Positions 1 through 64,000 of a DNA stretch of 64,000 nucleotides are shown in pieces. Within the stretch, counting starts at the first letter, position 1. Each line of letters opens with the position of its first letter. The notes under the pieces are model-generated. The model was not told where the DNA came from, searched no databases, and worked only from the letters and a program-made list of their open reading frames with translations. The translations under genes were made by a program, and so were the position numbers. The DNA is from Beijerinckiaceae bacterium (GTDB lineage: Bacteria; Pseudomonadota; Alphaproteobacteria; Rhizobiales; Beijerinckiaceae): contig JAJPIC010000024.1 of NCBI GenBank assembly GCA_021324915.1, positions 108,020 through 172,019 of the forward strand, written 5' to 3'.

Positions 1-903
1 GGCGGGACGGAATATTCGTCGCGCTACCGCGGCGGCGAGGGACTGGATCCCAAATTCGTCGCCGAGCTCAAGAAGCAATTCGGCTTCGACAAGCCGCCGC
101 TCGAGCGCTTTTTGCTGATGGTCAAGAATTATCTGCGCTTCGACTTCGGCAAATCCTATTACCGCGACGTTCCCGTCCTGCAGCTTATCGGGGAGAAATT
201 GCCGGTTTCGATCTCGCTCGGCCTCTGGATGACGCTCCTTTCCTATCTCATCTCGATTCCGCTCGGCATTTCGAAAGCGGTGCGCGACGGCTCGCGATTC
301 GACATCTGGACCTCGGCCGTCGTCATCGTCGGATACGCGATCCCGAGCTTTCTCTTCGCGATCCTGCTCATCGTGCTCTTCTGCGGGGGGTCGTTCTGGC
401 AGATCTTCCCGCTGCGGGGCCTGACGTCGGAGAACTTTTCGAGCCTCCCGCTCGCGGGAAAGATCCTCGATTATCTCTGGCACGTCACTCTGCCGGTTCT
501 TTCGCTCACGCTCGGCGCCTTTGCCACGATCACCTTTCTCACCAAGAATTCGTTTCTCGACGAAATCCGCAAGCAGTATGTGCAGACGGCCCGGATGAAG
601 GGTCTGACTGAGCGCAAGGTGCTCTATGGTCACGTCTTCCGCAACGCCATGATGATCGTCGTTGCCGGATTTCCTGGCGCTTTCGTCAATGCCTTTCTCG
701 GCGGCTCGCTATTGATCGAAACCATATTCTCTCTCGATGGATTGGGATTGCTTTCCTATGATTCGATCATTGATCGCGATTATCCCGTGGTGTTCGCCAA
801 TCTCTATATTTTCGCGCTGATCGGGCTTTTCGTGAACCTTCTCTCCGACTTGACCTATACCTGGATCGATCCTCGCATCGATTTCGAGACGCGCGAGGTC
901 TGA
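1..903 (+). CDS. yejB: Peptide/microcin C-type ABC transporter permease, YejB-like (5' truncated by window edge)
   Basis: Frame is open from base 1 ([37 protein letters not shown]...), continuing through ORF 112..903; BPD permease features; followed by yejE- and yejF-like genes. Confidence 0.85.
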
Positions 904-904
904 T

Positions 905-2086
905 ATGAACCTGCCGGCGGTCTCCGGCCAGACTCAAGCCGAATTTCAGGCGCTCGCGCCGCCGCTGCCCCGCGGCTTCTTGCGGCTCACGCCGCTCAAC
1001 CGGCGCAGGCTCGCGAATTTCCGGCACAATAAGCGCGGCTTCTGGTCGCTTTGGATTTTCCTGCTTCTCTTCGTCGTATCGTTGTTTGCGGAATTCATCG
1101 CCAACGACAAGCCGATCTTTGTCTATTACAAGGGCGAATATCTCTTCCCGGTGCTGCGGGACTATCCTGAGTCGAAATTCGGCGGTTTCCTCGCGAGGAC
1201 CGATTACCGCGATCCTTTCATCGCCGACGAGATCGATGCGCACGGCTACATGGTCTGGCCGCCCGTCCACTTTTCCTACAACACGATCGAGAGTGCTTTG
1301 CCGACGCCGGCCCCGTCGCCGCCGACCTGGATGTTGACGAGGCAAGAATGCGAACGGGCTGCGGCGCGGGTTCTTGCGCCCGGCAAGCCCAATCGCGGCT
1401 GCGCCGACATCGAATGGAATTGGCTCGGCACGGACGATCAGGGGCGCGACGTCGTCGCCCGGCTGATCTACGGCTACCGCATTTCGATTCTCTTCGGCCT
1501 CGCGCTTGCTTCCATCTCATCGGTGATCGGCGTTGCCGCCGGGGCCATCCAGGGCTATTTCGGCGGCTGGACGGATCTCATTTTCCAGCGGTTGATCGAG
1601 ATCTGGTCCTCGCTGCCGCATCTCTATCTCCTGATCATTCTGTCTTCGATCATCACGCCCAGCTTTCTCGTTCTGCTCGGCATTCTCCTGCTCTTCTCCT
1701 GGGTCAATCTCGTCTATGTGGTGCGCGCCGAATTTCTGCGCGCGCGCAATTTCGAATATGTGACGGCCGCGCGCGCACTCGGCCTCTCGAACGTGCGGAT
1801 CATGGTAAAGCACCTTCTGCCGAACGCGACCGTGGCGACGCTCACCTTTCTGCCCTTCGTTCTCAACGGGTCGATCACGACGCTCACGTCCCTTGATTTC
1901 CTCGGCTTCGGCCTGCCGGTGGGCTCGCCCTCGCTCGGCGAACTGCTGCTCGAAGGCAAGTCGAACCTTCAGGCGCCTTGGCTCGGATTGTCCGGCTTTA
2001 TCGTCATTGCGGTGATGCTGTCGCTGCTCGTCTTTATCGGCGAGGCGGTGCGCGACGCCGTCGACCCGCGCAAGACGATCGGATGA
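905..2086 (+). CDS. yejE: Peptide ABC transporter permease, YejE-like
   Basis: WNWLGTDDQGRDVVARLIYGYRISILFGL and DFLGFGLPVGSPSLGELL motifs typical of DppC/YejE permeases; adjacent to yejB and yejF. Confidence 0.87.
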   Translation: MNLPAVSGQTQAEFQALAPPLPRGFLRLTPLNRRRLANFRHNKRGFWSLWIFLLLFVVSLFAEFIANDKPIFVYYKGEYLFPVLRDYPESKFGGFLARTDYRDPFIADEIDAHGYMVWPPVHFSYNTIESALPTPAPSPPTWMLTRQECERAAARVLAPGKPNRGCADIEWNWLGTDDQGRDVVARLIYGYRISILFGLALASISSVIGVAAGAIQGYFGGWTDLIFQRLIEIWSSLPHLYLLIILSSIITPSFLVLLGILLLFSWVNLVYVVRAEFLRARNFEYVTAARALGLSNVRIMVKHLLPNATVATLTFLPFVLNGSITTLTSLDFLGFGLPVGSPSLGELLLEGKSNLQAPWLGLSGFIVIAVMLSLLVFIGEAVRDAVDPRKTIG

Positions 2087-3714
2087 CGCAAATGTCGCCG
2101 CGCCTGCTCGAAGTCCGCGATCTTTCGGTGACCTTCCGCCACGAGGGGCGGGATTTTCGCGCGGTCGACGGCATTTCCTTCGGCGTCGAGCGCGGCCGCA
2201 CGCTGGCTCTCGTGGGAGAATCGGGGTCCGGCAAATCGGTGAGCGCGCTCTCGATCCTGCGCCTCTTGCCGCATGGCGTGAGGCTAGGCGGTGAAATCCT
2301 CTTCAAGCACGAGGACATCCTGCGAATGGGCCCGCGGAAATTGCGCTCGATCCGCGGGGCAGGCATCACGATGGTGTTCCAGGAGCCGATGACCTCGCTC
2401 AATCCCGTCCATACGATCGAGAGGCAGATCGGCGAGATCCTCGAGCTTCATGGCGCGCGCAAGGGCCTCAAGCTGCGGAACCGGATTATTGAACTGCTCC
2501 GGGAAGTCGGCATTCCCGATCCGGCCCATAGGCTCGGCGCCTATCCGCATCAGCTCTCGGGCGGGCAGCGCCAGCGCGTGATGATTGCGATGGCGCTCGC
2601 CAATCGTCCGGATCTTTTCATCGCCGACGAGCCGACGACGGCCCTCGACGTGACGGTCCAGGCCCAGATCCTGACGTTGTTGAAGGACCTTCAGGCGCGC
2701 TACGGCATGGCCATGCTCTTCATCACGCATGATCTGACGATCGTGCGCAAGCTCGCCGATGACGTTGCGGTGATGCAGAAGGGCCGCATCGTCGAGATGA
2801 ACGGCGTCGATGACATCTTCCGGGCGCCGAAACATCCCTATACGCAAGCTTTGCTCGCAGCCGAGCCGAAGGGTGCGCCGCCCGAGGCGGATTTCGCCTC
2901 GCCCGTCATTCTCGAGGCGCAGGACGTGCGCGTCCATTTTCCGATCAGGCGCGGTTTCCTGCGCCGCACGGTGGGCGCGGTCAAAGCCGTCGACGGCGTC
3001 TCGCTCAAGTTGCGTCAGGGCGAGACAATCGGCGTCGTCGGCGAGTCGGGGTCCGGCAAGACGTCGCTCGGCCTTGCCTTGCTGCGGCTCATCAGATCGG
3101 ACGGTCCGATCCTCTATCTGGGCCGGCGGATCGATGGATTGTCGTTCAGGTCCATGCGGCCGCTGCGCCGCGACATGCAGATCGTCTTCCAGGACCCTTA
3201 TGGATCGCTGTCGCCGCGGCTCTCGATTGCCGACATTGTTGCCGAGGGCCTCATCGCGCAGAAGACGCCGCTGAGCTTCGAGGAAAGGCGCGAGATCGTC
3301 GCCCGCGCGCTCGCCGATACGGGGTTAGACCCGGCCGCCATGGACCGCTATCCGCACGAATTTTCCGGCGGTCAGAGGCAGAGGGTCGCGATTGCCCGCG
3401 CCATGGTGCTGGAGCCGAAGTTCGTCGTGCTCGACGAGCCGACCTCGGCGCTCGACATGTCGGTTCAGGCGCAGATCGTCGATCTGTTGCGCGAACTGCA
3501 GAGCAAGCGAAATCTCGCCTATCTCTTCATCAGTCACGATCTGCGGGTGGTGAAGGCGCTCGCCAATGAAATCATCGTCATGCGCCACGGCAAGGTCGTG
3601 GAGCAGGGGGCGGCGACCGAGATTTTCGCCAATCCGCAGAACGAATATACCCGCGAGCTTTTCGCCGCGGCGTTCGCCGTCGAGGCCAAAAGCGTCGTTG
3701 CGCAGGAGGAATAG
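2083..3714 (+). CDS. yejF: ABC transporter ATP-binding protein with two nucleotide-binding domains, YejF-like
   Basis: Two Walker A motifs ([16 protein letters not shown]) and two [18 protein letters not shown] signatures; ATG at 2083 overlaps the yejE stop (ATGA). Confidence 0.9.
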
Positions 3715-3829
3715 GATGTTTTGGCGTCCGGGCGGTCCATTTTGCCCGGGTTTTCGAGCCGGAGGCTCCCAAAAGTGATAAAAACCCTGTAACGCCGATG
3801 CGGGCAATTGCGAAGAGTCAAGAGGGCGT

Positions 3830-4381
3830 GTGCGCGTAGACCAGGAAAGCGAGTGGAGCTCATTGCTGCGTGCCGCCAATGCCGGAGATGGGTCGGCTTA
3901 CCAGCGGCTGCTGAAGCAATTGGCGCCTGTCCTGCGCAGCTTCGTGCGCCGTGGCCTCGCGCGCGCCTCCGTGCCGGATGCGGATGCCGAGGACATCGTG
4001 CAGGAAACTTTGCTGGCCATTCATATCAAGCGCCACACATGGATCGAGACGGCGCCCGTGGCGCCCTGGATTTTTACCATTGCGCGCCACAAGATCATCG
4101 ATGCGCTGCGCCGGCGCGGGCGCCGGATCCACTTGCCGATCGATGATTACGCCGAGTTTCTGGCGGAAGAGGCCGAAGAGCCGAGCATGATCGGCGCCTT
4201 CGTCGACCGCCACATCGACAGCTTGCCGAGCGTCCAGCGCAAAGTGGTCGAAGCGATCGCGGTGAGCGGCGCCTCGATCGGCGAGGCGGCGGAGCGGCTG
4301 GCCATGAGCCGCGGCGCGGTCCGGGTCGCGCTGCATCGCGGCCTGGCTGCGCTTGCCGCGCGCGCTGCATCCAAGACTTGA
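3830..4381 (+). CDS. RNA polymerase ECF sigma-70 factor
   Basis: DAEDIVQETLLAIHIKRHTW region 2 and C-terminal region 4 HTH (GEAAERLAMSRGAVRVALHRGLAAL); next to an NrsF-like gene. Confidence 0.85.
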   Translation: MRVDQESEWSSLLRAANAGDGSAYQRLLKQLAPVLRSFVRRGLARASVPDADAEDIVQETLLAIHIKRHTWIETAPVAPWIFTIARHKIIDALRRRGRRIHLPIDDYAEFLAEEAEEPSMIGAFVDRHIDSLPSVQRKVVEAIAVSGASIGEAAERLAMSRGAVRVALHRGLAALAARAASKT

Positions 4382-4386
4382 GTGCC

Positions 4387-5025
4387 ATGAAGACAGACGA
4401 TTTGATCCGTGCCCTTGCTGCCGATCCGGAGGTCGAGAAAACGCCGCTCTCCCGGGCGCTCCTTTACGGGCTGGTTCCCGGCATTCTCGTCTCGCTCTTG
4501 CTTTACGGCCCGCTGATCGGCCCGCGGCCGCAATTGCTCGCGGTGATCACAGAGCCGCGGATCCTCTTCAAGATTCTCTATCCGCTCGCCGTCTTCGCCT
4601 GCGCCGGGCCGCTCGCCTTGCAATTGGCGCGGCCGACCGGTAACGCGCGGCCTCTCGTCGCTATCCTCGGCGTGCTGCTTCTGGTGCTGATCGGCGCCGT
4701 CATTATCGAGCTCTTCGTCCTGCCGCGCGATTTGTGGCGCGTCAGGCTCATCGGCCATAATGCGCTCGTTTGCATGGTTCTCATTCCGAGCTTCTCGGCC
4801 GCGCCACTCGTCGGGGCGCTTATTGCATTGCATCGCGGGGCACCCGACAATCCGGGGCTCGCCGGTGCGGCGGCCGGCCTGCTGGCAGGCGCCTTCGGCG
4901 CAGCCCTTTACGCTACCCATTGCCCGGATGATTCGCCGCTCTTCGTCGCAACCTGGTATGGGCTGGCCGTGCTCGTCGTGATGGCGGTCGGCGCGCTTGC
5001 CGGATCGCGCTTCCTGCGCTGGTGA
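4387..5025 (+). CDS. NrsF-like (DUF1109) integral membrane anti-sigma factor
   Basis: N-terminal MKTDDLIRALAADP followed by about six TM segments; directly downstream of an ECF sigma gene. Confidence 0.75.
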   Translation: MKTDDLIRALAADPEVEKTPLSRALLYGLVPGILVSLLLYGPLIGPRPQLLAVITEPRILFKILYPLAVFACAGPLALQLARPTGNARPLVAILGVLLLVLIGAVIIELFVLPRDLWRVRLIGHNALVCMVLIPSFSAAPLVGALIALHRGAPDNPGLAGAAAGLLAGAFGAALYATHCPDDSPLFVATWYGLAVLVVMAVGALAGSRFLRW

Positions 5026-5027
5026 TC

Positions 5028-5969
5028 ATGATCGGTCTTGTCGGAGATATTGGCGGAACGAGCGCGCGATTTGCCTTGGCAGAGCCTAATGGGCCGATTG
5101 CCGGCGCACGGATCTATGATCTGAACGATTGCGCTTCGCTCGCCGAAGCAATCGAAATTTATCTTGCCGAGCAAAGTCATTCGGAGCCGCCGGTTCAAGC
5201 CGTTCTGGCGGTTGCGGCACCGATCAGGGATGACGAAGTCGCCTTCACCAATTATCCCTGGCGGTTCTCGATCGAAGATCTGCGTGATCGGCTGAAGCTT
5301 CGAAAGTTGCGCGTCATCAATGATTTTGCCGCCAACGCGCTGGCAATCCCGTATCTTGCTCAGGAGGACCGCATCCAGATCGGTTCGGGCTCCCCGGTGG
5401 CCGGCTCGCCGATCGGCATTATCGGCCCGGGCACCGGGCTCGGCGTCAGCGCCCTCGTTCCCGATTCACGCATGCCTCTGCAGGGGGAGGGCGGGCACGT
5501 GACCATGGCGCCGGCCGATGCGCGCGAAAGTGCCGTCCTCGATCTCATGCGCCAGCGCTACGACCATGTCTCCGCCGAACGCGTCCTCTCAGGACCGGGG
5601 CTCGTCAATCTCTATAACGTGCTCTGCGAATTGGCCGATGTTCCGGCGGCTCCTTTCACCTCGGCGCAGATCAGCAGTCCGCAGACCTGGAAAGAAGATG
5701 CGCGTGCAAGGGAGGCGACGGAGATGTTCTGCGCCATGCTCGGCACGGTCGCCGGGAATTTGGCCCTGACGCTGGGCGCCGGCGGCGGCATTTACATCAC
5801 CGGCGGCATCGTGCCGAAACTCGGCGCGACCTTCGTCGAATCCTGCTTTCGCGAACGGTTCGAAGCCAAGGGACGATTTCGCGCCTATCTTGCGGAGATT
5901 CCGACCTACATGGTCATCCATCCGCTTCCGGCGCTCATGGGCGCGGCGGCCTTGTTGGATGCCGCGTGA
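5028..5969 (+). CDS. glk: Glucokinase
   Basis: VGDIGGTSARFALA phosphate-binding motif, INDFAANA, GPGTGLGVSAL, GGGIYITGGIVPK. Confidence 0.9.
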   Translation: MIGLVGDIGGTSARFALAEPNGPIAGARIYDLNDCASLAEAIEIYLAEQSHSEPPVQAVLAVAAPIRDDEVAFTNYPWRFSIEDLRDRLKLRKLRVINDFAANALAIPYLAQEDRIQIGSGSPVAGSPIGIIGPGTGLGVSALVPDSRMPLQGEGGHVTMAPADARESAVLDLMRQRYDHVSAERVLSGPGLVNLYNVLCELADVPAAPFTSAQISSPQTWKEDARAREATEMFCAMLGTVAGNLALTLGAGGGIYITGGIVPKLGATFVESCFRERFEAKGRFRAYLAEIPTYMVIHPLPALMGAAALLDAA

Positions 5970-6014
5970 ACATGTAGCGAAGGTTCACCCTCAATCACGC
6001 GCGAGGATCTCGAC

Positions 6015-6455
6015 GTGTTGCGACCCGGTCTCTTCGCTTTCGCCGCCGCTTCCGCCTTTCTCGGTGCGGCGCTTTACATCGACATCGTCGAACAACCGGC
6101 GCGGCTGCGGCTCGATTCGCCCTCGTCGATCCGCGAATGGACGCCGAGCTATCGGCGCGGCTTCATCATGCTCGCCGTACTCTCGGTCGTCTCGGCCATT
6201 CTGGCCTATGTCGATTTTTCCCGCAGCGGGAACGTGCTCTGGACGATCGGCGGCGTGCTCATTGTCGCGAGCTGGCTCTACGCCTATTTTGTGATGGCGC
6301 CGGTCAATATCTGGCTTTCTTCCTTGCCGCCGAACGCGCCGGCCGCAACGGTCCGCGAATTGATGGTCGATTGGGGCCTGCTCGAGTGGGGACAGAGCGC
6401 GATCGGTTTCGGCGCTTGGCTCCTCTATCTCGCGGCGCTTGCGACGCCTTATTGA
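6015..6455 (+). CDS. DUF1772-like membrane protein
   Basis: Four-TM protein of about 146 aa with RRGFIMLAVLSVVSA and NVLWTIGGVLIVASWLYAYFVMAPVN; likely TTG start. Confidence 0.5.
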   Translation: MLRPGLFAFAAASAFLGAALYIDIVEQPARLRLDSPSSIREWTPSYRRGFIMLAVLSVVSAILAYVDFSRSGNVLWTIGGVLIVASWLYAYFVMAPVNIWLSSLPPNAPAATVRELMVDWGLLEWGQSAIGFGAWLLYLAALATPY

Positions 6456-6612
6456 AGATCGGCGCTTTCTTCTGCACTTGCGGCTGCACATCATTCGCGC
6501 GCGCCGCCAATCAGCGGCCTTCAATCCCAGATCTCAAAAAGGAGCGGGAGCGATCCTTCGAGGGGAACTTATCCGCCACGCTGATGGTTTAGCTCTTTAC
6601 GGAGGGGCTGCC

Positions 6613-6765
6613 ATGTCTTCCTTGATCTTTGCTGCAGTCGTCGTGCAATTCTCCTCGGCCCTCATCGTGGGGACCGTCATCCGCGCGCGTCTCAAAGCCG
6701 TCGAGAAGGCGGGCGCGCGGCAGCGGCGTTCCGGTACGGCGGGAGCGAGAGATCGTTCGGCGTGA
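6613..6765 (+). CDS. Hypothetical small membrane protein (50 aa)
   Basis: ATG preceded by GGAGG; MSSLIFAAVVVQFSSALIVGTVIRARLK has one TM followed by a basic tail. Confidence 0.4.
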   Translation: MSSLIFAAVVVQFSSALIVGTVIRARLKAVEKAGARQRRSGTAGARDRSA

Positions 6766-6790
6766 CGAGTCTCGAAGAGCGTAGGGACGC

Positions 6791-6940
6791 ATGGTCAACA
6801 ACAACATTCTTTATTTGGTGATCGGCGTGCTCCTCGTGGCGGTCGGCATCTTTGCATACCAGAGGTACGAAGAGGCCAAAAAACCGCAAGGCTTGCAGAT
6901 CACCATCGGTCCAAACGGAGCGTCTGTAGAGAGTAAGTAA
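6791..6940 (+). CDS. Hypothetical small membrane protein (49 aa)
   Basis: Manual translation MVNNNILYLVIGVLLVAVGIFAYQRYEEAKKPQGLQITIGPNGASVESK*; below the ORF-track length cutoff; one TM plus soluble tail. Confidence 0.6.
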   Translation: MVNNNILYLVIGVLLVAVGIFAYQRYEEAKKPQGLQITIGPNGASVESK

Positions 6941-7440
6941 CGGATAGGACAGTGGAATTTGCGTATCGTGCGAAGTCCGAGCGGGAGGCTCGCCTTCGAA
7001 CGGTCGAGTCTGAGCTTTTGCAACTGGAACTTGCTCCGCAATTTGAATTAGTTCATAGCCGACCTTGCTGCTGAACAAGGCGCGGTCGATGAACCTTCGG
7101 CGTAAAGCGGGACGGCCCCACAGGCGCATGTCTTATGACTCGCGGCTCCGCGTGCGCAGCCGATCCGAATCATCTCTGCCCAAGTCCAAGCTGTTGCCGG
7201 TGCCCATCTCGATTATGGACCGGCGGCTTGTACGAAATGCCGCCCCAAAGCACGACGGCGATGGATTGCCTGTCGTGACAGAAATCTCCGATTGCGAGAA
7301 ATCTTGAAGCGCTTCAAAGACCGGTCGTTCGGCTGAATTGAAGATGTTCGCGCGCCTTCGATCCGCGCGCAAGGACCGAATCGAACACAGCCCCGAACAA
7401 CCAACCCAAAACCACAAGTCTGATTGGCAGGATCAGGTCA

Positions 7441-7515
<75 letters not shown>

Positions 7516-7593
7516 GCGCCTTCGTGCGGAGGGGGAGCTATATCGGCTCAGGACAGGCGACGCAAGGCCGCCGCTTCCGAGCGGGGATCCGGT

Positions 7594-7977
7594 TCAGGCG
7601 GCGAGCAGGCGCTGGACCTCGTTGACGAGGTCCTTCAGGTGAAAGGGCTTCGATAGGATCTTCGCCTGACGCGGCGCGTTATTGTCGGGATTGAGCGCGA
7701 CAGCGGCGAAGCCGGTGATGAACATCACCTTGATCTCCGGGTCGAGTTCGGTTGCTCGGCGGGCGAGCTCGATCCCGTCCATTTCCGGCATCACGATATC
7801 GGTAAGGAGCAATTCGAAAGGCTCTTCGCGCAGCCGGTTGTACGCCGATAATCCGTTGTCGAAGGACGAGACCGTATAGCCGGCGTTCTGCAGCGCCTTG
7901 GCGAGAAACCGGCGCATGTCGCTATCGTCTTCGGCGAGCAGGATCTTGCGATTTTGCGAGAAGGACGTGTCAGTCAT
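7594..7977 (-). CDS. cpdR: Single-domain response regulator CpdR
   Basis: KILLAEDDSDMRRFLAKALQNAGY...LLLTDIVMPEMDGIELARRA...MFITGFAAVALNPD...LSKPFHLKDLVNEV closely matches CpdR receivers; divergent from an N-formylglutamate amidohydrolase gene as in other alphaproteobacteria. Confidence 0.85.
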   Translation of the reverse strand: MTDTSFSQNRKILLAEDDSDMRRFLAKALQNAGYTVSSFDNGLSAYNRLREEPFELLLTDIVMPEMDGIELARRATELDPEIKVMFITGFAAVALNPDNNAPRQAKILSKPFHLKDLVNEVQRLLAA

Positions 7978-8177
7978 TATTGCCTCGGGGTGTCGGCTTA
8001 AGAGAACCCGGTTAGGTAAAAATCGAGTGAAAATCCAGGACCTTTGCGCTAACCATGTTCACCGGAGTTCGTTTTGGATTTGACGCCGGGCGTGATGGAC
8101 AGGGTGGCGTTCTCTTGCCAGAGTGGCGGCTCGAGCCTGATGCAGCGCCGGTAATGACACCGGTCGGGAGCTAAACC

Positions 8178-9113
8178 ATGGCCAAGGCCGGCAATCGACC
8201 CTCGCTGGCGGGCACACCGCATGAGCCGGAGCTCGATCCGCCTTTCGAAGTGATCGAGCCCGACACGCTGACCTCTCCGTTCGTCTTTTCCTCTCCACAT
8301 TCCGGCTCGGTCTATCCGCAGCGCTTCTTGGCGAGTGCCAGGCTCGATGCGATGACGCTGCGCAGGTCAGAAGACGCTTATGTCGATGAGCTCTTCGCCG
8401 GCGCGGTCGAGCGCGGTGCGCCGCTCGTGTGCGCAAGGTTTCCGCGCGCCTATCTCGACTTGAACCGCGAGCCCTATGAGCTCGACCAGCGAATGTTCGA
8501 GACACGTCTGCCGGCTTTCGCCAATACGCGGTCGGTGCGCGTTGCCGGCGGGCTCGGCACGATTGCGCGCGTCGTCGGCGATTCGCAGGAGATCTATGCC
8601 CATCGCCTCAAGGTGGACGAGGCGCTCGCCAGGATCGAAAAGCTTTATAAGCCCTATCATCGGACCTTGCAGGCGCTGCTCGGCCGCGCGCGGCAGGCCT
8701 TCGGGCTCGCGGTCCTCATCGATTGCCATTCCATGCCGTCGGTTTCGACCCTGCCGCTACCGGAAAGCAGCGATAGGAAAATCAAGGCCGACTTCGTGTT
8801 GGGTGATCGTTTCGGCACGAGTTGCGAGACCGAACTCGTCGATTATGTGGAACATGAGCTGCGCGAAAAAGGTTATACCGTTCTGCGCAACAAACCTTAT
8901 GCCGGCGGCTTCATCACCGAACATTATGGCGACCCGGCAAATAATTTTCATGCCATGCAAATCGAGGTGAACCGCGCTCTTTACATGGACGAACGCAGCC
9001 TTGAAAAGGCGGAACGTTTCAAAGAGATCGCGGGCGATCTTTCGAGAGTGTTCGAACGGCTCGCCGCCTATGTCGCGGGCCGATATGGGCGCCAACGCGC
9101 CGCTGCCGAATGA
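8178..9113 (+). CDS. N-formylglutamate amidohydrolase family protein
   Basis: FVFSSPHSGSVYP, DAYVDELFAGAVERGAPLVCARFPRAYLDLNREPYELD, AVLIDCHSMPS and NKPYAGGFITEHYG motifs. Confidence 0.88.
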   Translation: MAKAGNRPSLAGTPHEPELDPPFEVIEPDTLTSPFVFSSPHSGSVYPQRFLASARLDAMTLRRSEDAYVDELFAGAVERGAPLVCARFPRAYLDLNREPYELDQRMFETRLPAFANTRSVRVAGGLGTIARVVGDSQEIYAHRLKVDEALARIEKLYKPYHRTLQALLGRARQAFGLAVLIDCHSMPSVSTLPLPESSDRKIKADFVLGDRFGTSCETELVDYVEHELREKGYTVLRNKPYAGGFITEHYGDPANNFHAMQIEVNRALYMDERSLEKAERFKEIAGDLSRVFERLAAYVAGRYGRQRAAAE

Positions 9114-9228
9114 TCGATCAAAGCCGAGGAGAGCGGAGGACCGCAGAGCTGCCAAAAGAGCCGCTAAGAAATCGAACGAGGCAGCGCGGGCAATCAAACG
9201 AGGAAGCGCGGAAACGCGGCAATAAAGA

Positions 9229-9253
9229 GGCCGCTTGCGATTCGCAAGCGGCC
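9229..9253. terminator. Perfect 12-bp inverted-repeat hairpin, probable terminator
   Basis: GGCCGCTTGCGA-T-TCGCAAGCGGCC, just downstream of the amidohydrolase and a small ORF; no strong T-tract. Confidence 0.5.
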
Positions 9254-9536
9254 CAAGTCTAGGGAGGAAACGCCCAAGGAGGGCATCGGCGACAACCGGG
9301 TTGCCGCACCGCAATAATATGCACGTGCATCGCACAAAGCGCAAGTCCTACTGACCTACTTTAGGAAACTGCGTCCGCGGGCCGCATCCTGATCGCCATT
9401 GCCTTGTTTTTCAATCTGTTATCGGAACTGCTACCGTTCAGCCGCACGCTGACGGATGGGGAATCGAGGTCGATCCTCACAGAAAATTAAATTTCCTCTG
9501 GCGACCGGGCCCGGTCCGCCCCGTCCGGGAAGGGTT

Positions 9537-10334
9537 ATGACAGCCGTCGATCTAGCCGCCTTTGTCGAAGAGCTTGCCGATCTTGCCGGGCGCACGGTTC
9601 TGCCCTTTTTCCGCACGGCGATCGGGGCCGAGGACAAAAGCGCCGGCGGCCAGTTCGATCCGGTGACGGAGGCCGACCGCGCCGCGGAAGTGGCGATGCG
9701 CCGGCGCATTCGCGAGACCTTCGCCCTGCATGGAATCATCGGCGAGGAATTCGGCGCAGAGCGGCCGGATGCCGAATATGTGTGGGTGCTCGATCCGATC
9801 GACGGGACAAAGAGCTTTATTTCCGGCATGCCCACCTGGGGCTGTCTGATCGGGCTCATCCACAACGGCCGGCCGATCTATGGCGTAATGACGCAGCCTT
9901 TCACGCGCGAAAGGTTCGTCGGCGACGGCGAAGTCGCACGTTGGCGCGGGCCCGGACTCGATCATGCGATCACCGAGCGCAAGCTCCATACGCGCTCTTG
10001 CGCGACGCTCGCACGGGCGACCGTAATGACGACGTCGCCACTCCTTTATTCCGAGGAGGCCCTGAAAGCCTTCCGGCGCGTCGAGAAGGCAGCTCGGCTG
10101 TCTCGCTACGGTTATGATTGCTACGCCTTCGCCATGCTGGCGGCGGGCCATGTCGATTGCGTGATCGAGGCCGATGTGAAGACCCATGACATCGCGCCTC
10201 TGATGCCGATCATCGAAGGCGCCGGCGGAATCATCACGACATGGACCGGCGGCGATGCCGCGCAAGGCGGCAATGTGATTGCGGTCGGCGATCCGCGCCT
10301 ACATGCCGCGGCTCTGAACCTGCTTGCTTCTTAA
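9537..10334 (+). CDS. Inositol monophosphatase family protein, probable histidinol-phosphatase (HisN type)
   Basis: DPVTEADRAAE, IIGEEFG, WVLDPIDGTKSFISGMPTWG and HDIAPLMPIIEGAGG motifs; ATG at 9537. Confidence 0.85.
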   Translation: MTAVDLAAFVEELADLAGRTVLPFFRTAIGAEDKSAGGQFDPVTEADRAAEVAMRRRIRETFALHGIIGEEFGAERPDAEYVWVLDPIDGTKSFISGMPTWGCLIGLIHNGRPIYGVMTQPFTRERFVGDGEVARWRGPGLDHAITERKLHTRSCATLARATVMTTSPLLYSEEALKAFRRVEKAARLSRYGYDCYAFAMLAAGHVDCVIEADVKTHDIAPLMPIIEGAGGIITTWTGGDAAQGGNVIAVGDPRLHAAALNLLAS

Positions 10335-11347
10335 GAGGCGGGCGCTCTCGGCCGAAGTCGGCGCGCTCTGCGCGGGCGAGCGGGATTGAGCAGCGCTTCG
10401 GCGACCGCGTCCCGCGTGCCCGGGATGAAGGCATCGAAAGCCGCCCAAAACAGGCTGCGCAATTCGTCGCGTTCCAAAAGGATGTCGTGGCGTGCGGAGG
10501 GGATCGTAATGAAACGGCCGGCCTTGAGCCGGCTCGCGAAAAGTTCGGTCGCGGGCGTCGAGACGACGCGGTCGGCGCCAGCCGCAATGATGAGAATGGG
10601 CGTAAGCGTGCGGCGGGCATAATCGGCATTTTCGAATTGGCGCATCAGGCGGAAGGCGGCATTGGCCCAGCCGATTGTCGGATCCCCGATACCGAGCTCG
10701 GGCGCTGCCTTGACCACGGCCACGCTCCGCTCATAGCGCGCCTCATCCGAGGTCAATACGGTCTCGGCAAACGGGGTGAGGAAAAGAGACCGTCCGTTGC
10801 CACCTGGGATATAGGCGCCGCCGAACCCGATAATGTCGAGCGTTTCGACCAGCATCCGCGCGCCTGTTTTGAACTTAAGCCGATAGAGATCGATCATCGG
10901 CGAAGTCGCGACGATCCTGGCAAAGGGCGAGCGGCCGGCGCGCGCTTGGGAAATGAGAATGGCCGCCCCCATGCAATGGCCGAGCGCGAACCAGGGCCGT
11001 GGACAGAGCGCTTCGAGCACCTGCTCGCGCAAAGCCGCGAGGTCGCGCTCGTAGACCTCGAAATCGTCGATATGGCCCTTTCGCTTGTTGCGCAGTTGGC
11101 GTTCGGAAAGGCCTTGGCCGCGCCAGTCCATGGCGACCACAGCGAAGCCCCGCGCCAGCAGCTCTGAAATCACCTCGAAATATTTTTCGATAAATTCGGC
11201 GCGTCCGGGGAGCACGACGACCGTGCCGCGCGCCTGCATCGGCCCCGCCCAGCGCACCGCGCGCACATGCGCCCCGTCCGAGGTGGTAAGCCCACAGAGC
11301 GACGCGCCTTCCGGCACGGGGTTTTCTGGCGTTGCAAAAATTTCCAT
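10331..11347 (-). CDS. Alpha/beta hydrolase (lysophospholipase, PldB-like)
   Basis: GTVVVLPGRAEFIEKYFEVISELLARGFAVVAMDWRGQGLS and nucleophile-elbow-like ALGHCMGAA. Confidence 0.8.
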   Translation of the reverse strand: MEIFATPENPVPEGASLCGLTTSDGAHVRAVRWAGPMQARGTVVVLPGRAEFIEKYFEVISELLARGFAVVAMDWRGQGLSERQLRNKRKGHIDDFEVYERDLAALREQVLEALCPRPWFALGHCMGAAILISQARAGRSPFARIVATSPMIDLYRLKFKTGARMLVETLDIIGFGGAYIPGGNGRSLFLTPFAETVLTSDEARYERSVAVVKAAPELGIGDPTIGWANAAFRLMRQFENADYARRTLTPILIIAAGADRVVSTPATELFASRLKAGRFITIPSARHDILLERDELRSLFWAAFDAFIPGTRDAVAEALLNPARPRRARRLRPRAPAS

Positions 11348-11644
11348 GACGCTAAATCCGCGCCTCGCGCTCAACACCTAGCATTTTTGCGCGCGCCTTC
11401 CAGATCCCTTCTGGAGCGGATGGCTCGCTTTCGGGAGGCGCCGGCTTGATCCTTGGGTATTCCGGCTCCAAGGAACAGGGCTCAAATTTCGTGCTTCCGG
11501 CCTCTTGATGGGGACGCCGGGGCCTTGCGATAGGCAAAACTTGCTCCCACATTTAAGCTGCGCGGGTCGAAAGAACGCGCAGATACCCGGGGCAGGCCAG
11601 GGCAATATGCCGGCCAGCCTCGATTCGCTCTCATGGAGGATGAA

Positions 11645-12121
11645 ATGCGTACGTTAGACCTTTCGCCGCTTTACCGTTCGACCATCGGGTTCGACCGCCT
11701 GCTTGATCTCGTCGATCGGGCCGCGGGTTTCGAAGCGGCACCTTCCTATCCACCCTATAACATTGAACGCACGGCCGAAGACGCCTACCGCATCACCATC
11801 GCGGTCGCCGGCTTCTCGGACAAGGATCTTTCGATCGAGACCCGGGAAAACAGCCTGATGGTCCGCGGTGCGAAGGAGAGCCGCGAGTCCGACGAGAGCC
11901 AACGCGAAGTCCTTTACCAGGGCATTGCCGCGCGCGCTTTCGAGCGCCGGTTCCAGCTCGCCGACCATGTCTATGTGAAGGGCGCGAGCCTGGAGAACGG
12001 GCTGCTCCATATCGATCTCGTCCGCGAAGTGCCGGAAGCGCAGAAGCCGCGGCAGATTCCGATCGGCAAAACGGGGCCCAAGGTCGTCGAAGGCGACAAG
12101 GCCGAAAAAGCCGCTGCCTAA
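11645..12121 (+). CDS. Hsp20/alpha-crystallin family small heat shock protein
   Basis: YPPYNIERTAEDAYRITIAVAGFSDKDLSIETRENSLMVRG...GIAARAFERRFQLADHVYVKGASLENGLLHIDLVREVPE. Confidence 0.9.
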   Translation: MRTLDLSPLYRSTIGFDRLLDLVDRAAGFEAAPSYPPYNIERTAEDAYRITIAVAGFSDKDLSIETRENSLMVRGAKESRESDESQREVLYQGIAARAFERRFQLADHVYVKGASLENGLLHIDLVREVPEAQKPRQIPIGKTGPKVVEGDKAEKAAA

Positions 12122-12142
12122 TATTCCGGGCCGAAGCTTTTG

Positions 12143-12169
12143 AAGGGCGTCGTGCGCGACGCCCTTTTT
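12143..12169 (+). terminator. Rho-independent terminator downstream of hsp20
   Basis: AAGGGCGTCG-TGCG-CGACGCCCTT followed by TTT. Confidence 0.75.
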
Positions 12170-12207
12170 ATTGTTGCGAGACGCCGGTTATTGTTGCGAG
12201 ACGCCGG
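12168..12207. repeat. Perfect 2 x 20-bp tandem duplication
   Basis: TTATTGTTGCGAGACGCCGG occurs twice back to back; overlaps the 3' end of the minus-strand ORF 12188..12745. Confidence 0.85.
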
Positions 12208-12745
12208 GCGGTTGAGAAGAGCTCGGCTCTTTTCTCTCCGATGTCTGTTGCGGCTTGCTGGTTTTGGCCGGTTTCGATTCGCCAAGTTCAGCTCCGGCCG
12301 ACTTTGCCGGCTTTTTTGCGAAAGGCGCCAGTTTCGTATTCTCGATGACCGTACCGCGATAGGCGTCGAAAACGAGCCGATGCGGCAGGCCATGCGCATC
12401 TTCGGCTTCGGCGAGATAGATCTTGTCCTTGTGGCGCGGCGTCGCGAGAAGATGAAAGCCCATAAGGGCCACGCGGCGGCGGATCTCGGACAGAGGAAGA
12501 ATGCCGACCGCGGCCTCGTTTTCTCCATCGATACGCGGCGTGCTTTCGGCAATGTGACGGCGCTCGCCGTAAATCGGTCCGGGCGGCATTGGCGGCGGGT
12601 AGCCGTCGTAATAGGGCTCACTCCAGGGGGCCGGAAAATACTGGGCCTGCGCGGGCGAAGAGGAAAGCGCAAAAGCCAAGAGCGTCGAAAATCCAAGGAG
12701 CACCGTCGCGCTCTCGAGCCGTCTGCGCTGCGCTCTTTCGATCAT
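12188..12745 (-). CDS. Hypothetical secreted protein
   Basis: N-terminal signal (MIERAQRRRLESATVLLGFSTLLAFALSSSPAQAQ), Pro/Tyr-rich segment, Lys/Ser-rich C-terminus. Confidence 0.6.
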   Translation of the reverse strand: MIERAQRRRLESATVLLGFSTLLAFALSSSPAQAQYFPAPWSEPYYDGYPPPMPPGPIYGERRHIAESTPRIDGENEAAVGILPLSEIRRRVALMGFHLLATPRHKDKIYLAEAEDAHGLPHRLVFDAYRGTVIENTKLAPFAKKPAKSAGAELGESKPAKTSKPQQTSERKEPSSSQPPGVSQQ

Positions 12746-13058
12746 CTACTCCTCCGTACATGCGGCGCCGATGCGCCATGTTTACGGTCCACAAGGAATC
12801 CGGCGAAAGTCGGCACGCTTTGCGGCGACGATCGGATCATCGCAGGCATAAACTTCAGGCTTCCACATGGCGCGACAGAGATTTTTTTCTGGAACGCCCG
12901 TGTGGCTTGTGTTTTGCTCCTATATTGAGTATTCGGGGCGCGGGGATAGGACAGCTTTGCTGACCTTTTAAGTCCGGATTTAGGCATTTGGCCGGTGCCG
13001 GACGTCCAACCGCGAATTCGCAATCTCCGACATTGAGATCGGGCTGGGGTTTGGGATC

Positions 13059-16000
13059 ATGGCGGCTGCAAAGAAACAAAAGCTGACGATAGGCTCGCAA
13101 CGGGCGACGGCGCAGCTTGCGTTTGATCCCGGTCTGCCGCCGGCGCAGGGTCTTTACGCGCCCGAGCGCGAGCACGATTCCTGCGGCGTCGGTTTCGTTG
13201 CCGACATGCATAATCGCAAGTCGCACGACATTGTCGCCAAGGGGCTCGAAATCCTCTTGAACCTCGATCACCGGGGCGCCGTCGGCGCAGACCCGAAGGC
13301 AGGCGACGGCTGCGGCATTCTCGTACAGATTCCGCATCGCTTCTTTGCCGCTGAAGCGCAAGCGCTGGGCTTTGCGCTGCCCGAGCCCGGCGAATATGCG
13401 ATCGGCCCGCTTTTCCTGCCGCGCGAGGCGGAAATGCGCGCCACCATCATGGCCATTGTCGAGCAGACGGTTGCCGAAGAAGGCCAAGTCTTCCTCGGGT
13501 GGCGGGACGTGCCGGTCGACAACAGCGGCCTCGGCGAGAGCGTCAGGCCGAGCGAGCCGGTCATCAAGCAATATTTCGTCGGACGCGGCGCCATTCCGGG
13601 GCAGGGGTCCGAGCAGGATCGGTTCGAGCGCCGGCTCTATATTCTCCGCAAGGTGATCGCGAGCAAGGTGCATGCCTTGAACGATCCGCGCGCGGCGCAA
13701 TTCTACGCGCTCTCTTTATCTTCGCGCACGATCGTCTACAAGGGCCTGCTGCTCGCAAGCCAGCTCGGCGAATATTTCAAGGATCTGCAGCATCCGCTGT
13801 TCGAATCGGCGCTGGCGCTCGCCCATCAGCGGTTCTCGACCAACACGTTCCCGACCTGGTCGCTCTCCCATCCCTATCGGATGGTCGCTCATAACGGCGA
13901 GATCAACACGCTGCGCGGCAACGTCAATTGGATGGCGGCGCGTGAGGCTTCGGTCGCCTCCGACCTTTTCGGCGCCGACATCAAGAAGCTTTGGCCGATC
14001 TCCTATGAAGGCCAGTCGGACACGGCCTGTTTCGACAATGCGCTCGAATTCCTGGTTCAAGGCGGCTATTCGCTCGCCCATGCGATGATGATGCTGATCC
14101 CGGAGGCCTGGGCCGGCAATCCGCTGATGGACGAGGAGCGGCGCGCCTTCTATGAATATCACGCCGCGCTGATGGAGCCCTGGGACGGCCCGGCCGCCAT
14201 GGCCTTCACCGACGGGCGCCAGATCGGCGCCACTCTCGACCGCAATGGCCTGCGTCCGGCACGCTATATCGTGACCGACGACGGGCTCGTCGTGATGGCT
14301 TCCGAGGTCGGCGTTCTGCCGATCCTCGAAGAGAAGATCGTCATCAAATGGCGGCTGCAACCCGGCAAGATGCTGCTCGTCGATCTCGAAGAAGGGCGCA
14401 TTATTTCCGACGACGAGATCAAGACGAAGCTCGCCCGGCTGCACCCTTATGGGAGCTGGCTCAAGCGCAGTCAGATCAAGCTCGAGGAATTGAAGCCCGT
14501 TGCGCCGCGCATGACGCGCAGCGATGTGTCGCTGCTCGATGGCCAGCAGGCATTCGGCTATACGCAGGAAGACCTTTCGCTCCTGATGGAGCCGATGGCG
14601 GCAACCGGCCAGGAGGCGGTCGGCTCGATGGGCACCGACACGCCGATCTCGGCGCTGTCCTCGAAGTCGAAGCTTCTCTACACCTATTTCAAGCAGAATT
14701 TCGCACAGGTGACGAACCCGCCGATCGACCCGATCCGCGAAGAGCTCGTCATGAGCCTCGTCTCCTTCATCGGTCCGCGGCCGAATATTTTCGATCATCA
14801 GGGCAATGCCAAGCGCAAGAGGCTCGAGGTCAAGCAGCCGATCCTGACCAATGGCGACCTCGAAAAGATCCGCGCCATCGGCATGATCGAAGAAACGTTC
14901 GACACGCGCACGCTCGACATCACCTATTCGGCCGATGCCGGCGCCGAGGGCATGGGCGAAGCCCTCACAAGACTCTGCAACCGCGCCGAACAGGCGGTCC
15001 ATAGCGGCTATACGATCATTATCCTCTCCGACCGCCTCGTCGGACCGGACCGCATTCCCATTCCGGCGCTGCTCGCGACGGCGGCCGTTCATCACCATCT
15101 CATCCGCAAGGGGTTGCGCACCTCGGTCGGCTTGGTCGTCGAGTCGGGCGAGCCGCGCGAAGTGCATCATTTCGCGCTGCTCGCCGGCTATGGAGCGGAG
15201 GCGATCAACCCCTATCTCGCGTTCGAGACCCTGGCCGCAATGGCGGCGGACTTCCCGGAGGACGTAGACGCGCAGGAGGCCTGCAAGCGCTACATCAAAT
15301 CCATCGACAAGGGCCTGCTCAAGGTCATGTCGAAGATGGGAATCTCGACCTATCAATCCTATTGCGGCGCGCAGATCTTCGATGCCGTCGGGCTCAACCG
15401 GGAATTCGTCGAACGTTACTTCAACGGCACGGCCTCGGTGATCGGCGGCGTCGGGCTCGATGAAATCGCTCTGGAGACGCTGCGCCGGCATCAGGATGCG
15501 TTCGGCGAGTCGCCGGTCTATCGCAACGCGCTCGACGTCGGCGGCGATTACGCCTTCCGCATCCGCGGCGAATCGCATTGCTGGACGCCGCAGACCGTCT
15601 CGCTCCTCCAACACGCCGTGCGCGGCAATGCGCTCGAAAAATATCGCGCCTACGCGGCGCTGCTCAATGACCAGAGCGCGCAGCCTCTGACGATCCGCGG
15701 CCTGTTCCGCATCAAGAGCGCAGAGGAAGATGGGCGCAAGCCAGTGCCGCTCGATGAGGTCGAGAGCGCGGCCTCGATCGTGCGCCGCTTCTCGACCGGC
15801 GCCATGTCCTTCGGTTCGATCTCGCGCGAGGCGCACACGAATCTCGCAATTGCGATGAACCGTATCGGCGGCAAGTCCAACACGGGCGAGGGCGGCGAGG
15901 AATCGGATCGCTATAAGCCGCTGCCGAATGGCGATTCGATGCGCTCGGCGATCAAGCAAGTGGCTTCAGGTCGGTTCGGCGTCACCGCCGAATATCTCGT

Positions 16001-17777
16001 CAATTCCGACGTGATGCAGATCAAGATGGCACAGGGCGCCAAGCCCGGCGAAGGCGGCCAATTGCCCGGCCACAAGGTCGATGCGGTGATCGCCAAGGTG
16101 CGCCATTCGACGCAAGGGGTCGGCCTCATCTCGCCGCCGCCGCATCACGATATCTATTCGATCGAGGATTTGGCGCAGCTCATCTTCGACCTGAAGAACG
16201 TCAATCCTGCGGGCGACGTCTCGGTGAAGCTCGTCTCGGAGGTCGGCGTTGGGACCGTCGCGGCAGGCGTTTCGAAAGCGCGTGCGGACCACGTGACGAT
16301 TTCCGGCTTCGAAGGCGGTACCGGCGCTTCGCCGCTCACCTCGATCAAACATGCCGGCAGTCCCTGGGAAATCGGGCTCGCCGAGACGCATCAGACATTG
16401 GTTTTGAACAGGCTGCGCTCGCGCATCGCGGTTCAAGTCGACGGAGGCGTGAGGACCGGGCGCGACGTCGTCATCGGCGCTTTGCTCGGCGCCGACGAAT
16501 TCGGCTTCGCAACCGCGCCATTGATTGCGTCGGGCTGCATCATGATGCGCAAGTGCCATCTGAACACCTGTCCGGTCGGGGTTGCGACGCAAGACCCGGT
16601 GCTGCGCAAGCGTTTCGTCGGCCAGCCCGAGCACGTGATCAATTTCTTCTTCTTCGTCGCCGAGGAAGTGCGCGAATGGATGGCGAGGCTCGGCTACCGC
16701 ACGTTCGACGAGATGATCGGCCAGATGCAGATGCTCGACAAGCAAAAGCTCGTCGAACATTGGAAGGCCAAGGGGCTCGATTTCTCCAAGCTCTTCCATA
16801 AGCCGCAGGCCTCCGAACCGGAAGCTGTCTACCATTCGTCGCGCCAGGATCACAAAATTGCGGATGTGCTCGACCGCAAGCTGATCGAAGAGGCGCGTGC
16901 CAGCATCGAACGGAGCGCCAAGACGCGGATCGAGAGCAAGATCCACAATACCGACCGCACCACGGGCGCGATGCTCTCCGGCGAGATCGCGCGCCGGTGT
17001 GGTCACGCCGGCCTGCCGGACGACACGATCCACGTGTGCTTCAAAGGCACGGCCGGGCAGAGCTTCGGAGCCTGGCTCGCGCATGGCGTGACGCTCGAGC
17101 TCGAAGGCCAGGCGAACGACTATGTCGGGAAGGGTCTTTCGGGCGGCCGTGTCATCATCTATCCACCGGCCGCTTCGCGCATTGTGCCGGAAGAGTCGAT
17201 TATCGTCGGCAATACGGTGCTCTACGGTGCGATTTCCGGCGAGTGCTATTTCCGCGGTGTTGCCGGCGAGCGCTTCGCGGTCCGCAATTCGGGCGCGATC
17301 GCGGTCGTCGAAGGCACGGGCGATCACGGCTGCGAATATATGACGGGCGGGGTGGTTGTCGTCATCGGCAAGACGGGGCGCAATTTCGCTGCCGGCATGT
17401 CGGGCGGCATCGCTTACGTGCTCGATGAGGACGGCACGTTCGCCGACCGCTGCAATCTTGCGATGGTCGAGCTCGAACCGGTTGCCGAGGAAGAGGAGCG
17501 GATGCAGAAGTCCTATCACCAGGGCGGCGATCTCGACTTCCACGGCCGCGTGGACATCATGCGCGATATGACGCGCTTCGATGCCGAGCGCCTGCATCAG
17601 CTCATTAGCAATCATGCGGCTTATACCGGTTCGGCGCGGGCCCGCATGATCCTCGAGAAGTGGGACGAGTATAAAGGCAAGTTCCGCAAAGTGATGCCGG
17701 TCGAATATCGCCGCGCGCTCGCCGAACTCATGGCGCGGGAGACCGAAGCACCGCTGCTCGCCGCTGCCGGCGAATGA
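13059..17777 (+). CDS. gltB: Glutamate synthase (NADPH) large subunit
   Basis: 1572 aa; [19 protein letters not shown]-terminus, [66 protein letters not shown]. Confidence 0.97.
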
Positions 17778-17856
17778 TCAGCCCTCGCAGCAAGGGCGCA
17801 TGCCTTCGCACAGCAAGGCCGGCGCCCATGAAGGTCCATGCCTAAACGGGACGAGA

Positions 17857-19275
17857 ATGGGAAAAGTTACAGGTTTCCTCGAGATCGATCGGCGCGACCG
17901 GCGTTACTTGCCGGCTTCCGACCGCATCCGCAATTACAGGGAATTCATGATCCCGCTGTCGGAAGAGGCGACGCGGGACCAGGCTGCGCGCTGCATGAGC
18001 TGCGGCATTCCCTATTGTCATAACGGCTGTCCGGTCAACAATCAGATCCCCGACTGGAATGACCTCGTCTACCGCAAGGATTGGGAAGAAGCGGCGCGCA
18101 ATCTTCATTCGACGAATAATTTTCCGGAATTCACCGGCCGCGTCTGCCCGGCGCCGTGCGAAGCCGCATGCACGCTGAACCTCATCGACAGTCCGGTGAC
18201 CATCAAGACGATCGAATGCGCTATCGCCGATCGCGCGCTTGCAAGCGGCTGGACCAATCCGGAGCCGCCGACGAGCCGTACGGGGAAACGCGTGGCAATT
18301 ATCGGCTCGGGACCCGCGGGGCTTGCCTGCGCCCAGCAGCTCGCCCGCGTCGGCCACGAGGTGCATGTCTTTGAGAAGAATGGCAAGCCGGGCGGCCTGC
18401 TGCGCTACGGCATTCCGGACTTCAAGATGGAGAAACATCTGATCGACCGCCGCGTGCAGCAGATGGAAGCGGAAGGCGTGAACTTCCATTGCAATGTCCA
18501 TGTCGGCGTCGATCTCGATGCGGCGCAGCTCCTTGAGGAATTCGATGCCGTGGTGCTCGCCGGCGGGGCGGAAAAGCCGCGGGATCTTCCGATTCCCGGC
18601 CGCGATCTCGCCGGCATCCATTTCGCCATGGATTTCCTGCCTCAGCAGAACCGCCGCGTGAGCAAAGAGCCGTTCCAGACCAATCTGCCGATCCTTGCCG
18701 GGGCCAAACGCGTCATCGTGATCGGCGGAGGCGACACGGGGTCCGATTGCATCGGCACGTCGGTGCGCCAAGGCGCGGTCAGCATTCTACAGCTCGAAAT
18801 CATGCCCATGCCGCCGGAGAAGGAGGATAAGCTCCTCACTTGGCCGGAATGGCCGATGAAGCTGCGTACCTCGTCGAGCCACGAAGAAGGCGCCAAGCGC
18901 GATTTCGGCGTGCTCACCAAAGAATTTCGCGGCGAGAACGGCGCAGTCAAGCAGCTCATTTGCACGCGCCTCGATGCCAATATGAAGGAGATCCCCGACA
19001 GCAGCTTTGCGATCGATGCCGATCTCGTGCTGCTCGCCATGGGTTTCGTGTCGCCTATCCATGAGGGCCTGCTCGAGCGGCTCGGCGTCGCTTTCGATAA
19101 GCGCGGCAATGTCGCAGCCGATACGCTGAGCTACAAATCTTCGATCGACAAGGTCTTCGCTTGCGGCGACATGCGGCGCGGCCAATCGCTCGTCGTCTGG
19201 GCGATCCGCGAAGGGCGGCAGGCGGCACATGCCGTCGATCTTCATCTGATGGGCTCGACTCTCCTGCCGCGGTGA
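17857..19275 (+). CDS. gltD: Glutamate synthase (NADPH) small subunit
   Basis: [57 protein letters not shown] motifs [14 protein letters not shown] and [13 protein letters not shown]; downstream of gltB. Confidence 0.95.
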
Positions 19276-19284
19276 GAGGGCGCG

Positions 19285-19700
19285 CACTTTCCCGGCCGGC
19301 GCAAAGCGCCGAGCCGGGACCCAGGGGCAAACGCACTTCGGCAACATTGTCCCGGTTGCCCCTCCCGGATCTTCGCCCTCGAACAAGTCCAAGGGCTCGT
19401 CCGGGAAAGAGGGCTCCCACTTTCCCGGCCGGCGTAAAGCGCCGAGCCGGGACCCAGGGGCAAACGCGTCTTCGGCAACATTATCCCGGTTGCCCCTAGA
19501 TCCCGGATCTTCGCCCTCGAACAAGTCCGAGGGCTCGTCCGGGAAAGTGGGCTATTAGCCCCAGCGCATCTGGATCCCGGATCTTCGCCCTCGGACAAAG
19601 CCGAGGGCTCGTCCGGGAAAGTGGGCTACCTAGATCCCGGATCTTCGCCCTCGAACAAGTCCGAGGGCTCGCCCGGCAAAGCGGCTCTCACTTTCCCGGC
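19285..19700. repeat. Mosaic palindromic intergenic repeat cluster (two repeat families, six or more units)
   Basis: Family A (about 78-80 bp) at 19285..19362 and 19418..19497 with a partial copy near 19687. Family B (44 bp, TCCCGGATCTTCGCCCTCGAACAAGTCCGAGGGCTCGTCCGGGA) at 19363..19406, 19501..19544, 19575..19618, 19635..19678. Each unit is internally inverted-repeat. Confidence 0.9.
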
Positions 19701-19712
19701 CGGCAACACCGG

Positions 19713-20186
19713 CTATTTCGCCTTGGCGAGCAGGCCATTCCACACGTCGCGCACCGACGTGCCGTTGCAATAGACATTGTCGATCTGCCAGCCGTTATCC
19801 GACTTCACCAGCTTGAAGACGAAATAGTGAGTCGGAGATTTTTGGCCGGCCAGATTCTGCGTCAGGACCGCCGAGACTTGCGCAGCCTCGCCGTCAACCG
19901 ACACTTTCCGGATCTCGATGGGCTTGGTGAGCGAGAAATCATTGCCCTGGACGAAGAAGTCGTCGTCCATATTGCCGCTCTTCGTGACGCGTTGATACAG
20001 ATCGAGAAGGCTCGGATCGAAGACCTGTGCGGCGAGCTTGTCGTCGAAACCGTTCTTGGGCGGATCGTTTCCCGGTCCATAGCTCGCATAGAGTGCTTTG
20101 ACGGCGTCTTCAGGTGATTGGAATTGTGCGGCAAGCGGAGTCGCAAAGACGAGGCACAGGATCGCGAACACCAGGAACCGACGCAT
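19713..20186 (-). CDS. Hypothetical secreted protein (DUF3828-like)
   Basis: Signal peptide MRRFLVFAILCLVFATPLAAQ; FVFKLVKSDNGWQIDNVYCNGTSVRDVW resembles DUF3828 proteins. Confidence 0.6.
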   Translation of the reverse strand: MRRFLVFAILCLVFATPLAAQFQSPEDAVKALYASYGPGNDPPKNGFDDKLAAQVFDPSLLDLYQRVTKSGNMDDDFFVQGNDFSLTKPIEIRKVSVDGEAAQVSAVLTQNLAGQKSPTHYFVFKLVKSDNGWQIDNVYCNGTSVRDVWNGLLAKAK

Positions 20187-20226
20187 CACGATATCCTCCC
20201 GTTTGCTTCGGATTATCGCCTTCGCG

Positions 20227-21720
20227 CTAAATGCCGCGCGCAAGACGGCTGTGCGTGCGGCCATAAAGGAAATAGATCGCAAGCCCGATGACGAGCCAGA
20301 TGGCGAGCCTGATCCAGGTGTCGGGCGGCAGCCCTATCATCAGAAAGACCGATGCCAATGCGCCGAGCGGGGCGATCAGAGCTACCGCCGGCACTCTGAA
20401 CGGCCGATGAATCTCGGGATGGCGGAAGCGCAAGATGAGTACGCCGAAACACACGATCGTGAACGCGAAGAGCGTACCGATCGAGACAAGCTCCCCGACT
20501 AGCCCGATCGGGGCGAGCCCGGAGAGAAGCGCAACCGCAAGCCCGGTGACGATTGTCGTTATGTATGGCGTGCGAAAGCGCGGATGAACACGCGCCGCGA
20601 TCGGCGGGAGGAGTCCGTCGTGCGCCATCGAATAAAAGATCCGCGATTGCGCGAGCAGCAGGACCAGAACGACCGAGCTGAGCCCCAGGATGGCGCCGAA
20701 TTTCACCGCAGGCGCAAAGAATCCGAAGCCGATGTGATCGACGCCGACCGCGATCGGGTCCGGAACGTTGAGCTTGTCATAGGGTATGATTCCGGTAATG
20801 ACGAGGCCGACGAGAACATAGAGCACTGTGCAAATGCCGAGCGAACCCAGGATCGACCGCGACATGTCGCGCTGCGGATCCAAGGATTCCTGCGCCGCGG
20901 TCGAGACCGCATCAAATCCGATATAGGAGAAGAACACGACGCCCGCGCCGCGCAGAACGCCGCCCCAACCATAATGCCCCGGCCCGAGCGAAGGGGGAAC
21001 AAAGGCGCCATGCGGATTCGTGGCGGTGACCCAATTCGAGGTTTTGAAAAACCACATGCCGATGAGAATGAAAGAGACGATAATCGCGAGCTTTATGGCA
21101 ACGATCAGATTGTTGACGCGAGCCGAATCGCGAATGCCGATCACAAGCAACGTGCTGACGCCGACGATAACCAGTGCGGCCGGAACATTGAAAATCGCAT
21201 CGGTATGGGACCATTTATAGGTTGCAGGATCGAAGACGAAGGGCGCGCTCGCGTAGGCGGAAGGAATATGGATACCGAGATCGCGTAGGAAGCTCGTGAC
21301 ATAGCCCGACCAGCCGATGGCAACGGTTGCCGACCCCAGTGCATATTCGAGGATAAGGTCCCATCCGATCATCCAAGCGATGAACTCGCCCATGGTTGCA
21401 TAGGCATAAGTATAGGCGCTGCCGGCGACGGGTACGGTCGAGGCCATTTCCGCATAGCAAAGGCCGGCGAGCGTGCAGGCAAAGCCCGAGAGAATGAAGG
21501 ACAGCGCGATGGCGGGGCCGGCGAATTCGGCCGCGGCATGGCCGGTCAGCACGAAAATGCCGGCGCCGATAATTCCGCCGATGCCGAGCGCGATGAGGCT
21601 CGGCAGACGCAACGTTCGTTTCAGCGGCGGGTTCCCGTGCGCGACGATCCGCTGTACTTCGGTATCCGCAGCCTCCGCCTCGAGGAGCGCGATTGGCTTG
21701 CATGCGAAAAGATCGGTCAT
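20227..21720 (-). CDS. APC-family amino acid permease (cationic amino acid transporter type)
   Basis: [81 protein letters not shown]. Confidence 0.88.
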
Positions 21721-22946
21721 GATTTCCCCCCTCGACCGGTATGCGAAAAAGTGGCCACCGGTTCTTCGCGTAAATCCAGCTCTAATTCTTTGGCATCGAT
21801 CGCGTTCGTGGTTTTGGATCGACTCGATCCAGAATCGTCGCGATCTCGGACGCGCTCGGGAAATGCGGTGGCGAGCGCGAGCTTGTTCGGTTCGAGGACG
21901 CCGCGTTCGGTTATGAGACCGCTGACGAGCCGCGCCGGCGTCACGTCAAAAGCCGGGTTGGCGGCAGGACTTGCTTTCGGCGTCAAGCGGATCGTTTCGA
22001 CGCGCCCGTCCTCGGTCAGGCCGCGCACATGGGTCACTTCACGTTCGCTGCGCTCTTCGATGGGGATCTGGCTTGCGTCTTCGAGCGAGAAGTCGATCGA
22101 GGAGGAAGGCGCGGCCACATAGAAGGGCACGCCATTGTCATGCGCGGCAAGCGCCTTGAGATATGTGCCGATCTTGTTGCAGACGTCGCCCGTCGCGGTC
22201 GTGCGGTCGGTGCCGACGATGACGAGGTCGATGGCGCCACGCTGCATGAGATGGCCGCCGGCATTATCGACGATAACCCGATGCGGAATGTTCTCATGGG
22301 CGAGCTCCCAGGCGGTGAGCGAAGCGCCTTGATTGCGCGGCCGCGTCTCATCGACAAAGACGCGGATGTCGATGCCGGCGTCGTGCGCCTTGTAGATCGG
22401 TGCCGTGGCCGTGCCCCAATCGACGGTGGCGAGCCAGCCGGCATTGCAATGGGTGAGGATATTCACCGGGCCGCCTTTCTTTTCGGCGATCGCGCGGATG
22501 AGGTCGAGGCCATGTCGGCCGATTGCGGCACATTGAGCTATATCGATTTCGGCGAGTTCTCCGGCGCCCGCGAGCGCTGCGTCATAGCGCGCGCTCGGCG
22601 GAAGAGACTGCAAGCGATGTTTCATTGCGGCGAGCGCCCAGGCGAGATTGACGGCGGTCGGGCGCGTTGCGAGCAGTTCTGCGGAAGCCGCGGCAAGCCC
22701 CGCATCCGACGGGTCTCGTCGCATTGCAAGGGCGAGGCCATAGGCGGCGGTAACGCCGATCAGCGGCGCGCCGCGAACTTTCATATCCTTGATCGCAATG
22801 GCTGCGTCAGTCAGGTTCTTGAGGCTCAAGATGACGAATTCGTGCGGCAGCCGGGTCTGGTCGATGATCCTGACCTCGCCACCATCCCGCCAGATTGTTC
22901 GATAAGGATTTCCATCGACGCGCATGCGATCACCCACGTGCAGCAT
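21717..22946 (-). CDS. mtnA: S-methyl-5-thioribose-1-phosphate isomerase
   Basis: [99 protein letters not shown]. Confidence 0.93.
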
Positions 22947-23071
22947 AAGAGCGCGCGGCCGCCTCTGCCGCAATGCTCCTTGAGATGAACGGCCAAAAGC
23001 CGCCTAATTAACAAGCTTTTAACGAAATCTGCTGCAGTCTCCTAACCCGTTGTTAACCCGGGGTCGCACCC

Positions 23072-24187
23072 ATGGATTTGGAACCGCAAAACGAACCGAA
23101 ACTCGCTGTGCCCGTGCCCGACGCGCCCGATCAGGCTGCGCAGGGGGCCGGCGCTGCACCGGGAAGCGCGGCAGCCGGGGCGCCCCAAGCGGCTCTTTCC
23201 GGTCCAGCCGAAACTGCCGCCGCGCCAGAGACGGCTCCGGCCAGTGTGCCGCAACCGGAAGCGCCGAAGGAAGATCCCAAAGGGAAGAAACAAGAAGCGG
23301 TACCGAGCGTGCCGCCCATTCCGAGTTCGGCGCTTGTCATTCTGCCGCCCTCGATGCGCAGGTTCGAATCCGAGAAGGAGAGGGAGCCGAAGCGCCCGGC
23401 AGGTCGCGGCGGATTGTTCCGCTATGCCTCGCGCGCGGCCATCTTCCTCCTGCTCGCAGGCGGAGCCTTTGCCGCAGGGGGGCGTTATCTCGGATCGGTC
23501 CCGTTGCTCCATGGCGCAGCTGATCCCTCCGCGCCCGCTTGGCAAGCTGCAAAGAACAATAATGACCCGAGTGCCGGCAGCGCCCAGGCTACGACGGCCG
23601 CTTTGAGCGATCAGGTCCATGGCCTCGAAGCGAGGTTCGACGCGATGCAAAGCGCCGTCGAGACGCATGCGCCGGACGAAATTCGCTCGCTCCAAGAGAA
23701 TATCGACGCGCTGAAAGCGAGCCTCGAGGCGGAAAAGGCGCAGACCGATGCCTCGATCGCGCAACTTTCGGCCAAGCTGGATCAATTGGAGAAATTGAAC
23801 CCACGTCTTGCAGCGCTCGAGAAAAACGAGCGCGGGGAGGCGAAGTCCGAGAAAGCGATCGATCCGAAGGCCATTCAGGCAACGCTGGAGCGGGCGGCAA
23901 GGTCCGAAAGGGCGGATGCGATGACCACGGCTTCCGTGCCGGCGAATGTCGAATCGAAGGCGCAACCGGCGGCGGTCGAGCCGCAGAGAAAGCCGCCGCT
24001 CCTGACCAATTGGGTCGTGCGTGACGTCTATGACGGAATCGCGCTCGTCGAAGGTCCGGAAGGCGCCATCGAAGTCATGCCGGGCGACGTGCTTCCCGGT
24101 GCCGGCGTCGTCAAATCGATCGAGCGGCGCGGCGGCGGCTGGGTCGTTCTGACGAGCCGCGGCCTCGTTCAATACGCCGGCGAATAG
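23072..24187 (+). CDS. Hypothetical single-TM, coiled-coil protein
   Basis: Pro/Ala-rich N-terminus, TM (YASRAAIFLLLAGGAFAAGG), long Glu/Lys/Ala coiled-coil, compact C-terminal domain (NWVVRDVYDGIALVEGPEGAIEVMPGDVLPGAGVVKSIERRGGGWVVLTSRG). Confidence 0.65.
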   Translation: MDLEPQNEPKLAVPVPDAPDQAAQGAGAAPGSAAAGAPQAALSGPAETAAAPETAPASVPQPEAPKEDPKGKKQEAVPSVPPIPSSALVILPPSMRRFESEKEREPKRPAGRGGLFRYASRAAIFLLLAGGAFAAGGRYLGSVPLLHGAADPSAPAWQAAKNNNDPSAGSAQATTAALSDQVHGLEARFDAMQSAVETHAPDEIRSLQENIDALKASLEAEKAQTDASIAQLSAKLDQLEKLNPRLAALEKNERGEAKSEKAIDPKAIQATLERAARSERADAMTTASVPANVESKAQPAAVEPQRKPPLLTNWVVRDVYDGIALVEGPEGAIEVMPGDVLPGAGVVKSIERRGGGWVVLTSRGLVQYAGE

Positions 24188-24230
24188 GATCGACTTTATC
24201 CGCTTTGCGCCCGCTCGCGGAGAAGTCTAT

Positions 24231-24257
24231 CGTTCCCTCCCCAAAAGGGAGGGAACG
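24231..24257. terminator. Bidirectional terminator between convergent genes
   Basis: Perfect 11-bp stem CGTTCCCTCCC-CAAAA-GGGAGGGAACG between convergent stops at 24187 and 24260. Confidence 0.7.
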
Positions 24258-24259
24258 TT

Positions 24260-25462
24260 TCATTTTACGTCCTTGGGCAGAAAATAGGCGAGAAGCCCGA
24301 TGGCAGGCAGGAAGGCGGTCACGTGGTAGACCGCTCGAATGCTCGTGAGATCGGCAAGCTCGCCAAGCACCGCCGCGCCCAATCCGGCCATGCCGAAAGC
24401 AAAGCCAAAGAACAATCCGGCGACCGTGCCGACGCGTCCCGGCAAAAGCTCCTGCGCAAAGACGATGATCGCCGAGAAAGCCGAGGAGAGAACGAAGCCG
24501 ATGATGAAGGCGAGCACGCCCGTCGCCGGCAGATTGGCGAAGGGCAGGGCGAGCGTGAACGGCAGGACGCCGAGGATCGAGCCCCATATGACATAGCGCC
24601 GGCCGATCTTGTCACCGATCGGTCCGCCGAAAAACGTGCCGAGTGCCGAGGCGGCCAGAAAGACGAAGAGAAAGATCTGCGCCGTCGGGACGGATACGCC
24701 GAACTTCGAAATCAGATAGAAGGTGAAATAGCTGTTGAGGCTCGCGAGATAAACGAATTTCGAGAAGACGAGCGCCAGCAGGATCGCAATCGAGATGGCG
24801 ACGTGTTTGCGCGTCAGGCCTTCGGCATGAAGCTGTCGGCGCGGCCGCTGCGGCTTGTTGGCAACCTGCGCCGCATACCAATTGCTGATGCCTATCAAGA
24901 GGCCGATGGCGAGAAGCGGCACGAGCGAAAGCCAAGCGATCGCCCGCTGCCCATGCGGCACGATGATAAAGGCAGCGAGCAAAGGCCCTGTCGCAGCACC
25001 CGTGTTGCCGCCGACCTGAAACAGGGATTGCGCAAAGCCGTGCCGGCCGCCCGCCGCCATCCGCGCCACGCGCGAAGCTTCCGGATGAAAAATGGACGAG
25101 CCAATGCCGACCAAGGCGGCTGCGAGGACCACTTGGCTGAAATCGCGCGCCATCGAGAGCAGAAGAAGGCCGATCAAGGTTGCGCCCATGCCGACCGGCA
25201 GCGAATAGGGACGCGGATGCCGGTCCGTGGAGAGACCGACGAGCGGCTGCAGCAGCGAGGCCGTGAGCTGAAAGGCGAGCGTGATTATGCCGACCTGGCC
25301 GAAGTCGAGATGAAACGAACTCTTGATGACGGGATAGATCGCCGGCAGCAAAGACTGAACGGTGTCGTTCAGAAGATGCGCGAGACTGAGCGTCAGGAGC
25401 AGAGCGAAAAGAGTAGTCTCACCGGTTCCGTGGCCGGACCGGACTTCAGCTTTGGCGTCCAT
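24260..25462 (-). CDS. MFS transporter, fosmidomycin-resistance (Fsr) type
   Basis: LSLAHLLNDTVQSLLPAIYPVIKSSFHLDFGQVGIITLAFQLTASLLQPLVGLSTDRHPRPYSLPVGMG is typical of Fsr. Confidence 0.83.
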   Translation of the reverse strand: MDAKAEVRSGHGTGETTLFALLLTLSLAHLLNDTVQSLLPAIYPVIKSSFHLDFGQVGIITLAFQLTASLLQPLVGLSTDRHPRPYSLPVGMGATLIGLLLLSMARDFSQVVLAAALVGIGSSIFHPEASRVARMAAGGRHGFAQSLFQVGGNTGAATGPLLAAFIIVPHGQRAIAWLSLVPLLAIGLLIGISNWYAAQVANKPQRPRRQLHAEGLTRKHVAISIAILLALVFSKFVYLASLNSYFTFYLISKFGVSVPTAQIFLFVFLAASALGTFFGGPIGDKIGRRYVIWGSILGVLPFTLALPFANLPATGVLAFIIGFVLSSAFSAIIVFAQELLPGRVGTVAGLFFGFAFGMAGLGAAVLGELADLTSIRAVYHVTAFLPAIGLLAYFLPKDVK

Positions 25463-25708
25463 GGTTGATGTGTCGCGGTCGTGCTAAGTGCCGGCAGACG
25501 GGTCGCGCGAGACCCACGGCGGGCGGATATTTTCCCAGGCTCGTTTTAGTCTCAAGATGTTGAATTGGCAAGGATCGGTCGCAGAGTCTTGATGCCGCAT
25601 AGCCGGGCGATCAATTCCTGGGTCAAGGAAAGGCCGAGCCTATATTGAACGCTTGATCGGCAGCTCCAATTTTCCGCAGATCCGAAGGGCGCGAACAGGA
25701 GGGGCGAC

Positions 25709-25945
25709 ATGAACGACAATTCGATGGTGGACCCTAGGCTCGAAGCCATTATTGCCGCCGAGCGACAGCGCTGCATCAACCGCGTGTTGAAATATGCGGC
25801 GCTTCGCGATCAGGCCGCGATCGATCTCGACAAGGCAGCGCTGGGGGAGGGCGATGACCTGCCGAGCGAAGGCGCTTCGGAACGAGCGCGCATGCAGGCG
25901 GAAGTCGCGCGCGATGTTGCGCGTTTCCTGGAAGAAGAGGCCTAG
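25709..25945 (+). CDS. Hypothetical small protein
   Basis: ATG with upstream GGAGG (aggaggggcgac); 78 aa charged helical protein. Confidence 0.45.
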   Translation: MNDNSMVDPRLEAIIAAERQRCINRVLKYAALRDQAAIDLDKAALGEGDDLPSEGASERARMQAEVARDVARFLEEEA

Positions 25946-25966
25946 GGGCAGTGTGCTCGCGGCCGC

Positions 25967-26305
25967 TTATTGGGCGGCCTGAAGCGCCCAAGTCGGCACC
26001 GTAGATTTCGCGGGGAACGTGCCGAACGAGCAAGTTTCCCAGAAGCTCCGGTCGGAAGGCCGCAACCTCCAGGCGTCGTGCTCTTGCGCGGTCAGGGCGC
26101 GAAACTCACCCCGCCGATTGATCAATCCCACTGCCGTCTGGTCGTCGGTCACGACGGCGAGATCCGGCGTGACGCAGGTGAACTTGTAGCGATCCTCGTT
26201 CGCCCACCACGAGACGCAGAAGCCCTGATCGCGCACGCCGAGATAAACCTTGCGGCCGTCGATTTCGTACGCGCGAATAAAAACTTCGTCGAATATTTTC
26301 GGCAT
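25967..26305 (-). CDS. Hypothetical protein
   Basis: 112 aa MPKIFDEVFIRAYEIDGRKVYLGVRDQGFCVSWWANEDRYKFTCVTPDLAVV, with plausible protein-like composition. Confidence 0.5.
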   Translation of the reverse strand: MPKIFDEVFIRAYEIDGRKVYLGVRDQGFCVSWWANEDRYKFTCVTPDLAVVTDDQTAVGLINRRGEFRALTAQEHDAWRLRPSDRSFWETCSFGTFPAKSTVPTWALQAAQ

Positions 26306-26484
26306 GGAAAAACTCTGAAAATATATGACCGAAATAATAAAGCTTTAAGCATCCGTGACATTGCAACGATCGGCGGAGCAACGCAAGGGAATTAAGAGAG
26401 AATTAAGCAAGCGCTCGTAATCGCGCGGCCGCTCAAGGTGGTCCGGACTCTCGTGATTGCGTGACAAGCTGATGATGTAGCGCG

Positions 26485-27531
26485 CTAAATCAGTTTAAGT
26501 CTGATTTGCCAGTAGAAGCGCAGGAGCTCGAGGAACAGCGCATGAAGCTGCCTGAAAATGGGTCCGCCTGCGCGAGCCTGGGCCGCCTTTCTCGCCAAAG
26601 TATGCATCGCCTGGGTTAAAATGCCGATCGATGAGGTTCTCCTCGCGAACTCGTCGATGTGCGACGCGACATGCGCAAGGATGAGCTTGGTTGCGATCGA
26701 GGCGAGTTCTGTTCCCGGCTCGAAGGGCAAAAGATTGTTGAGCGCCGCGGTCCTGGTGAATCTATTGGCACCGTGAATTCGATAGGCGGAGAGCGTCCTC
26801 TCGATCAGAATGCTGCCGGTGAATGCGTTGATGGCATAATTGAAAAATGCATCCGTCGATCGCCTGAGGTCCGCCAGACCCGGGCAATCGACGAAGAGCG
26901 CAAGCGCATCGCGCCGGTACATGGTTCCGGAAGTCGGCGCCCACACCCAATCGAGGGTGGTCGGTCGAACAAATTTCACCTTGAGGCATTCGCGCTGAGC
27001 ACGCGCAAACAAGGCGTGGCCATCGGGGATCCGGCCGGACTCGGTGAGTGCAATCTCCAAGAAGCTTTTCGGATCGCGTTTGCCGCTCGCATCGAAGACT
27101 GTTCCCAGCACGACGGCTTTGTTGACGACCTGCGCCATATCGCTCGAGGTAAATCCGACTGCGAACGGCGCCGACATATGAACGAAATAATGTGTTTCGG
27201 CGAAAGCCTCGAATAGATAATCGTCGGCGTCCACGAACACGACATATTCGCCGGACGACTGGTGATAGCCGTCGAGACAGGCCGCACTTTGCCCGGCATT
27301 GCTCGACTTGAAGATTGTTTGAAGCTTGGGATGATCTCTCTTGAGAGTCGAAACCACGTCAGCCGAGTCATCCGTGGAACAATCGTCGACGACGATACAT
27401 TCGATATTGGGGTAGGTCTGGCTGAAAATCGACTCGACACACTGGGGCAAAAATCGTCCATAATTGTAATTGATCACGATGAAACTGATGGTCGGCAATT
27501 GGGCGCCGGCAAATGGATCGCAAAAGCTCAT
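26485..27531 (-). CDS. Glycosyltransferase family 2
   Basis: PTISFIVINYNYGRFLPQCVESIFSQTYPNIECIVVDDCSTDDS; FVDADDYLFE. Confidence 0.9.
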   Translation of the reverse strand: MSFCDPFAGAQLPTISFIVINYNYGRFLPQCVESIFSQTYPNIECIVVDDCSTDDSADVVSTLKRDHPKLQTIFKSSNAGQSAACLDGYHQSSGEYVVFVDADDYLFEAFAETHYFVHMSAPFAVGFTSSDMAQVVNKAVVLGTVFDASGKRDPKSFLEIALTESGRIPDGHALFARAQRECLKVKFVRPTTLDWVWAPTSGTMYRRDALALFVDCPGLADLRRSTDAFFNYAINAFTGSILIERTLSAYRIHGANRFTRTAALNNLLPFEPGTELASIATKLILAHVASHIDEFARRTSSIGILTQAMHTLARKAAQARAGGPIFRQLHALFLELLRFYWQIRLKLI

Positions 27532-27605
27532 AAAATATCCGTATGCAATGCGGCAATTGCGTCCGGCAAAATGCTCAGACGCTCAGAAATTTTGTTAGGT
27601 ATACT

Positions 27606-28562
27606 ATGGAGTGGGCGAAAAGCAATTTAGAACGACTACAAGAATGGCGCTGCAGAATAAGAGCCGTTCGCCAAGCTTATGTCGGACGCCACGGCCGCGA
27701 CGCATCGATATTTTTCCCGCGGCTCTATAGCGAGAAAATTCAATGGCGCAAGCTGTTCGGCTTGGTGCCCATGCACAAGGTCTTTTGCGACAAGCTCTCG
27801 ACGCGCAGGTATGTCGAGGAAATGGGACTTGGCAATCTGCTTTCCGAGCTCGTGTGGTCCGGCACGGATCTCGCTCAATCGCCGATCCGGTCACTCACTT
27901 TTCCTTTCGTCCTCAAAAGCAATCACGCAAGCAGGCAGTACATATTCGTTCACGATCCCGCATCGATGAATTATGACGAGCTGTCCGCTGAGGCGGAGCG
28001 CTGGCTGAGCATCTACTGGGGGGAACTCACCAACGAGTGCGGCTATTGCGGTATCCCGAGGCGCTTGATGATCGAGCGCATGATTATGAATCCGGACGGG
28101 TCTCAGCCGATCGAACATCGGGTCTTCGTCTTCGGGGGGAAAGTGAAAATCATCGCCAGCATGATCGTCGAGGGCGGCGGCGTTTTCAGTCTCTTTCATA
28201 CCGCGGACTGGGAAAGACTGAACTGGACGGCGGTCAACGAGCCCTATGAGCCTGGGCTCCCGAGGCCGCAACGTCTCGATGAGATCATCGCCATTTCTGA
28301 AAAGCTTTGCGGCGAGTGTGACCACCTTAGAATCGATTTCTATGACGATTGCGTAAGGCTCTATGTCGGGGAAATTACGGTCTATACCTGGTCGGGTCTC
28401 CAACCGCTCGAGCCGCCCGAGGCCGATGCGATCATCGGCGCCTATTGGAAGCTCGATTGGCCTTTGCCGAGAGCGCTTGCGAAAATCGCCTTCGGACGCT
28501 GGGGCATCCTCGGCCTAGAGGATCATCGCGGTAGGGAGAGCGCCGCGGCCTTGGCGCGATAG
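27606..28562 (+). CDS. TupA-like ATP-grasp protein of polysaccharide clusters
   Basis: PRLYSEKIQWRKLF, HKVFCDKLSTRRYVEE, PFVLKSNHASRQYIFVHD, YCGIPRRLMIERMI resemble TupA-like ATP-grasp proteins. Confidence 0.7.
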   Translation: MEWAKSNLERLQEWRCRIRAVRQAYVGRHGRDASIFFPRLYSEKIQWRKLFGLVPMHKVFCDKLSTRRYVEEMGLGNLLSELVWSGTDLAQSPIRSLTFPFVLKSNHASRQYIFVHDPASMNYDELSAEAERWLSIYWGELTNECGYCGIPRRLMIERMIMNPDGSQPIEHRVFVFGGKVKIIASMIVEGGGVFSLFHTADWERLNWTAVNEPYEPGLPRPQRLDEIIAISEKLCGECDHLRIDFYDDCVRLYVGEITVYTWSGLQPLEPPEADAIIGAYWKLDWPLPRALAKIAFGRWGILGLEDHRGRESAAALAR

Positions 28563-29575
28563 GCGACGACATTTGGGGCAAGCTCCGCAGCTCGGCGATA
28601 AGCAAGCTCCGCTTCGCGGTAGGCGCCGGCACATACATGTGCCGCCGCGGCAAGGTCCCAGGCGAGGTCGCCAAAAAGACGCTTGTCGTAGGCGACAAGC
28701 TCTTCTTCCAGGCTCTCGGGATCGACGGATCTCAATCGGTCGGCAATGGCGAGCGCAGACGCATGGTCTCCTTTCGAAAGATCGAAGCGGGCCTTGAGAT
28801 AGAGAATCGACCAGTCCTTCGGCGCCTCCAGCAGAAGCGAGGCAAGCACCGGTTCCGCATCTTCTCCCGCCTCGAGAAGCAAGCGCGCATAGGTCTTGGC
28901 GAGCTGCCGGCGATCGCTGGCCGTCTTCGGCAGGCGGCTGTCTATTGGAATTTGCAGGCCGCAACGGCAGGCTTCGATAGCCTCGCATTTGCGCTCGAGG
29001 CTTGCCAAGGTCTCGGCCAGATGATGCCAGCAATAGGGGCGGGCGGGGTTTTCGGCGACTTCCTTCTGCAGAAGCGGAAGATTGCGCGCGTGCTTATGCG
29101 ATTGATCGCCCTCATAGCCCAAATGTTCGATAAGAACCGGCGTTTTCGCTATGGAAAGATCGCGTTGCGCGGCGAAGGCATAAAGATCCGGCAGATGGCT
29201 TTCGTGTATGCGCCCTTTGAACCTGATTTGCCGATCGTTCACGAACAATCGAGGCTCGTTGTAGCACGTATATCCGAGCTTCGGCCTAAAACGGACATAA
29301 GCTCCTGCGCTTGTCCGACTATCGAGAAAGCTGCCGATCGGAAGGTTGGAGGGCGTTTTCACGCGCTCGTCGGCATCGATATAAAGAATCCAATCTGCGT
29401 CGACTTCGTCCAGCGCTCTATTGCGCGCGGCTGCGAAGTCGCCATCCCAGGCACGAACAAAAAGCCTCGCGCCGAACGAGGAGGCGATCGCCTGCGTTCC
29501 GTCCGAGGAACCTGTGTCTACGACGACAACGTCGTCAACGACGTCCCGCAGGCTTTCCAGACAACCCGGGAGCAA
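28523..29575 (-). CDS. Glycosyltransferase family 2 with C-terminal TPR-like repeats; N-terminus unresolved
   Basis: Frame upstream of the TTG at 29575 encodes the conserved start of the fold (VGAAIIARNEEKLLPGCLES); then VVVVDTGSSDGTQAIA, DWILYIDADERV. An in-frame TAG lies at 29639-29641. Confidence 0.8.
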   Translation of the reverse strand: MLPGCLESLRDVVDDVVVVDTGSSDGTQAIASSFGARLFVRAWDGDFAAARNRALDEVDADWILYIDADERVKTPSNLPIGSFLDSRTSAGAYVRFRPKLGYTCYNEPRLFVNDRQIRFKGRIHESHLPDLYAFAAQRDLSIAKTPVLIEHLGYEGDQSHKHARNLPLLQKEVAENPARPYCWHHLAETLASLERKCEAIEACRCGLQIPIDSRLPKTASDRRQLAKTYARLLLEAGEDAEPVLASLLLEAPKDWSILYLKARFDLSKGDHASALAIADRLRSVDPESLEEELVAYDKRLFGDLAWDLAAAAHVCAGAYREAELAYRRAAELAPNVVAYRAKAAALSLPR

Positions 29576-29638
29576 TTTCTCTTCGTTGCGCGCGATGATC
29601 GCCGCACCGACCTTCGGCCGAGTTAGAGAGCCGATGGC

Positions 29639-29830
29639 CTAAATGTTCCCGACCATTGAGGTCTGACCGACCGGAAGCGGATCGGAAAGCGGAAACGAGT
29701 GCACGCTGGGAGCGGCATAGCGGGAATTCGCGACAAGCCCGGCGAGCTTGGAACGCTCAACCGATTGATCGGCACCGAGTTCAATCTTGCGGTCCGAAGT
29801 ATTCGACAAGGAAATGGAGACATCATCCAT
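29639..29830 (-). CDS. Hypothetical 63-aa ORF in the same frame as the downstream glycosyltransferase
   Basis: ATG at 29830; MDDVSISLSNTSDRKIELGADQSVERSKLAGLVANSRYAAPSVHSFPLSDPLPVGQTSMVGNI then TAG. Confidence 0.35.
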   Translation of the reverse strand: MDDVSISLSNTSDRKIELGADQSVERSKLAGLVANSRYAAPSVHSFPLSDPLPVGQTSMVGNI

Positions 29831-30231
29831 GGCGTCACCCCCAAATGAGGCAGAAAAATAGCAGCGTCGTTTCGCACGCGTCAAGCCGATCAGCCATTTT
29901 ACAAACAACCGGTTTGGAAACGCAATGCTCTTCACCCGCTCTCTTCACCTCAGTGAGCGCGCGAGGCGATCCGATTGTCATCAATTCGACATCGGGCCGG
30001 TTCAGTCCCGCAAATTGATGTTCTAAGCTCTGACTTTCGGGGGTCTGGGGCAGAGGTCCAGCAGCACCAATATTTCGAGACGAACGCCCCTCGACGTTAT
30101 GTTACGAAGAGCGGTCGATGCTCAAGCCGGCCTCGACATTTTAAATCGCCCCGTCCGGGGCGAGATGTGCTTTCTTTCGGCAAGTGCCGCGCTGCCGGCG
30201 CGGCCGATTCACATGGAACGATGTGGCGCGA

Positions 30232-30579
30232 TTATGCATCGCGAGCCGTATGCGCGAGCTCCGGCGATTGTGTCCGTGGAGCGACTGGCCTGCGCGGATA
30301 ATGTGAGCCGGCAGGTTCCGGACGCGGATTGATCTTTTGTTCGCTCGGCTGTTGCGGCCAGCGCAGACGATTGCCGATCAAGACCTCATCCATGAAATAT
30401 TTCTGCCGGCGACGCGGCCACAAAGCATAGACCTGCATGGCGGGTCCGCAGATGGCGAACGAGACCACGACCAGAAACCTCAATGCACCTACCGCTCCGG
30501 TAGGAGGGCCAAGGGCCGCGAGAATAATGCTTGCCGCAATGAAGGCTCCGCCAAGAGCCAGGGCTACTCTCTTCTTCAT
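30232..30579 (-). CDS. Hypothetical membrane protein
   Basis: MKKRVALALGGAFIAASIILAALGPPTGAVGALRFLVVVSFAICGPAMQVYALWPRRRQKYF: two TM segments and a polar tail. Confidence 0.45.
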   Translation of the reverse strand: MKKRVALALGGAFIAASIILAALGPPTGAVGALRFLVVVSFAICGPAMQVYALWPRRRQKYFMDEVLIGNRLRWPQQPSEQKINPRPEPAGSHYPRRPVAPRTQSPELAHTARDA

Positions 30580-30804
30580 GACCGATGCTCGACGTTGGAG
30601 TGGCGGGAATGGCGTGTTTGTGCACCGCGAAAAACGAGCCAGCGCGCACCCAAGTTCCCTCGCACTTGCGAGATTTGAACGGCAAAGCGCAAGCTCGCCT
30701 ATGAGCCAATCACTTTGAACATCTCTTTTGCAGATTGATGGCAAAGCAGCGGCGCGCTCGCGTCAGCGGCATTTCTGCGCAGGACAAGATTTCCCATTGC
30801 CCAG

Positions 30805-31224
30805 TCAGCTTTCGCTCGCCGATTCTGTCGAAACCATTCTCTTGAGATAAGCGGCCACGGCATCGGTGACCGCAAAGTTGCCCAACTCGCTTGGTTTCAC
30901 CAGGCGCGCCGAAACGATCTCACGATTGTCGAGCCGCACGTGCGGTATTTGATTCAATCGCAACTCAAAGAAATGGACGTGGTCCTCTCGTCCGTCCCAA
31001 AGTCCGGAAGCGTCCCCCGCGGGTGCCAGCTCGGGTGCGTTCAGCCCGATTTCTTCGGCGAGCTCGCGCCGCGCCGCACCTTCCGGAGTTTCGCCCGGGC
31101 GAACCGTGCCGCCCGGCAGATTCCATTCGCGCCGATAGGACGAGCGCAAGAGCAAGAGCGCTCTTCCGACATAGATCGCCACGAGCGCGCCTTCATGTCG
31201 CGGTCGCCGCAGGCTCCACCACAT
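30805..31224 (-). CDS. NUDIX hydrolase
   Basis: Nudix box GTVRPGETPEGAARRELAEEIGL. Confidence 0.87.
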   Translation of the reverse strand: MWWSLRRPRHEGALVAIYVGRALLLLRSSYRREWNLPGGTVRPGETPEGAARRELAEEIGLNAPELAPAGDASGLWDGREDHVHFFELRLNQIPHVRLDNREIVSARLVKPSELGNFAVTDAVAAYLKRMVSTESASES

Positions 31225-31424
31225 TCGGGCAAGCGGAAAAGCGAAGCGAAACGCGAGCTGCCAAGCCCGATCGATAATCTTTATGCGTCCCGATGGATCA
31301 AGGTCGGCCAGAGGCGGACTCCCTTCGCGAGGTCGTCATAATAGCAAGGTCTACCTGGAAGGCGAGTTGCGTGAGTTTCTCCGGCTGCGCCGCAGCCTTG
31401 GCTCAGTGTCATGGTGGGAATCCG

Positions 31425-32126
31425 ATGAAATCCTGGCTTAAGCAATCTCAAACGCTCGTCGGCCTCTCTCGCGATCTCCGTGCGATCCGCGACGCTCATT
31501 TGCGCGGTCAACGTTCAGCTATTCAAGACTATCTTGCGAAGTCCTCGTCGCCGAAACTGCAGATCGGGGCTTCGAACGGCAGTCTGCCCGGGTGGCTCAG
31601 CACGGACATCCGGCCTTCCGGAGAAGAGGTGATCTACCTCGACGCGACCAAGCCGTTTCCATTTCCCAGCGCCTCGTTCGACTATATTCATTGCGAACAT
31701 ATGATCGAGCATATCTCGCAAAGGGATGGGCTCAACATGCTGAAGGAATGCCGGCGCGTTCTCAAGCCCGGCGGGGTCCTGCGGTTGGCGACCCCCGACC
31801 TCGCGTTCATTCTCGGCCTTTACCAAAATGCGAGCGAAGATCAGAAAAAATACGTCGAATGGGTGACCGCCAAATTTCTGCCCGAGCAGACAGAAGCCAA
31901 AGCCTCGCTCGTGATCAACAATGCGTTCAGAGCCTGGGGCCACCAGTTCATCTATGATGCGGAAAATCTGGAGCAGGCGCTGCGCAAGGCCGGATTCACT
32001 GAGATCGTGCGGGAGAAATATAACCAATCCCGTCACGAGCCGCTTCGCGGCATCGAGAAACACGGGCTGAACGTCGGCAACGAGCAAATGGCGATCTGCG
32101 AAAGCCTCGTCTTCGAGGCCGCCTGA
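31425..32126 (+). CDS. SAM-dependent methyltransferase (class I)
   Basis: LQIGASNGSLPGWLSTDIRP, FPSASFDYIHCEHMIEHISQRDGLNMLKECRRVLKPGGVLRLATPDL. Confidence 0.85.
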   Translation: MKSWLKQSQTLVGLSRDLRAIRDAHLRGQRSAIQDYLAKSSSPKLQIGASNGSLPGWLSTDIRPSGEEVIYLDATKPFPFPSASFDYIHCEHMIEHISQRDGLNMLKECRRVLKPGGVLRLATPDLAFILGLYQNASEDQKKYVEWVTAKFLPEQTEAKASLVINNAFRAWGHQFIYDAENLEQALRKAGFTEIVREKYNQSRHEPLRGIEKHGLNVGNEQMAICESLVFEAA

Positions 32127-32145
32127 CGCTTGGGTAGCAGAGGTT

Positions 32146-33336
32146 TTATTTTCCGGACCGCGCCATCAGTTTCTCATAGGCGGCGACATATTTTCGCGCC
32201 TCGTTTTCCCAAACGAAACGGTCATCGGCGAGCGTCTTGGCCGCCTGGCCGCGCGCCGATCTTTCCGCATCATCTTCGATCAGTTTGAGACAGGCACGCG
32301 CCAAGCCTCGAGGCGTCGGCTCTTCCGAATATTGCGCGGTCGCGCCCAGCAGGCGCCGTGTCTCCGAAAGATCATAAGCGACCGTCGGCACGCCGAGAGC
32401 CGAATATTCGAAGACTTTATTCATGCTGATCTTGTCGTTATATTCGTTGATCGGATCCGGAATAATGCCGATATCGAAAGAGCTCATGGCGGCATGGAGA
32501 TCCTCGCCGCTCAAATAGCCGGTAAAGGTGATCCGCTCCGCAAGTCCGAGCCGAATGGCGAGCTCGCGCACGCTTTGAAGCGCCGGGCCATCGCCGATGA
32601 CGATCGCATGAATGTCGCCCCTGCCGAAATCCTCGATCAGGTGCTGCATCATGAGGACAAGCTGATCGACGCCGTCCTGATCGGAGATGATCCCGACATA
32701 GCCGAGGACGATGCGGGCGCCATTGCGCAACTTGCTGTTCGGGGCCACGCGTTTGAGACTGTCGAGGCGCGGCACGCTGTAAACGGCTGTGACGTCTTCC
32801 GGGCGCCGGCCGCCGCGCGTGATGGCGAGATCGCGATAGGTGTCGTTGGCGCAAATCACGATGTCTGCCGTCTTCATCGTCGCTTTTTCTGCCAGAAGCA
32901 GAAGCCGATAGAAAAAGCCGCGCGTACCGAACTTCGCCGCGAAGAGCTCGGGGCAGGTGTCGTGATGGTCGAAGACGAGCCGCTTGCCCAGAAGCTTATA
33001 GGGAAGCGCATTGAGGAAGAGAATATCGGGCGGATTGCAGACTTGGATGACGTCGAAGCCGGGTCCTGTTGCGATCTTGAACAAGAGCCGCGCCTCGCTC
33101 AAAAGCGCGCTGAGATATTCCCGAAAAAAGCCAAGCTTACCGCGCGCCTCGAGCGGCAGGTCATGGCGGTAGACGGCGATCTTCTCGAGCTCTTCGAAAT
33201 GCGCCGAGTGGATCTTGCTCGTCGGGCAGATGACGGAAACGCGCCAACCGGCGTCGCGCAGCGCCCGCGCTTCCTGCCATACGCGCCGATCGAGCGGCAC
33301 GGGAAGATTTTCGACAATGATGACGCAAGATCGCAC
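32146..33336 (-). CDS. Glycosyltransferase family 4
   Basis: ENLPVPLDRRVWQEARALRDAGWRVSVICP; C-terminal ARIVLGYVGIISDQDGVDQLVLMM, GDGPALQSVRELAIRLGLAERITFTGYL. Confidence 0.88.
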   Translation of the reverse strand: MRSCVIIVENLPVPLDRRVWQEARALRDAGWRVSVICPTSKIHSAHFEELEKIAVYRHDLPLEARGKLGFFREYLSALLSEARLLFKIATGPGFDVIQVCNPPDILFLNALPYKLLGKRLVFDHHDTCPELFAAKFGTRGFFYRLLLLAEKATMKTADIVICANDTYRDLAITRGGRRPEDVTAVYSVPRLDSLKRVAPNSKLRNGARIVLGYVGIISDQDGVDQLVLMMQHLIEDFGRGDIHAIVIGDGPALQSVRELAIRLGLAERITFTGYLSGEDLHAAMSSFDIGIIPDPINEYNDKISMNKVFEYSALGVPTVAYDLSETRRLLGATAQYSEEPTPRGLARACLKLIEDDAERSARGQAAKTLADDRFVWENEARKYVAAYEKLMARSGK

Positions 33337-33363
33337 GAGAGCCCCGTATCACGCGATTGAAGG

Positions 33364-34470
33364 TTACGATGGTCTGACCGGAGCCCCGTCGAGAGCCCGC
33401 GCGATAGCGTCCCAGAGGGGTTTGCGCTGAAGCTTTGCATCGAGAGGCTGCCCGCGACTGGGAAGCCCGTCTCTCCGTGCAAAGGGCGGCACGTCGAGCC
33501 ACGTATAACGGTCGGAGAGGCCCCAGGCGACGAGGCCTTTCACCGCTTTTTCATCGAGCGTCGTCTCGAGATAGCGAAAGGCGTGATCGGCGACTTCTCG
33601 ATCCCGTGTGGCAATGTCGGCCGGCGCACGCATGTCGTTGACGTCGAACTCGGTCAGAAGAATGGAAAGGCCGAGTGAAGCGACGTCAGCGAGAAAGCTC
33701 CGAAAGGCTTTCGCATCGAACCATAATCCGATTTTCAGGTGGGACTGAATGCCGAGCCCGTCGACAAGGCCGCGCTTGCTGAGCGAAGATAAGAGCTCGA
33801 GCACGGCGTCGCGCTTACTCCCCTGAAAGTTATATTCGATGCCGTAATCGTTGTAATAGAGAGGGGTATGCGGCAGGACGCTGCGCGCGATCTCGAAAGC
33901 GTGCGGAATATAATCGGGGCCGAAGCGCTTCAAGAAGGGCGAATTGCGATAGGAGCCCGGTAGCTTGTCGTTCGGCTCGATCGCTTCGTTGACCACATCC
34001 CAGTTCACGACTTTCGTGCCGAAATGGCTGAGCACGGTTCGAATGTGGGTCTCATAGAACCGGCGTCCGTCAGGGCCAGCGAGCGCCTGCGGAACCCAGG
34101 GAGGCAGGTTATTGTACCAAACAAGCGTATGGCCACGAATCTTGAGCGAATTGGCGTGCGCGAATTGGACCAAAGCATCGGCCGAGGAGAAGTCGAGCGA
34201 TCCTTCCTCGCGCTCGAGAAAGCCCCATTTCATTTCCGCCCAGGGCACGATCTCGGCGCAATCGGCCATGACTGCGGCGCGGAACGCTTGATCTTTCGCG
34301 ATCTGCGGCGCCGAGACCCCGCAGCCGAAAGTGATGCCACGGCGTGCCGCCTTGGATTTCAGCGAGTTCGACGCATCCGCCTCTTGGCCAACGGCGCCGG
34401 ATGCGAGGGGGACAAGCGCGGCCGTCTTCAGGAGGCTGCGCCGGGTGAAGTCGAGATTGCGGCTGCTCAT
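33364..34470 (-). CDS. GH10 family endo-1,4-beta-xylanase-like glycoside hydrolase with Tat-type signal
   Basis: Tat-like FTRRSLLKTAA; WAEMKWGFLEREEGSLDFSSAD, IRGHTLVWYNNLPPWV, VVNWDVVNEAIEP (acid/base Glu), LLTEFDVND (nucleophile Glu), WGLSDRYTWLD. Confidence 0.9.
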   Translation of the reverse strand: MSSRNLDFTRRSLLKTAALVPLASGAVGQEADASNSLKSKAARRGITFGCGVSAPQIAKDQAFRAAVMADCAEIVPWAEMKWGFLEREEGSLDFSSADALVQFAHANSLKIRGHTLVWYNNLPPWVPQALAGPDGRRFYETHIRTVLSHFGTKVVNWDVVNEAIEPNDKLPGSYRNSPFLKRFGPDYIPHAFEIARSVLPHTPLYYNDYGIEYNFQGSKRDAVLELLSSLSKRGLVDGLGIQSHLKIGLWFDAKAFRSFLADVASLGLSILLTEFDVNDMRAPADIATRDREVADHAFRYLETTLDEKAVKGLVAWGLSDRYTWLDVPPFARRDGLPSRGQPLDAKLQRKPLWDAIARALDGAPVRPS

Positions 34471-35576
34471 GCCCATTTCCGAATTGATCCGAAACGCTCG
34501 AGCCCTGCGGTCAAGGCGCGCCGCGTTCGCTTGGTGACCGGGCTCTCGACAAACACGTGATAGGTGAGCCCGATCCCGATTGCGAGGAGCGAGGTGATGA
34601 TGATCGCGGCATTGAGCGGGATCGCTCTGTGACCGAAGCGCGCGAGGATCGAGCAGAGTGCCGAGAGCGCCTCCGGGTGCACGAGATAGACGGCGTAGGA
34701 ACCTGCGCCGAGCAGCGCCAATACCGGGGGTAACCGGATCGTGTGACGCAGTTCGAGTTCGACCGCGCCGACGACGATAGCTAAAGAGCTGAGGCCGAAC
34801 ACCGCGCGCCCGGCAATAGGCACATCTTGGATATGCGTGCCGAAGAGCAGGGCTAGGAGAAAGATGCCCGTGCCAATGCCGAGGAATGCGCTTGGCAGCG
34901 GCACGCGATATCGTTGCAGGAAAACGGCGGCTCCGACCCCGAACAAAAACTCGAGATTGAATGGGTCGAAGATGAAGTTGGCCGGATAGCCGAGCTCGCC
35001 GAAGAAGCTGCACACGAGAATTGCCAAGCCCCAGGCCGCCAACATCCAGATTGCCGGAAATCCGATCGCGATGATGAAGCCGAAGAGCGTGTAGAAAAAA
35101 ACCTCGTGAACCAGGGTCCAAGCGACGCCCAGAACCGGCGGATTGACGTAAGGCAAAAGGGGAATCGAAAAAAATGCAGTGGCGAGATCATGCTGACTCG
35201 GTGCGCCGGCTGCAGGAAAGATCTGATAGAGAATGATGAGCGGAACGAGGATGCACCAGTAGGGCGGATAGATGCGCGAAAAGCGGCGCACGGCGTAGCG
35301 TCCGAGCCGGTCCCTTTTGCCGATGTCGCCCCAATGAACCCACGCGATGATGAAGCCGCTGAGGACGAAAAAGAAGTCAACGCCCACATTGAAGTTGTGC
35401 AAATGGCCGCCGAAAGCATCGATCCCGTAGAAGCGCTTCTCCGCGAGAATATCGCCGCTGTGATGGAAGACGACCAGAGCGGAGGCCAGCCCCCGCCCAA
35501 GCTCGAGAAGGCCGAGCTTCTTCGCCTCCTGCTCGAGCGAGCTTTTTGCGCTCTGTCTTGCCAAGGCCTCAAGCAT
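34467..35576 (-). CDS. Acyltransferase family 3 (OafA/ExoZ-like) membrane protein
   Basis: LLELGRGLASALVVFHHSGD, NVGVDFFFVLSGFIIAWVHWGD, RRFSRIYPPYWCI; multiple TM. Confidence 0.88.
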   Translation of the reverse strand: MLEALARQSAKSSLEQEAKKLGLLELGRGLASALVVFHHSGDILAEKRFYGIDAFGGHLHNFNVGVDFFFVLSGFIIAWVHWGDIGKRDRLGRYAVRRFSRIYPPYWCILVPLIILYQIFPAAGAPSQHDLATAFFSIPLLPYVNPPVLGVAWTLVHEVFFYTLFGFIIAIGFPAIWMLAAWGLAILVCSFFGELGYPANFIFDPFNLEFLFGVGAAVFLQRYRVPLPSAFLGIGTGIFLLALLFGTHIQDVPIAGRAVFGLSSLAIVVGAVELELRHTIRLPPVLALLGAGSYAVYLVHPEALSALCSILARFGHRAIPLNAAIIITSLLAIGIGLTYHVFVESPVTKRTRRALTAGLERFGSIRKWA

Positions 35577-36714
35577 GGCGATCCTTGCGAATGGGTTTTT
35601 GCGAAAGTTCGCCGCAAAGCGCGAGATATTTTTCGGCGCAAAGTCCGGTGGCAAATTCCATGCCTCGTGATTGCAACAGGCGCGTGTCGATCGGATCGGC
35701 GAGCGCGGCGAGAATTGCTTGCGCGAGCGCTTCGACATCGCCGACCGGCGCCAATCGTCCAAACTTTCCGTTCGCCAGGATTTCCGAAGGGCCGAAGGTG
35801 CAATCGGTGCTGACGACCTGCGTCCCGCACGCGAGCGCTTCGACGAGCACGTTGCCGAATCCCTCGAAGCGAGAGGAAAGCACCAGTGCCGCAGCCTGAC
35901 GCATAAAGGGCAGCGGATTGGCGACGAACCCGGGCATATCGACCAGATCCGCGAGGCCGAGGGAGGCGGCGAGTCTTCCCAATTCGGCCCTCAACGGACC
36001 CTCACCGAGAATGATGAGACGAACATCGCGCGAGCGATTGACGATTGCGAGCGCGCGAATGAGGGTGGCGTGATCCTTTTGCTCGACCATTCGGCCAACT
36101 GCCACGAGCACGCTCGATTCGCCGAACCAGCGATGTGCAATCGGCTCGGCCGCACGCGCCTCGAAGGAGTCGTCGATGAGGCCGTTATGAATCACGCGAA
36201 CAGATCCATTGGTGAGCCCGCAGATTTTCTCGACTTCGGTCGCCACGCCTTGCGAGACGGCGACGATCGCATCGGCTTTGCGCAGGGATAGCCGATAGAG
36301 AAGCGGAACCGCCCTGTATTGCAAGCTTGGCCGCTTCGCTTGTTGCGAGAGCGCGTTGTGCTGCGTGACAATGACGCAGCTTCGCGCAAACGCGAGGGAT
36401 ACGGCCCAGAGCGCGATAATATTCATGTGCTCCGTATTGCTGATCAGAAACGCAGGCCGCTCTTGTCGCAAAAACCCAATGAGAGGCAGGAGAGCTGCGG
36501 CAGGCCGGGTGACATCGAGAGATATCACGCGCGCGCCCGAAGGAATCGCATCGAGCAATTCGCCACGCCGACGATGCAACAAAAACGTGACCTGCATGCC
36601 GGCTGCAAGAAAATGCGGTGCCAAGCCGACATGCAGACGTTCTGCCCCTCCGCCGGAAAGATCGGGCAGATAGATCACGAGTTCCTTGCCGGCGAGATAC
36701 GTATCGCCGCTCAT
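35569..36714 (-). CDS. Glycosyltransferase family 4
   Basis: LVIYLPDLSGGGAERLHVGLAPHFLAAGMQVTFLLHRRRGEL; SVLVAVGRMVEQKDHATLIRALAIV; SSRFEGFGNVLVEALACGTQVVSTDC. Confidence 0.92.
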   Translation of the reverse strand: MSGDTYLAGKELVIYLPDLSGGGAERLHVGLAPHFLAAGMQVTFLLHRRRGELLDAIPSGARVISLDVTRPAAALLPLIGFLRQERPAFLISNTEHMNIIALWAVSLAFARSCVIVTQHNALSQQAKRPSLQYRAVPLLYRLSLRKADAIVAVSQGVATEVEKICGLTNGSVRVIHNGLIDDSFEARAAEPIAHRWFGESSVLVAVGRMVEQKDHATLIRALAIVNRSRDVRLIILGEGPLRAELGRLAASLGLADLVDMPGFVANPLPFMRQAAALVLSSRFEGFGNVLVEALACGTQVVSTDCTFGPSEILANGKFGRLAPVGDVEALAQAILAALADPIDTRLLQSRGMEFATGLCAEKYLALCGELSQKPIRKDRHA

Positions 36715-39179
36715 GCTTTCGCCGCGGCGCGCTCGGCCTCGACCGAGGCGACAATGTCCATCAGTTTCTCCGCGCGCGCATGCCACGTCTCGAGATGCGC
36801 GCCGGCGTCGATGTTGCGGCGGCACTGTGGCTTTGTGACAAGATCCGTCACCAGAGTCGCGAATTGCTCCGGCGCGTCGATGATGTGCAGGCGCTGCGCC
36901 AAATGCCGCGCCTGCGGAATGTCGGTCGTCACCACCTCCATTCCGGCGTTGAGGCAATGGTAATAGCGCAAAGGATCGAGGTAATGCGTGAGACGCGTAT
37001 TGGCGCGATAAGGCGCGAAGGTCATCGAGTATTCGCTGGCTAGCCGGACAATGTCGGCGTTCTTATAAGGTCCGCGATAGACGACGTTGGGCGACTTCTT
37101 CTGCACTTGCTCCAAGCGCTCGGCGATCAGCGGAGTCTTTGTGAGCCGTCCCCAGATGACGAATTGAATCTGCGGGTTCAACCGTGCCACCGCTTCGAGG
37201 AGATCGAAGTCGAAGCGCTGATCCAGGCTCGCGAGAATGAGCACGCGGCTCGCGTCGAAAACCGCGGGCGCGACCGGCTTCAGATCCGACGCGTTCCCGA
37301 GATGGCGCGACTGTGGAAATAATTCGGCGAGTGTCGGCGCCGAATGCACGATGAAATCGGCCGATCGCACAAGATCTTCTTGCGCGCGGCGGGCACGCGC
37401 GAGCTCTTCGCCCGTCTTGTCGTAGAGCAGATCGTCGTGCATATCCAAGCACCAGAGACCGCCGCAGAGGATCTTCAGGATCCGGGTCAGTCGCGGGAAG
37501 ACGAGATTGGTGGAATTGAAGATCAAGGGCTGCGGCGCGGTCCGACATTGCTTCGTCATCCATATGACGAAACCGACAATGGAGACGGATCGCGGTCGCT
37601 CCTCGCCGATAAGTGTGATGATTGGCCGGCGCCGGACTTGGATATAATAGACCTTGTTGCCGAGCTCATGCAGCGCCTGCGCGAACGGGCGCCGGAACCC
37701 GGTTTCGGAATCGCTGCAGCTCATGAGGAAGATCGTGCGCCCACCTCCGGCTGTTCGGCGCGCGATGAGCGATCCGCCCTGCGCTCCCGCCATCTTGTAA
37801 TAGGCCGAGAGCTTTCGCAGCGAGATTGGAAGGAGCAATGCGGCGAATGGAGCAGCGATCGCCCAGGGCCCTAATTCTCTCCAGAAGAGGCCGATGACCG
37901 TGGCGACCCACCAAAGACCTGCGAGCCTGTAATCGGGCGATCCCACAGCGCGGGCGATCAGAACATGTAAAATAAGGTAAGGCGGAATGCCGGCGAGTTC
38001 GCCGAACCCATAGCCTTTCATTCCGACATGCGGGACGGTCAAATAGGCGGTTCCGGCGAAACATAAAATATGAACCGCATGGAAAATGGCCAGCCGCATG
38101 TTGCGAAAGAGCACGGACATGGTCGCCGTGTGCATGTTGAACATTGCGGCCGTGAGATAGGACACGGCAATATATGGGTAGATTTCGAGCACCGGCAGCC
38201 AGCGGGCGCCGAAGATCATTGGGATGATCCAACGGCCGAACCAGGCAAAGCCGAGGACGATCGACCCGGTTGCGAGGAGCTGTAGCTCCATTCCTTCGCT
38301 GATGGCTTTGCGTATGCGCGGGAGATCGTCTTGAAAGCGCGCCAGAACGGCAAGCGATATGCGCCAGGCGATGGTCCTTAAAATGCCGAGCATTTCCAGA
38401 ATGCCCACCGCCATGCCGATGATGCCGACCGCGTAAGCCCCGAGCGCTGGGCCGACGATCAGCGGATTGACGAGCATGCGCAGCTGCCAAATCCAGTTGG
38501 CGAACGAGAAAGACGTCGTGTAGCGCAGCATTTCCTGCGCAGCGGCTCCGTCCCAGCGCAGAATGGGCCAGCGCCGTGCGTAATAATGGGCGAGAACGAG
38601 CGTGCCGGCCTGCTGGATAATCCAGGCGAAGGCCAAGGCGACAGGGCTGCGGTTCAGGAGAACAAAGGGAATTGCGATGAAATAATAGCCGACCTGACCG
38701 GTAATTTCGGTGAGCGCGACGGCGCGGTAATTGAGCGCACGTTCGAGCGGGATCAGCGCCGGAACGGTGAGCAATTGAAGCGGCGCCGCCAGGATCATGA
38801 CGCCCATGACCTGCGAAAATCCTTCGACCTTGACGAAGCCGGAAAGGACATCGCGGCCGGCCTCGGCGCCGACGACCAGCGCGACGGACATTGCAATGAG
38901 TATGACGTAGGAAGTTCCGATATATCGCTCGCCGAGCTCGCCCGCGTGCCGCAGGAGAAAAACGCCGATCCCCAATTGGCCGAGCGCGATCGCATATTGA
39001 TAAAGGTTGAACGCGGCGACGAAAGCGCCGTATTTGGTCGGGCCGAGGATGCGTGCGATCAACAGCACGCCGATGAATTTCAAAACGACCGAGACAATTT
39101 GACGCCCGAAGAGCAGGGCGCCGCCTTTCATCACCGACGAGCGATAGCTCACGGCTTCGGCCTGGACTTTGGTGCTCAT
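36711..39179 (-). CDS. Fusion protein: N-terminal Wzx-like oligosaccharide flippase plus C-terminal glycosyltransferase-like domain
   Basis: N-terminal about 450 aa MATE/MOP-type multi-TM (SVMKGGALLFGRQIVSVVLKFIGVLLIARILGPTKYGAFVAAFNLYQYAIALGQLGIGVFLLR); from TIFLMSCSDSETGFRRPFAQALHELG onward a soluble GT-B-like domain (LRYYHCLNAGMEVVTTDIPQARHLAQRLHIIDAPEQFATLV), one uninterrupted frame. Confidence 0.85.
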   Translation of the reverse strand: MSTKVQAEAVSYRSSVMKGGALLFGRQIVSVVLKFIGVLLIARILGPTKYGAFVAAFNLYQYAIALGQLGIGVFLLRHAGELGERYIGTSYVILIAMSVALVVGAEAGRDVLSGFVKVEGFSQVMGVMILAAPLQLLTVPALIPLERALNYRAVALTEITGQVGYYFIAIPFVLLNRSPVALAFAWIIQQAGTLVLAHYYARRWPILRWDGAAAQEMLRYTTSFSFANWIWQLRMLVNPLIVGPALGAYAVGIIGMAVGILEMLGILRTIAWRISLAVLARFQDDLPRIRKAISEGMELQLLATGSIVLGFAWFGRWIIPMIFGARWLPVLEIYPYIAVSYLTAAMFNMHTATMSVLFRNMRLAIFHAVHILCFAGTAYLTVPHVGMKGYGFGELAGIPPYLILHVLIARAVGSPDYRLAGLWWVATVIGLFWRELGPWAIAAPFAALLLPISLRKLSAYYKMAGAQGGSLIARRTAGGGRTIFLMSCSDSETGFRRPFAQALHELGNKVYYIQVRRRPIITLIGEERPRSVSIVGFVIWMTKQCRTAPQPLIFNSTNLVFPRLTRILKILCGGLWCLDMHDDLLYDKTGEELARARRAQEDLVRSADFIVHSAPTLAELFPQSRHLGNASDLKPVAPAVFDASRVLILASLDQRFDFDLLEAVARLNPQIQFVIWGRLTKTPLIAERLEQVQKKSPNVVYRGPYKNADIVRLASEYSMTFAPYRANTRLTHYLDPLRYYHCLNAGMEVVTTDIPQARHLAQRLHIIDAPEQFATLVTDLVTKPQCRRNIDAGAHLETWHARAEKLMDIVASVEAERAAAKA

Positions 39180-39376
39180 GTCGGCTGATACGCTCCGGTG
39201 AGGACCATGGCCTTGGCTGTCAGATCCCGAGATTTCCATCAGATCCTGAGATCTCTTCAGATCCTGAAATTGTCGCAAAAATCGGACCGCGAGGAACCTC
39301 TCGCAGCCCTACTTCAGATGTGCGATTAACCTGCTATGCTTTCATTCGCTTGAAAGCAGACGCGCGGGAAGTTTTG

Positions 39377-40726
39377 ATGACGTTCAGGAGCGTTGAGACA
39401 TATGGCGCGGCTCAGGCCCGCCGGCAATCGGACGTCGGCCTGTTCGATTCGCCTATCGAAACGGGCCTCACGTTTTTCATTCTCCTCTTCCCTGTCATCG
39501 GCACGTTCTTTCCATTCGAGGATTATCGGACGCAGCAGCTTAACGGCCAGTTGCAGACCTTCAGCGAGAGCACGCTGAGCTCCGGGACGATCGGCTTTGC
39601 GGTGATGCTCGTCCTCTTTTCCTACTGGTCGCTGCGACGCGGGCATGCGAGCCTCGTCGGCTTCCTGCGGATCTGGCCGCTCTGGGGCTTCACGCTCTAC
39701 GCACTTCTCGCATCGAGCTGGGCGGAAGCGCCGGGCATTAGTCTCAATCGGGGAGGACGCATGGCGATCATGATTCTCGCCGCGTCCTATCTCGTTCAAC
39801 GCCATCCTCTGAAGAAGCTCATCGCGATGCTCACCATCGCGCTCTTCGTCTCGGCCTGCCTGTCGATTGCGGTTGCAGTATTCGTGCCGAGCCTCGGCGT
39901 CACTTTCGGCTACAGCGCTTATAGCGGCGCCTGGCGCGGCGCCTTCGACCAGAAGAACAATCTCGGCGCCATGGCCTCCATCGCCATTATCGTTTCGGCT
40001 TACTCGTTTCGGATCAAAGCCAATCCGGTCATCGCGCTACCGACGATCCTGGCTTGCGCCCTTCTGTCCGTCACTGCGCGTTCCGCGACCTCAGCGATTG
40101 CCACGGTCGTGAGCGGATTGGTCGCATCCTACCTCATTCAGTTCGTGCGCGTCCGTCGCCCTCAAGACAAGATTACACTCGCGGCGATTGGTCTCATCCT
40201 TGTGATGGGCTCGATGAGCCTCGTCTATTTCGCGGGGGATCTTCTCAATTCCATCGGCCGAGATTCGACCTTTACCGGCCGGGATACGATTTGGGCTCTC
40301 GTGCGCGTTGCTATCGATCAGCGGCCGATATGGGGATATGGACTTGGCTTCTGGCAAAGTTCCAGCGGCATTCTCGCCGAGATCTGGAATGCTTTGCGCT
40401 GGGACGCGCCGGAGGCGCACAACACTTGGCTTGATGCGTGGCTGCAGCTTGGCCTTGTCGGTCTTCTGTGGCTCATTTCGCTTTGGCTGCTCGCAGCGAA
40501 GGACATTATCGTTCTCCTTCTGTCGACGAGGGTAGAAGCCGTCGTGTTCTGGGCCGCCATTCTTGTCGATATTCTCGTCCGGAGCTTCACCGAAACTTTG
40601 ACCATAGACCCCGGCATTCAATGGATGTTCTGGTTCGCTCTTGCGTTCGCGAGCATACAAAAGCTGCGAGCGGAATATCACGCGGCCCCGAGCGACCGCT
40701 ACAGCTTCTCCGCTCCGACGCGCTGA
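39377..40726 (+). CDS. O-antigen ligase/polymerase family protein (ExoQ-like)
   Basis: GGRMAIMILAASYLVQ, WRGAFDQKNNLGAMASIAIIV, GRDTIWALVRVAIDQRPIWGYGLGFWQ, EAHNTWLDAWLQLGLVGLLWLISLW. Confidence 0.85.
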   Translation: MTFRSVETYGAAQARRQSDVGLFDSPIETGLTFFILLFPVIGTFFPFEDYRTQQLNGQLQTFSESTLSSGTIGFAVMLVLFSYWSLRRGHASLVGFLRIWPLWGFTLYALLASSWAEAPGISLNRGGRMAIMILAASYLVQRHPLKKLIAMLTIALFVSACLSIAVAVFVPSLGVTFGYSAYSGAWRGAFDQKNNLGAMASIAIIVSAYSFRIKANPVIALPTILACALLSVTARSATSAIATVVSGLVASYLIQFVRVRRPQDKITLAAIGLILVMGSMSLVYFAGDLLNSIGRDSTFTGRDTIWALVRVAIDQRPIWGYGLGFWQSSSGILAEIWNALRWDAPEAHNTWLDAWLQLGLVGLLWLISLWLLAAKDIIVLLLSTRVEAVVFWAAILVDILVRSFTETLTIDPGIQWMFWFALAFASIQKLRAEYHAAPSDRYSFSAPTR

Positions 40727-40756
40727 AAATCGAGCGTCTCTCAGAATGTGATTTCA

Positions 40757-41098
40757 TCAGGCTCGGCTGGTCACGATGATGAAAAGCCCGAGCAGGACGC
40801 AGGCGACACCGAGCATGCCTGAGAGGGAGAATCGTTCCCCGAAGACGAGGACAGAACCGGCATAGACCATGACGAAGGTCAGCGCAGTGAACGGATAGAC
40901 GATGAGGAGCGGCGCGCGCGACAGCGCCCAGATCCAAAGGATCGTGCTGGCGCCGTAACACATCAATCCACCGATGATGATGGGATTGATGAAATCGGCC
41001 ATGATCTGCGCGCCGCTCGCTCCGGATTTGAATAGGCATTGGCCGCTCGCCGCCAAAAGTGAGCTCAGCAGCAAAATGAAATAGATTATGGGATTCAC
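40757..41098 (-). CDS. Four-TM DMT/EamA-type (EmrE/ArnE-like) small membrane transporter
   Basis: 113 aa, four TM; MNPIIYFILLLSSLLAASGQCLFKSGASG...PLLIVYPFTALTFVMVYAGSVLVFGERFSLSGMLGVACVLLGLFIIV. Confidence 0.75.
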   Translation of the reverse strand: MNPIIYFILLLSSLLAASGQCLFKSGASGAQIMADFINPIIIGGLMCYGASTILWIWALSRAPLLIVYPFTALTFVMVYAGSVLVFGERFSLSGMLGVACVLLGLFIIVTSRA

Positions 41099-41132
41099 GG
41101 CAAATCTCTCCCCAAGCTGCCGACGTTCGTCT

Positions 41133-42131
41133 TCATGCGATTGGCTTTCCTTCGGTTGCTGCGCCGCGGACCACTTCGCGAATGAGATAAATGGGCCGGC
41201 GTTTGCTTTCGATGTAAAGCCGCCCGAGATATTCGCCGATCATGCCGAGCACCAGAAGTTGGGCGCTCCCCAAAAGGAGAACCACGGTGATCAAGCTCGT
41301 CCAGCCCCGCACCGACTTTGCGAACAGCCAGCTGAATAAAACGTAGAAGAGGCAAAGAAGCCCTACGAGGCCGAAGAGAACGCCGAAGTAGGAGGCAACT
41401 CGAAGAGGTTGCGTCGAAAAGCCGGTAATGGCGTCGATCGCCAATTGCAGCATTTTCCGGAACGGATATTTCGTTTCGCCCGCAAATCGCTCGTCGCGCT
41501 GATAAGGGAAGGGGACTTGCTTGAGGCCGATCCAGCTCACGAGCCCGCGCACGAAGCGCTGGCTTTCCGGCATGGTGTTGAGGATGTCGACCACCCGCCG
41601 GCTCATCAGACGGAAATCACCTGTATCGACCGGGATCTGAACATCCGTGACGCGATCGAGAACCCGATAGAACCAATGGGCCGTCAGTCGCTTGAGCGCC
41701 GTCTCCCCTTTCCGCGCGAGCCGCTGACCGTAGACCACGTCGGCGCCCTGATCCATTACCGCCATCATCGGGCCGAGAAGCTCGGGCGGGTCCTGCAGGT
41801 CGGCATCGAGCACCAGAACGCGCGCGCCGCGCGCCGTCGCAAGTCCGGCAGAGAGCGCGAGCTGATGGCCATGATTCTTGGTGAGTGCGACGCCGATCAC
41901 GTGGGGCGAATTCTTGGTCGCCGTCTCGATCAGCGGCCAGGTGCGATCGGTCGAGCCGTCGTCGATTAGGACGATCTCGTAGCTCACAATACCGGCCTGG
42001 GCGACCGCGGCTGCGACCCGCCGCAACAGTTCCGGTATTCCGGCTTCCTCGTTGTAGCAGGGAATGACGATCGATAAATCCAAGGACTGCTCCCGGTTGG
42101 AAAATGGTGCGCTCATGACTTTAGGCTCCAT
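41133..42131 (-). CDS. Membrane-anchored GT2, GtrB/ArnC/DPM1-like polyprenyl-phosphate glycosyltransferase
   Basis: DLSIVIPCYNEEAGIPELLRRV, GLATARGARVLVLDADLQDPPELL, DTGDFRLMSRRVVD, two C-terminal TM segments. Confidence 0.9.
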   Translation of the reverse strand: MEPKVMSAPFSNREQSLDLSIVIPCYNEEAGIPELLRRVAAAVAQAGIVSYEIVLIDDGSTDRTWPLIETATKNSPHVIGVALTKNHGHQLALSAGLATARGARVLVLDADLQDPPELLGPMMAVMDQGADVVYGQRLARKGETALKRLTAHWFYRVLDRVTDVQIPVDTGDFRLMSRRVVDILNTMPESQRFVRGLVSWIGLKQVPFPYQRDERFAGETKYPFRKMLQLAIDAITGFSTQPLRVASYFGVLFGLVGLLCLFYVLFSWLFAKSVRGWTSLITVVLLLGSAQLLVLGMIGEYLGRLYIESKRRPIYLIREVVRGAATEGKPIA

Positions 42132-43758
42132 GCCGAGGGGAGAGACGGATAATGTTCGCTTGCGTGTTCAGCGTCTGAAAGTCGTGCGGCGCAGCTTGCG
42201 GATCGACGACGAGGTAAATCGGTTTTGTCTTTGCCAAATCGAGCGTCGCTTGCGCGGCTTCGTTCTCCACCCAGCCCTGGATGAAAAAGATAAAGTCATT
42301 GGTGTCGGTTTTGGCGTCGATCCACGGCACGTCGATCGACCAGTTCAAATGAACCTGTGGGTTGATGAGCATCGCCGCGATGACCGGATACGCGTCTGAG
42401 ATGACGACCACCGGCCGGTCGAGCCTCGGCAATGCGAGGAGCGGTCCCGCGATGGCGCTCAATCGGACCGGGTCATTCTTGTCGTAGGGATTGCGCTCGA
42501 CGATCTTGCCCGGCAAAAAGACGATTGCCGCGATGACGAGGCAAAGACCGAGCGCGAAAGCGGATTTGCGTGCCGGCGAGACCCGCTCCGGTTCGAAGCA
42601 ACGCGCGAGCGCCAGTGCACCGACCAATGTTCCGATGAAGTAGAGAGGCTTGGCGCTTCCAGTAAGCCAAAGCGCAAGATAGGACAGCGGGCCGAGTCCG
42701 AGGACAGCGAGGCCAATACGCCGGATCGCGGCTGTCGGCGGCCGCTCGATCGCGTCGGCGAGAACGAAGGCGAGAGCGAGGGCCAATCCCGGAACGAGAT
42801 AAAGAAAATGCCGCTCGGGCTGCGGATTGGGGATCCAGAAAAGATAATTGAGCAGCACGAGCGGAAGCACGGCGGCGAGCCGTGGCAGATCGCGCGCTCT
42901 GATAAGGAGAATGATGGCGCAAACGAAGCCGAGGACGAGCAAGGGATTGAGTGCTCGCATGACGCGCAGTTGCGCGGCGCCGAAATTCGCGACGAACCGC
43001 TTCGGATTGTGCCATTCGGCGAGAAGCGCGGGAACGCTTGCATGCGCCGGGGGCGGGGAGGGCAAAAGCGCAAAAATGCCGAGCCCGATCCCGATGCCGG
43101 CAATGCCGAGCGCCGCGAGATAGGCGGCCTTCGTGAGGGAGAACCGCCCTTCGTCGAAGCAGAAGGCGAGGAACATCGGCGCCATCAAAAGGACGTCGAC
43201 GCGCATGCTGAAGGCGAGCCCGATGAGGCAGACCGCCGCGAGATCGAGGACATAGCGCCAGCTACTGCGCATGTTGCTGCGCAAGCCGACTGCGGCCAGA
43301 GCCGCGAGGATGAAAAATATCGCCGGCCACATCGGGTGGGCATATTCACCGCAGAACACCCAGATCGGGACGGTCATGACGATGACGGCTGCCGCAAGTC
43401 CGGCAGTGTTTCCGGCGAGCGCCCGCGCGATGAGACTGATCGGGATGAGGCTCGCGACCACCGAGACATAGGTGATGAGATTGAGCGCGCGGGCAAGTTC
43501 GAGCGGATGCGCGGCGAGACTGCGCAGCGTTGCGACGATCGCGAAATAGCCGCGCGATATGCCATAGCCATAGACGAGACCGCTCGCCAGGTCTTTGCCT
43601 TGAATGAAGGCGTCGAGCACGCCATCGAAGACGCGGTAACTGTCTCTCTCGCCGAACGTGTTGCGATAAGTGCAAAGGAAATGCAGGACGCCGTAAACGA
43701 GGAGGAGCAGGAGCAGCCCTGTCACGTAGCGTTTGGTGTCAGTGGCGAATTTCTTCAT
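42121..43758 (-). CDS. GT-C type multi-TM glycosyltransferase (PMT/ArnT-like)
   Basis: About 10 or more TM; YRNTFGERDSYRVFDGVLDAF early acidic loop; IPNPQPERHFLYLVPGLALALAF; overlaps the GtrB-like gene by 11 bp. Confidence 0.7.
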   Translation of the reverse strand: MKKFATDTKRYVTGLLLLLLVYGVLHFLCTYRNTFGERDSYRVFDGVLDAFIQGKDLASGLVYGYGISRGYFAIVATLRSLAAHPLELARALNLITYVSVVASLIPISLIARALAGNTAGLAAAVIVMTVPIWVFCGEYAHPMWPAIFFILAALAAVGLRSNMRSSWRYVLDLAAVCLIGLAFSMRVDVLLMAPMFLAFCFDEGRFSLTKAAYLAALGIAGIGIGLGIFALLPSPPPAHASVPALLAEWHNPKRFVANFGAAQLRVMRALNPLLVLGFVCAIILLIRARDLPRLAAVLPLVLLNYLFWIPNPQPERHFLYLVPGLALALAFVLADAIERPPTAAIRRIGLAVLGLGPLSYLALWLTGSAKPLYFIGTLVGALALARCFEPERVSPARKSAFALGLCLVIAAIVFLPGKIVERNPYDKNDPVRLSAIAGPLLALPRLDRPVVVISDAYPVIAAMLINPQVHLNWSIDVPWIDAKTDTNDFIFFIQGWVENEAAQATLDLAKTKPIYLVVDPQAAPHDFQTLNTQANIIRLSPRHGA

Positions 43759-43808
43759 TCAGGGTCCAGTCCGGCCTGATCGCGCCGGGCGCCGAGCGCC
43801 GCCGCGCT

Positions 43809-44246
43809 TCATTTTTTCAAAGCGTCCTCGAAGCGCCCGTAGGGCCCGAGCCTCACGTCCGTGCGGATGACGCGGGCCGGGTTGCCGACGACGACAGACC
43901 GCGAGGGTACGTCTTTCGTCACCACAGCTCCGGCCCCGACGAGACATTCGTCGCCGATCTCGACGCCGGGCAGGATCAGGCTGCGCGCGCCGATGAAACA
44001 GCGCCGCCCGATGCGGGTGTGGCGATAGAGTCGGCGCGTCGTGTCATGGGTGAGGATCGTGGCGCCGAAGGCGACGAAAGATTCCGGCCCCACATGCACG
44101 CCCTTGGGATAGGTCAGGTCGAAATGCGCGCTGAGGGAGAAGGTTGCCGTGGGATGAATGTCCATTCCCCAGACCTTTGTATAATAGGCGCGCTTGATGC
44201 CGACGAGGATCGAGCGCAAGGGAAGTAGGGCATTGAGCGTCGCCAT
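43809..44246 (-). CDS. Left-handed beta-helix (hexapeptide) acyltransferase, WcaF-like
   Basis: IHPTATFSLSAHFDLTYPKGVHVGPESFVAFGATILTHD...RIGRRCFIGARSLILPGVEIGDECLVGAGAVVTKDVPSRSVVVGNPARVIR. Confidence 0.9.
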   Translation of the reverse strand: MATLNALLPLRSILVGIKRAYYTKVWGMDIHPTATFSLSAHFDLTYPKGVHVGPESFVAFGATILTHDTTRRLYRHTRIGRRCFIGARSLILPGVEIGDECLVGAGAVVTKDVPSRSVVVGNPARVIRTDVRLGPYGRFEDALKK

Positions 44247-44255
44247 TTTTCTGAA

Positions 44256-45173
44256 CTAATTCCGGATGAGGACTTCGTAATCGGAAATTCTTTCCGATGG
44301 GATGATCAGGTAATCGCATTCGTGCGCGTTTTCCTGCGTCCACACGCGAACCGGAAATTTTGCGGTTTTCACGAGACCGAGAAAGAGAAGTTCCAGCCGG
44401 TCTTTTTGCACGTTGAACACCGTGTAGTCGTGCGCATGCAGAAAGTCCGTGAGCGCCTCGAGCGTTGCTTCGTATTTTGCAATATCGGCCTGCGCGTCCG
44501 CACCGAGGATCTCGCAGAGAAGCGGCGGACGGAAGTCCTTCAGGCTTTGGTGCATGCCTTGCAGCACTTGTAGTTCGGCGCCCTCGACGTCGACCTTGAC
44601 GAGGCCGATCGCGTCAAGCCCGAGATCGTCGCGAATATCGTCGAACCTGTAACAGGGAACGACATTGTCCTCGAGCTCGATCCCCGGTCGCAGATCCGCG
44701 ATCAGCGAAGCGCCGTTGTCGGTCGGCACGCCCCTTTGCGCATAAAGCGTCAGAAGACGGGTCTTGTCCGACAGGCCGACCGGCAGGACCACGCAACCGC
44801 CGAGCCGGTTCTCGTCGGCAAGCGAGAAGAGCGAGGCAAATGAATGGGGATTGGGTTCGAAACCGATGTAGCGCTCGTTGCCGCCGGCGGCGATATAATC
44901 AAGCAGAGTTTGCCCGACGTTTGCGCCGATATCGATGAAATCGCCGCGCGCGATTTTTAAAACTCGGCGTATGACCTCGGTCTTCCAATCATATTTCCAA
45001 TTGAGCAGTGCCGAGGGCTTCGTCACGTTGGCCGAAACGAAGATTCTCCTTCCGCCGGCATAGACGGCAAAGCGGGGGAGCGCAGTCCGCCAGAGCCTGA
45101 TCGCGGCGCGATTCAACAGACGCTTCGATGTCATCTTAAGGACTCGCGAACCGAGGAGCCAAATGCGAACCAA
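44256..45173 (-). CDS. FkbM family methyltransferase
   Basis: GDFIDIGANVGQTLLDYIAAGGNERYIGFEPNPHSFASL...IGLVKVDVEGAELQVLQGMHQSL. Confidence 0.88.
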   Translation of the reverse strand: MVRIWLLGSRVLKMTSKRLLNRAAIRLWRTALPRFAVYAGGRRIFVSANVTKPSALLNWKYDWKTEVIRRVLKIARGDFIDIGANVGQTLLDYIAAGGNERYIGFEPNPHSFASLFSLADENRLGGCVVLPVGLSDKTRLLTLYAQRGVPTDNGASLIADLRPGIELEDNVVPCYRFDDIRDDLGLDAIGLVKVDVEGAELQVLQGMHQSLKDFRPPLLCEILGADAQADIAKYEATLEALTDFLHAHDYTVFNVQKDRLELLFLGLVKTAKFPVRVWTQENAHECDYLIIPSERISDYEVLIRN

Positions 45174-45206
45174 GCAAGCTTGGGCGGCGCAATGCGTGCC
45201 CGCCTC

Positions 45207-45956
45207 TCAATCCTTGTAACTCACGAAGATCTTCTCGCCGCGACCGAGGCCGAAAGTCTGAACGTCGGGCTCGACCGCCGTGACCTCTTCGACCCTGAAC
45301 CCGGCGGCATTGATCCGGTCGCGCAAGTCGCGACCGTAAAACCGCACATGATCCCACTGGCCGAAATGCGCGATGCGATCACGCGTCTCGACGATCGAGG
45401 CGTTCTCGTAGGTTTCGTCCCAACCTTCCACGATCGGCACCATGATGATTGCAAATCCGCCTGGCCGGAGAATTCGGCGCACTTCGGCGAGCGCTCTTTT
45501 GTCGTCGACATGTTCGAGGACATGCGAGGCGACGACAATGTCATAGCTTTCGTCGGGCAGCGCGATCTTCTCGATATCGAGTACGAGCGTGGCATGCGCG
45601 GGATTGAGGTCGGCAGAGCTGTAGCGCGCGACCATGGGACGCAGGAAGCGCTGGACCGAAGCTTCAGGCGCGAAATGCAAGAGCGACTTGCCGGCGAAGC
45701 GCTCCTGGTTGCGGTCGATCCAGAGCTTCAGCAGGCGATGGCGCTCAAGGCTTAGGCAGCGAGGGCATTGCGAGCCATAGCGGGGAGGATGGCCGAACGT
45801 GCGAAATCGGCCCTCGTAGCCGCAGATGTTGCAGCGATGGGTTTGCCCGCGCAAGACCGCCCGCGACACCTCGAACAAATAGAGGAGATGACGCGCCTGA
45901 CCGTATCCGCTCTCGCCGAGCACGCCGTGCAAAGTCTTTTTCAACGAAAAGCTCAC
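45207..45956 (-). CDS. SAM-dependent methyltransferase (class I)
   Basis: ARYSSADLNPAHATLVLDIEKIALPDESYDIVVASHVLEHVDDKRALAEVRRILRPGGFAIIMVPI; N-terminal Cys pairs CNICGYEG and CPRC suggest a zinc-binding motif. Confidence 0.87.
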   Translation of the reverse strand: MSFSLKKTLHGVLGESGYGQARHLLYLFEVSRAVLRGQTHRCNICGYEGRFRTFGHPPRYGSQCPRCLSLERHRLLKLWIDRNQERFAGKSLLHFAPEASVQRFLRPMVARYSSADLNPAHATLVLDIEKIALPDESYDIVVASHVLEHVDDKRALAEVRRILRPGGFAIIMVPIVEGWDETYENASIVETRDRIAHFGQWDHVRFYGRDLRDRINAAGFRVEEVTAVEPDVQTFGLGRGEKIFVSYKD

Positions 45957-45983
45957 TCAATTACTCCCCGCTGATGCCCACGT

Positions 45984-47072
45984 TCATGTCATGCGCCGAG
46001 CCGAGCCCGCGTCGGTGCGTTTCCCGCACTCCTTATCTACTGTGCGGTAGACGTCATCCAGCAGAGGCAGAACCGCCGCAGCGCTGAATTTCTCGCAAAT
46101 CGACTGATGGGCGGCTTGCCCCATCCTCCGACGCAGATCTTTATCGCCAATCAGGGCCAATATTGCGGCGGCGAGCGATGCAACGTTCCCAGGCTCGCAA
46201 AGAATCCCGTTCACGCCATCCTCGATCAGTTCGGGCAATCCGCCCACCGGCGTCGTCACGACAGGCAAACTCCAGGCCATCGCTTCAAGCACGCTCATCG
46301 GAAGACCTTCATTATAAGAAGGGAGGACATAAATATCGGCGTCCGCCAGCAAGGAGTTCCGCTCCGCCGGACCGACCCAGCCGCGAAAGTCCACGTGCTC
46401 GGCGATTCCGAATTGATCAACGAGCGCCTTGGCTTTGTCGAGCGCACCGTTGCCGCAGATCACGAGCTGGACTGCGCCGGAACTCGCGTGAACCTGGGCA
46501 AAGGCTCCGATGAGATCGAAAACACCTTTGCGTTGTCCAATCTGTCCCAGAAAAAGAATCTTGCGCACGGACCGCGACCTATCGGGAACCGACACGGGAA
46601 CATCAACATAATTCGGCACGACGCAGATAGCCGCCTTTGGTGCAATTCCTTTGACGAAACGGCCCCAGCTCGGCGAAAGAACCAGAACGCGCGAGGCTGC
46701 TTCAAGCTGAGCAATAATGAGTCGCTTCAGCGGAGCCGGCTGGCTCTCGTAGAAGACCTTTAGCTCGGAACCGTGGAGATGGAAGACCACCGGAACGCCG
46801 AAGGCGCGCGCGATCACGCAGAAGATCGACTTGCGCCAGAAACTGCCGCGCATTGACGCATGGACATGCACAAGCTCGACCTTGGATGTTGCGAGCGTTG
46901 CGACAAAGAGCAGCAAGGCACGAAGCAGGACGAGCTGGCGAACGAAAAATCCGTGCCCGGAATAAGCAGCGATAAGTTTAATCTTCTGTCGCGTTATGAA
47001 ACCGTCATGTCGATAAGACTCAACCACGCTGCGCATGCCGCCGGGCGCGCAATTCCAAACCATGATTTTCAC
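45984..47072 (-). CDS. Glycosyltransferase family 4
   Basis: VRKILFLGQIGQRKGVFDLIGAFAQV, ICGNGALDKAKALVDQFGIAEHVDFRGWVGPAER, LPSYNEGLPMSVLEAMAWSLPVVTTPVGGLPELIEDGVNG. Confidence 0.93.
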   Translation of the reverse strand: MKIMVWNCAPGGMRSVVESYRHDGFITRQKIKLIAAYSGHGFFVRQLVLLRALLLFVATLATSKVELVHVHASMRGSFWRKSIFCVIARAFGVPVVFHLHGSELKVFYESQPAPLKRLIIAQLEAASRVLVLSPSWGRFVKGIAPKAAICVVPNYVDVPVSVPDRSRSVRKILFLGQIGQRKGVFDLIGAFAQVHASSGAVQLVICGNGALDKAKALVDQFGIAEHVDFRGWVGPAERNSLLADADIYVLPSYNEGLPMSVLEAMAWSLPVVTTPVGGLPELIEDGVNGILCEPGNVASLAAAILALIGDKDLRRRMGQAAHQSICEKFSAAAVLPLLDDVYRTVDKECGKRTDAGSARRMT

Positions 47073-47183
47073 GCGCCTAGCCTCTGCCTTATTGCGATCA
47101 TGCTCTGAGGAGATTTACGCGAGCGGCCAATCACGACAGGGTCGAGCCCTAAGCATTAGAAAATTTCATGCAGGACGAATGAC

Positions 47184-47711
47184 ATGATCGTCAAGGAACG
47201 CAAGCAAGATCGGCGCCTGCTCCTGGCCTTGAGCGTGAGCATGCTCTGCTGCTTCGCCGCCGGCGCGTCCGCCCAATCTTCGCTCGGCGGCTCGGCCTCG
47301 CAACCTGGTACGCTCGGGACCGAGGTGGCGCCGATGACCGGCGAGAGCTCCGGCCTTGCGCCCTTGGAACAGAAGCCCGCATTCGGCGGCCTGACCGGCC
47401 CTGTTCCGCTCATTCATCACGACGCCTTGCGCCATCCTTGTGTTGAGATCCACGGCTATTCTCAGCCGCAAAAGGTCAATCCCGACGTCTACGATCACAT
47501 CTTGCAAATCAGCAATAGATGCAGCGAGACCATCAAGCTCCATATTTGCTACTACCAGACGGAGGATTGTATCGACGTCTCTGCGCGTCCTTACGACAAC
47601 CAGCTCGAGACGCTCGGCATATTTGCGCATATGCCGGACTTCAGATGGGAATATACGGAGAATTGCACGCCCTCCATCTATTCTCCATTAAAACCGGCCA
47701 ATTGCTATTGA
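47184..47711 (+). CDS. Hypothetical secreted protein
   Basis: Signal peptide RRLLLALSVSMLCCFAAGASAQ; C-terminal Cys residues (ISNRCSETIKLHICYYQTEDCI...TENCTPS...PANCY). Confidence 0.65.
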   Translation: MIVKERKQDRRLLLALSVSMLCCFAAGASAQSSLGGSASQPGTLGTEVAPMTGESSGLAPLEQKPAFGGLTGPVPLIHHDALRHPCVEIHGYSQPQKVNPDVYDHILQISNRCSETIKLHICYYQTEDCIDVSARPYDNQLETLGIFAHMPDFRWEYTENCTPSIYSPLKPANCY

Positions 47712-47732
47712 GGCTTGGTGCGAGTCGAGCCG

Positions 47733-49340
47733 CTAAGGCAGGAGTCCGTCGCGCTTGTATCGCTCGATCAGGCGCGCGGCGGCCTTGTGCAAGCTGGCGC
47801 TCGGATGCGTTCCGTCCGAAGTATAGGCGAGGCCTAACGGCGCGCCGTCAGGATGATCGATCGAGAATCCGGAGGTCAGCGAGACTTTCCATGGTCCACC
47901 GCCCTCGACGTTATAGATATTTTTGATTTCCACGCGCGGCGTGCCGGGTTCGATCACGAGCACGTCGCCATTGGTCGGCCGGCTGGCGCCCGTGACGAGC
48001 GCTTGCGTACTGCCTCGCGAGACGCCGCCCGAGAGCGCGCCCCTCCATTGTGAAGTTTTCCAGAAGCCCGGGTGCTGCGGATCGCAGAATGCGGGCGTCA
48101 CGTCGAGTGTGGTTACGTAATTCGGCAATGGCCCTGTCCGGAACCATGCGCCGGCCTGCCAGCGAATGCCGTTGGGATAATCGCCTTGCTGGTCCTCGCT
48201 CGAGGTCCAGCCCGTATTGTTGGTCGCGCGCGCGTGCGTGGGGAAGGTCGTCTGGAAGATGTGGCACGATGGGCAGACTTCGTGCCAGAACTCCCACCAT
48301 GTGCGCTCGACTCTTTGAAAATCGGCGAGCACATGCCCGCCGACGTAACGACTGTTCTGGCCCATCTCGGAGATAATGACGTCGAACGGCCGGTTGGGAA
48401 GGGCGCGCAAGGCGCTCAAGCGAAGCTGAAATTGACCCGGAGCCTCGGAGCCCTGATCGTCGGGCCTCGTGCCTGAGATCATCATCGTGCCGAAATTGCG
48501 CCGCTTCGAGCTTTCGTCGTCGAGGCCGCGCGGGATATATCCGACCACGCCGCGGCTGCCGAAGTCGTAATCAGCTTGCCCAACGGCAATGCTGTCGCCG
48601 AGGATCAGGTAGACGGGCGAGCCGTCCCATCCTGTAGCTACCGCCAGCGATGGTCCGACAGGGGCAGAGCCCTGCCGATATCTGGCAACGGTCCCTTCGA
48701 GGCGTTTATCCATCTGCGGCGACGACGTATATTCGACCCCGTCGCCCACGAATTGGTTCGAGAAGCGGGGCTGCACGCCGAAATCTCCGGAGCCGACGAC
48801 AAGTCCTCCGCCGGCCGGCGCGCTGCGGCTCGTGCGAATGAAATAATGTGAATTCGCGGCAAGCGTCACCGGTTTGCCGTCGGAATCGCGCAGCGGGTCC
48901 GACCAGCGAAAATCTCCGTCTCCGAGCACGACGCTCTCGGCACCGTCGAAGGTCACCGGATATGCGTGACCATCGGCGAGGACGGTGGCGAAATCGATCG
49001 TGTTTTCATTTCCGGGCTTGCGTTCGGGATTGGGCGTGCCATCGATCGCGACGTAGAAATTCGCGTAGAGAAAGCGAATGTTCGATATCGCATAGGGTGG
49101 CGAATTATTGAACACTTGTCCAAGCGCGGACCTTGCCGTGGGCGATCTGATGACGCCGGTCGGGAAGTTGAGACGATTTGACGCGAACGAATAAGAGTGC
49201 GCGTCGGTCAGATCGCTCCAGCCGCTCTCTGTCGGCATTGCGGTCGAGAGGCCGAAGGCGCAGACAGCGAAAACCGAAAGCGCAATCTTGACCACGGCAT
49301 GGGCAGACTGACTACGCACTGCTCTTCTCGGGACGTTCAC
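47733..49340 (-). CDS. Secreted SGNH/GDSL-like hydrolase
   Basis: Signal-like N-terminus; YLILGDSIAVGQADY (block I GDS) and C-terminal TSDGTHPSASLHKAAARLI (block V DxxH). Confidence 0.65.
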   Translation of the reverse strand: MNVPRRAVRSQSAHAVVKIALSVFAVCAFGLSTAMPTESGWSDLTDAHSYSFASNRLNFPTGVIRSPTARSALGQVFNNSPPYAISNIRFLYANFYVAIDGTPNPERKPGNENTIDFATVLADGHAYPVTFDGAESVVLGDGDFRWSDPLRDSDGKPVTLAANSHYFIRTSRSAPAGGGLVVGSGDFGVQPRFSNQFVGDGVEYTSSPQMDKRLEGTVARYRQGSAPVGPSLAVATGWDGSPVYLILGDSIAVGQADYDFGSRGVVGYIPRGLDDESSKRRNFGTMMISGTRPDDQGSEAPGQFQLRLSALRALPNRPFDVIISEMGQNSRYVGGHVLADFQRVERTWWEFWHEVCPSCHIFQTTFPTHARATNNTGWTSSEDQQGDYPNGIRWQAGAWFRTGPLPNYVTTLDVTPAFCDPQHPGFWKTSQWRGALSGGVSRGSTQALVTGASRPTNGDVLVIEPGTPRVEIKNIYNVEGGGPWKVSLTSGFSIDHPDGAPLGLAYTSDGTHPSASLHKAAARLIERYKRDGLLP

Positions 49341-49591
49341 GCGTCACACCCGCCGCAATTTCCACGACACACATCGACACGAAAGCGACTTCCCATGCGC
49401 GCGCTCGATGCGAAAAAATTTACCGCCGGAAATTTCAAAAATCATACGCACAATTTTGCTATCCGCGCCGCCTAGACCGATTGCCGCGGGCTGGCACAGC
49501 TGATGCTACCGTTGATCTGACGCAATCGGGCCCCAATTGAGCGGTACTCATCTTGCGCCGGCAAGGCGCGACGTGATTCACTTCAGAGAGG

Positions 49592-51034
49592 TTGCGCGTG
49601 GCTCACCTCGTCAGCGAATTCGATCTTTCGACTCGTAAGGCCCGGCGGCTGTCTATCTCGCACGGGATGATTCAACCACTCTTCGTTCTCTTCGACGCTA
49701 CCGCGATATTATTGGCGAGCGTTCTCGGCCTGGTGGTTTACTATTTCCTTCGTGCAGACTTCATGGATCTCGAGAGCTACGCCGGGGTCGATATTTTTGC
49801 GATCTCGGTTTACGCGGCCTCGGCATCCTACTTCCGCCTCTATAGATTCCGTCAGCTGAATCGGTCGGGGCTCGAGTTCAAGAGCGTCTTGGTAAGCTGG
49901 GCCGCCGTTCTCTTCTGCCTGACGGTCTGCCTGTTCCTCATGAAGCTCGGCAGCCACGTCTCGCGCGCCACGATAACCGCCTTTCTTGTCATCGCGCTTC
50001 CGTCCTTATTGATAAGCCGGTCTATTTCCAAAAGCTTTTTCAAGACGGCCATTCAAACTAGCCTCATTCGCGGACGCCGCGCGATTGTCGTGGGAACGCA
50101 CGACGAGCTCGTTTCCATCAGCCAGGAACACCTGCTTTCTCATTACGGAATCGACGAGGGCGAGCGCATAACCTTGCCGGCACGCGAAGCCAACGAGTCT
50201 CATACGGAGGCCGTAGCGCGCGAAGCCGCGGGCCGGGCGCGCATCATCCGCGCCGGCGAGGTTGTTTTAGCCCTTCCATGGGACGACGACGTAAGACTCA
50301 GGCTCGTTCTGAAACATCTCAGGACCTTGCCTATTCCCGCGAGCTTGCTGCCGGACCGTTCGGCGAGATCCTTGCTCGAGGGGCACAACTCGACCTTCGC
50401 GGAAGAGCTTCTGATTCCCGTCAAACGCGCCCCGCTCGGGCCTTTCGCCAGACTTGCAAAACGTTCATTCGATACGGTGATCGCGGCTGGGCTGATCCTC
50501 GCATTCTCGCCGGTGATGATCGTGGCCGCGCTCGCGATCAGGCTCGACTCGAAGGGGCCGGTGATCTTCCGCCAGCAGCGGAGGGGATTCAACGGCGAGA
50601 CCTTCGTCATCTATAAATTCCGCACCATGTCGGTGATGGAAGACGGCGGCAAGATCATCCAGGCCAAAAAGGGGGATCCCCGCTTGACGCGGGTGGGCGG
50701 CCTCCTCAGGCGCTCGAGCATCGATGAGCTGCCGCAATTGTTCAATGTGCTGAAGGGCGACATGTCCTTGGTGGGTCCTCGCCCGCACGCGTTGACTCAT
50801 GACGACGAATTTTCCGCTCTGGTCGCCGAATATGCATTCCGTCATCATGTGAAGCCAGGAATAACCGGGCTCGCTCAGGTCAATGGCTTTAGAGGCGAGA
50901 TGCGGTGTTTCGACGATCTGAAGCAACGCATCGACTACGATTTGAAATACGTGAACAACTGGAGCTTCCTCCTCGATCTCCAAATCCTGGCGAGGACGTC
51001 GCTCGCAACTGTCATCGCCAAGAACGCCCATTGA
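49592..51034 (+). CDS. Polyprenyl glycosylphosphotransferase (WcaJ/WbaP-type initiating sugar transferase)
   Basis: N-terminal TM bundle; KRSFDTVIAAGLILAFSPVMIVAALAIRLDSKGPVIFRQQRRGFNGETFVIYKFRTM...LTRVGGLLRRSSIDELPQLFNVLKGDMSLVGPRPHA. Confidence 0.95.
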   Translation: MRVAHLVSEFDLSTRKARRLSISHGMIQPLFVLFDATAILLASVLGLVVYYFLRADFMDLESYAGVDIFAISVYAASASYFRLYRFRQLNRSGLEFKSVLVSWAAVLFCLTVCLFLMKLGSHVSRATITAFLVIALPSLLISRSISKSFFKTAIQTSLIRGRRAIVVGTHDELVSISQEHLLSHYGIDEGERITLPAREANESHTEAVAREAAGRARIIRAGEVVLALPWDDDVRLRLVLKHLRTLPIPASLLPDRSARSLLEGHNSTFAEELLIPVKRAPLGPFARLAKRSFDTVIAAGLILAFSPVMIVAALAIRLDSKGPVIFRQQRRGFNGETFVIYKFRTMSVMEDGGKIIQAKKGDPRLTRVGGLLRRSSIDELPQLFNVLKGDMSLVGPRPHALTHDDEFSALVAEYAFRHHVKPGITGLAQVNGFRGEMRCFDDLKQRIDYDLKYVNNWSFLLDLQILARTSLATVIAKNAH

Positions 51035-52362
51035 AAGAATTGCCGTCCGGGGATTCTTGGAGAGAACAGATCCTGGCGCTGGGCGAGGGATTGCGCAGCG
51101 ATGGGTCCCCGGCTTTTCTGCTGTTGGTTCTTCTGGTCTGTGTGTCTCCCTTGCTCACGCTGATCGGTGAACTCGCGGTCGATGCGAGTGTCGCTTTCGT
51201 GGCTGGGGTCGCATTCCTGCTCATCGGGATGGGAGCGAGAGCCGGCGAGGCGAAACATTTCCTGCGGCTGATCCGGCCGTGGGCGCCGCTGCTCGCTGCA
51301 CCAAGTATCTACGTGCTTCTGCAGGCAGTGCCGTTGCCCTATGCGGAAAATCCTATCTGGCGGGCTACCAGAGACGCATTGAACGAGCCCGTCTTGGGAT
51401 TCGTCAGTGTGGATCCCGGCTCGACCTTGCGCGCCTTCGGCGTCTCATTGTTGATCGTAACGCTCACGCTGGTTGCGGCCGTTACCAGCATTGAGCCCCG
51501 GCGCGCGCAGAGATTGCTCTTCGTGCTGATAGGAACGAGCGTGATTGCTGCCCTTGTTCTCTTTTTCGGAAGCTTTGGGCTTCGACTCGATAGGAGTTTG
51601 ACTGCGGTCCTCCTCGCATCGAGCGCCCTGGGCTTCATCTTTTGCGCGGCCGGGTGCCTTTATGTGGTCGAACGGATGGGCATCGAGCGTACCGAGCCGA
51701 AGAAGAACCGGTTCGCATCCTTGCTCATGCTGGTCATATTTTCGGCCGCAGCCGCGATCTGCGCTCTAGCCCTCCTCCGCGTCGCGTCCTCTCAAGCGAT
51801 ATTCGCCACGGCCTGCGGTTTTGTCGTTCTCGGCGCGCTGGTCGTGGCGCGGCGGCTCGGTGTCGGCTTCTCGGTCGCTTCGGGCATCGTTTTCGTGCCC
51901 ATCTTATTGGCTCTGTTCATCGCCGCCGCCCAAACGCGGGGATCTGGCGATGCGACGATAAGATTCGCGAGTACCGTTCAGGCCGCGGCGATCGGGCCTT
52001 TGGTGGCCGATGCGAGCATTTTCGGAAGCGGCGCTGGTACGCTCGGTAAATTGCTGCCGATTTACGGAATCCACAAGCCATCCGATTTCACCGCCACGGC
52101 CGCCTCGATCCTGACGGTCGAAATTGGGCGGGCAGGCTTGGGCCTCTTGGCGCTGGTTGCGATATGCGCGACCTTGTTGTTGATTCGCGGCGCAATCGTC
52201 CGCAACCGGTACTCTTATTTCCCGGCTGCGGCGGCAAGCAGCATAATTTTGGTTGGGTTGGGTGCCTTCGTCGATTCGAGCTTATTCAAAACGCCAATTC
52301 TCATTCTTTTGGCCGCCGTCGTCGGTCTTGGCCTGGCGCAGAGCGTCAGCCGAACGCTTTAG
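51031..52362 (+). CDS. Ligase/polymerase-like multi-TM protein, divergent
   Basis: TTG at 51031 overlaps the upstream stop (TTGA); about 10 TM; collinear by eye with 57015..58331 (NPIWRATRDALNEPVLGFVSVDPGSTLRAFGVSLLI; GSGAGTLGKLLPIYGI). Confidence 0.6.
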   Translation: MKELPSGDSWREQILALGEGLRSDGSPAFLLLVLLVCVSPLLTLIGELAVDASVAFVAGVAFLLIGMGARAGEAKHFLRLIRPWAPLLAAPSIYVLLQAVPLPYAENPIWRATRDALNEPVLGFVSVDPGSTLRAFGVSLLIVTLTLVAAVTSIEPRRAQRLLFVLIGTSVIAALVLFFGSFGLRLDRSLTAVLLASSALGFIFCAAGCLYVVERMGIERTEPKKNRFASLLMLVIFSAAAAICALALLRVASSQAIFATACGFVVLGALVVARRLGVGFSVASGIVFVPILLALFIAAAQTRGSGDATIRFASTVQAAAIGPLVADASIFGSGAGTLGKLLPIYGIHKPSDFTATAASILTVEIGRAGLGLLALVAICATLLLIRGAIVRNRYSYFPAAAASSIILVGLGAFVDSSLFKTPILILLAAVVGLGLAQSVSRTL

Positions 52363-52378
52363 GATCCACAGGCGTGCT

Positions 52379-52993
52379 TTACGCGGCCGTCTCCTTGAGC
52401 GTCGACCAGAAGTTCGGATTTGAAGGCGATTGAATACGAACCCATTGATAGGGCGTCCGGAACCAGGGGCGAATTTCAGGGCTGAGATTGTCGATCACGA
52501 AATCTCCCTCTCTCGTCCGCACGACGACGACCAGATGATGTTCACCCCAAGGCGTCACGACCTCGGAGAGCAGGAGCGCGCGTTCCGGCCATCCCAGCGC
52601 CAACAATTCATGACGCTTGGTGACGGCATAGTCCGCGCAATTACCTTCGCGAGGAGCGATCGTCCATCCTTTGCGCAGAGCTCTCAAATCATCTTCCGGC
52701 GAAATGGAGCGATTAACCCGAGCATTGATGGCTTCCAACTGCGCCCAGCGGCGCTCGGTCATGCGGACCTTGCCGCCGTGAAAGACGACGTGTTGGACCC
52801 GGCACTCATGCGGATAACGAAGGCAGAACTGCACGTGTGCGAACGGCGCGAGTGTCGGGGTGTCGAACTCGATCCGCTCGAGACTCCATTTCAGCTGATG
52901 CGTATAGCCAAGCCCGAATCCATAAGCGCCGGTGCCAAAATCGACAGCGGCAAAGGCGATCGATATCAGAGCAATGAAGAGACGGCGGTACAT
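52379..52993 (-). CDS. Bacterial transglutaminase-like cysteine proteinase (BTLCP)
   Basis: REGNCADYAVTKRHELLALGWPERALLLSEVVTPWGEHHLVVVVRTREGDFVIDNL: Cys-His-Asp arrangement; N-terminal signal peptide. Confidence 0.85.
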   Translation of the reverse strand: MYRRLFIALISIAFAAVDFGTGAYGFGLGYTHQLKWSLERIEFDTPTLAPFAHVQFCLRYPHECRVQHVVFHGGKVRMTERRWAQLEAINARVNRSISPEDDLRALRKGWTIAPREGNCADYAVTKRHELLALGWPERALLLSEVVTPWGEHHLVVVVRTREGDFVIDNLSPEIRPWFRTPYQWVRIQSPSNPNFWSTLKETAA

Positions 52994-53139
52994 GTCTGGC
53001 CTCCAGGTCGTCTGGCGCCAATCAACCTCAAAAACTCTTCAAAGTGCCTCGCGCTCCATGAGCAATTCGAACGAGCATGAACCGATTCCGTTAACCATCG
53101 CTGTCGCGGAACGCTCGGCACTTGCGATCGGGTAGGTAG

Positions 53140-53892
53140 GTGGGTGAGATGTGGCGGCTACTGCGATACAGAGACACGCGGACGCATAGAGTCCCGGAAG
53201 GAACGCGCGTCTATGCCATCGGCGACGTGCATGGCCGCGCTGACCTGCTCCTGCAACTTTTGGCGCTCATAGATAGCGATCTGCTAACGCGGCCGACGGC
53301 GCGCGCGGTGCAAGTCTTCCTCGGCGACTATATTGACCGAGGCCCGTGGTCTCGTCAGGTGATCGATATCATCCTGGAGCGAGCGCGCCATCACGAATTG
53401 ATTCTGCTCAAAGGAAATCACGAATCCTATTTGTCGCAATTTCTTCGTATGCCGTCAGTGCTCGCGAGCTGGCGCCAGGTCGGCGGCTTCGAGACATTAT
53501 TGTCTTATGGCGTCGTTCCGCAGCTTAACGCCGGCGCCGAAGAGCTGCAGCGAATGGCGGCGGCGCTGGCCGAGCAATTGGTGGACAGTCACAAGGCCTT
53601 TTTCGATCGCCTCCGCGTTTCCTATTCCTGCGGGAGCTATTTTTTCGTCCACGCCGGCGTGCGTCCCGGAATTCCGCTCGAGCGGCAGAAAGAGCAAGAT
53701 GCGCTTTGGATTCGCGAGGAGTTCCTGCTTTGCGAGGAAAATTTCGACAAAATGATCGTTCACGGCCATACGCCCGTTCGGGAGGCGGAATATCATCGCA
53801 ACCGCATCAATATCGATACGGGCGCCTATGCGACAGGCAAGTTGACCTGCCTCGTCCTCGAAAACGACGAGGCGGCGGTTTTCAGTACCTGA
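53140..53892 (+). CDS. PPP-family metallophosphoesterase (serine/threonine protein phosphatase type)
   Basis: YAIGDVHGRADLL, FLGDYIDRGPWS, LKGNHESYL, VHAGVRPGIPL, IVHGHTP motifs. Confidence 0.9.
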   Translation: MGEMWRLLRYRDTRTHRVPEGTRVYAIGDVHGRADLLLQLLALIDSDLLTRPTARAVQVFLGDYIDRGPWSRQVIDIILERARHHELILLKGNHESYLSQFLRMPSVLASWRQVGGFETLLSYGVVPQLNAGAEELQRMAAALAEQLVDSHKAFFDRLRVSYSCGSYFFVHAGVRPGIPLERQKEQDALWIREEFLLCEENFDKMIVHGHTPVREAEYHRNRINIDTGAYATGKLTCLVLENDEAAVFST

Positions 53893-53920
53893 ATGATCAA
53901 TCGCTCACGAGGCCTGAACC

Positions 53921-54574
53921 GTGATCCCAGGAAGTGACTTGCTGCGGTTTCGCGCGCTCGCTTTCGCGCTCGCAGCTCTCACGTTGATCGCCGGCGTCTG
54001 CATCTTGGTCAGCGTCCTCGGGCAGCCGCCCACGAGCGACGAATCGGTGAAGAGAATTCTGAGTGCGACACTCGGCCTCAATCACGGCGAGCTATGCGCG
54101 GCGAAATCGAATTCGGTTGCTGGCGGATCGGCGACGTCAGGCGCTCAGCCGCCCAATGGAGATCTCATCGACGCGCTTGCGCAGGCGCGAGGCGCTGTCG
54201 AGCGCAGCCCGATCGACCCTGGTTCTTGGCTCGTGATTGCAGCAGACGACGCTCGCCTCGGCCGCTCGCGCGAGGCTCAAGGCGCACTCAAACTGTCATA
54301 TTTTACTGGCGCGGACGAAACCGATTTGATCGCGCCCCGGCTTCTGCTCGCGACGCGCACCGGAGCGGCGTCGGATCCGGATCTGCAAGTTCTGATGTCG
54401 GGCGACCTGCGCCAGATCGTTCTGCGACAATCTGACTTAACTGACGCGATCAAGCTCGCCTACCGTTGCGCTTTGCCCGACGGCAAGCAATTCATGAACA
54501 AAGCGCTCTCCGCTCTCGACCCAAGCCTGCTGCTCAAGCTTCAGGCAGGCGGCGCGGCGCTTGATCGACGCTAG
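53921..54574 (+). CDS. Hypothetical membrane-anchored protein, possible paralogue of 61492..62238
   Basis: N-terminal TM; ALAQARGAVERSPIDPGSWLVIAADDARLGRSREAQGALKLSYFTGADETDLIAPRLLLA. Confidence 0.6.
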   Translation: MIPGSDLLRFRALAFALAALTLIAGVCILVSVLGQPPTSDESVKRILSATLGLNHGELCAAKSNSVAGGSATSGAQPPNGDLIDALAQARGAVERSPIDPGSWLVIAADDARLGRSREAQGALKLSYFTGADETDLIAPRLLLATRTGAASDPDLQVLMSGDLRQIVLRQSDLTDAIKLAYRCALPDGKQFMNKALSALDPSLLLKLQAGGAALDRR

Positions 54575-54585
54575 AGAGCTGCTGC

Positions 54586-54882
54586 TCATTTTATGAACGG
54601 CAGCAATCCGCTTTTGTGCGGTCCCGGCTGGGCAGCGTCTTCTTTCGAGAGCGCGGGCTGGAAGAATTGCCTAACGCAGAGCCCGCCCAGATAACCGGTC
54701 TCGAGAAGCACAGCGCTCGCCAAAAAGGTAAGTCCGCTCCATGCCACGCCGTCCGACTGAATGAGGCCGGTGACCGTCGTCAGAGCCGCCAATATAAGCA
54801 AAGCGGGCACAAGAATTAGAACTTTGAAGCGCAAACCGAGCAGGGCGCCGCCGAGCAGCGAAACGCAAAGGGGAGTCAACAT
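54586..54882 (-). CDS. Hypothetical small three-TM membrane protein
   Basis: 98 aa MLTPLCVSLLGGALLGLRFKVLILVPALLILAALTTVTGLIQSDGVAWSGLTFLASAVLLETGYLGGLCVRQF. Confidence 0.6.
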   Translation of the reverse strand: MLTPLCVSLLGGALLGLRFKVLILVPALLILAALTTVTGLIQSDGVAWSGLTFLASAVLLETGYLGGLCVRQFFQPALSKEDAAQPGPHKSGLLPFIK

Positions 54883-55184
54883 TTTGGTTCCTCACGAGCG
54901 CGGCTTCCCTCTCCCACGCGACCCGATAAGGATCCCTTAAGTCGATTGAATAGACTCGATGGCATCGCTCGAGCTGACACTTTTTCGAGCAATCTACGTA
55001 AACAAATTGCCGCTCTTGCTCACTAGCTTTGCAAGCGCGTCACATCTTCGCATGAAAGTCACAATGTCCGTCGGCGCGCGACAAGATTGCCTGCGCGAAG
55101 TGGTACAGCGATTGCAGACCAAAGTGATTGCAAACGACGGTGCAGCGGCCGCAAAAGCGAAGCGCCGATTGCAAAAGGAGGAGA

Positions 55185-55490
55185 GTGAAGTTAGTCTTGC
55201 AAGCACGCAGACGGGGGAGAGCGATCGTGCGGAAAATTTTTTTCGTCGTCCTAATTGCATGCGCGATCTCCGACGCGAGCTTGGCCCAGGCAGCGGATCT
55301 CTCGACACGGGAGCGCGCGCCATATCCTTGCGGATATTGTGGCCGCTGCGGCTGCCCGAGCGTGACCTATGTGCGCCATCGCGAACTTCGTTCCACTTTT
55401 GGAACGGGATTTGATCCGCGCAATTTCGATCAGACCGAACCTTATTATTATTTCGGTCCGATGCGCACATACGCACGCTACGCTGACTAG
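55185..55490 (+). CDS. Hypothetical secreted Cys-rich protein
   Basis: GTG start preceded by AAAGGAGGAGA; signal VRKIFFVVLIACAISDASLAQA; APYPCGYCGRCGCPSVTYVRHRELRSTFGTGFDPRNFDQTEPYYYFGPM. Confidence 0.55.
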   Translation: MKLVLQARRRGRAIVRKIFFVVLIACAISDASLAQAADLSTRERAPYPCGYCGRCGCPSVTYVRHRELRSTFGTGFDPRNFDQTEPYYYFGPMRTYARYAD

Positions 55491-55669
55491 CACGCAATTC
55501 AAACTGCATGACTGAAAACTTCACAATGCGCTCGCTCGCGCGTCACATTGCTGAGTTATTCGTCGCGTTGCTGTGAGGCAACAGAAGCACCTTTTCGTTG
55601 TGAGTAGATTGCGCTTTGTCGCTTGTGCGGCGCATAATTACTCATTCCTTAAATGATGGGGGAAGGAGC

Positions 55670-56866
55670 GTGCGCGTTTCCCATGTGTTGAGCCGAGCCG
55701 TTGCCGTGGCGGGCGTGGTGCTGTTGGCCGGCTGTGTTGGGTTCTTCCCCGTCGCGGGTCCGAATTCCGTCGACATCACGTCGCAGCAGACGTTCAGCGG
55801 ACCCCAATATGGGTTGGTGAAGCTGTCGCCGCAGGTCATCAACATTCTCGAAGAATATGGGCCGCAGACGCTCAGCGCTCAATTCGGTGATCGCCGGCCT
55901 CCGCCGGAACTCAAATTCGGCATTGGCGACGTCGTCAGTGTCACGATTTTCGAAGCGGCGGCGGGCGGGCTCTTTATTCCTGCGGAAGCGGGCGTGCGCC
56001 CCGGCAATTTCGTCACGTTGCCCAATCAGCCGATCGATACGAAGGGCTTCATTTCCGTCCCATACGCGGGCCTCGTCCCGGCAGCCGGCAAGACGCCCTC
56101 GGAGGTTCAGGCGGAGATCGTCAGCCGGATCAAGAACAGGGCAATCGAGCCGCAGGCCGTCGTGGCGCTCGTCAATCAGAACACGTCGCTGATCACGGTG
56201 ATCGGCGAGGTGAATTCGAGTTTCTCGCCTTCGGGCCGTATTCCGGCAATGCCGGCAGGCGAGCGAATCCTCGATTATATTTCACGTGCCGGCGGTCTGA
56301 AGGACCAAGGCCAAAACACCTGGGTCGTGCTTGAGCGCAACGGCAAGCGCGCCGCTGTTCCCTTTGGCGCACTGATCTATGAGCCCGGCAACAATATCTG
56401 GGCTTGGCCGGGCGATACGATCTATCTCTATCAGGAGCCGCAGACCTTCCTCGCGTTCGGCGCGTCCGGTCAGCAAGGGCAGTTCGCCTTCAGCACTTGG
56501 CGCATCTCGCTTGCCGAAGCGCTTGCTCAGGCTGGCGGCCTTCTCGATATTCAGGCAGATCCAGGTTCCGTGTTCCTCTATCGGCGCGAGCCGCGCCAGC
56601 TTGCCCAACTCCTCGGCGTCGATTGCTCGAAATTCGACGGGCCGACGGTGCCGATCGTCTACTCGGCGGACCTGCGCGATCCAGCAGGCTATTTCCTCGC
56701 GACGCGGATGCAGATGCATAACAAGGATATTCTCTTCGCGGCCAACGCCGAGTCCGTCGAAATCACCAAATTCCTCCAGTTCTTGAACGTCGTGATCACA
56801 ACCGGAAGCAATGCCTATACCTTGGGCATCAACGCCCAGACGTTGCGCATTGATTCGCATCTCTGA
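55670..56866 (+). CDS. Polysaccharide export outer-membrane lipoprotein, Wza-like
   Basis: Lipobox VVLLAGC; FGIGDVVSVTIFEA; FVTLPNQPIDTKGFISVPYAGLVPAAGKTPSEVQAEI; SLITVIGEVN SLBB-like region. Confidence 0.9.
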   Translation: MRVSHVLSRAVAVAGVVLLAGCVGFFPVAGPNSVDITSQQTFSGPQYGLVKLSPQVINILEEYGPQTLSAQFGDRRPPPELKFGIGDVVSVTIFEAAAGGLFIPAEAGVRPGNFVTLPNQPIDTKGFISVPYAGLVPAAGKTPSEVQAEIVSRIKNRAIEPQAVVALVNQNTSLITVIGEVNSSFSPSGRIPAMPAGERILDYISRAGGLKDQGQNTWVVLERNGKRAAVPFGALIYEPGNNIWAWPGDTIYLYQEPQTFLAFGASGQQGQFAFSTWRISLAEALAQAGGLLDIQADPGSVFLYRREPRQLAQLLGVDCSKFDGPTVPIVYSADLRDPAGYFLATRMQMHNKDILFAANAESVEITKFLQFLNVVITTGSNAYTLGINAQTLRIDSHL

Positions 56867-57014
56867 CGGGGTTTGAATCATCAAGAATGAGGTTAGGGAG
56901 GGACGCGCGCCCGAATGGCAGGTTAAGCTCTCTGCGTGGCTGTTAATCGTTGCCGTAACGGGCGCGCCATTTCCTTTCGGATCGAATGATCCGGTTAGTG
57001 TTGCATTCTGGTGC

Positions 57015-58331
57015 GTGCTGCTCGGTTGCGTGCTTGTCTTTGCGCCGGCTCGCGGCCTGCTGCTTTCACAGCTCATGCTGCTGGGATTGGCCGCGATCGT
57101 TATTTCGGCCTACGCGGTCGTGCTGCATGAACAGCTCTCGGCTCATCCCTGGCTGAAATCGGCCGCTCCGCATCCGATCTGGGGTGAAGCGGGCGCCGCC
57201 TTGAAGGTTCCCTTGCAGCCACTTGTGTCGATTGCGCGCAATAGACCTTATTTCGAGATCGGCCGGCCGCTCGCTTCGATCATGGCGCTCATTGGTGGAT
57301 TTCTCATCGGCGCTCAACGCCGCCGCGCCAAACTCTTGATGAAAGCGATCGCCTGGTCCGGCGCAGCTTACGCCGCGTATGGGATCATCGCCCATCTTGC
57401 CGATCCGACGCAATTGCTCTGGAGGGAGAAGGAAGCCTATGTGTCGGTTCTGACCGGAACGTTCGTCAACCGCAACACGGCCGCCATTTATTTCGGGACG
57501 GCGGCGGTCCTCTGGCTCCTTTTGCTTGCCGAGCGCGTACGCCAGCACCTGCCGCCGAGAGAGATCGAATGGCGGCGCGCGGTCGATCTTTTTCTCTCTC
57601 GGACGCCCAAGGAAATCATTATCGCCTTCTCGATGTTGTTCATCTGCCTTGCGGCGATGTTCATGACGGGATCCCGGGCAGGCGTGGTGCTCTCCCTTTG
57701 CGGGCTCGTCGTCGCGTTTACTCTTTATTTCAGGCGAGACCTGGCGGGCTGGCGAGCGATCTTCATCGCCGCGGCGGGGGCCAGCGCCGTCGCGCTTTTG
57801 CTCCTCGAAATCATGGGAGCCGGCGTGAACGGACGCGCGGATCTCATCAGTACGCCCGACGAAGGTCGGCTCGAGACATATCGATCGACATTGAGATTGA
57901 TCGCCGACCATCCGTGGTTCGGGACTGGTCTTGGCACATTTTCTTTGAGCTTTCCCGCTTACCGCAGTTCGAAAGTCTCGATGTGGGGTGTCTGGGATAT
58001 TGCCCACAACACGCTTTTGGAAGTGGCCGCCGATATGGGCATTCCCGTCGCCTGCCTGCTCGTGATTGCTTGGGCGATCGGCTTTGCGGTCCTCGCACGC
58101 GGAGCAATCGCGGCGCGCCATCACCGCACGGTTCCGATTGCCTCCTTCGTAATAGCTTTGCTGGCAGCGGCGCATTCGCTCGTCGACTTCTCGCTGCAAA
58201 TTCCCGGTTACGCAATTGTCGCATTCGCGCTCATCGGGGCGGGGCTTTCGCAGTCCTGCTCGGCTCTTCAAGAAAATTCAAAACTGCGCACGTTCGCGCC
58301 GGAACAGCCGCGTTGTTCCGTTGAGGCATAA
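57015..58331 (+). CDS. O-antigen ligase/polymerase family protein; true start probably upstream
   Basis: TGTFVNRNTAAIYFGTAAVL, MTGSRAGVVLSLCGLVVA, DHPWFGTGLGTFSLSFPAYR, AHNTLLEVAADMGIPVACLLVIAW. Frame is open back to 56877 and encodes a further TM segment. Confidence 0.87.
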   Translation: MLLGCVLVFAPARGLLLSQLMLLGLAAIVISAYAVVLHEQLSAHPWLKSAAPHPIWGEAGAALKVPLQPLVSIARNRPYFEIGRPLASIMALIGGFLIGAQRRRAKLLMKAIAWSGAAYAAYGIIAHLADPTQLLWREKEAYVSVLTGTFVNRNTAAIYFGTAAVLWLLLLAERVRQHLPPREIEWRRAVDLFLSRTPKEIIIAFSMLFICLAAMFMTGSRAGVVLSLCGLVVAFTLYFRRDLAGWRAIFIAAAGASAVALLLLEIMGAGVNGRADLISTPDEGRLETYRSTLRLIADHPWFGTGLGTFSLSFPAYRSSKVSMWGVWDIAHNTLLEVAADMGIPVACLLVIAWAIGFAVLARGAIAARHHRTVPIASFVIALLAAAHSLVDFSLQIPGYAIVAFALIGAGLSQSCSALQENSKLRTFAPEQPRCSVEA

Positions 58332-58447
58332 TGTCACCGCCGACATGCGGCTTGGCAGTTCAATTCGCGGCCGCCGAGTGTTGTGAGGCGCGACTCTTCG
58401 TGGTAAGGAAATTGCTTAGATAGTTTAGACTCTTTTCGAGATTTGCC

Positions 58448-59080
58448 ATGTGGTCCAAGCGCGTGTTGGCCAGCAGTCTGGCGGCGGCTGCAGTCGTCTT
58501 TGTCGCCATCGAATCAGCGCCGCTTGCGCTCGCCGCTGCCGCCAATACGCTTCCAGGCCAGACCGTCAGCCAGTTCCTGAGCGATCCGCACTCATTATTG
58601 AATCAATTCCCCGATGCCGGCGACAAAATGGTCAGCATGGTCCGGGATCTCGCGATATCGAATCCCTCGAGCTTGAACGCGCTCGTCTCGCTTTTGCCGA
58701 ACGCCACGCCTGATCAGCAAAAGGCGATTGGAACGGGACTTGGACAAGCGGCGTTGATCGTCGTCAAGACAGACCAAGCCTATGCCGCGCGAATTCAGCA
58801 AGTGGTGGCGAACAGCAACAACACAAATGCAATCTTAGCGCTCGCCGCTGTGATGGGAGACCAGGCAATCGGCGCTGCCGGCGGCGGTGGCGGAGGCGGC
58901 GGCGGGGGTGGTGGCGGAGGCCAGACCTCGCCCGATTCCGGAGGCGGCGGCAGCACCGGTGGTGGAACGCCAACGCCATTGAGCTTTGGAACAACAAATT
59001 TTCCGGCGACGTTCGTTATTCCGTCGTCTTCAGGGAGCACACCAGGGACCGCGACCATCAATTCGAGCGTCAGCCCATAG
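58448..59080 (+). CDS. Hypothetical secreted protein with poly-Gly linker
   Basis: Signal-like MWSKRVLASSLAAAAVVFVAIESAPLALAAA; all-helical middle; about 13-Gly run then Ser/Thr/Pro-rich C-terminus. Confidence 0.65.
   Translation: MWSKRVLASSLAAAAVVFVAIESAPLALAAAANTLPGQTVSQFLSDPHSLLNQFPDAGDKMVSMVRDLAISNPSSLNALVSLLPNATPDQQKAIGTGLGQAALIVVKTDQAYAARIQQVVANSNNTNAILALAAVMGDQAIGAAGGGGGGGGGGGGGGQTSPDSGGGGSTGGGTPTPLSFGTTNFPATFVIPSSSGSTPGTATINSSVSP
58880..58921. repeat. GGN low-complexity tract encoding poly-glycine
   Basis: GGCGGCGGTGGCGGAGGCGGCGGCGGGGGTGGTGGCGGAGG within ORF 58448..59080. Confidence 0.9.
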
Positions 59081-59136
59081 CTGACGCTGCGATATCGCCT
59101 CGCACGACGTCTAGTTGAACGAGTGAAGGTCCAAGT

Positions 59137-61455
59137 ATGCTTCAGGTGGATCAGTCTAAAGCCGCGCCGCGCGAGCCGGAAAGCGAACACTCAGATCTTG
59201 TCTCTTTCGGCCGGCTTTACGACACATTTTTGCGCCTGGTTCGCCGCCAGTCCGCAATCATCCTCTTCATTGTCCTCGTTACATTGGGCTTGGCGTCGGT
59301 TTACGTTTTCACCGCAATACCGCGCTATACGGCGCGCGCCGTTCTGCTGATAGATAGCCCTAAGCTCAACCTTTTCCAGCAGCAATCTTCGCAAGACGAC
59401 GTCAATCTGCCGCTCGACACCGCAATGGTGGACAGTCAGGTCGAGATCCTGAAGTCCGAAAACATTGCGCTGTCGGTGATCAAGGACTTGCACCTTACCG
59501 ACGATCCGGAATTTGTCGGGCCTGCCGGCGGCTTGATCGGCGGGCTCTTCGGTTTGCTTTCGAATTTCGGCGGGGGAAGCGAGGCGAAATCGGAATACGC
59601 GCTGTCGCGGGAAGCGCTGCAAAGGTTCCAAAAGCGGCTGACCGTCAAGCGCGTCGGCCTGACTTACGTCATCAATATCGATTTCGAATCGCTCAATCCG
59701 CAGCGAGCCGCGCAGATCGCCAATGCGATCGCCGATGCCTATGTCGTCGATACGCTGGAAGCAAAATATGATTCTACAAAGCGCGCCGCGGTCTGGCTCC
59801 AGGACCGCCTAAACGAGTTGCGCGCTCAGGCGACCGCTGCCGACCGCAAGGTGGTGGCGTTCAAGGAGAAAAACAACATCGTCGATACGGGCGGGCGGCT
59901 TCTCAACGAGCAGCAGCTTGCCGAGCTCAACAGCGCGCTCGTATTGGCCCGCGCGCAAACTGCCGAAGCTCAAGCTAAATACGCGCGCGTCAACCAGATT
60001 CTTCAGGCTGAAAGTCAGGCCAAGGACCAAAGCGATGACAAGGGCGATGTCTTCGATCAGGCGACCGCCACCGTCACCGATTCCTTGCACGACGATGTCA
60101 TCACGCGGCTGCGCCAACAATATCTGGATCTCGCAGCCCGCGAGAGCGATTGGGCGATGCGCTACGGCCCGACGCATCTGGCCGTCGTAAATCTGAAAAA
60201 CCAAATGCAGGAGATCCGGAATTCGATCGACGACGAGCTTCACCGGATCGCGCAGACCTATAAGAGCGATTACGACATCGCCAAATCGAGAGAAGATTCG
60301 ATCCAAAAGAGCCTGAACGACATCGTCTCGCAATCCAATCAGACCCATCAAGCCGAAATCACGCTGCGCGACCTCGACTCGACGGCACAAAGTTACCGGG
60401 CCTTGGCCGACAATTTCCTGCAGCAATATATGACCTCGGTGCAGCAGCAATCGTTTCCGATCACCGACTCGCGATTGATCACGAAGGCGACGCCGCCGCT
60501 GAAGCCGAGCCACCCCAAGACACTGCTCATTCTCGGATTGGCGCTTGCGGGAGGCACGTTCTTGAGCTTCGGAATCGCGGCCGTGCGCGATCTTTCGGAC
60601 CAGGTGTTCAGGACGACTTCGCAAGTCGAGACGAGTCTCGCACTCGATTGCGTGGCGGTTGTTCCGCGCGTGAAGACGCCGGTTGCGGCAACCATGCCGA
60701 TGCTCGAAGATCCGGCGCAGCGCACAATCATGCGCGATCAGAGTCTCATATGGTACTCGCTCGATGCTCCGTTCTCGCGCTTCAGCGAATCGATTCGCTC
60801 GATCAAAGTCGCCGGTGACCTCTTTGCGATGAGCAGGCCGAACAAGGTCATCGGCCTGACCTCCTCCCTGCCGAATGAAGGCAAGTCGACCATCGCCGCC
60901 TCTCTGGCTCAGCTCATGTCGGATGCGGGCGGCCGCGTCATATTGGTCGATACCGACCTGCGAAACCCGGCGCTGAGCCGGCAGCTTGCGCCGAACGCCA
61001 CGATGGGCCTCCTCGAGGTGATTTCGGAGAAGGCGGCGCTCGACGACGTCATTTGGGTCAATCCCGCGACCAACCTCCAGTTCTTGCCGGCGGTCGTAAA
61101 GTCCAGATTGGCGCACACAAGCGAGATCATCGCTTCCGAAGCGACGGCCAATCTGTTCAGGAAGCTGCGCGAGACCTATGATTATGTCATCGTCGATCTC
61201 TCGCCTTTGGCTCCGATCGTCGATGTGCGGGCGACGATCAACTTCATCGACTCTTATTTGTTCGTCGTCGAATGGGGCAACACCAAAATTCCCGTGGTCC
61301 AGCATGCGCTGAACAACGCGCGAGAGGTGAAAAACAACATCCTCGGCGTCGTGCTCAACAAGGCCGATTTCCGCGTTCTGAACAGATACGAGACGTATCG
61401 CGGCGATTACTACTACAACTCACACTATTATTCCCGATACGGATATACAGACTGA
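59137..61455 (+). CDS. Wzz-domain polysaccharide co-polymerase fused to BY-kinase (Wzc/ExoP-like)
   Basis: Wzz-like TM and coiled-coil; TPPLKPSHPKTLLILGLALAGGTFL; Walker A-like SSLPNEGKSTIAASLAQLM, ILVDTDLRNP, YVIVDLSPLAPIVD; Tyr-rich tail YETYRGDYYYNSHYYSRYGYTD. Confidence 0.95.
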   Translation: MLQVDQSKAAPREPESEHSDLVSFGRLYDTFLRLVRRQSAIILFIVLVTLGLASVYVFTAIPRYTARAVLLIDSPKLNLFQQQSSQDDVNLPLDTAMVDSQVEILKSENIALSVIKDLHLTDDPEFVGPAGGLIGGLFGLLSNFGGGSEAKSEYALSREALQRFQKRLTVKRVGLTYVINIDFESLNPQRAAQIANAIADAYVVDTLEAKYDSTKRAAVWLQDRLNELRAQATAADRKVVAFKEKNNIVDTGGRLLNEQQLAELNSALVLARAQTAEAQAKYARVNQILQAESQAKDQSDDKGDVFDQATATVTDSLHDDVITRLRQQYLDLAARESDWAMRYGPTHLAVVNLKNQMQEIRNSIDDELHRIAQTYKSDYDIAKSREDSIQKSLNDIVSQSNQTHQAEITLRDLDSTAQSYRALADNFLQQYMTSVQQQSFPITDSRLITKATPPLKPSHPKTLLILGLALAGGTFLSFGIAAVRDLSDQVFRTTSQVETSLALDCVAVVPRVKTPVAATMPMLEDPAQRTIMRDQSLIWYSLDAPFSRFSESIRSIKVAGDLFAMSRPNKVIGLTSSLPNEGKSTIAASLAQLMSDAGGRVILVDTDLRNPALSRQLAPNATMGLLEVISEKAALDDVIWVNPATNLQFLPAVVKSRLAHTSEIIASEATANLFRKLRETYDYVIVDLSPLAPIVDVRATINFIDSYLFVVEWGNTKIPVVQHALNNAREVKNNILGVVLNKADFRVLNRYETYRGDYYYNSHYYSRYGYTD

Positions 61456-61491
61456 GCAGCCGCGCCGAGCTTCGGGCGGCGGGAGAGAGCT

Positions 61492-62238
61492 TTGCTGGTT
61501 CGCATCTGTCTCTTGGCGCTGGGTTCCTTAGGCATTTTCTGGGGCGCGACCGAACTTCCGCGGTTTTGGCGGGACGCCCACCTCATACAAATCTCGAAGC
61601 GAATCGAGGGTGGCGAACTCTACAAGGGGGAAGTCATCGCCGCGCTGATGCCGGAGGTGGAAGCCGCCGAGCGCAGCGGCGCGAACTGCCGTCCTCAAGC
61701 GGATCATGCAGCTGCTGTCATTCGTCTTCGCATCCTCGAGGACGCGATCGCGGATGAGGATAATCAGACAATCGACCGGAGCATGGCGGAGGCGGGCCGC
61801 GCAATCCATCTTGCGCTCGCATGTTCGCCGGCTGATCCTTTCTTGTGGTCGGCGCTTTATCGGCTCGAGGTCACTCGCAGCGGTTTCACGGGCAGCGACC
61901 TCGCGCTTCTGCGATTATCCTATCTTTTGGGTCCGAACGAGGGATGGATTGCGCTCAAGCGAAATCCGCTCGCGCTCTCGGTCTATCGGCAACTTCCTGC
62001 CGACCTTCAGAAAGCGGCGCTCGACGAATTTGCTGGATTGCTTCGAACGGGTCGCCTTTACCAAGAGACAGTTGCGATATTTACCGGAGCCGGCTGGCCC
62101 GTGCGCGACCTGCTGCTCGCTCGGATTGCCGATCTGCCGGAGCGCGATCGCGACACCTTCTCGAGAATTCTCTATCGCGAGGGCTATGACGTTGCCGTGC
62201 CTGGAATCAAGCGTTCTGACCCGAGGCCGTGGGATTGA
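61492..62238 (+). CDS. Hypothetical membrane-anchored protein, possible paralogue of 53921..54574
   Basis: N-terminal TM LVRICLLALGSLGIFWGATELPRFW; ALACSPADPFLWSALYRLEVTRSGFTGSDLALLRLSYLLGPNEGWIALKRNPLALSVY. Confidence 0.6.
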   Translation: MLVRICLLALGSLGIFWGATELPRFWRDAHLIQISKRIEGGELYKGEVIAALMPEVEAAERSGANCRPQADHAAAVIRLRILEDAIADEDNQTIDRSMAEAGRAIHLALACSPADPFLWSALYRLEVTRSGFTGSDLALLRLSYLLGPNEGWIALKRNPLALSVYRQLPADLQKAALDEFAGLLRTGRLYQETVAIFTGAGWPVRDLLLARIADLPERDRDTFSRILYREGYDVAVPGIKRSDPRPWD

Positions 62239-62264
62239 GGCGGTGCATTCGCGGAGAAAAATAT

Positions 62265-62540
62265 ATGCGGCAAATCTTGGTGGCATTGAGGTTGACTGTC
62301 CTTTTCTCGGCGATCCTTTTCTCCAAGAGCGCGGTCGCGGGTTGCTATTGCAAATGCGTGGACGGCGAGTTCCAGCCGATCTGCTCCAATCCATTCGACA
62401 TTCCGCCGATTTGCTCCATGAGAACTTGTCCTTTCACGCCCGGGATCGTGCCACTCCCGCTCGGAAGCTCGAAATCATGTTGGGACGAAAAGAAGTGCGA
62501 TGCCTATGGCGTCTGCGACTGGCAAAGGGTGTGCAAATGA
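62265..62540 (+). CDS. Hypothetical small secreted Cys-rich protein
   Basis: Signal MRQILVALRLTVLFSAILFSKSAVA then GCYCKCVDGEFQPICSNPFDIPPICSMRTCPFTPG...SCWDEKKCDAYGVCDWQRVCK; ten Cys after the signal. Confidence 0.6.
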   Translation: MRQILVALRLTVLFSAILFSKSAVAGCYCKCVDGEFQPICSNPFDIPPICSMRTCPFTPGIVPLPLGSSKSCWDEKKCDAYGVCDWQRVCK

Positions 62541-62684
62541 CGATCGGCGCAGAATGAGATCCTTCCGCTATTGGAATTGCGGCGGAAGAAGTATGATTGG
62601 GCGATGGGGAGGGGCTCGGCGATGATTGTGTTCTTCTCAGAACCGGGCATCTGAGAAAGTGCAGAGATGAACGGCAGCACGTAG

Positions 62685-63815
62685 ATGCCGCAGGATATGC
62701 CTGTTCCTCGATCGGAGGCGCGGCCGAGGCGGCGAGCTTCGCGTCGGCGCAAACATCGGACAAAAAGCGGGCGACCCAACATCCGGCTCGCAATCGGCCT
62801 TGTCGTCGCGATTGCGGTGTTGAGCGTCATTTTCGCCGCCCGTTCCCAGCGCCCCTTTTCCGAGCCGGTCAGTGCCGTAAAGACCACGTATCGCGCTTCG
62901 CTGCGCCTTGACGGTGCGCTCGGGCCGCGTTTCGCCGGCGACGTTGTGGCCATGCAGAACGGTCTTTTTGGAGCCGCGGGAATTGCGCTGGAAATTCGGC
63001 AGGGCGGCTCGCAAGCAGATCCGATCGCTCTCGTCGAAAACGGCGTGGATACGTTCGGGATCGCCGGCGCGGAGAAATTTCTAATTGCGCGCGCACGAGG
63101 AGCTCCGCTGGTGGCTTTCGCCGCCGCTTCAACGGTGAGCCCGGTCGCATTTTATTCTCTGGCCTCCGCTCATATTGAAAGTCCTGCCGATTTCGTCGGC
63201 AAGCGGATCGGTATCGCGCCGGGTGAAGATACTGCGATCGCTTACAAAGCGATGATGCAGCAAATGGCCGTTTCCAGGAGCGAAGTTCGCGAGGTTCCGG
63301 TGAGTTCGGGGATTGCGGCTTTGCTTTCGGGGCAGGTCGATGTCCTCCCCGGCCATGTGGGTGTCGAATCCTGGGCCTTGGAAAGGAAGGGCGTGGAGTA
63401 CAATGTCTTGCGGCCAGGCACTTTCGGCGTCCACACGGTCGGAAGCGTCTATTTCGCTACGGAAGAGACCGTTCGGAACCAACCGGCCTTGGTGGTCGCT
63501 TTTCTTCGCAGCGTGATCCGGGGCTGGGATGCCGTTTACGCCGATGAAGATGGAACCGCCTCGCGCCTCGCAACCGTCTTCTCGTCCGCGGATCCTGCCG
63601 AGATCAGGTTCGAACTCGACAGCGAGCGCGAGCTGCAGCGCCCCTATGGCGCGCGTTTCGGCGATTATGACGAGACGCAATGGCAATCGCTTCAGGCATT
63701 TCTCGTCGCGCAGCGATTGCTTCGCCAGCCGCTGGATCTGTCTCAAGCCGTCTCGTACGATTTCATCCGCGAAGCCTACCGCGAATCTCGGATGGCTTCC
63801 GAGACCTCTCGCTGA
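62685..63815 (+). CDS. NMT1/THI5-like (SsuA-type) periplasmic substrate-binding protein with N-terminal TM anchor
   Basis: GDVVAMQNGLFGAAGIALEIRQGGSQADPIALVENGVDTFGIAGAEKFLIARARGAPLVAFAA; SPADFVGKRIGIAPGEDTAIAYKAMM; LLSGQVDVLPGHVGVE. Confidence 0.8.
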   Translation: MPQDMPVPRSEARPRRRASRRRKHRTKSGRPNIRLAIGLVVAIAVLSVIFAARSQRPFSEPVSAVKTTYRASLRLDGALGPRFAGDVVAMQNGLFGAAGIALEIRQGGSQADPIALVENGVDTFGIAGAEKFLIARARGAPLVAFAAASTVSPVAFYSLASAHIESPADFVGKRIGIAPGEDTAIAYKAMMQQMAVSRSEVREVPVSSGIAALLSGQVDVLPGHVGVESWALERKGVEYNVLRPGTFGVHTVGSVYFATEETVRNQPALVVAFLRSVIRGWDAVYADEDGTASRLATVFSSADPAEIRFELDSERELQRPYGARFGDYDETQWQSLQAFLVAQRLLRQPLDLSQAVSYDFIREAYRESRMASETSR

Positions 63816-64000
63816 TCGACAGGTGCGCGTCCGACGCCGACGTAAGTGAAGCCGTGGCGCTTGACTTCGTTGGGATCGTAGATGTTGCGCAGGTCGACGA
63901 GGACGGGCGCGGCGAGCAGGCTTTTGACCCGCCCGAGATCGAGCGCCCGGAACGCATCCCATTCGGTGATGATCACCAGCGCGGACGCGTCCTTGCAGCA
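63776..64000 (-). CDS. UDP-glucose/GDP-mannose 6-dehydrogenase family, C-terminal part (truncated by window edge)
   Basis: CCKDASALVIITEWDAFRALDLGRVKSLLAAPVLVDLRNIYDPNEVKRHGFTYVGVGR is typical of the Ugd C-terminal domain. Confidence 0.85.
   Translation of the reverse strand, partial: CCKDASALVIITEWDAFRALDLGRVKSLLAAPVLVDLRNIYDPNEVKRHGFTYVGVGRAPVDQREVSEAIRDSR

Follow-up and report, generated by a model that had tools for sequence, protein, structure and literature searches.

In MprF, a lysyl-phosphatidylglycerol synthase is joined to a flippase, and one polypeptide both makes and flips a lipid. The families involved are unrelated to those of the fusion described here, and the substrate of MprF is a phospholipid rather than a glycan unit. 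A precedent for fused enzymes within a lipid-linked glycan pathway is given by the bifunctional phosphoglycosyl transferases (Bi-PGTs; PMC10942596), although there the fusion is on the priming enzyme, whereas in the window, the 64,000-nucleotide stretch of Beijerinckiaceae DNA analysed here, it is on the flippase. In Rhizobium, proteins of the Wzx/Wzy pathway are reported to interact with one another (PMC4182512, PMC5748678). A physical hand-over of the glycosyltransferase (GT) product to the flippase is not established for this pathway, the evidence being fragmentary (PMC5748678, PMC4182512).

The fused gene and its surroundings

A preliminary description of the window had read positions 36711–39179 of the reverse strand as a single unbroken frame, a natural fusion of an N-terminal MOP-type flippase to a C-terminal GT-B-like domain, followed by a GT4 gene with an ATGA overlap. 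On translation the frame does run for 822 codons without a stop, and the gene behind it (36714–35569) encodes a GT4 of 381 aa. GC content by codon position stays level throughout the fused frame, including the junction, and a search of the host genome gave one full-length match to the fused protein, its own gene. The domain boundaries had been put at about 37800 and 37740. The second of these held, the GT starting at ...GGGRTIFLMSC near 37740 with its first strand at 37739, while the conserved end of the flippase was relocated to 37794. The features are collected in Table 1.

Table 1. Positions within the window of the fused gene, its parts and the genes of the surrounding cluster
Feature	Position	Strand	Basis or remark
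Fused gene, 822 aa, Wzx-type flippase + GT-B glycosyltransferase	36711..39179	-	uninterrupted open frame
Flippase domain, residues 1-465	37785..39179	-	PF13440 3.7e-27; ends of relatives; fold
Disordered linker, 13 residues, 466-478	37746..37784	-	pLDDT < 50 in full-length model
GT-B (GT4-like) glycosyltransferase domain, residues 479-822	36714..37745	-	pLDDT 90.9; PDB matches; free-standing relatives
In-frame ATG (Met463), candidate internal start for free GT	37791..37793	-	sequence; inference only
GT4 glycosyltransferase, 381 aa, downstream, ATGA overlap with fused gene	35569..36714	-	PF13692 2.6e-33
Acyltransferase	34467..35528	-	PF01757
GH10 glycoside hydrolase (xylanase-type)	33364..34488	-	PF00331 4e-78
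GT4 glycosyltransferase	32146..33336	-	61-62% identical to GT4 of Rhizobium clusters
Wzy-type polymerase/ligase (Wzy_C)	39320..40726	+	
GT4 glycosyltransferase	45984..47072	-	
Priming sugar-phosphate transferase	49592..51034	+	PF02397
Wza-type outer-membrane export protein	55616..56866	+	
Second Wzy_C-type protein	57015..58331	+	
Wzz/Wzc-type co-polymerase with ATPase domain	59137..61455	+	

Judged by its predicted gene content, the setting of the fused gene is a Wzx/Wzy exopolysaccharide cluster. A set comprising GT, GT4, acyltransferase, Wzy and GH10 is common to the window and to the Rhizobium loci L031 and L032. The GT4 immediately downstream has orthologues at 52–54% in related clusters, and the acyltransferase is found in the same operon order in L025, L031 and L034. 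A GH10 enzyme lying inside an exopolysaccharide cluster is an observation in its own right, and it recurs in Rhizobium and in other related clusters.

The N-terminal half of the fused protein matches PF13440 (Polysacc_synt_3) over residues 41–330, scoring 95.8 bits where the cut-off is 23 (E = 3.7e-27), and PF01943 as well. The fold of its predicted model matches a MATE transporter, WzxE (9g9p, TM 0.80 by target) and MurJ (7waw, 0.73). Approximately 14 membrane helices were counted by eye in the full-length model, and hydropathy gives 11 segments before the GT; the helix number falls within the range of 10–14 described for MOP PST flippases (PMC5748678), the range of the Wzx/MOP type. An even number of helices (∼14) would place both ends of the flippase on the same side of the membrane, which we take as the cytoplasm. 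By profile match and modelled fold, then, the membrane half is a Wzx/MOP flippase, a putative mover of undecaprenyl-linked units. It has the PF13440 match, the fold, the even helix count and the position in a Wzx/Wzy cluster in common with WzxE, WzxC and PssL, but those proteins normally stand alone at ∼420–500 aa, whereas the window protein adds a C-terminal GT. Since no other PF13440 flippase was found in the host genome, the exopolysaccharide cluster probably depends on the fused gene.

For the C-terminal half, the possibility had been raised that it does not fold as a GT. Structure prediction of this half alone instead gave a confident GT-B fold with two Rossmann-like domains (pLDDT 90.9, pTM 0.88). 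The model matches 220 PDB structures at E ≤ 0.001, and the best 50 of these are mostly GT4-type and related GT-B enzymes; the top match is GlgM (6tvp, TM 0.70), and BshA, MshA and TarM were also matched. The sequence scores are weak. Searched as part of the full frame, residues 660–781 match the GT group-1 family PF13692 at 4.8e-4, under the curated cut-off, and residues 651–763 show weak similarity to TuaH in NCBIfam (2.6e-4), while the isolated half misses the Pfam cut-offs (PF13524, 24.6 bits against 25; PF13692, 22.6 against 27). A PDB sequence search with the full fused protein returned nothing useful. The GT-B fold is common to this domain and to TuaH, BshA, MshA and GlgM, although the TuaH profile match is weak; the window GT is set apart by its 9–15% identity to solved structures, a conserved His and its flippase tether.

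This His, H741 (codon 36957–36959), lies in the nucleotide loop, which reads DPLRYYHCLNAG in the window, and it is invariant in 11 of the 11 aligned family members. The outgroup GT4-like proteins L018, L019 and L023 have at this place the Glu of ...LREYLAAG. On this alignment, His for Glu is a trait common to the GT family and no defect of the window gene. It suggests that donor binding or use may be unusual, and it weakens the case for an ordinary GT4 enzyme. A His throughout the family in place of the nucleotide-loop Glu, together with profiles of active GTs that score under cut-off, would also fit a domain that is itself inactive as a transferase and serves instead to dock the downstream GT4 or the lipid-linked unit. 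We regard such a role as distinctly unlikely, as the many polar residues that are invariant across a wide phylogenetic distance in this family (for example D579, D582 and H741) fit catalysis better than scaffolding. The GT half is best described as a GT-B enzyme resembling GT4, with GT4 membership unconfirmed and transferase activity predicted.

Authenticity of the junction

As set by the relatives, the junction comprises the 54 nt between the conserved end of the flippase (YYK, 37794) and the first strand of the GT (37739). In relatives where the two genes are neighbours, they overlap by 11–29 nt in different frames, and one indel could in principle fuse such a pair. A base error at the junction, introduced in sequencing or assembly, might in the same way have joined two ordinary genes. 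We therefore considered every single-base substitution, insertion and deletion across the 54 nt, a total of 369 distinct edits; the test covers single-base changes, and multiple changes or a non-standard start fall outside it. The fusion is broken by 213 of the edits, in 19 of which a start codon remains for the GT, and with one single-base deletion an ATG would appear 11 codons ahead of the GT first strand. However, in none of the 369 does the flippase end before the GT first strand while the GT has a start of its own, and in the nearest edits the flippase frame still overlaps the GT by 16 or 71 nt. Because no single-base edit restores the ordinary two-gene layout, a sequencing error is unlikely as the source of the fusion. 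The junction also lacks a long homopolymer, and for the host assembly completeness is put at 98.6% and contamination at 0.01%. Taking these points together, we consider an artefact very unlikely.

Both halves are modelled well in the full protein (pLDDT 89.6), in which pLDDT falls below 50 at residues 1–10 and 466–478 only, the latter being the linker. The full-length pTM is 0.63, and the relative placement of the two halves is not fixed by the model. The disorder of the linker would suit a real frame that yields the complete fusion protein together with a separate GT, the latter made from the ATG at 37793 or released by post-translational cleavage. The Met463 ATG is 18 codons ahead of the GT core, inside the range of starts used by the free-standing relatives, but it has no convincing Shine–Dalgarno sequence upstream, and we think a second product unlikely.

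Split relatives and the rarity of the fusion

Relatives came from nine loci in a scan of genome contigs, with more from a search of the host's family. The flippase and GT halves are separate proteins in all of them, and the search for orthologues carrying the same fusion, which the preliminary description had proposed, found none among them. The flippase relatives (41–59% identity) end at the same place, just after a YY motif, which in the window protein reads on into the GT; the free-standing GT relatives are 35–45% identical to the window GT half. Some carry the flippase only (G013, 59%; Bosea L026 and Rhizobium CG5 L025, 57–58%) and others the GT only (L031, L032 and L033, 44–45%; G166, 44%). 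As both halves belong to real conserved families with separate relatives, and both fold, the idea of a natural fusion stood up.

In the Rhodopila-type Acetobacteraceae loci L027–L030, and in G328 (L012) from the host's own family, the GT gene comes directly after the flippase gene, with the overlap of 11–29 nt mentioned above (e.g. ...CATGCCGTCTAA). These pairs have the same flippase family (41–46%) and the same GT family (35–39%) as the window, but they are two genes overlapping out of frame where the window has one protein, and they contain no counterpart of the linker. The simplest history is that two adjacent genes, out of frame with each other, merged into one reading frame in the lineage of the window, the split state presumably being ancestral. 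Trees of the two halves do not single out the nearest partner of the window protein, and leave this adjacent-pair history uncontradicted and unproven.

Two further arrangements were seen. G125 has a 749-aa protein (L014:301-2550, −) in which a member of this GT family is fused to a second, different GT4. In Rhizobium CG5 (L025:9458-10615, +) a different GT4-type enzyme lies between the flippase and the GT4, which suggests swapping of the GT in the slot after the flippase.

No second copy of the fusion turned up in ∼1,500 protein-based searches of genomes (some being searched repeatedly), which took in the host's family, order and class and the Acetobacteraceae, nor in plasmids, nor when 84,980 genomes were scanned by pattern. 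PF13440 flippases were also surveyed in 199 genomes of the family and 259 of the phylum, and among the longest frames inspected (> ∼700 aa) there was one other genuine flippase fusion, in G223. A literature search, covering part of the literature, found no report of a Wzx–GT fusion. The flippase–GT fusion thus looks real but rare, with known parts in an apparently new joined form.

The G223 protein (L087:2412-4733, −; 773 aa) carries PF02397, a priming sugar-phosphate transferase, at residues 12–205 and a Wzx-type flippase (PF13440) at 286–576, so that the first enzyme of the pathway is joined to the exporter. Several other long frames were not accepted as flippase fusions. The first ∼330 residues of an 832-aa frame in G159 are arginine-rich and look non-coding; four long flippase frames in the host's family (787–1057 aa) look like N-terminal over-extensions, as do four from the phylum survey (727–1017 aa), with starts rich in R, P, G and A. 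Six phylum-survey frames of 1349–3347 aa appear to cross stretches of N and were not counted either way.

Possible coupling of sugar addition to flipping

We think it likely that the window gene arose when neighbouring flippase and GT genes became fused in frame, and that its single product adds a sugar and then flips the unit. The C-terminus, and with it the tethered GT, would be cytoplasmic, where the sugar nucleotides are. At the flippase mouth, the repeat unit on its undecaprenyl carrier would receive one sugar from the GT; the polypeptide that had extended it would then flip it for polymerisation by Wzy. We infer that the GT acts on the very unit that is flipped and that the tether may bring a kinetic benefit; that the added sugar is the last of the repeat unit is a guess. 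It is plausible that the fusion couples completion of the lipid-linked unit to flipping. A stronger version, which we put forward tentatively and hold to be possible but doubtful, is that the tethered GT, having capped or completed the unit, passes it directly into the transport cavity, such that only finished units are flipped, providing covalent proofreading together with channelling.

As a naturally occurring protein, the fusion hints at hand-over between GT and flippase without proving it. By naming the partner, the covalent link makes physical coupling of the two steps testable. The split pairs of Rhodopila and its relatives become candidate non-covalent complexes, and the unusual His of the GT family offers a separate handle on donor use.
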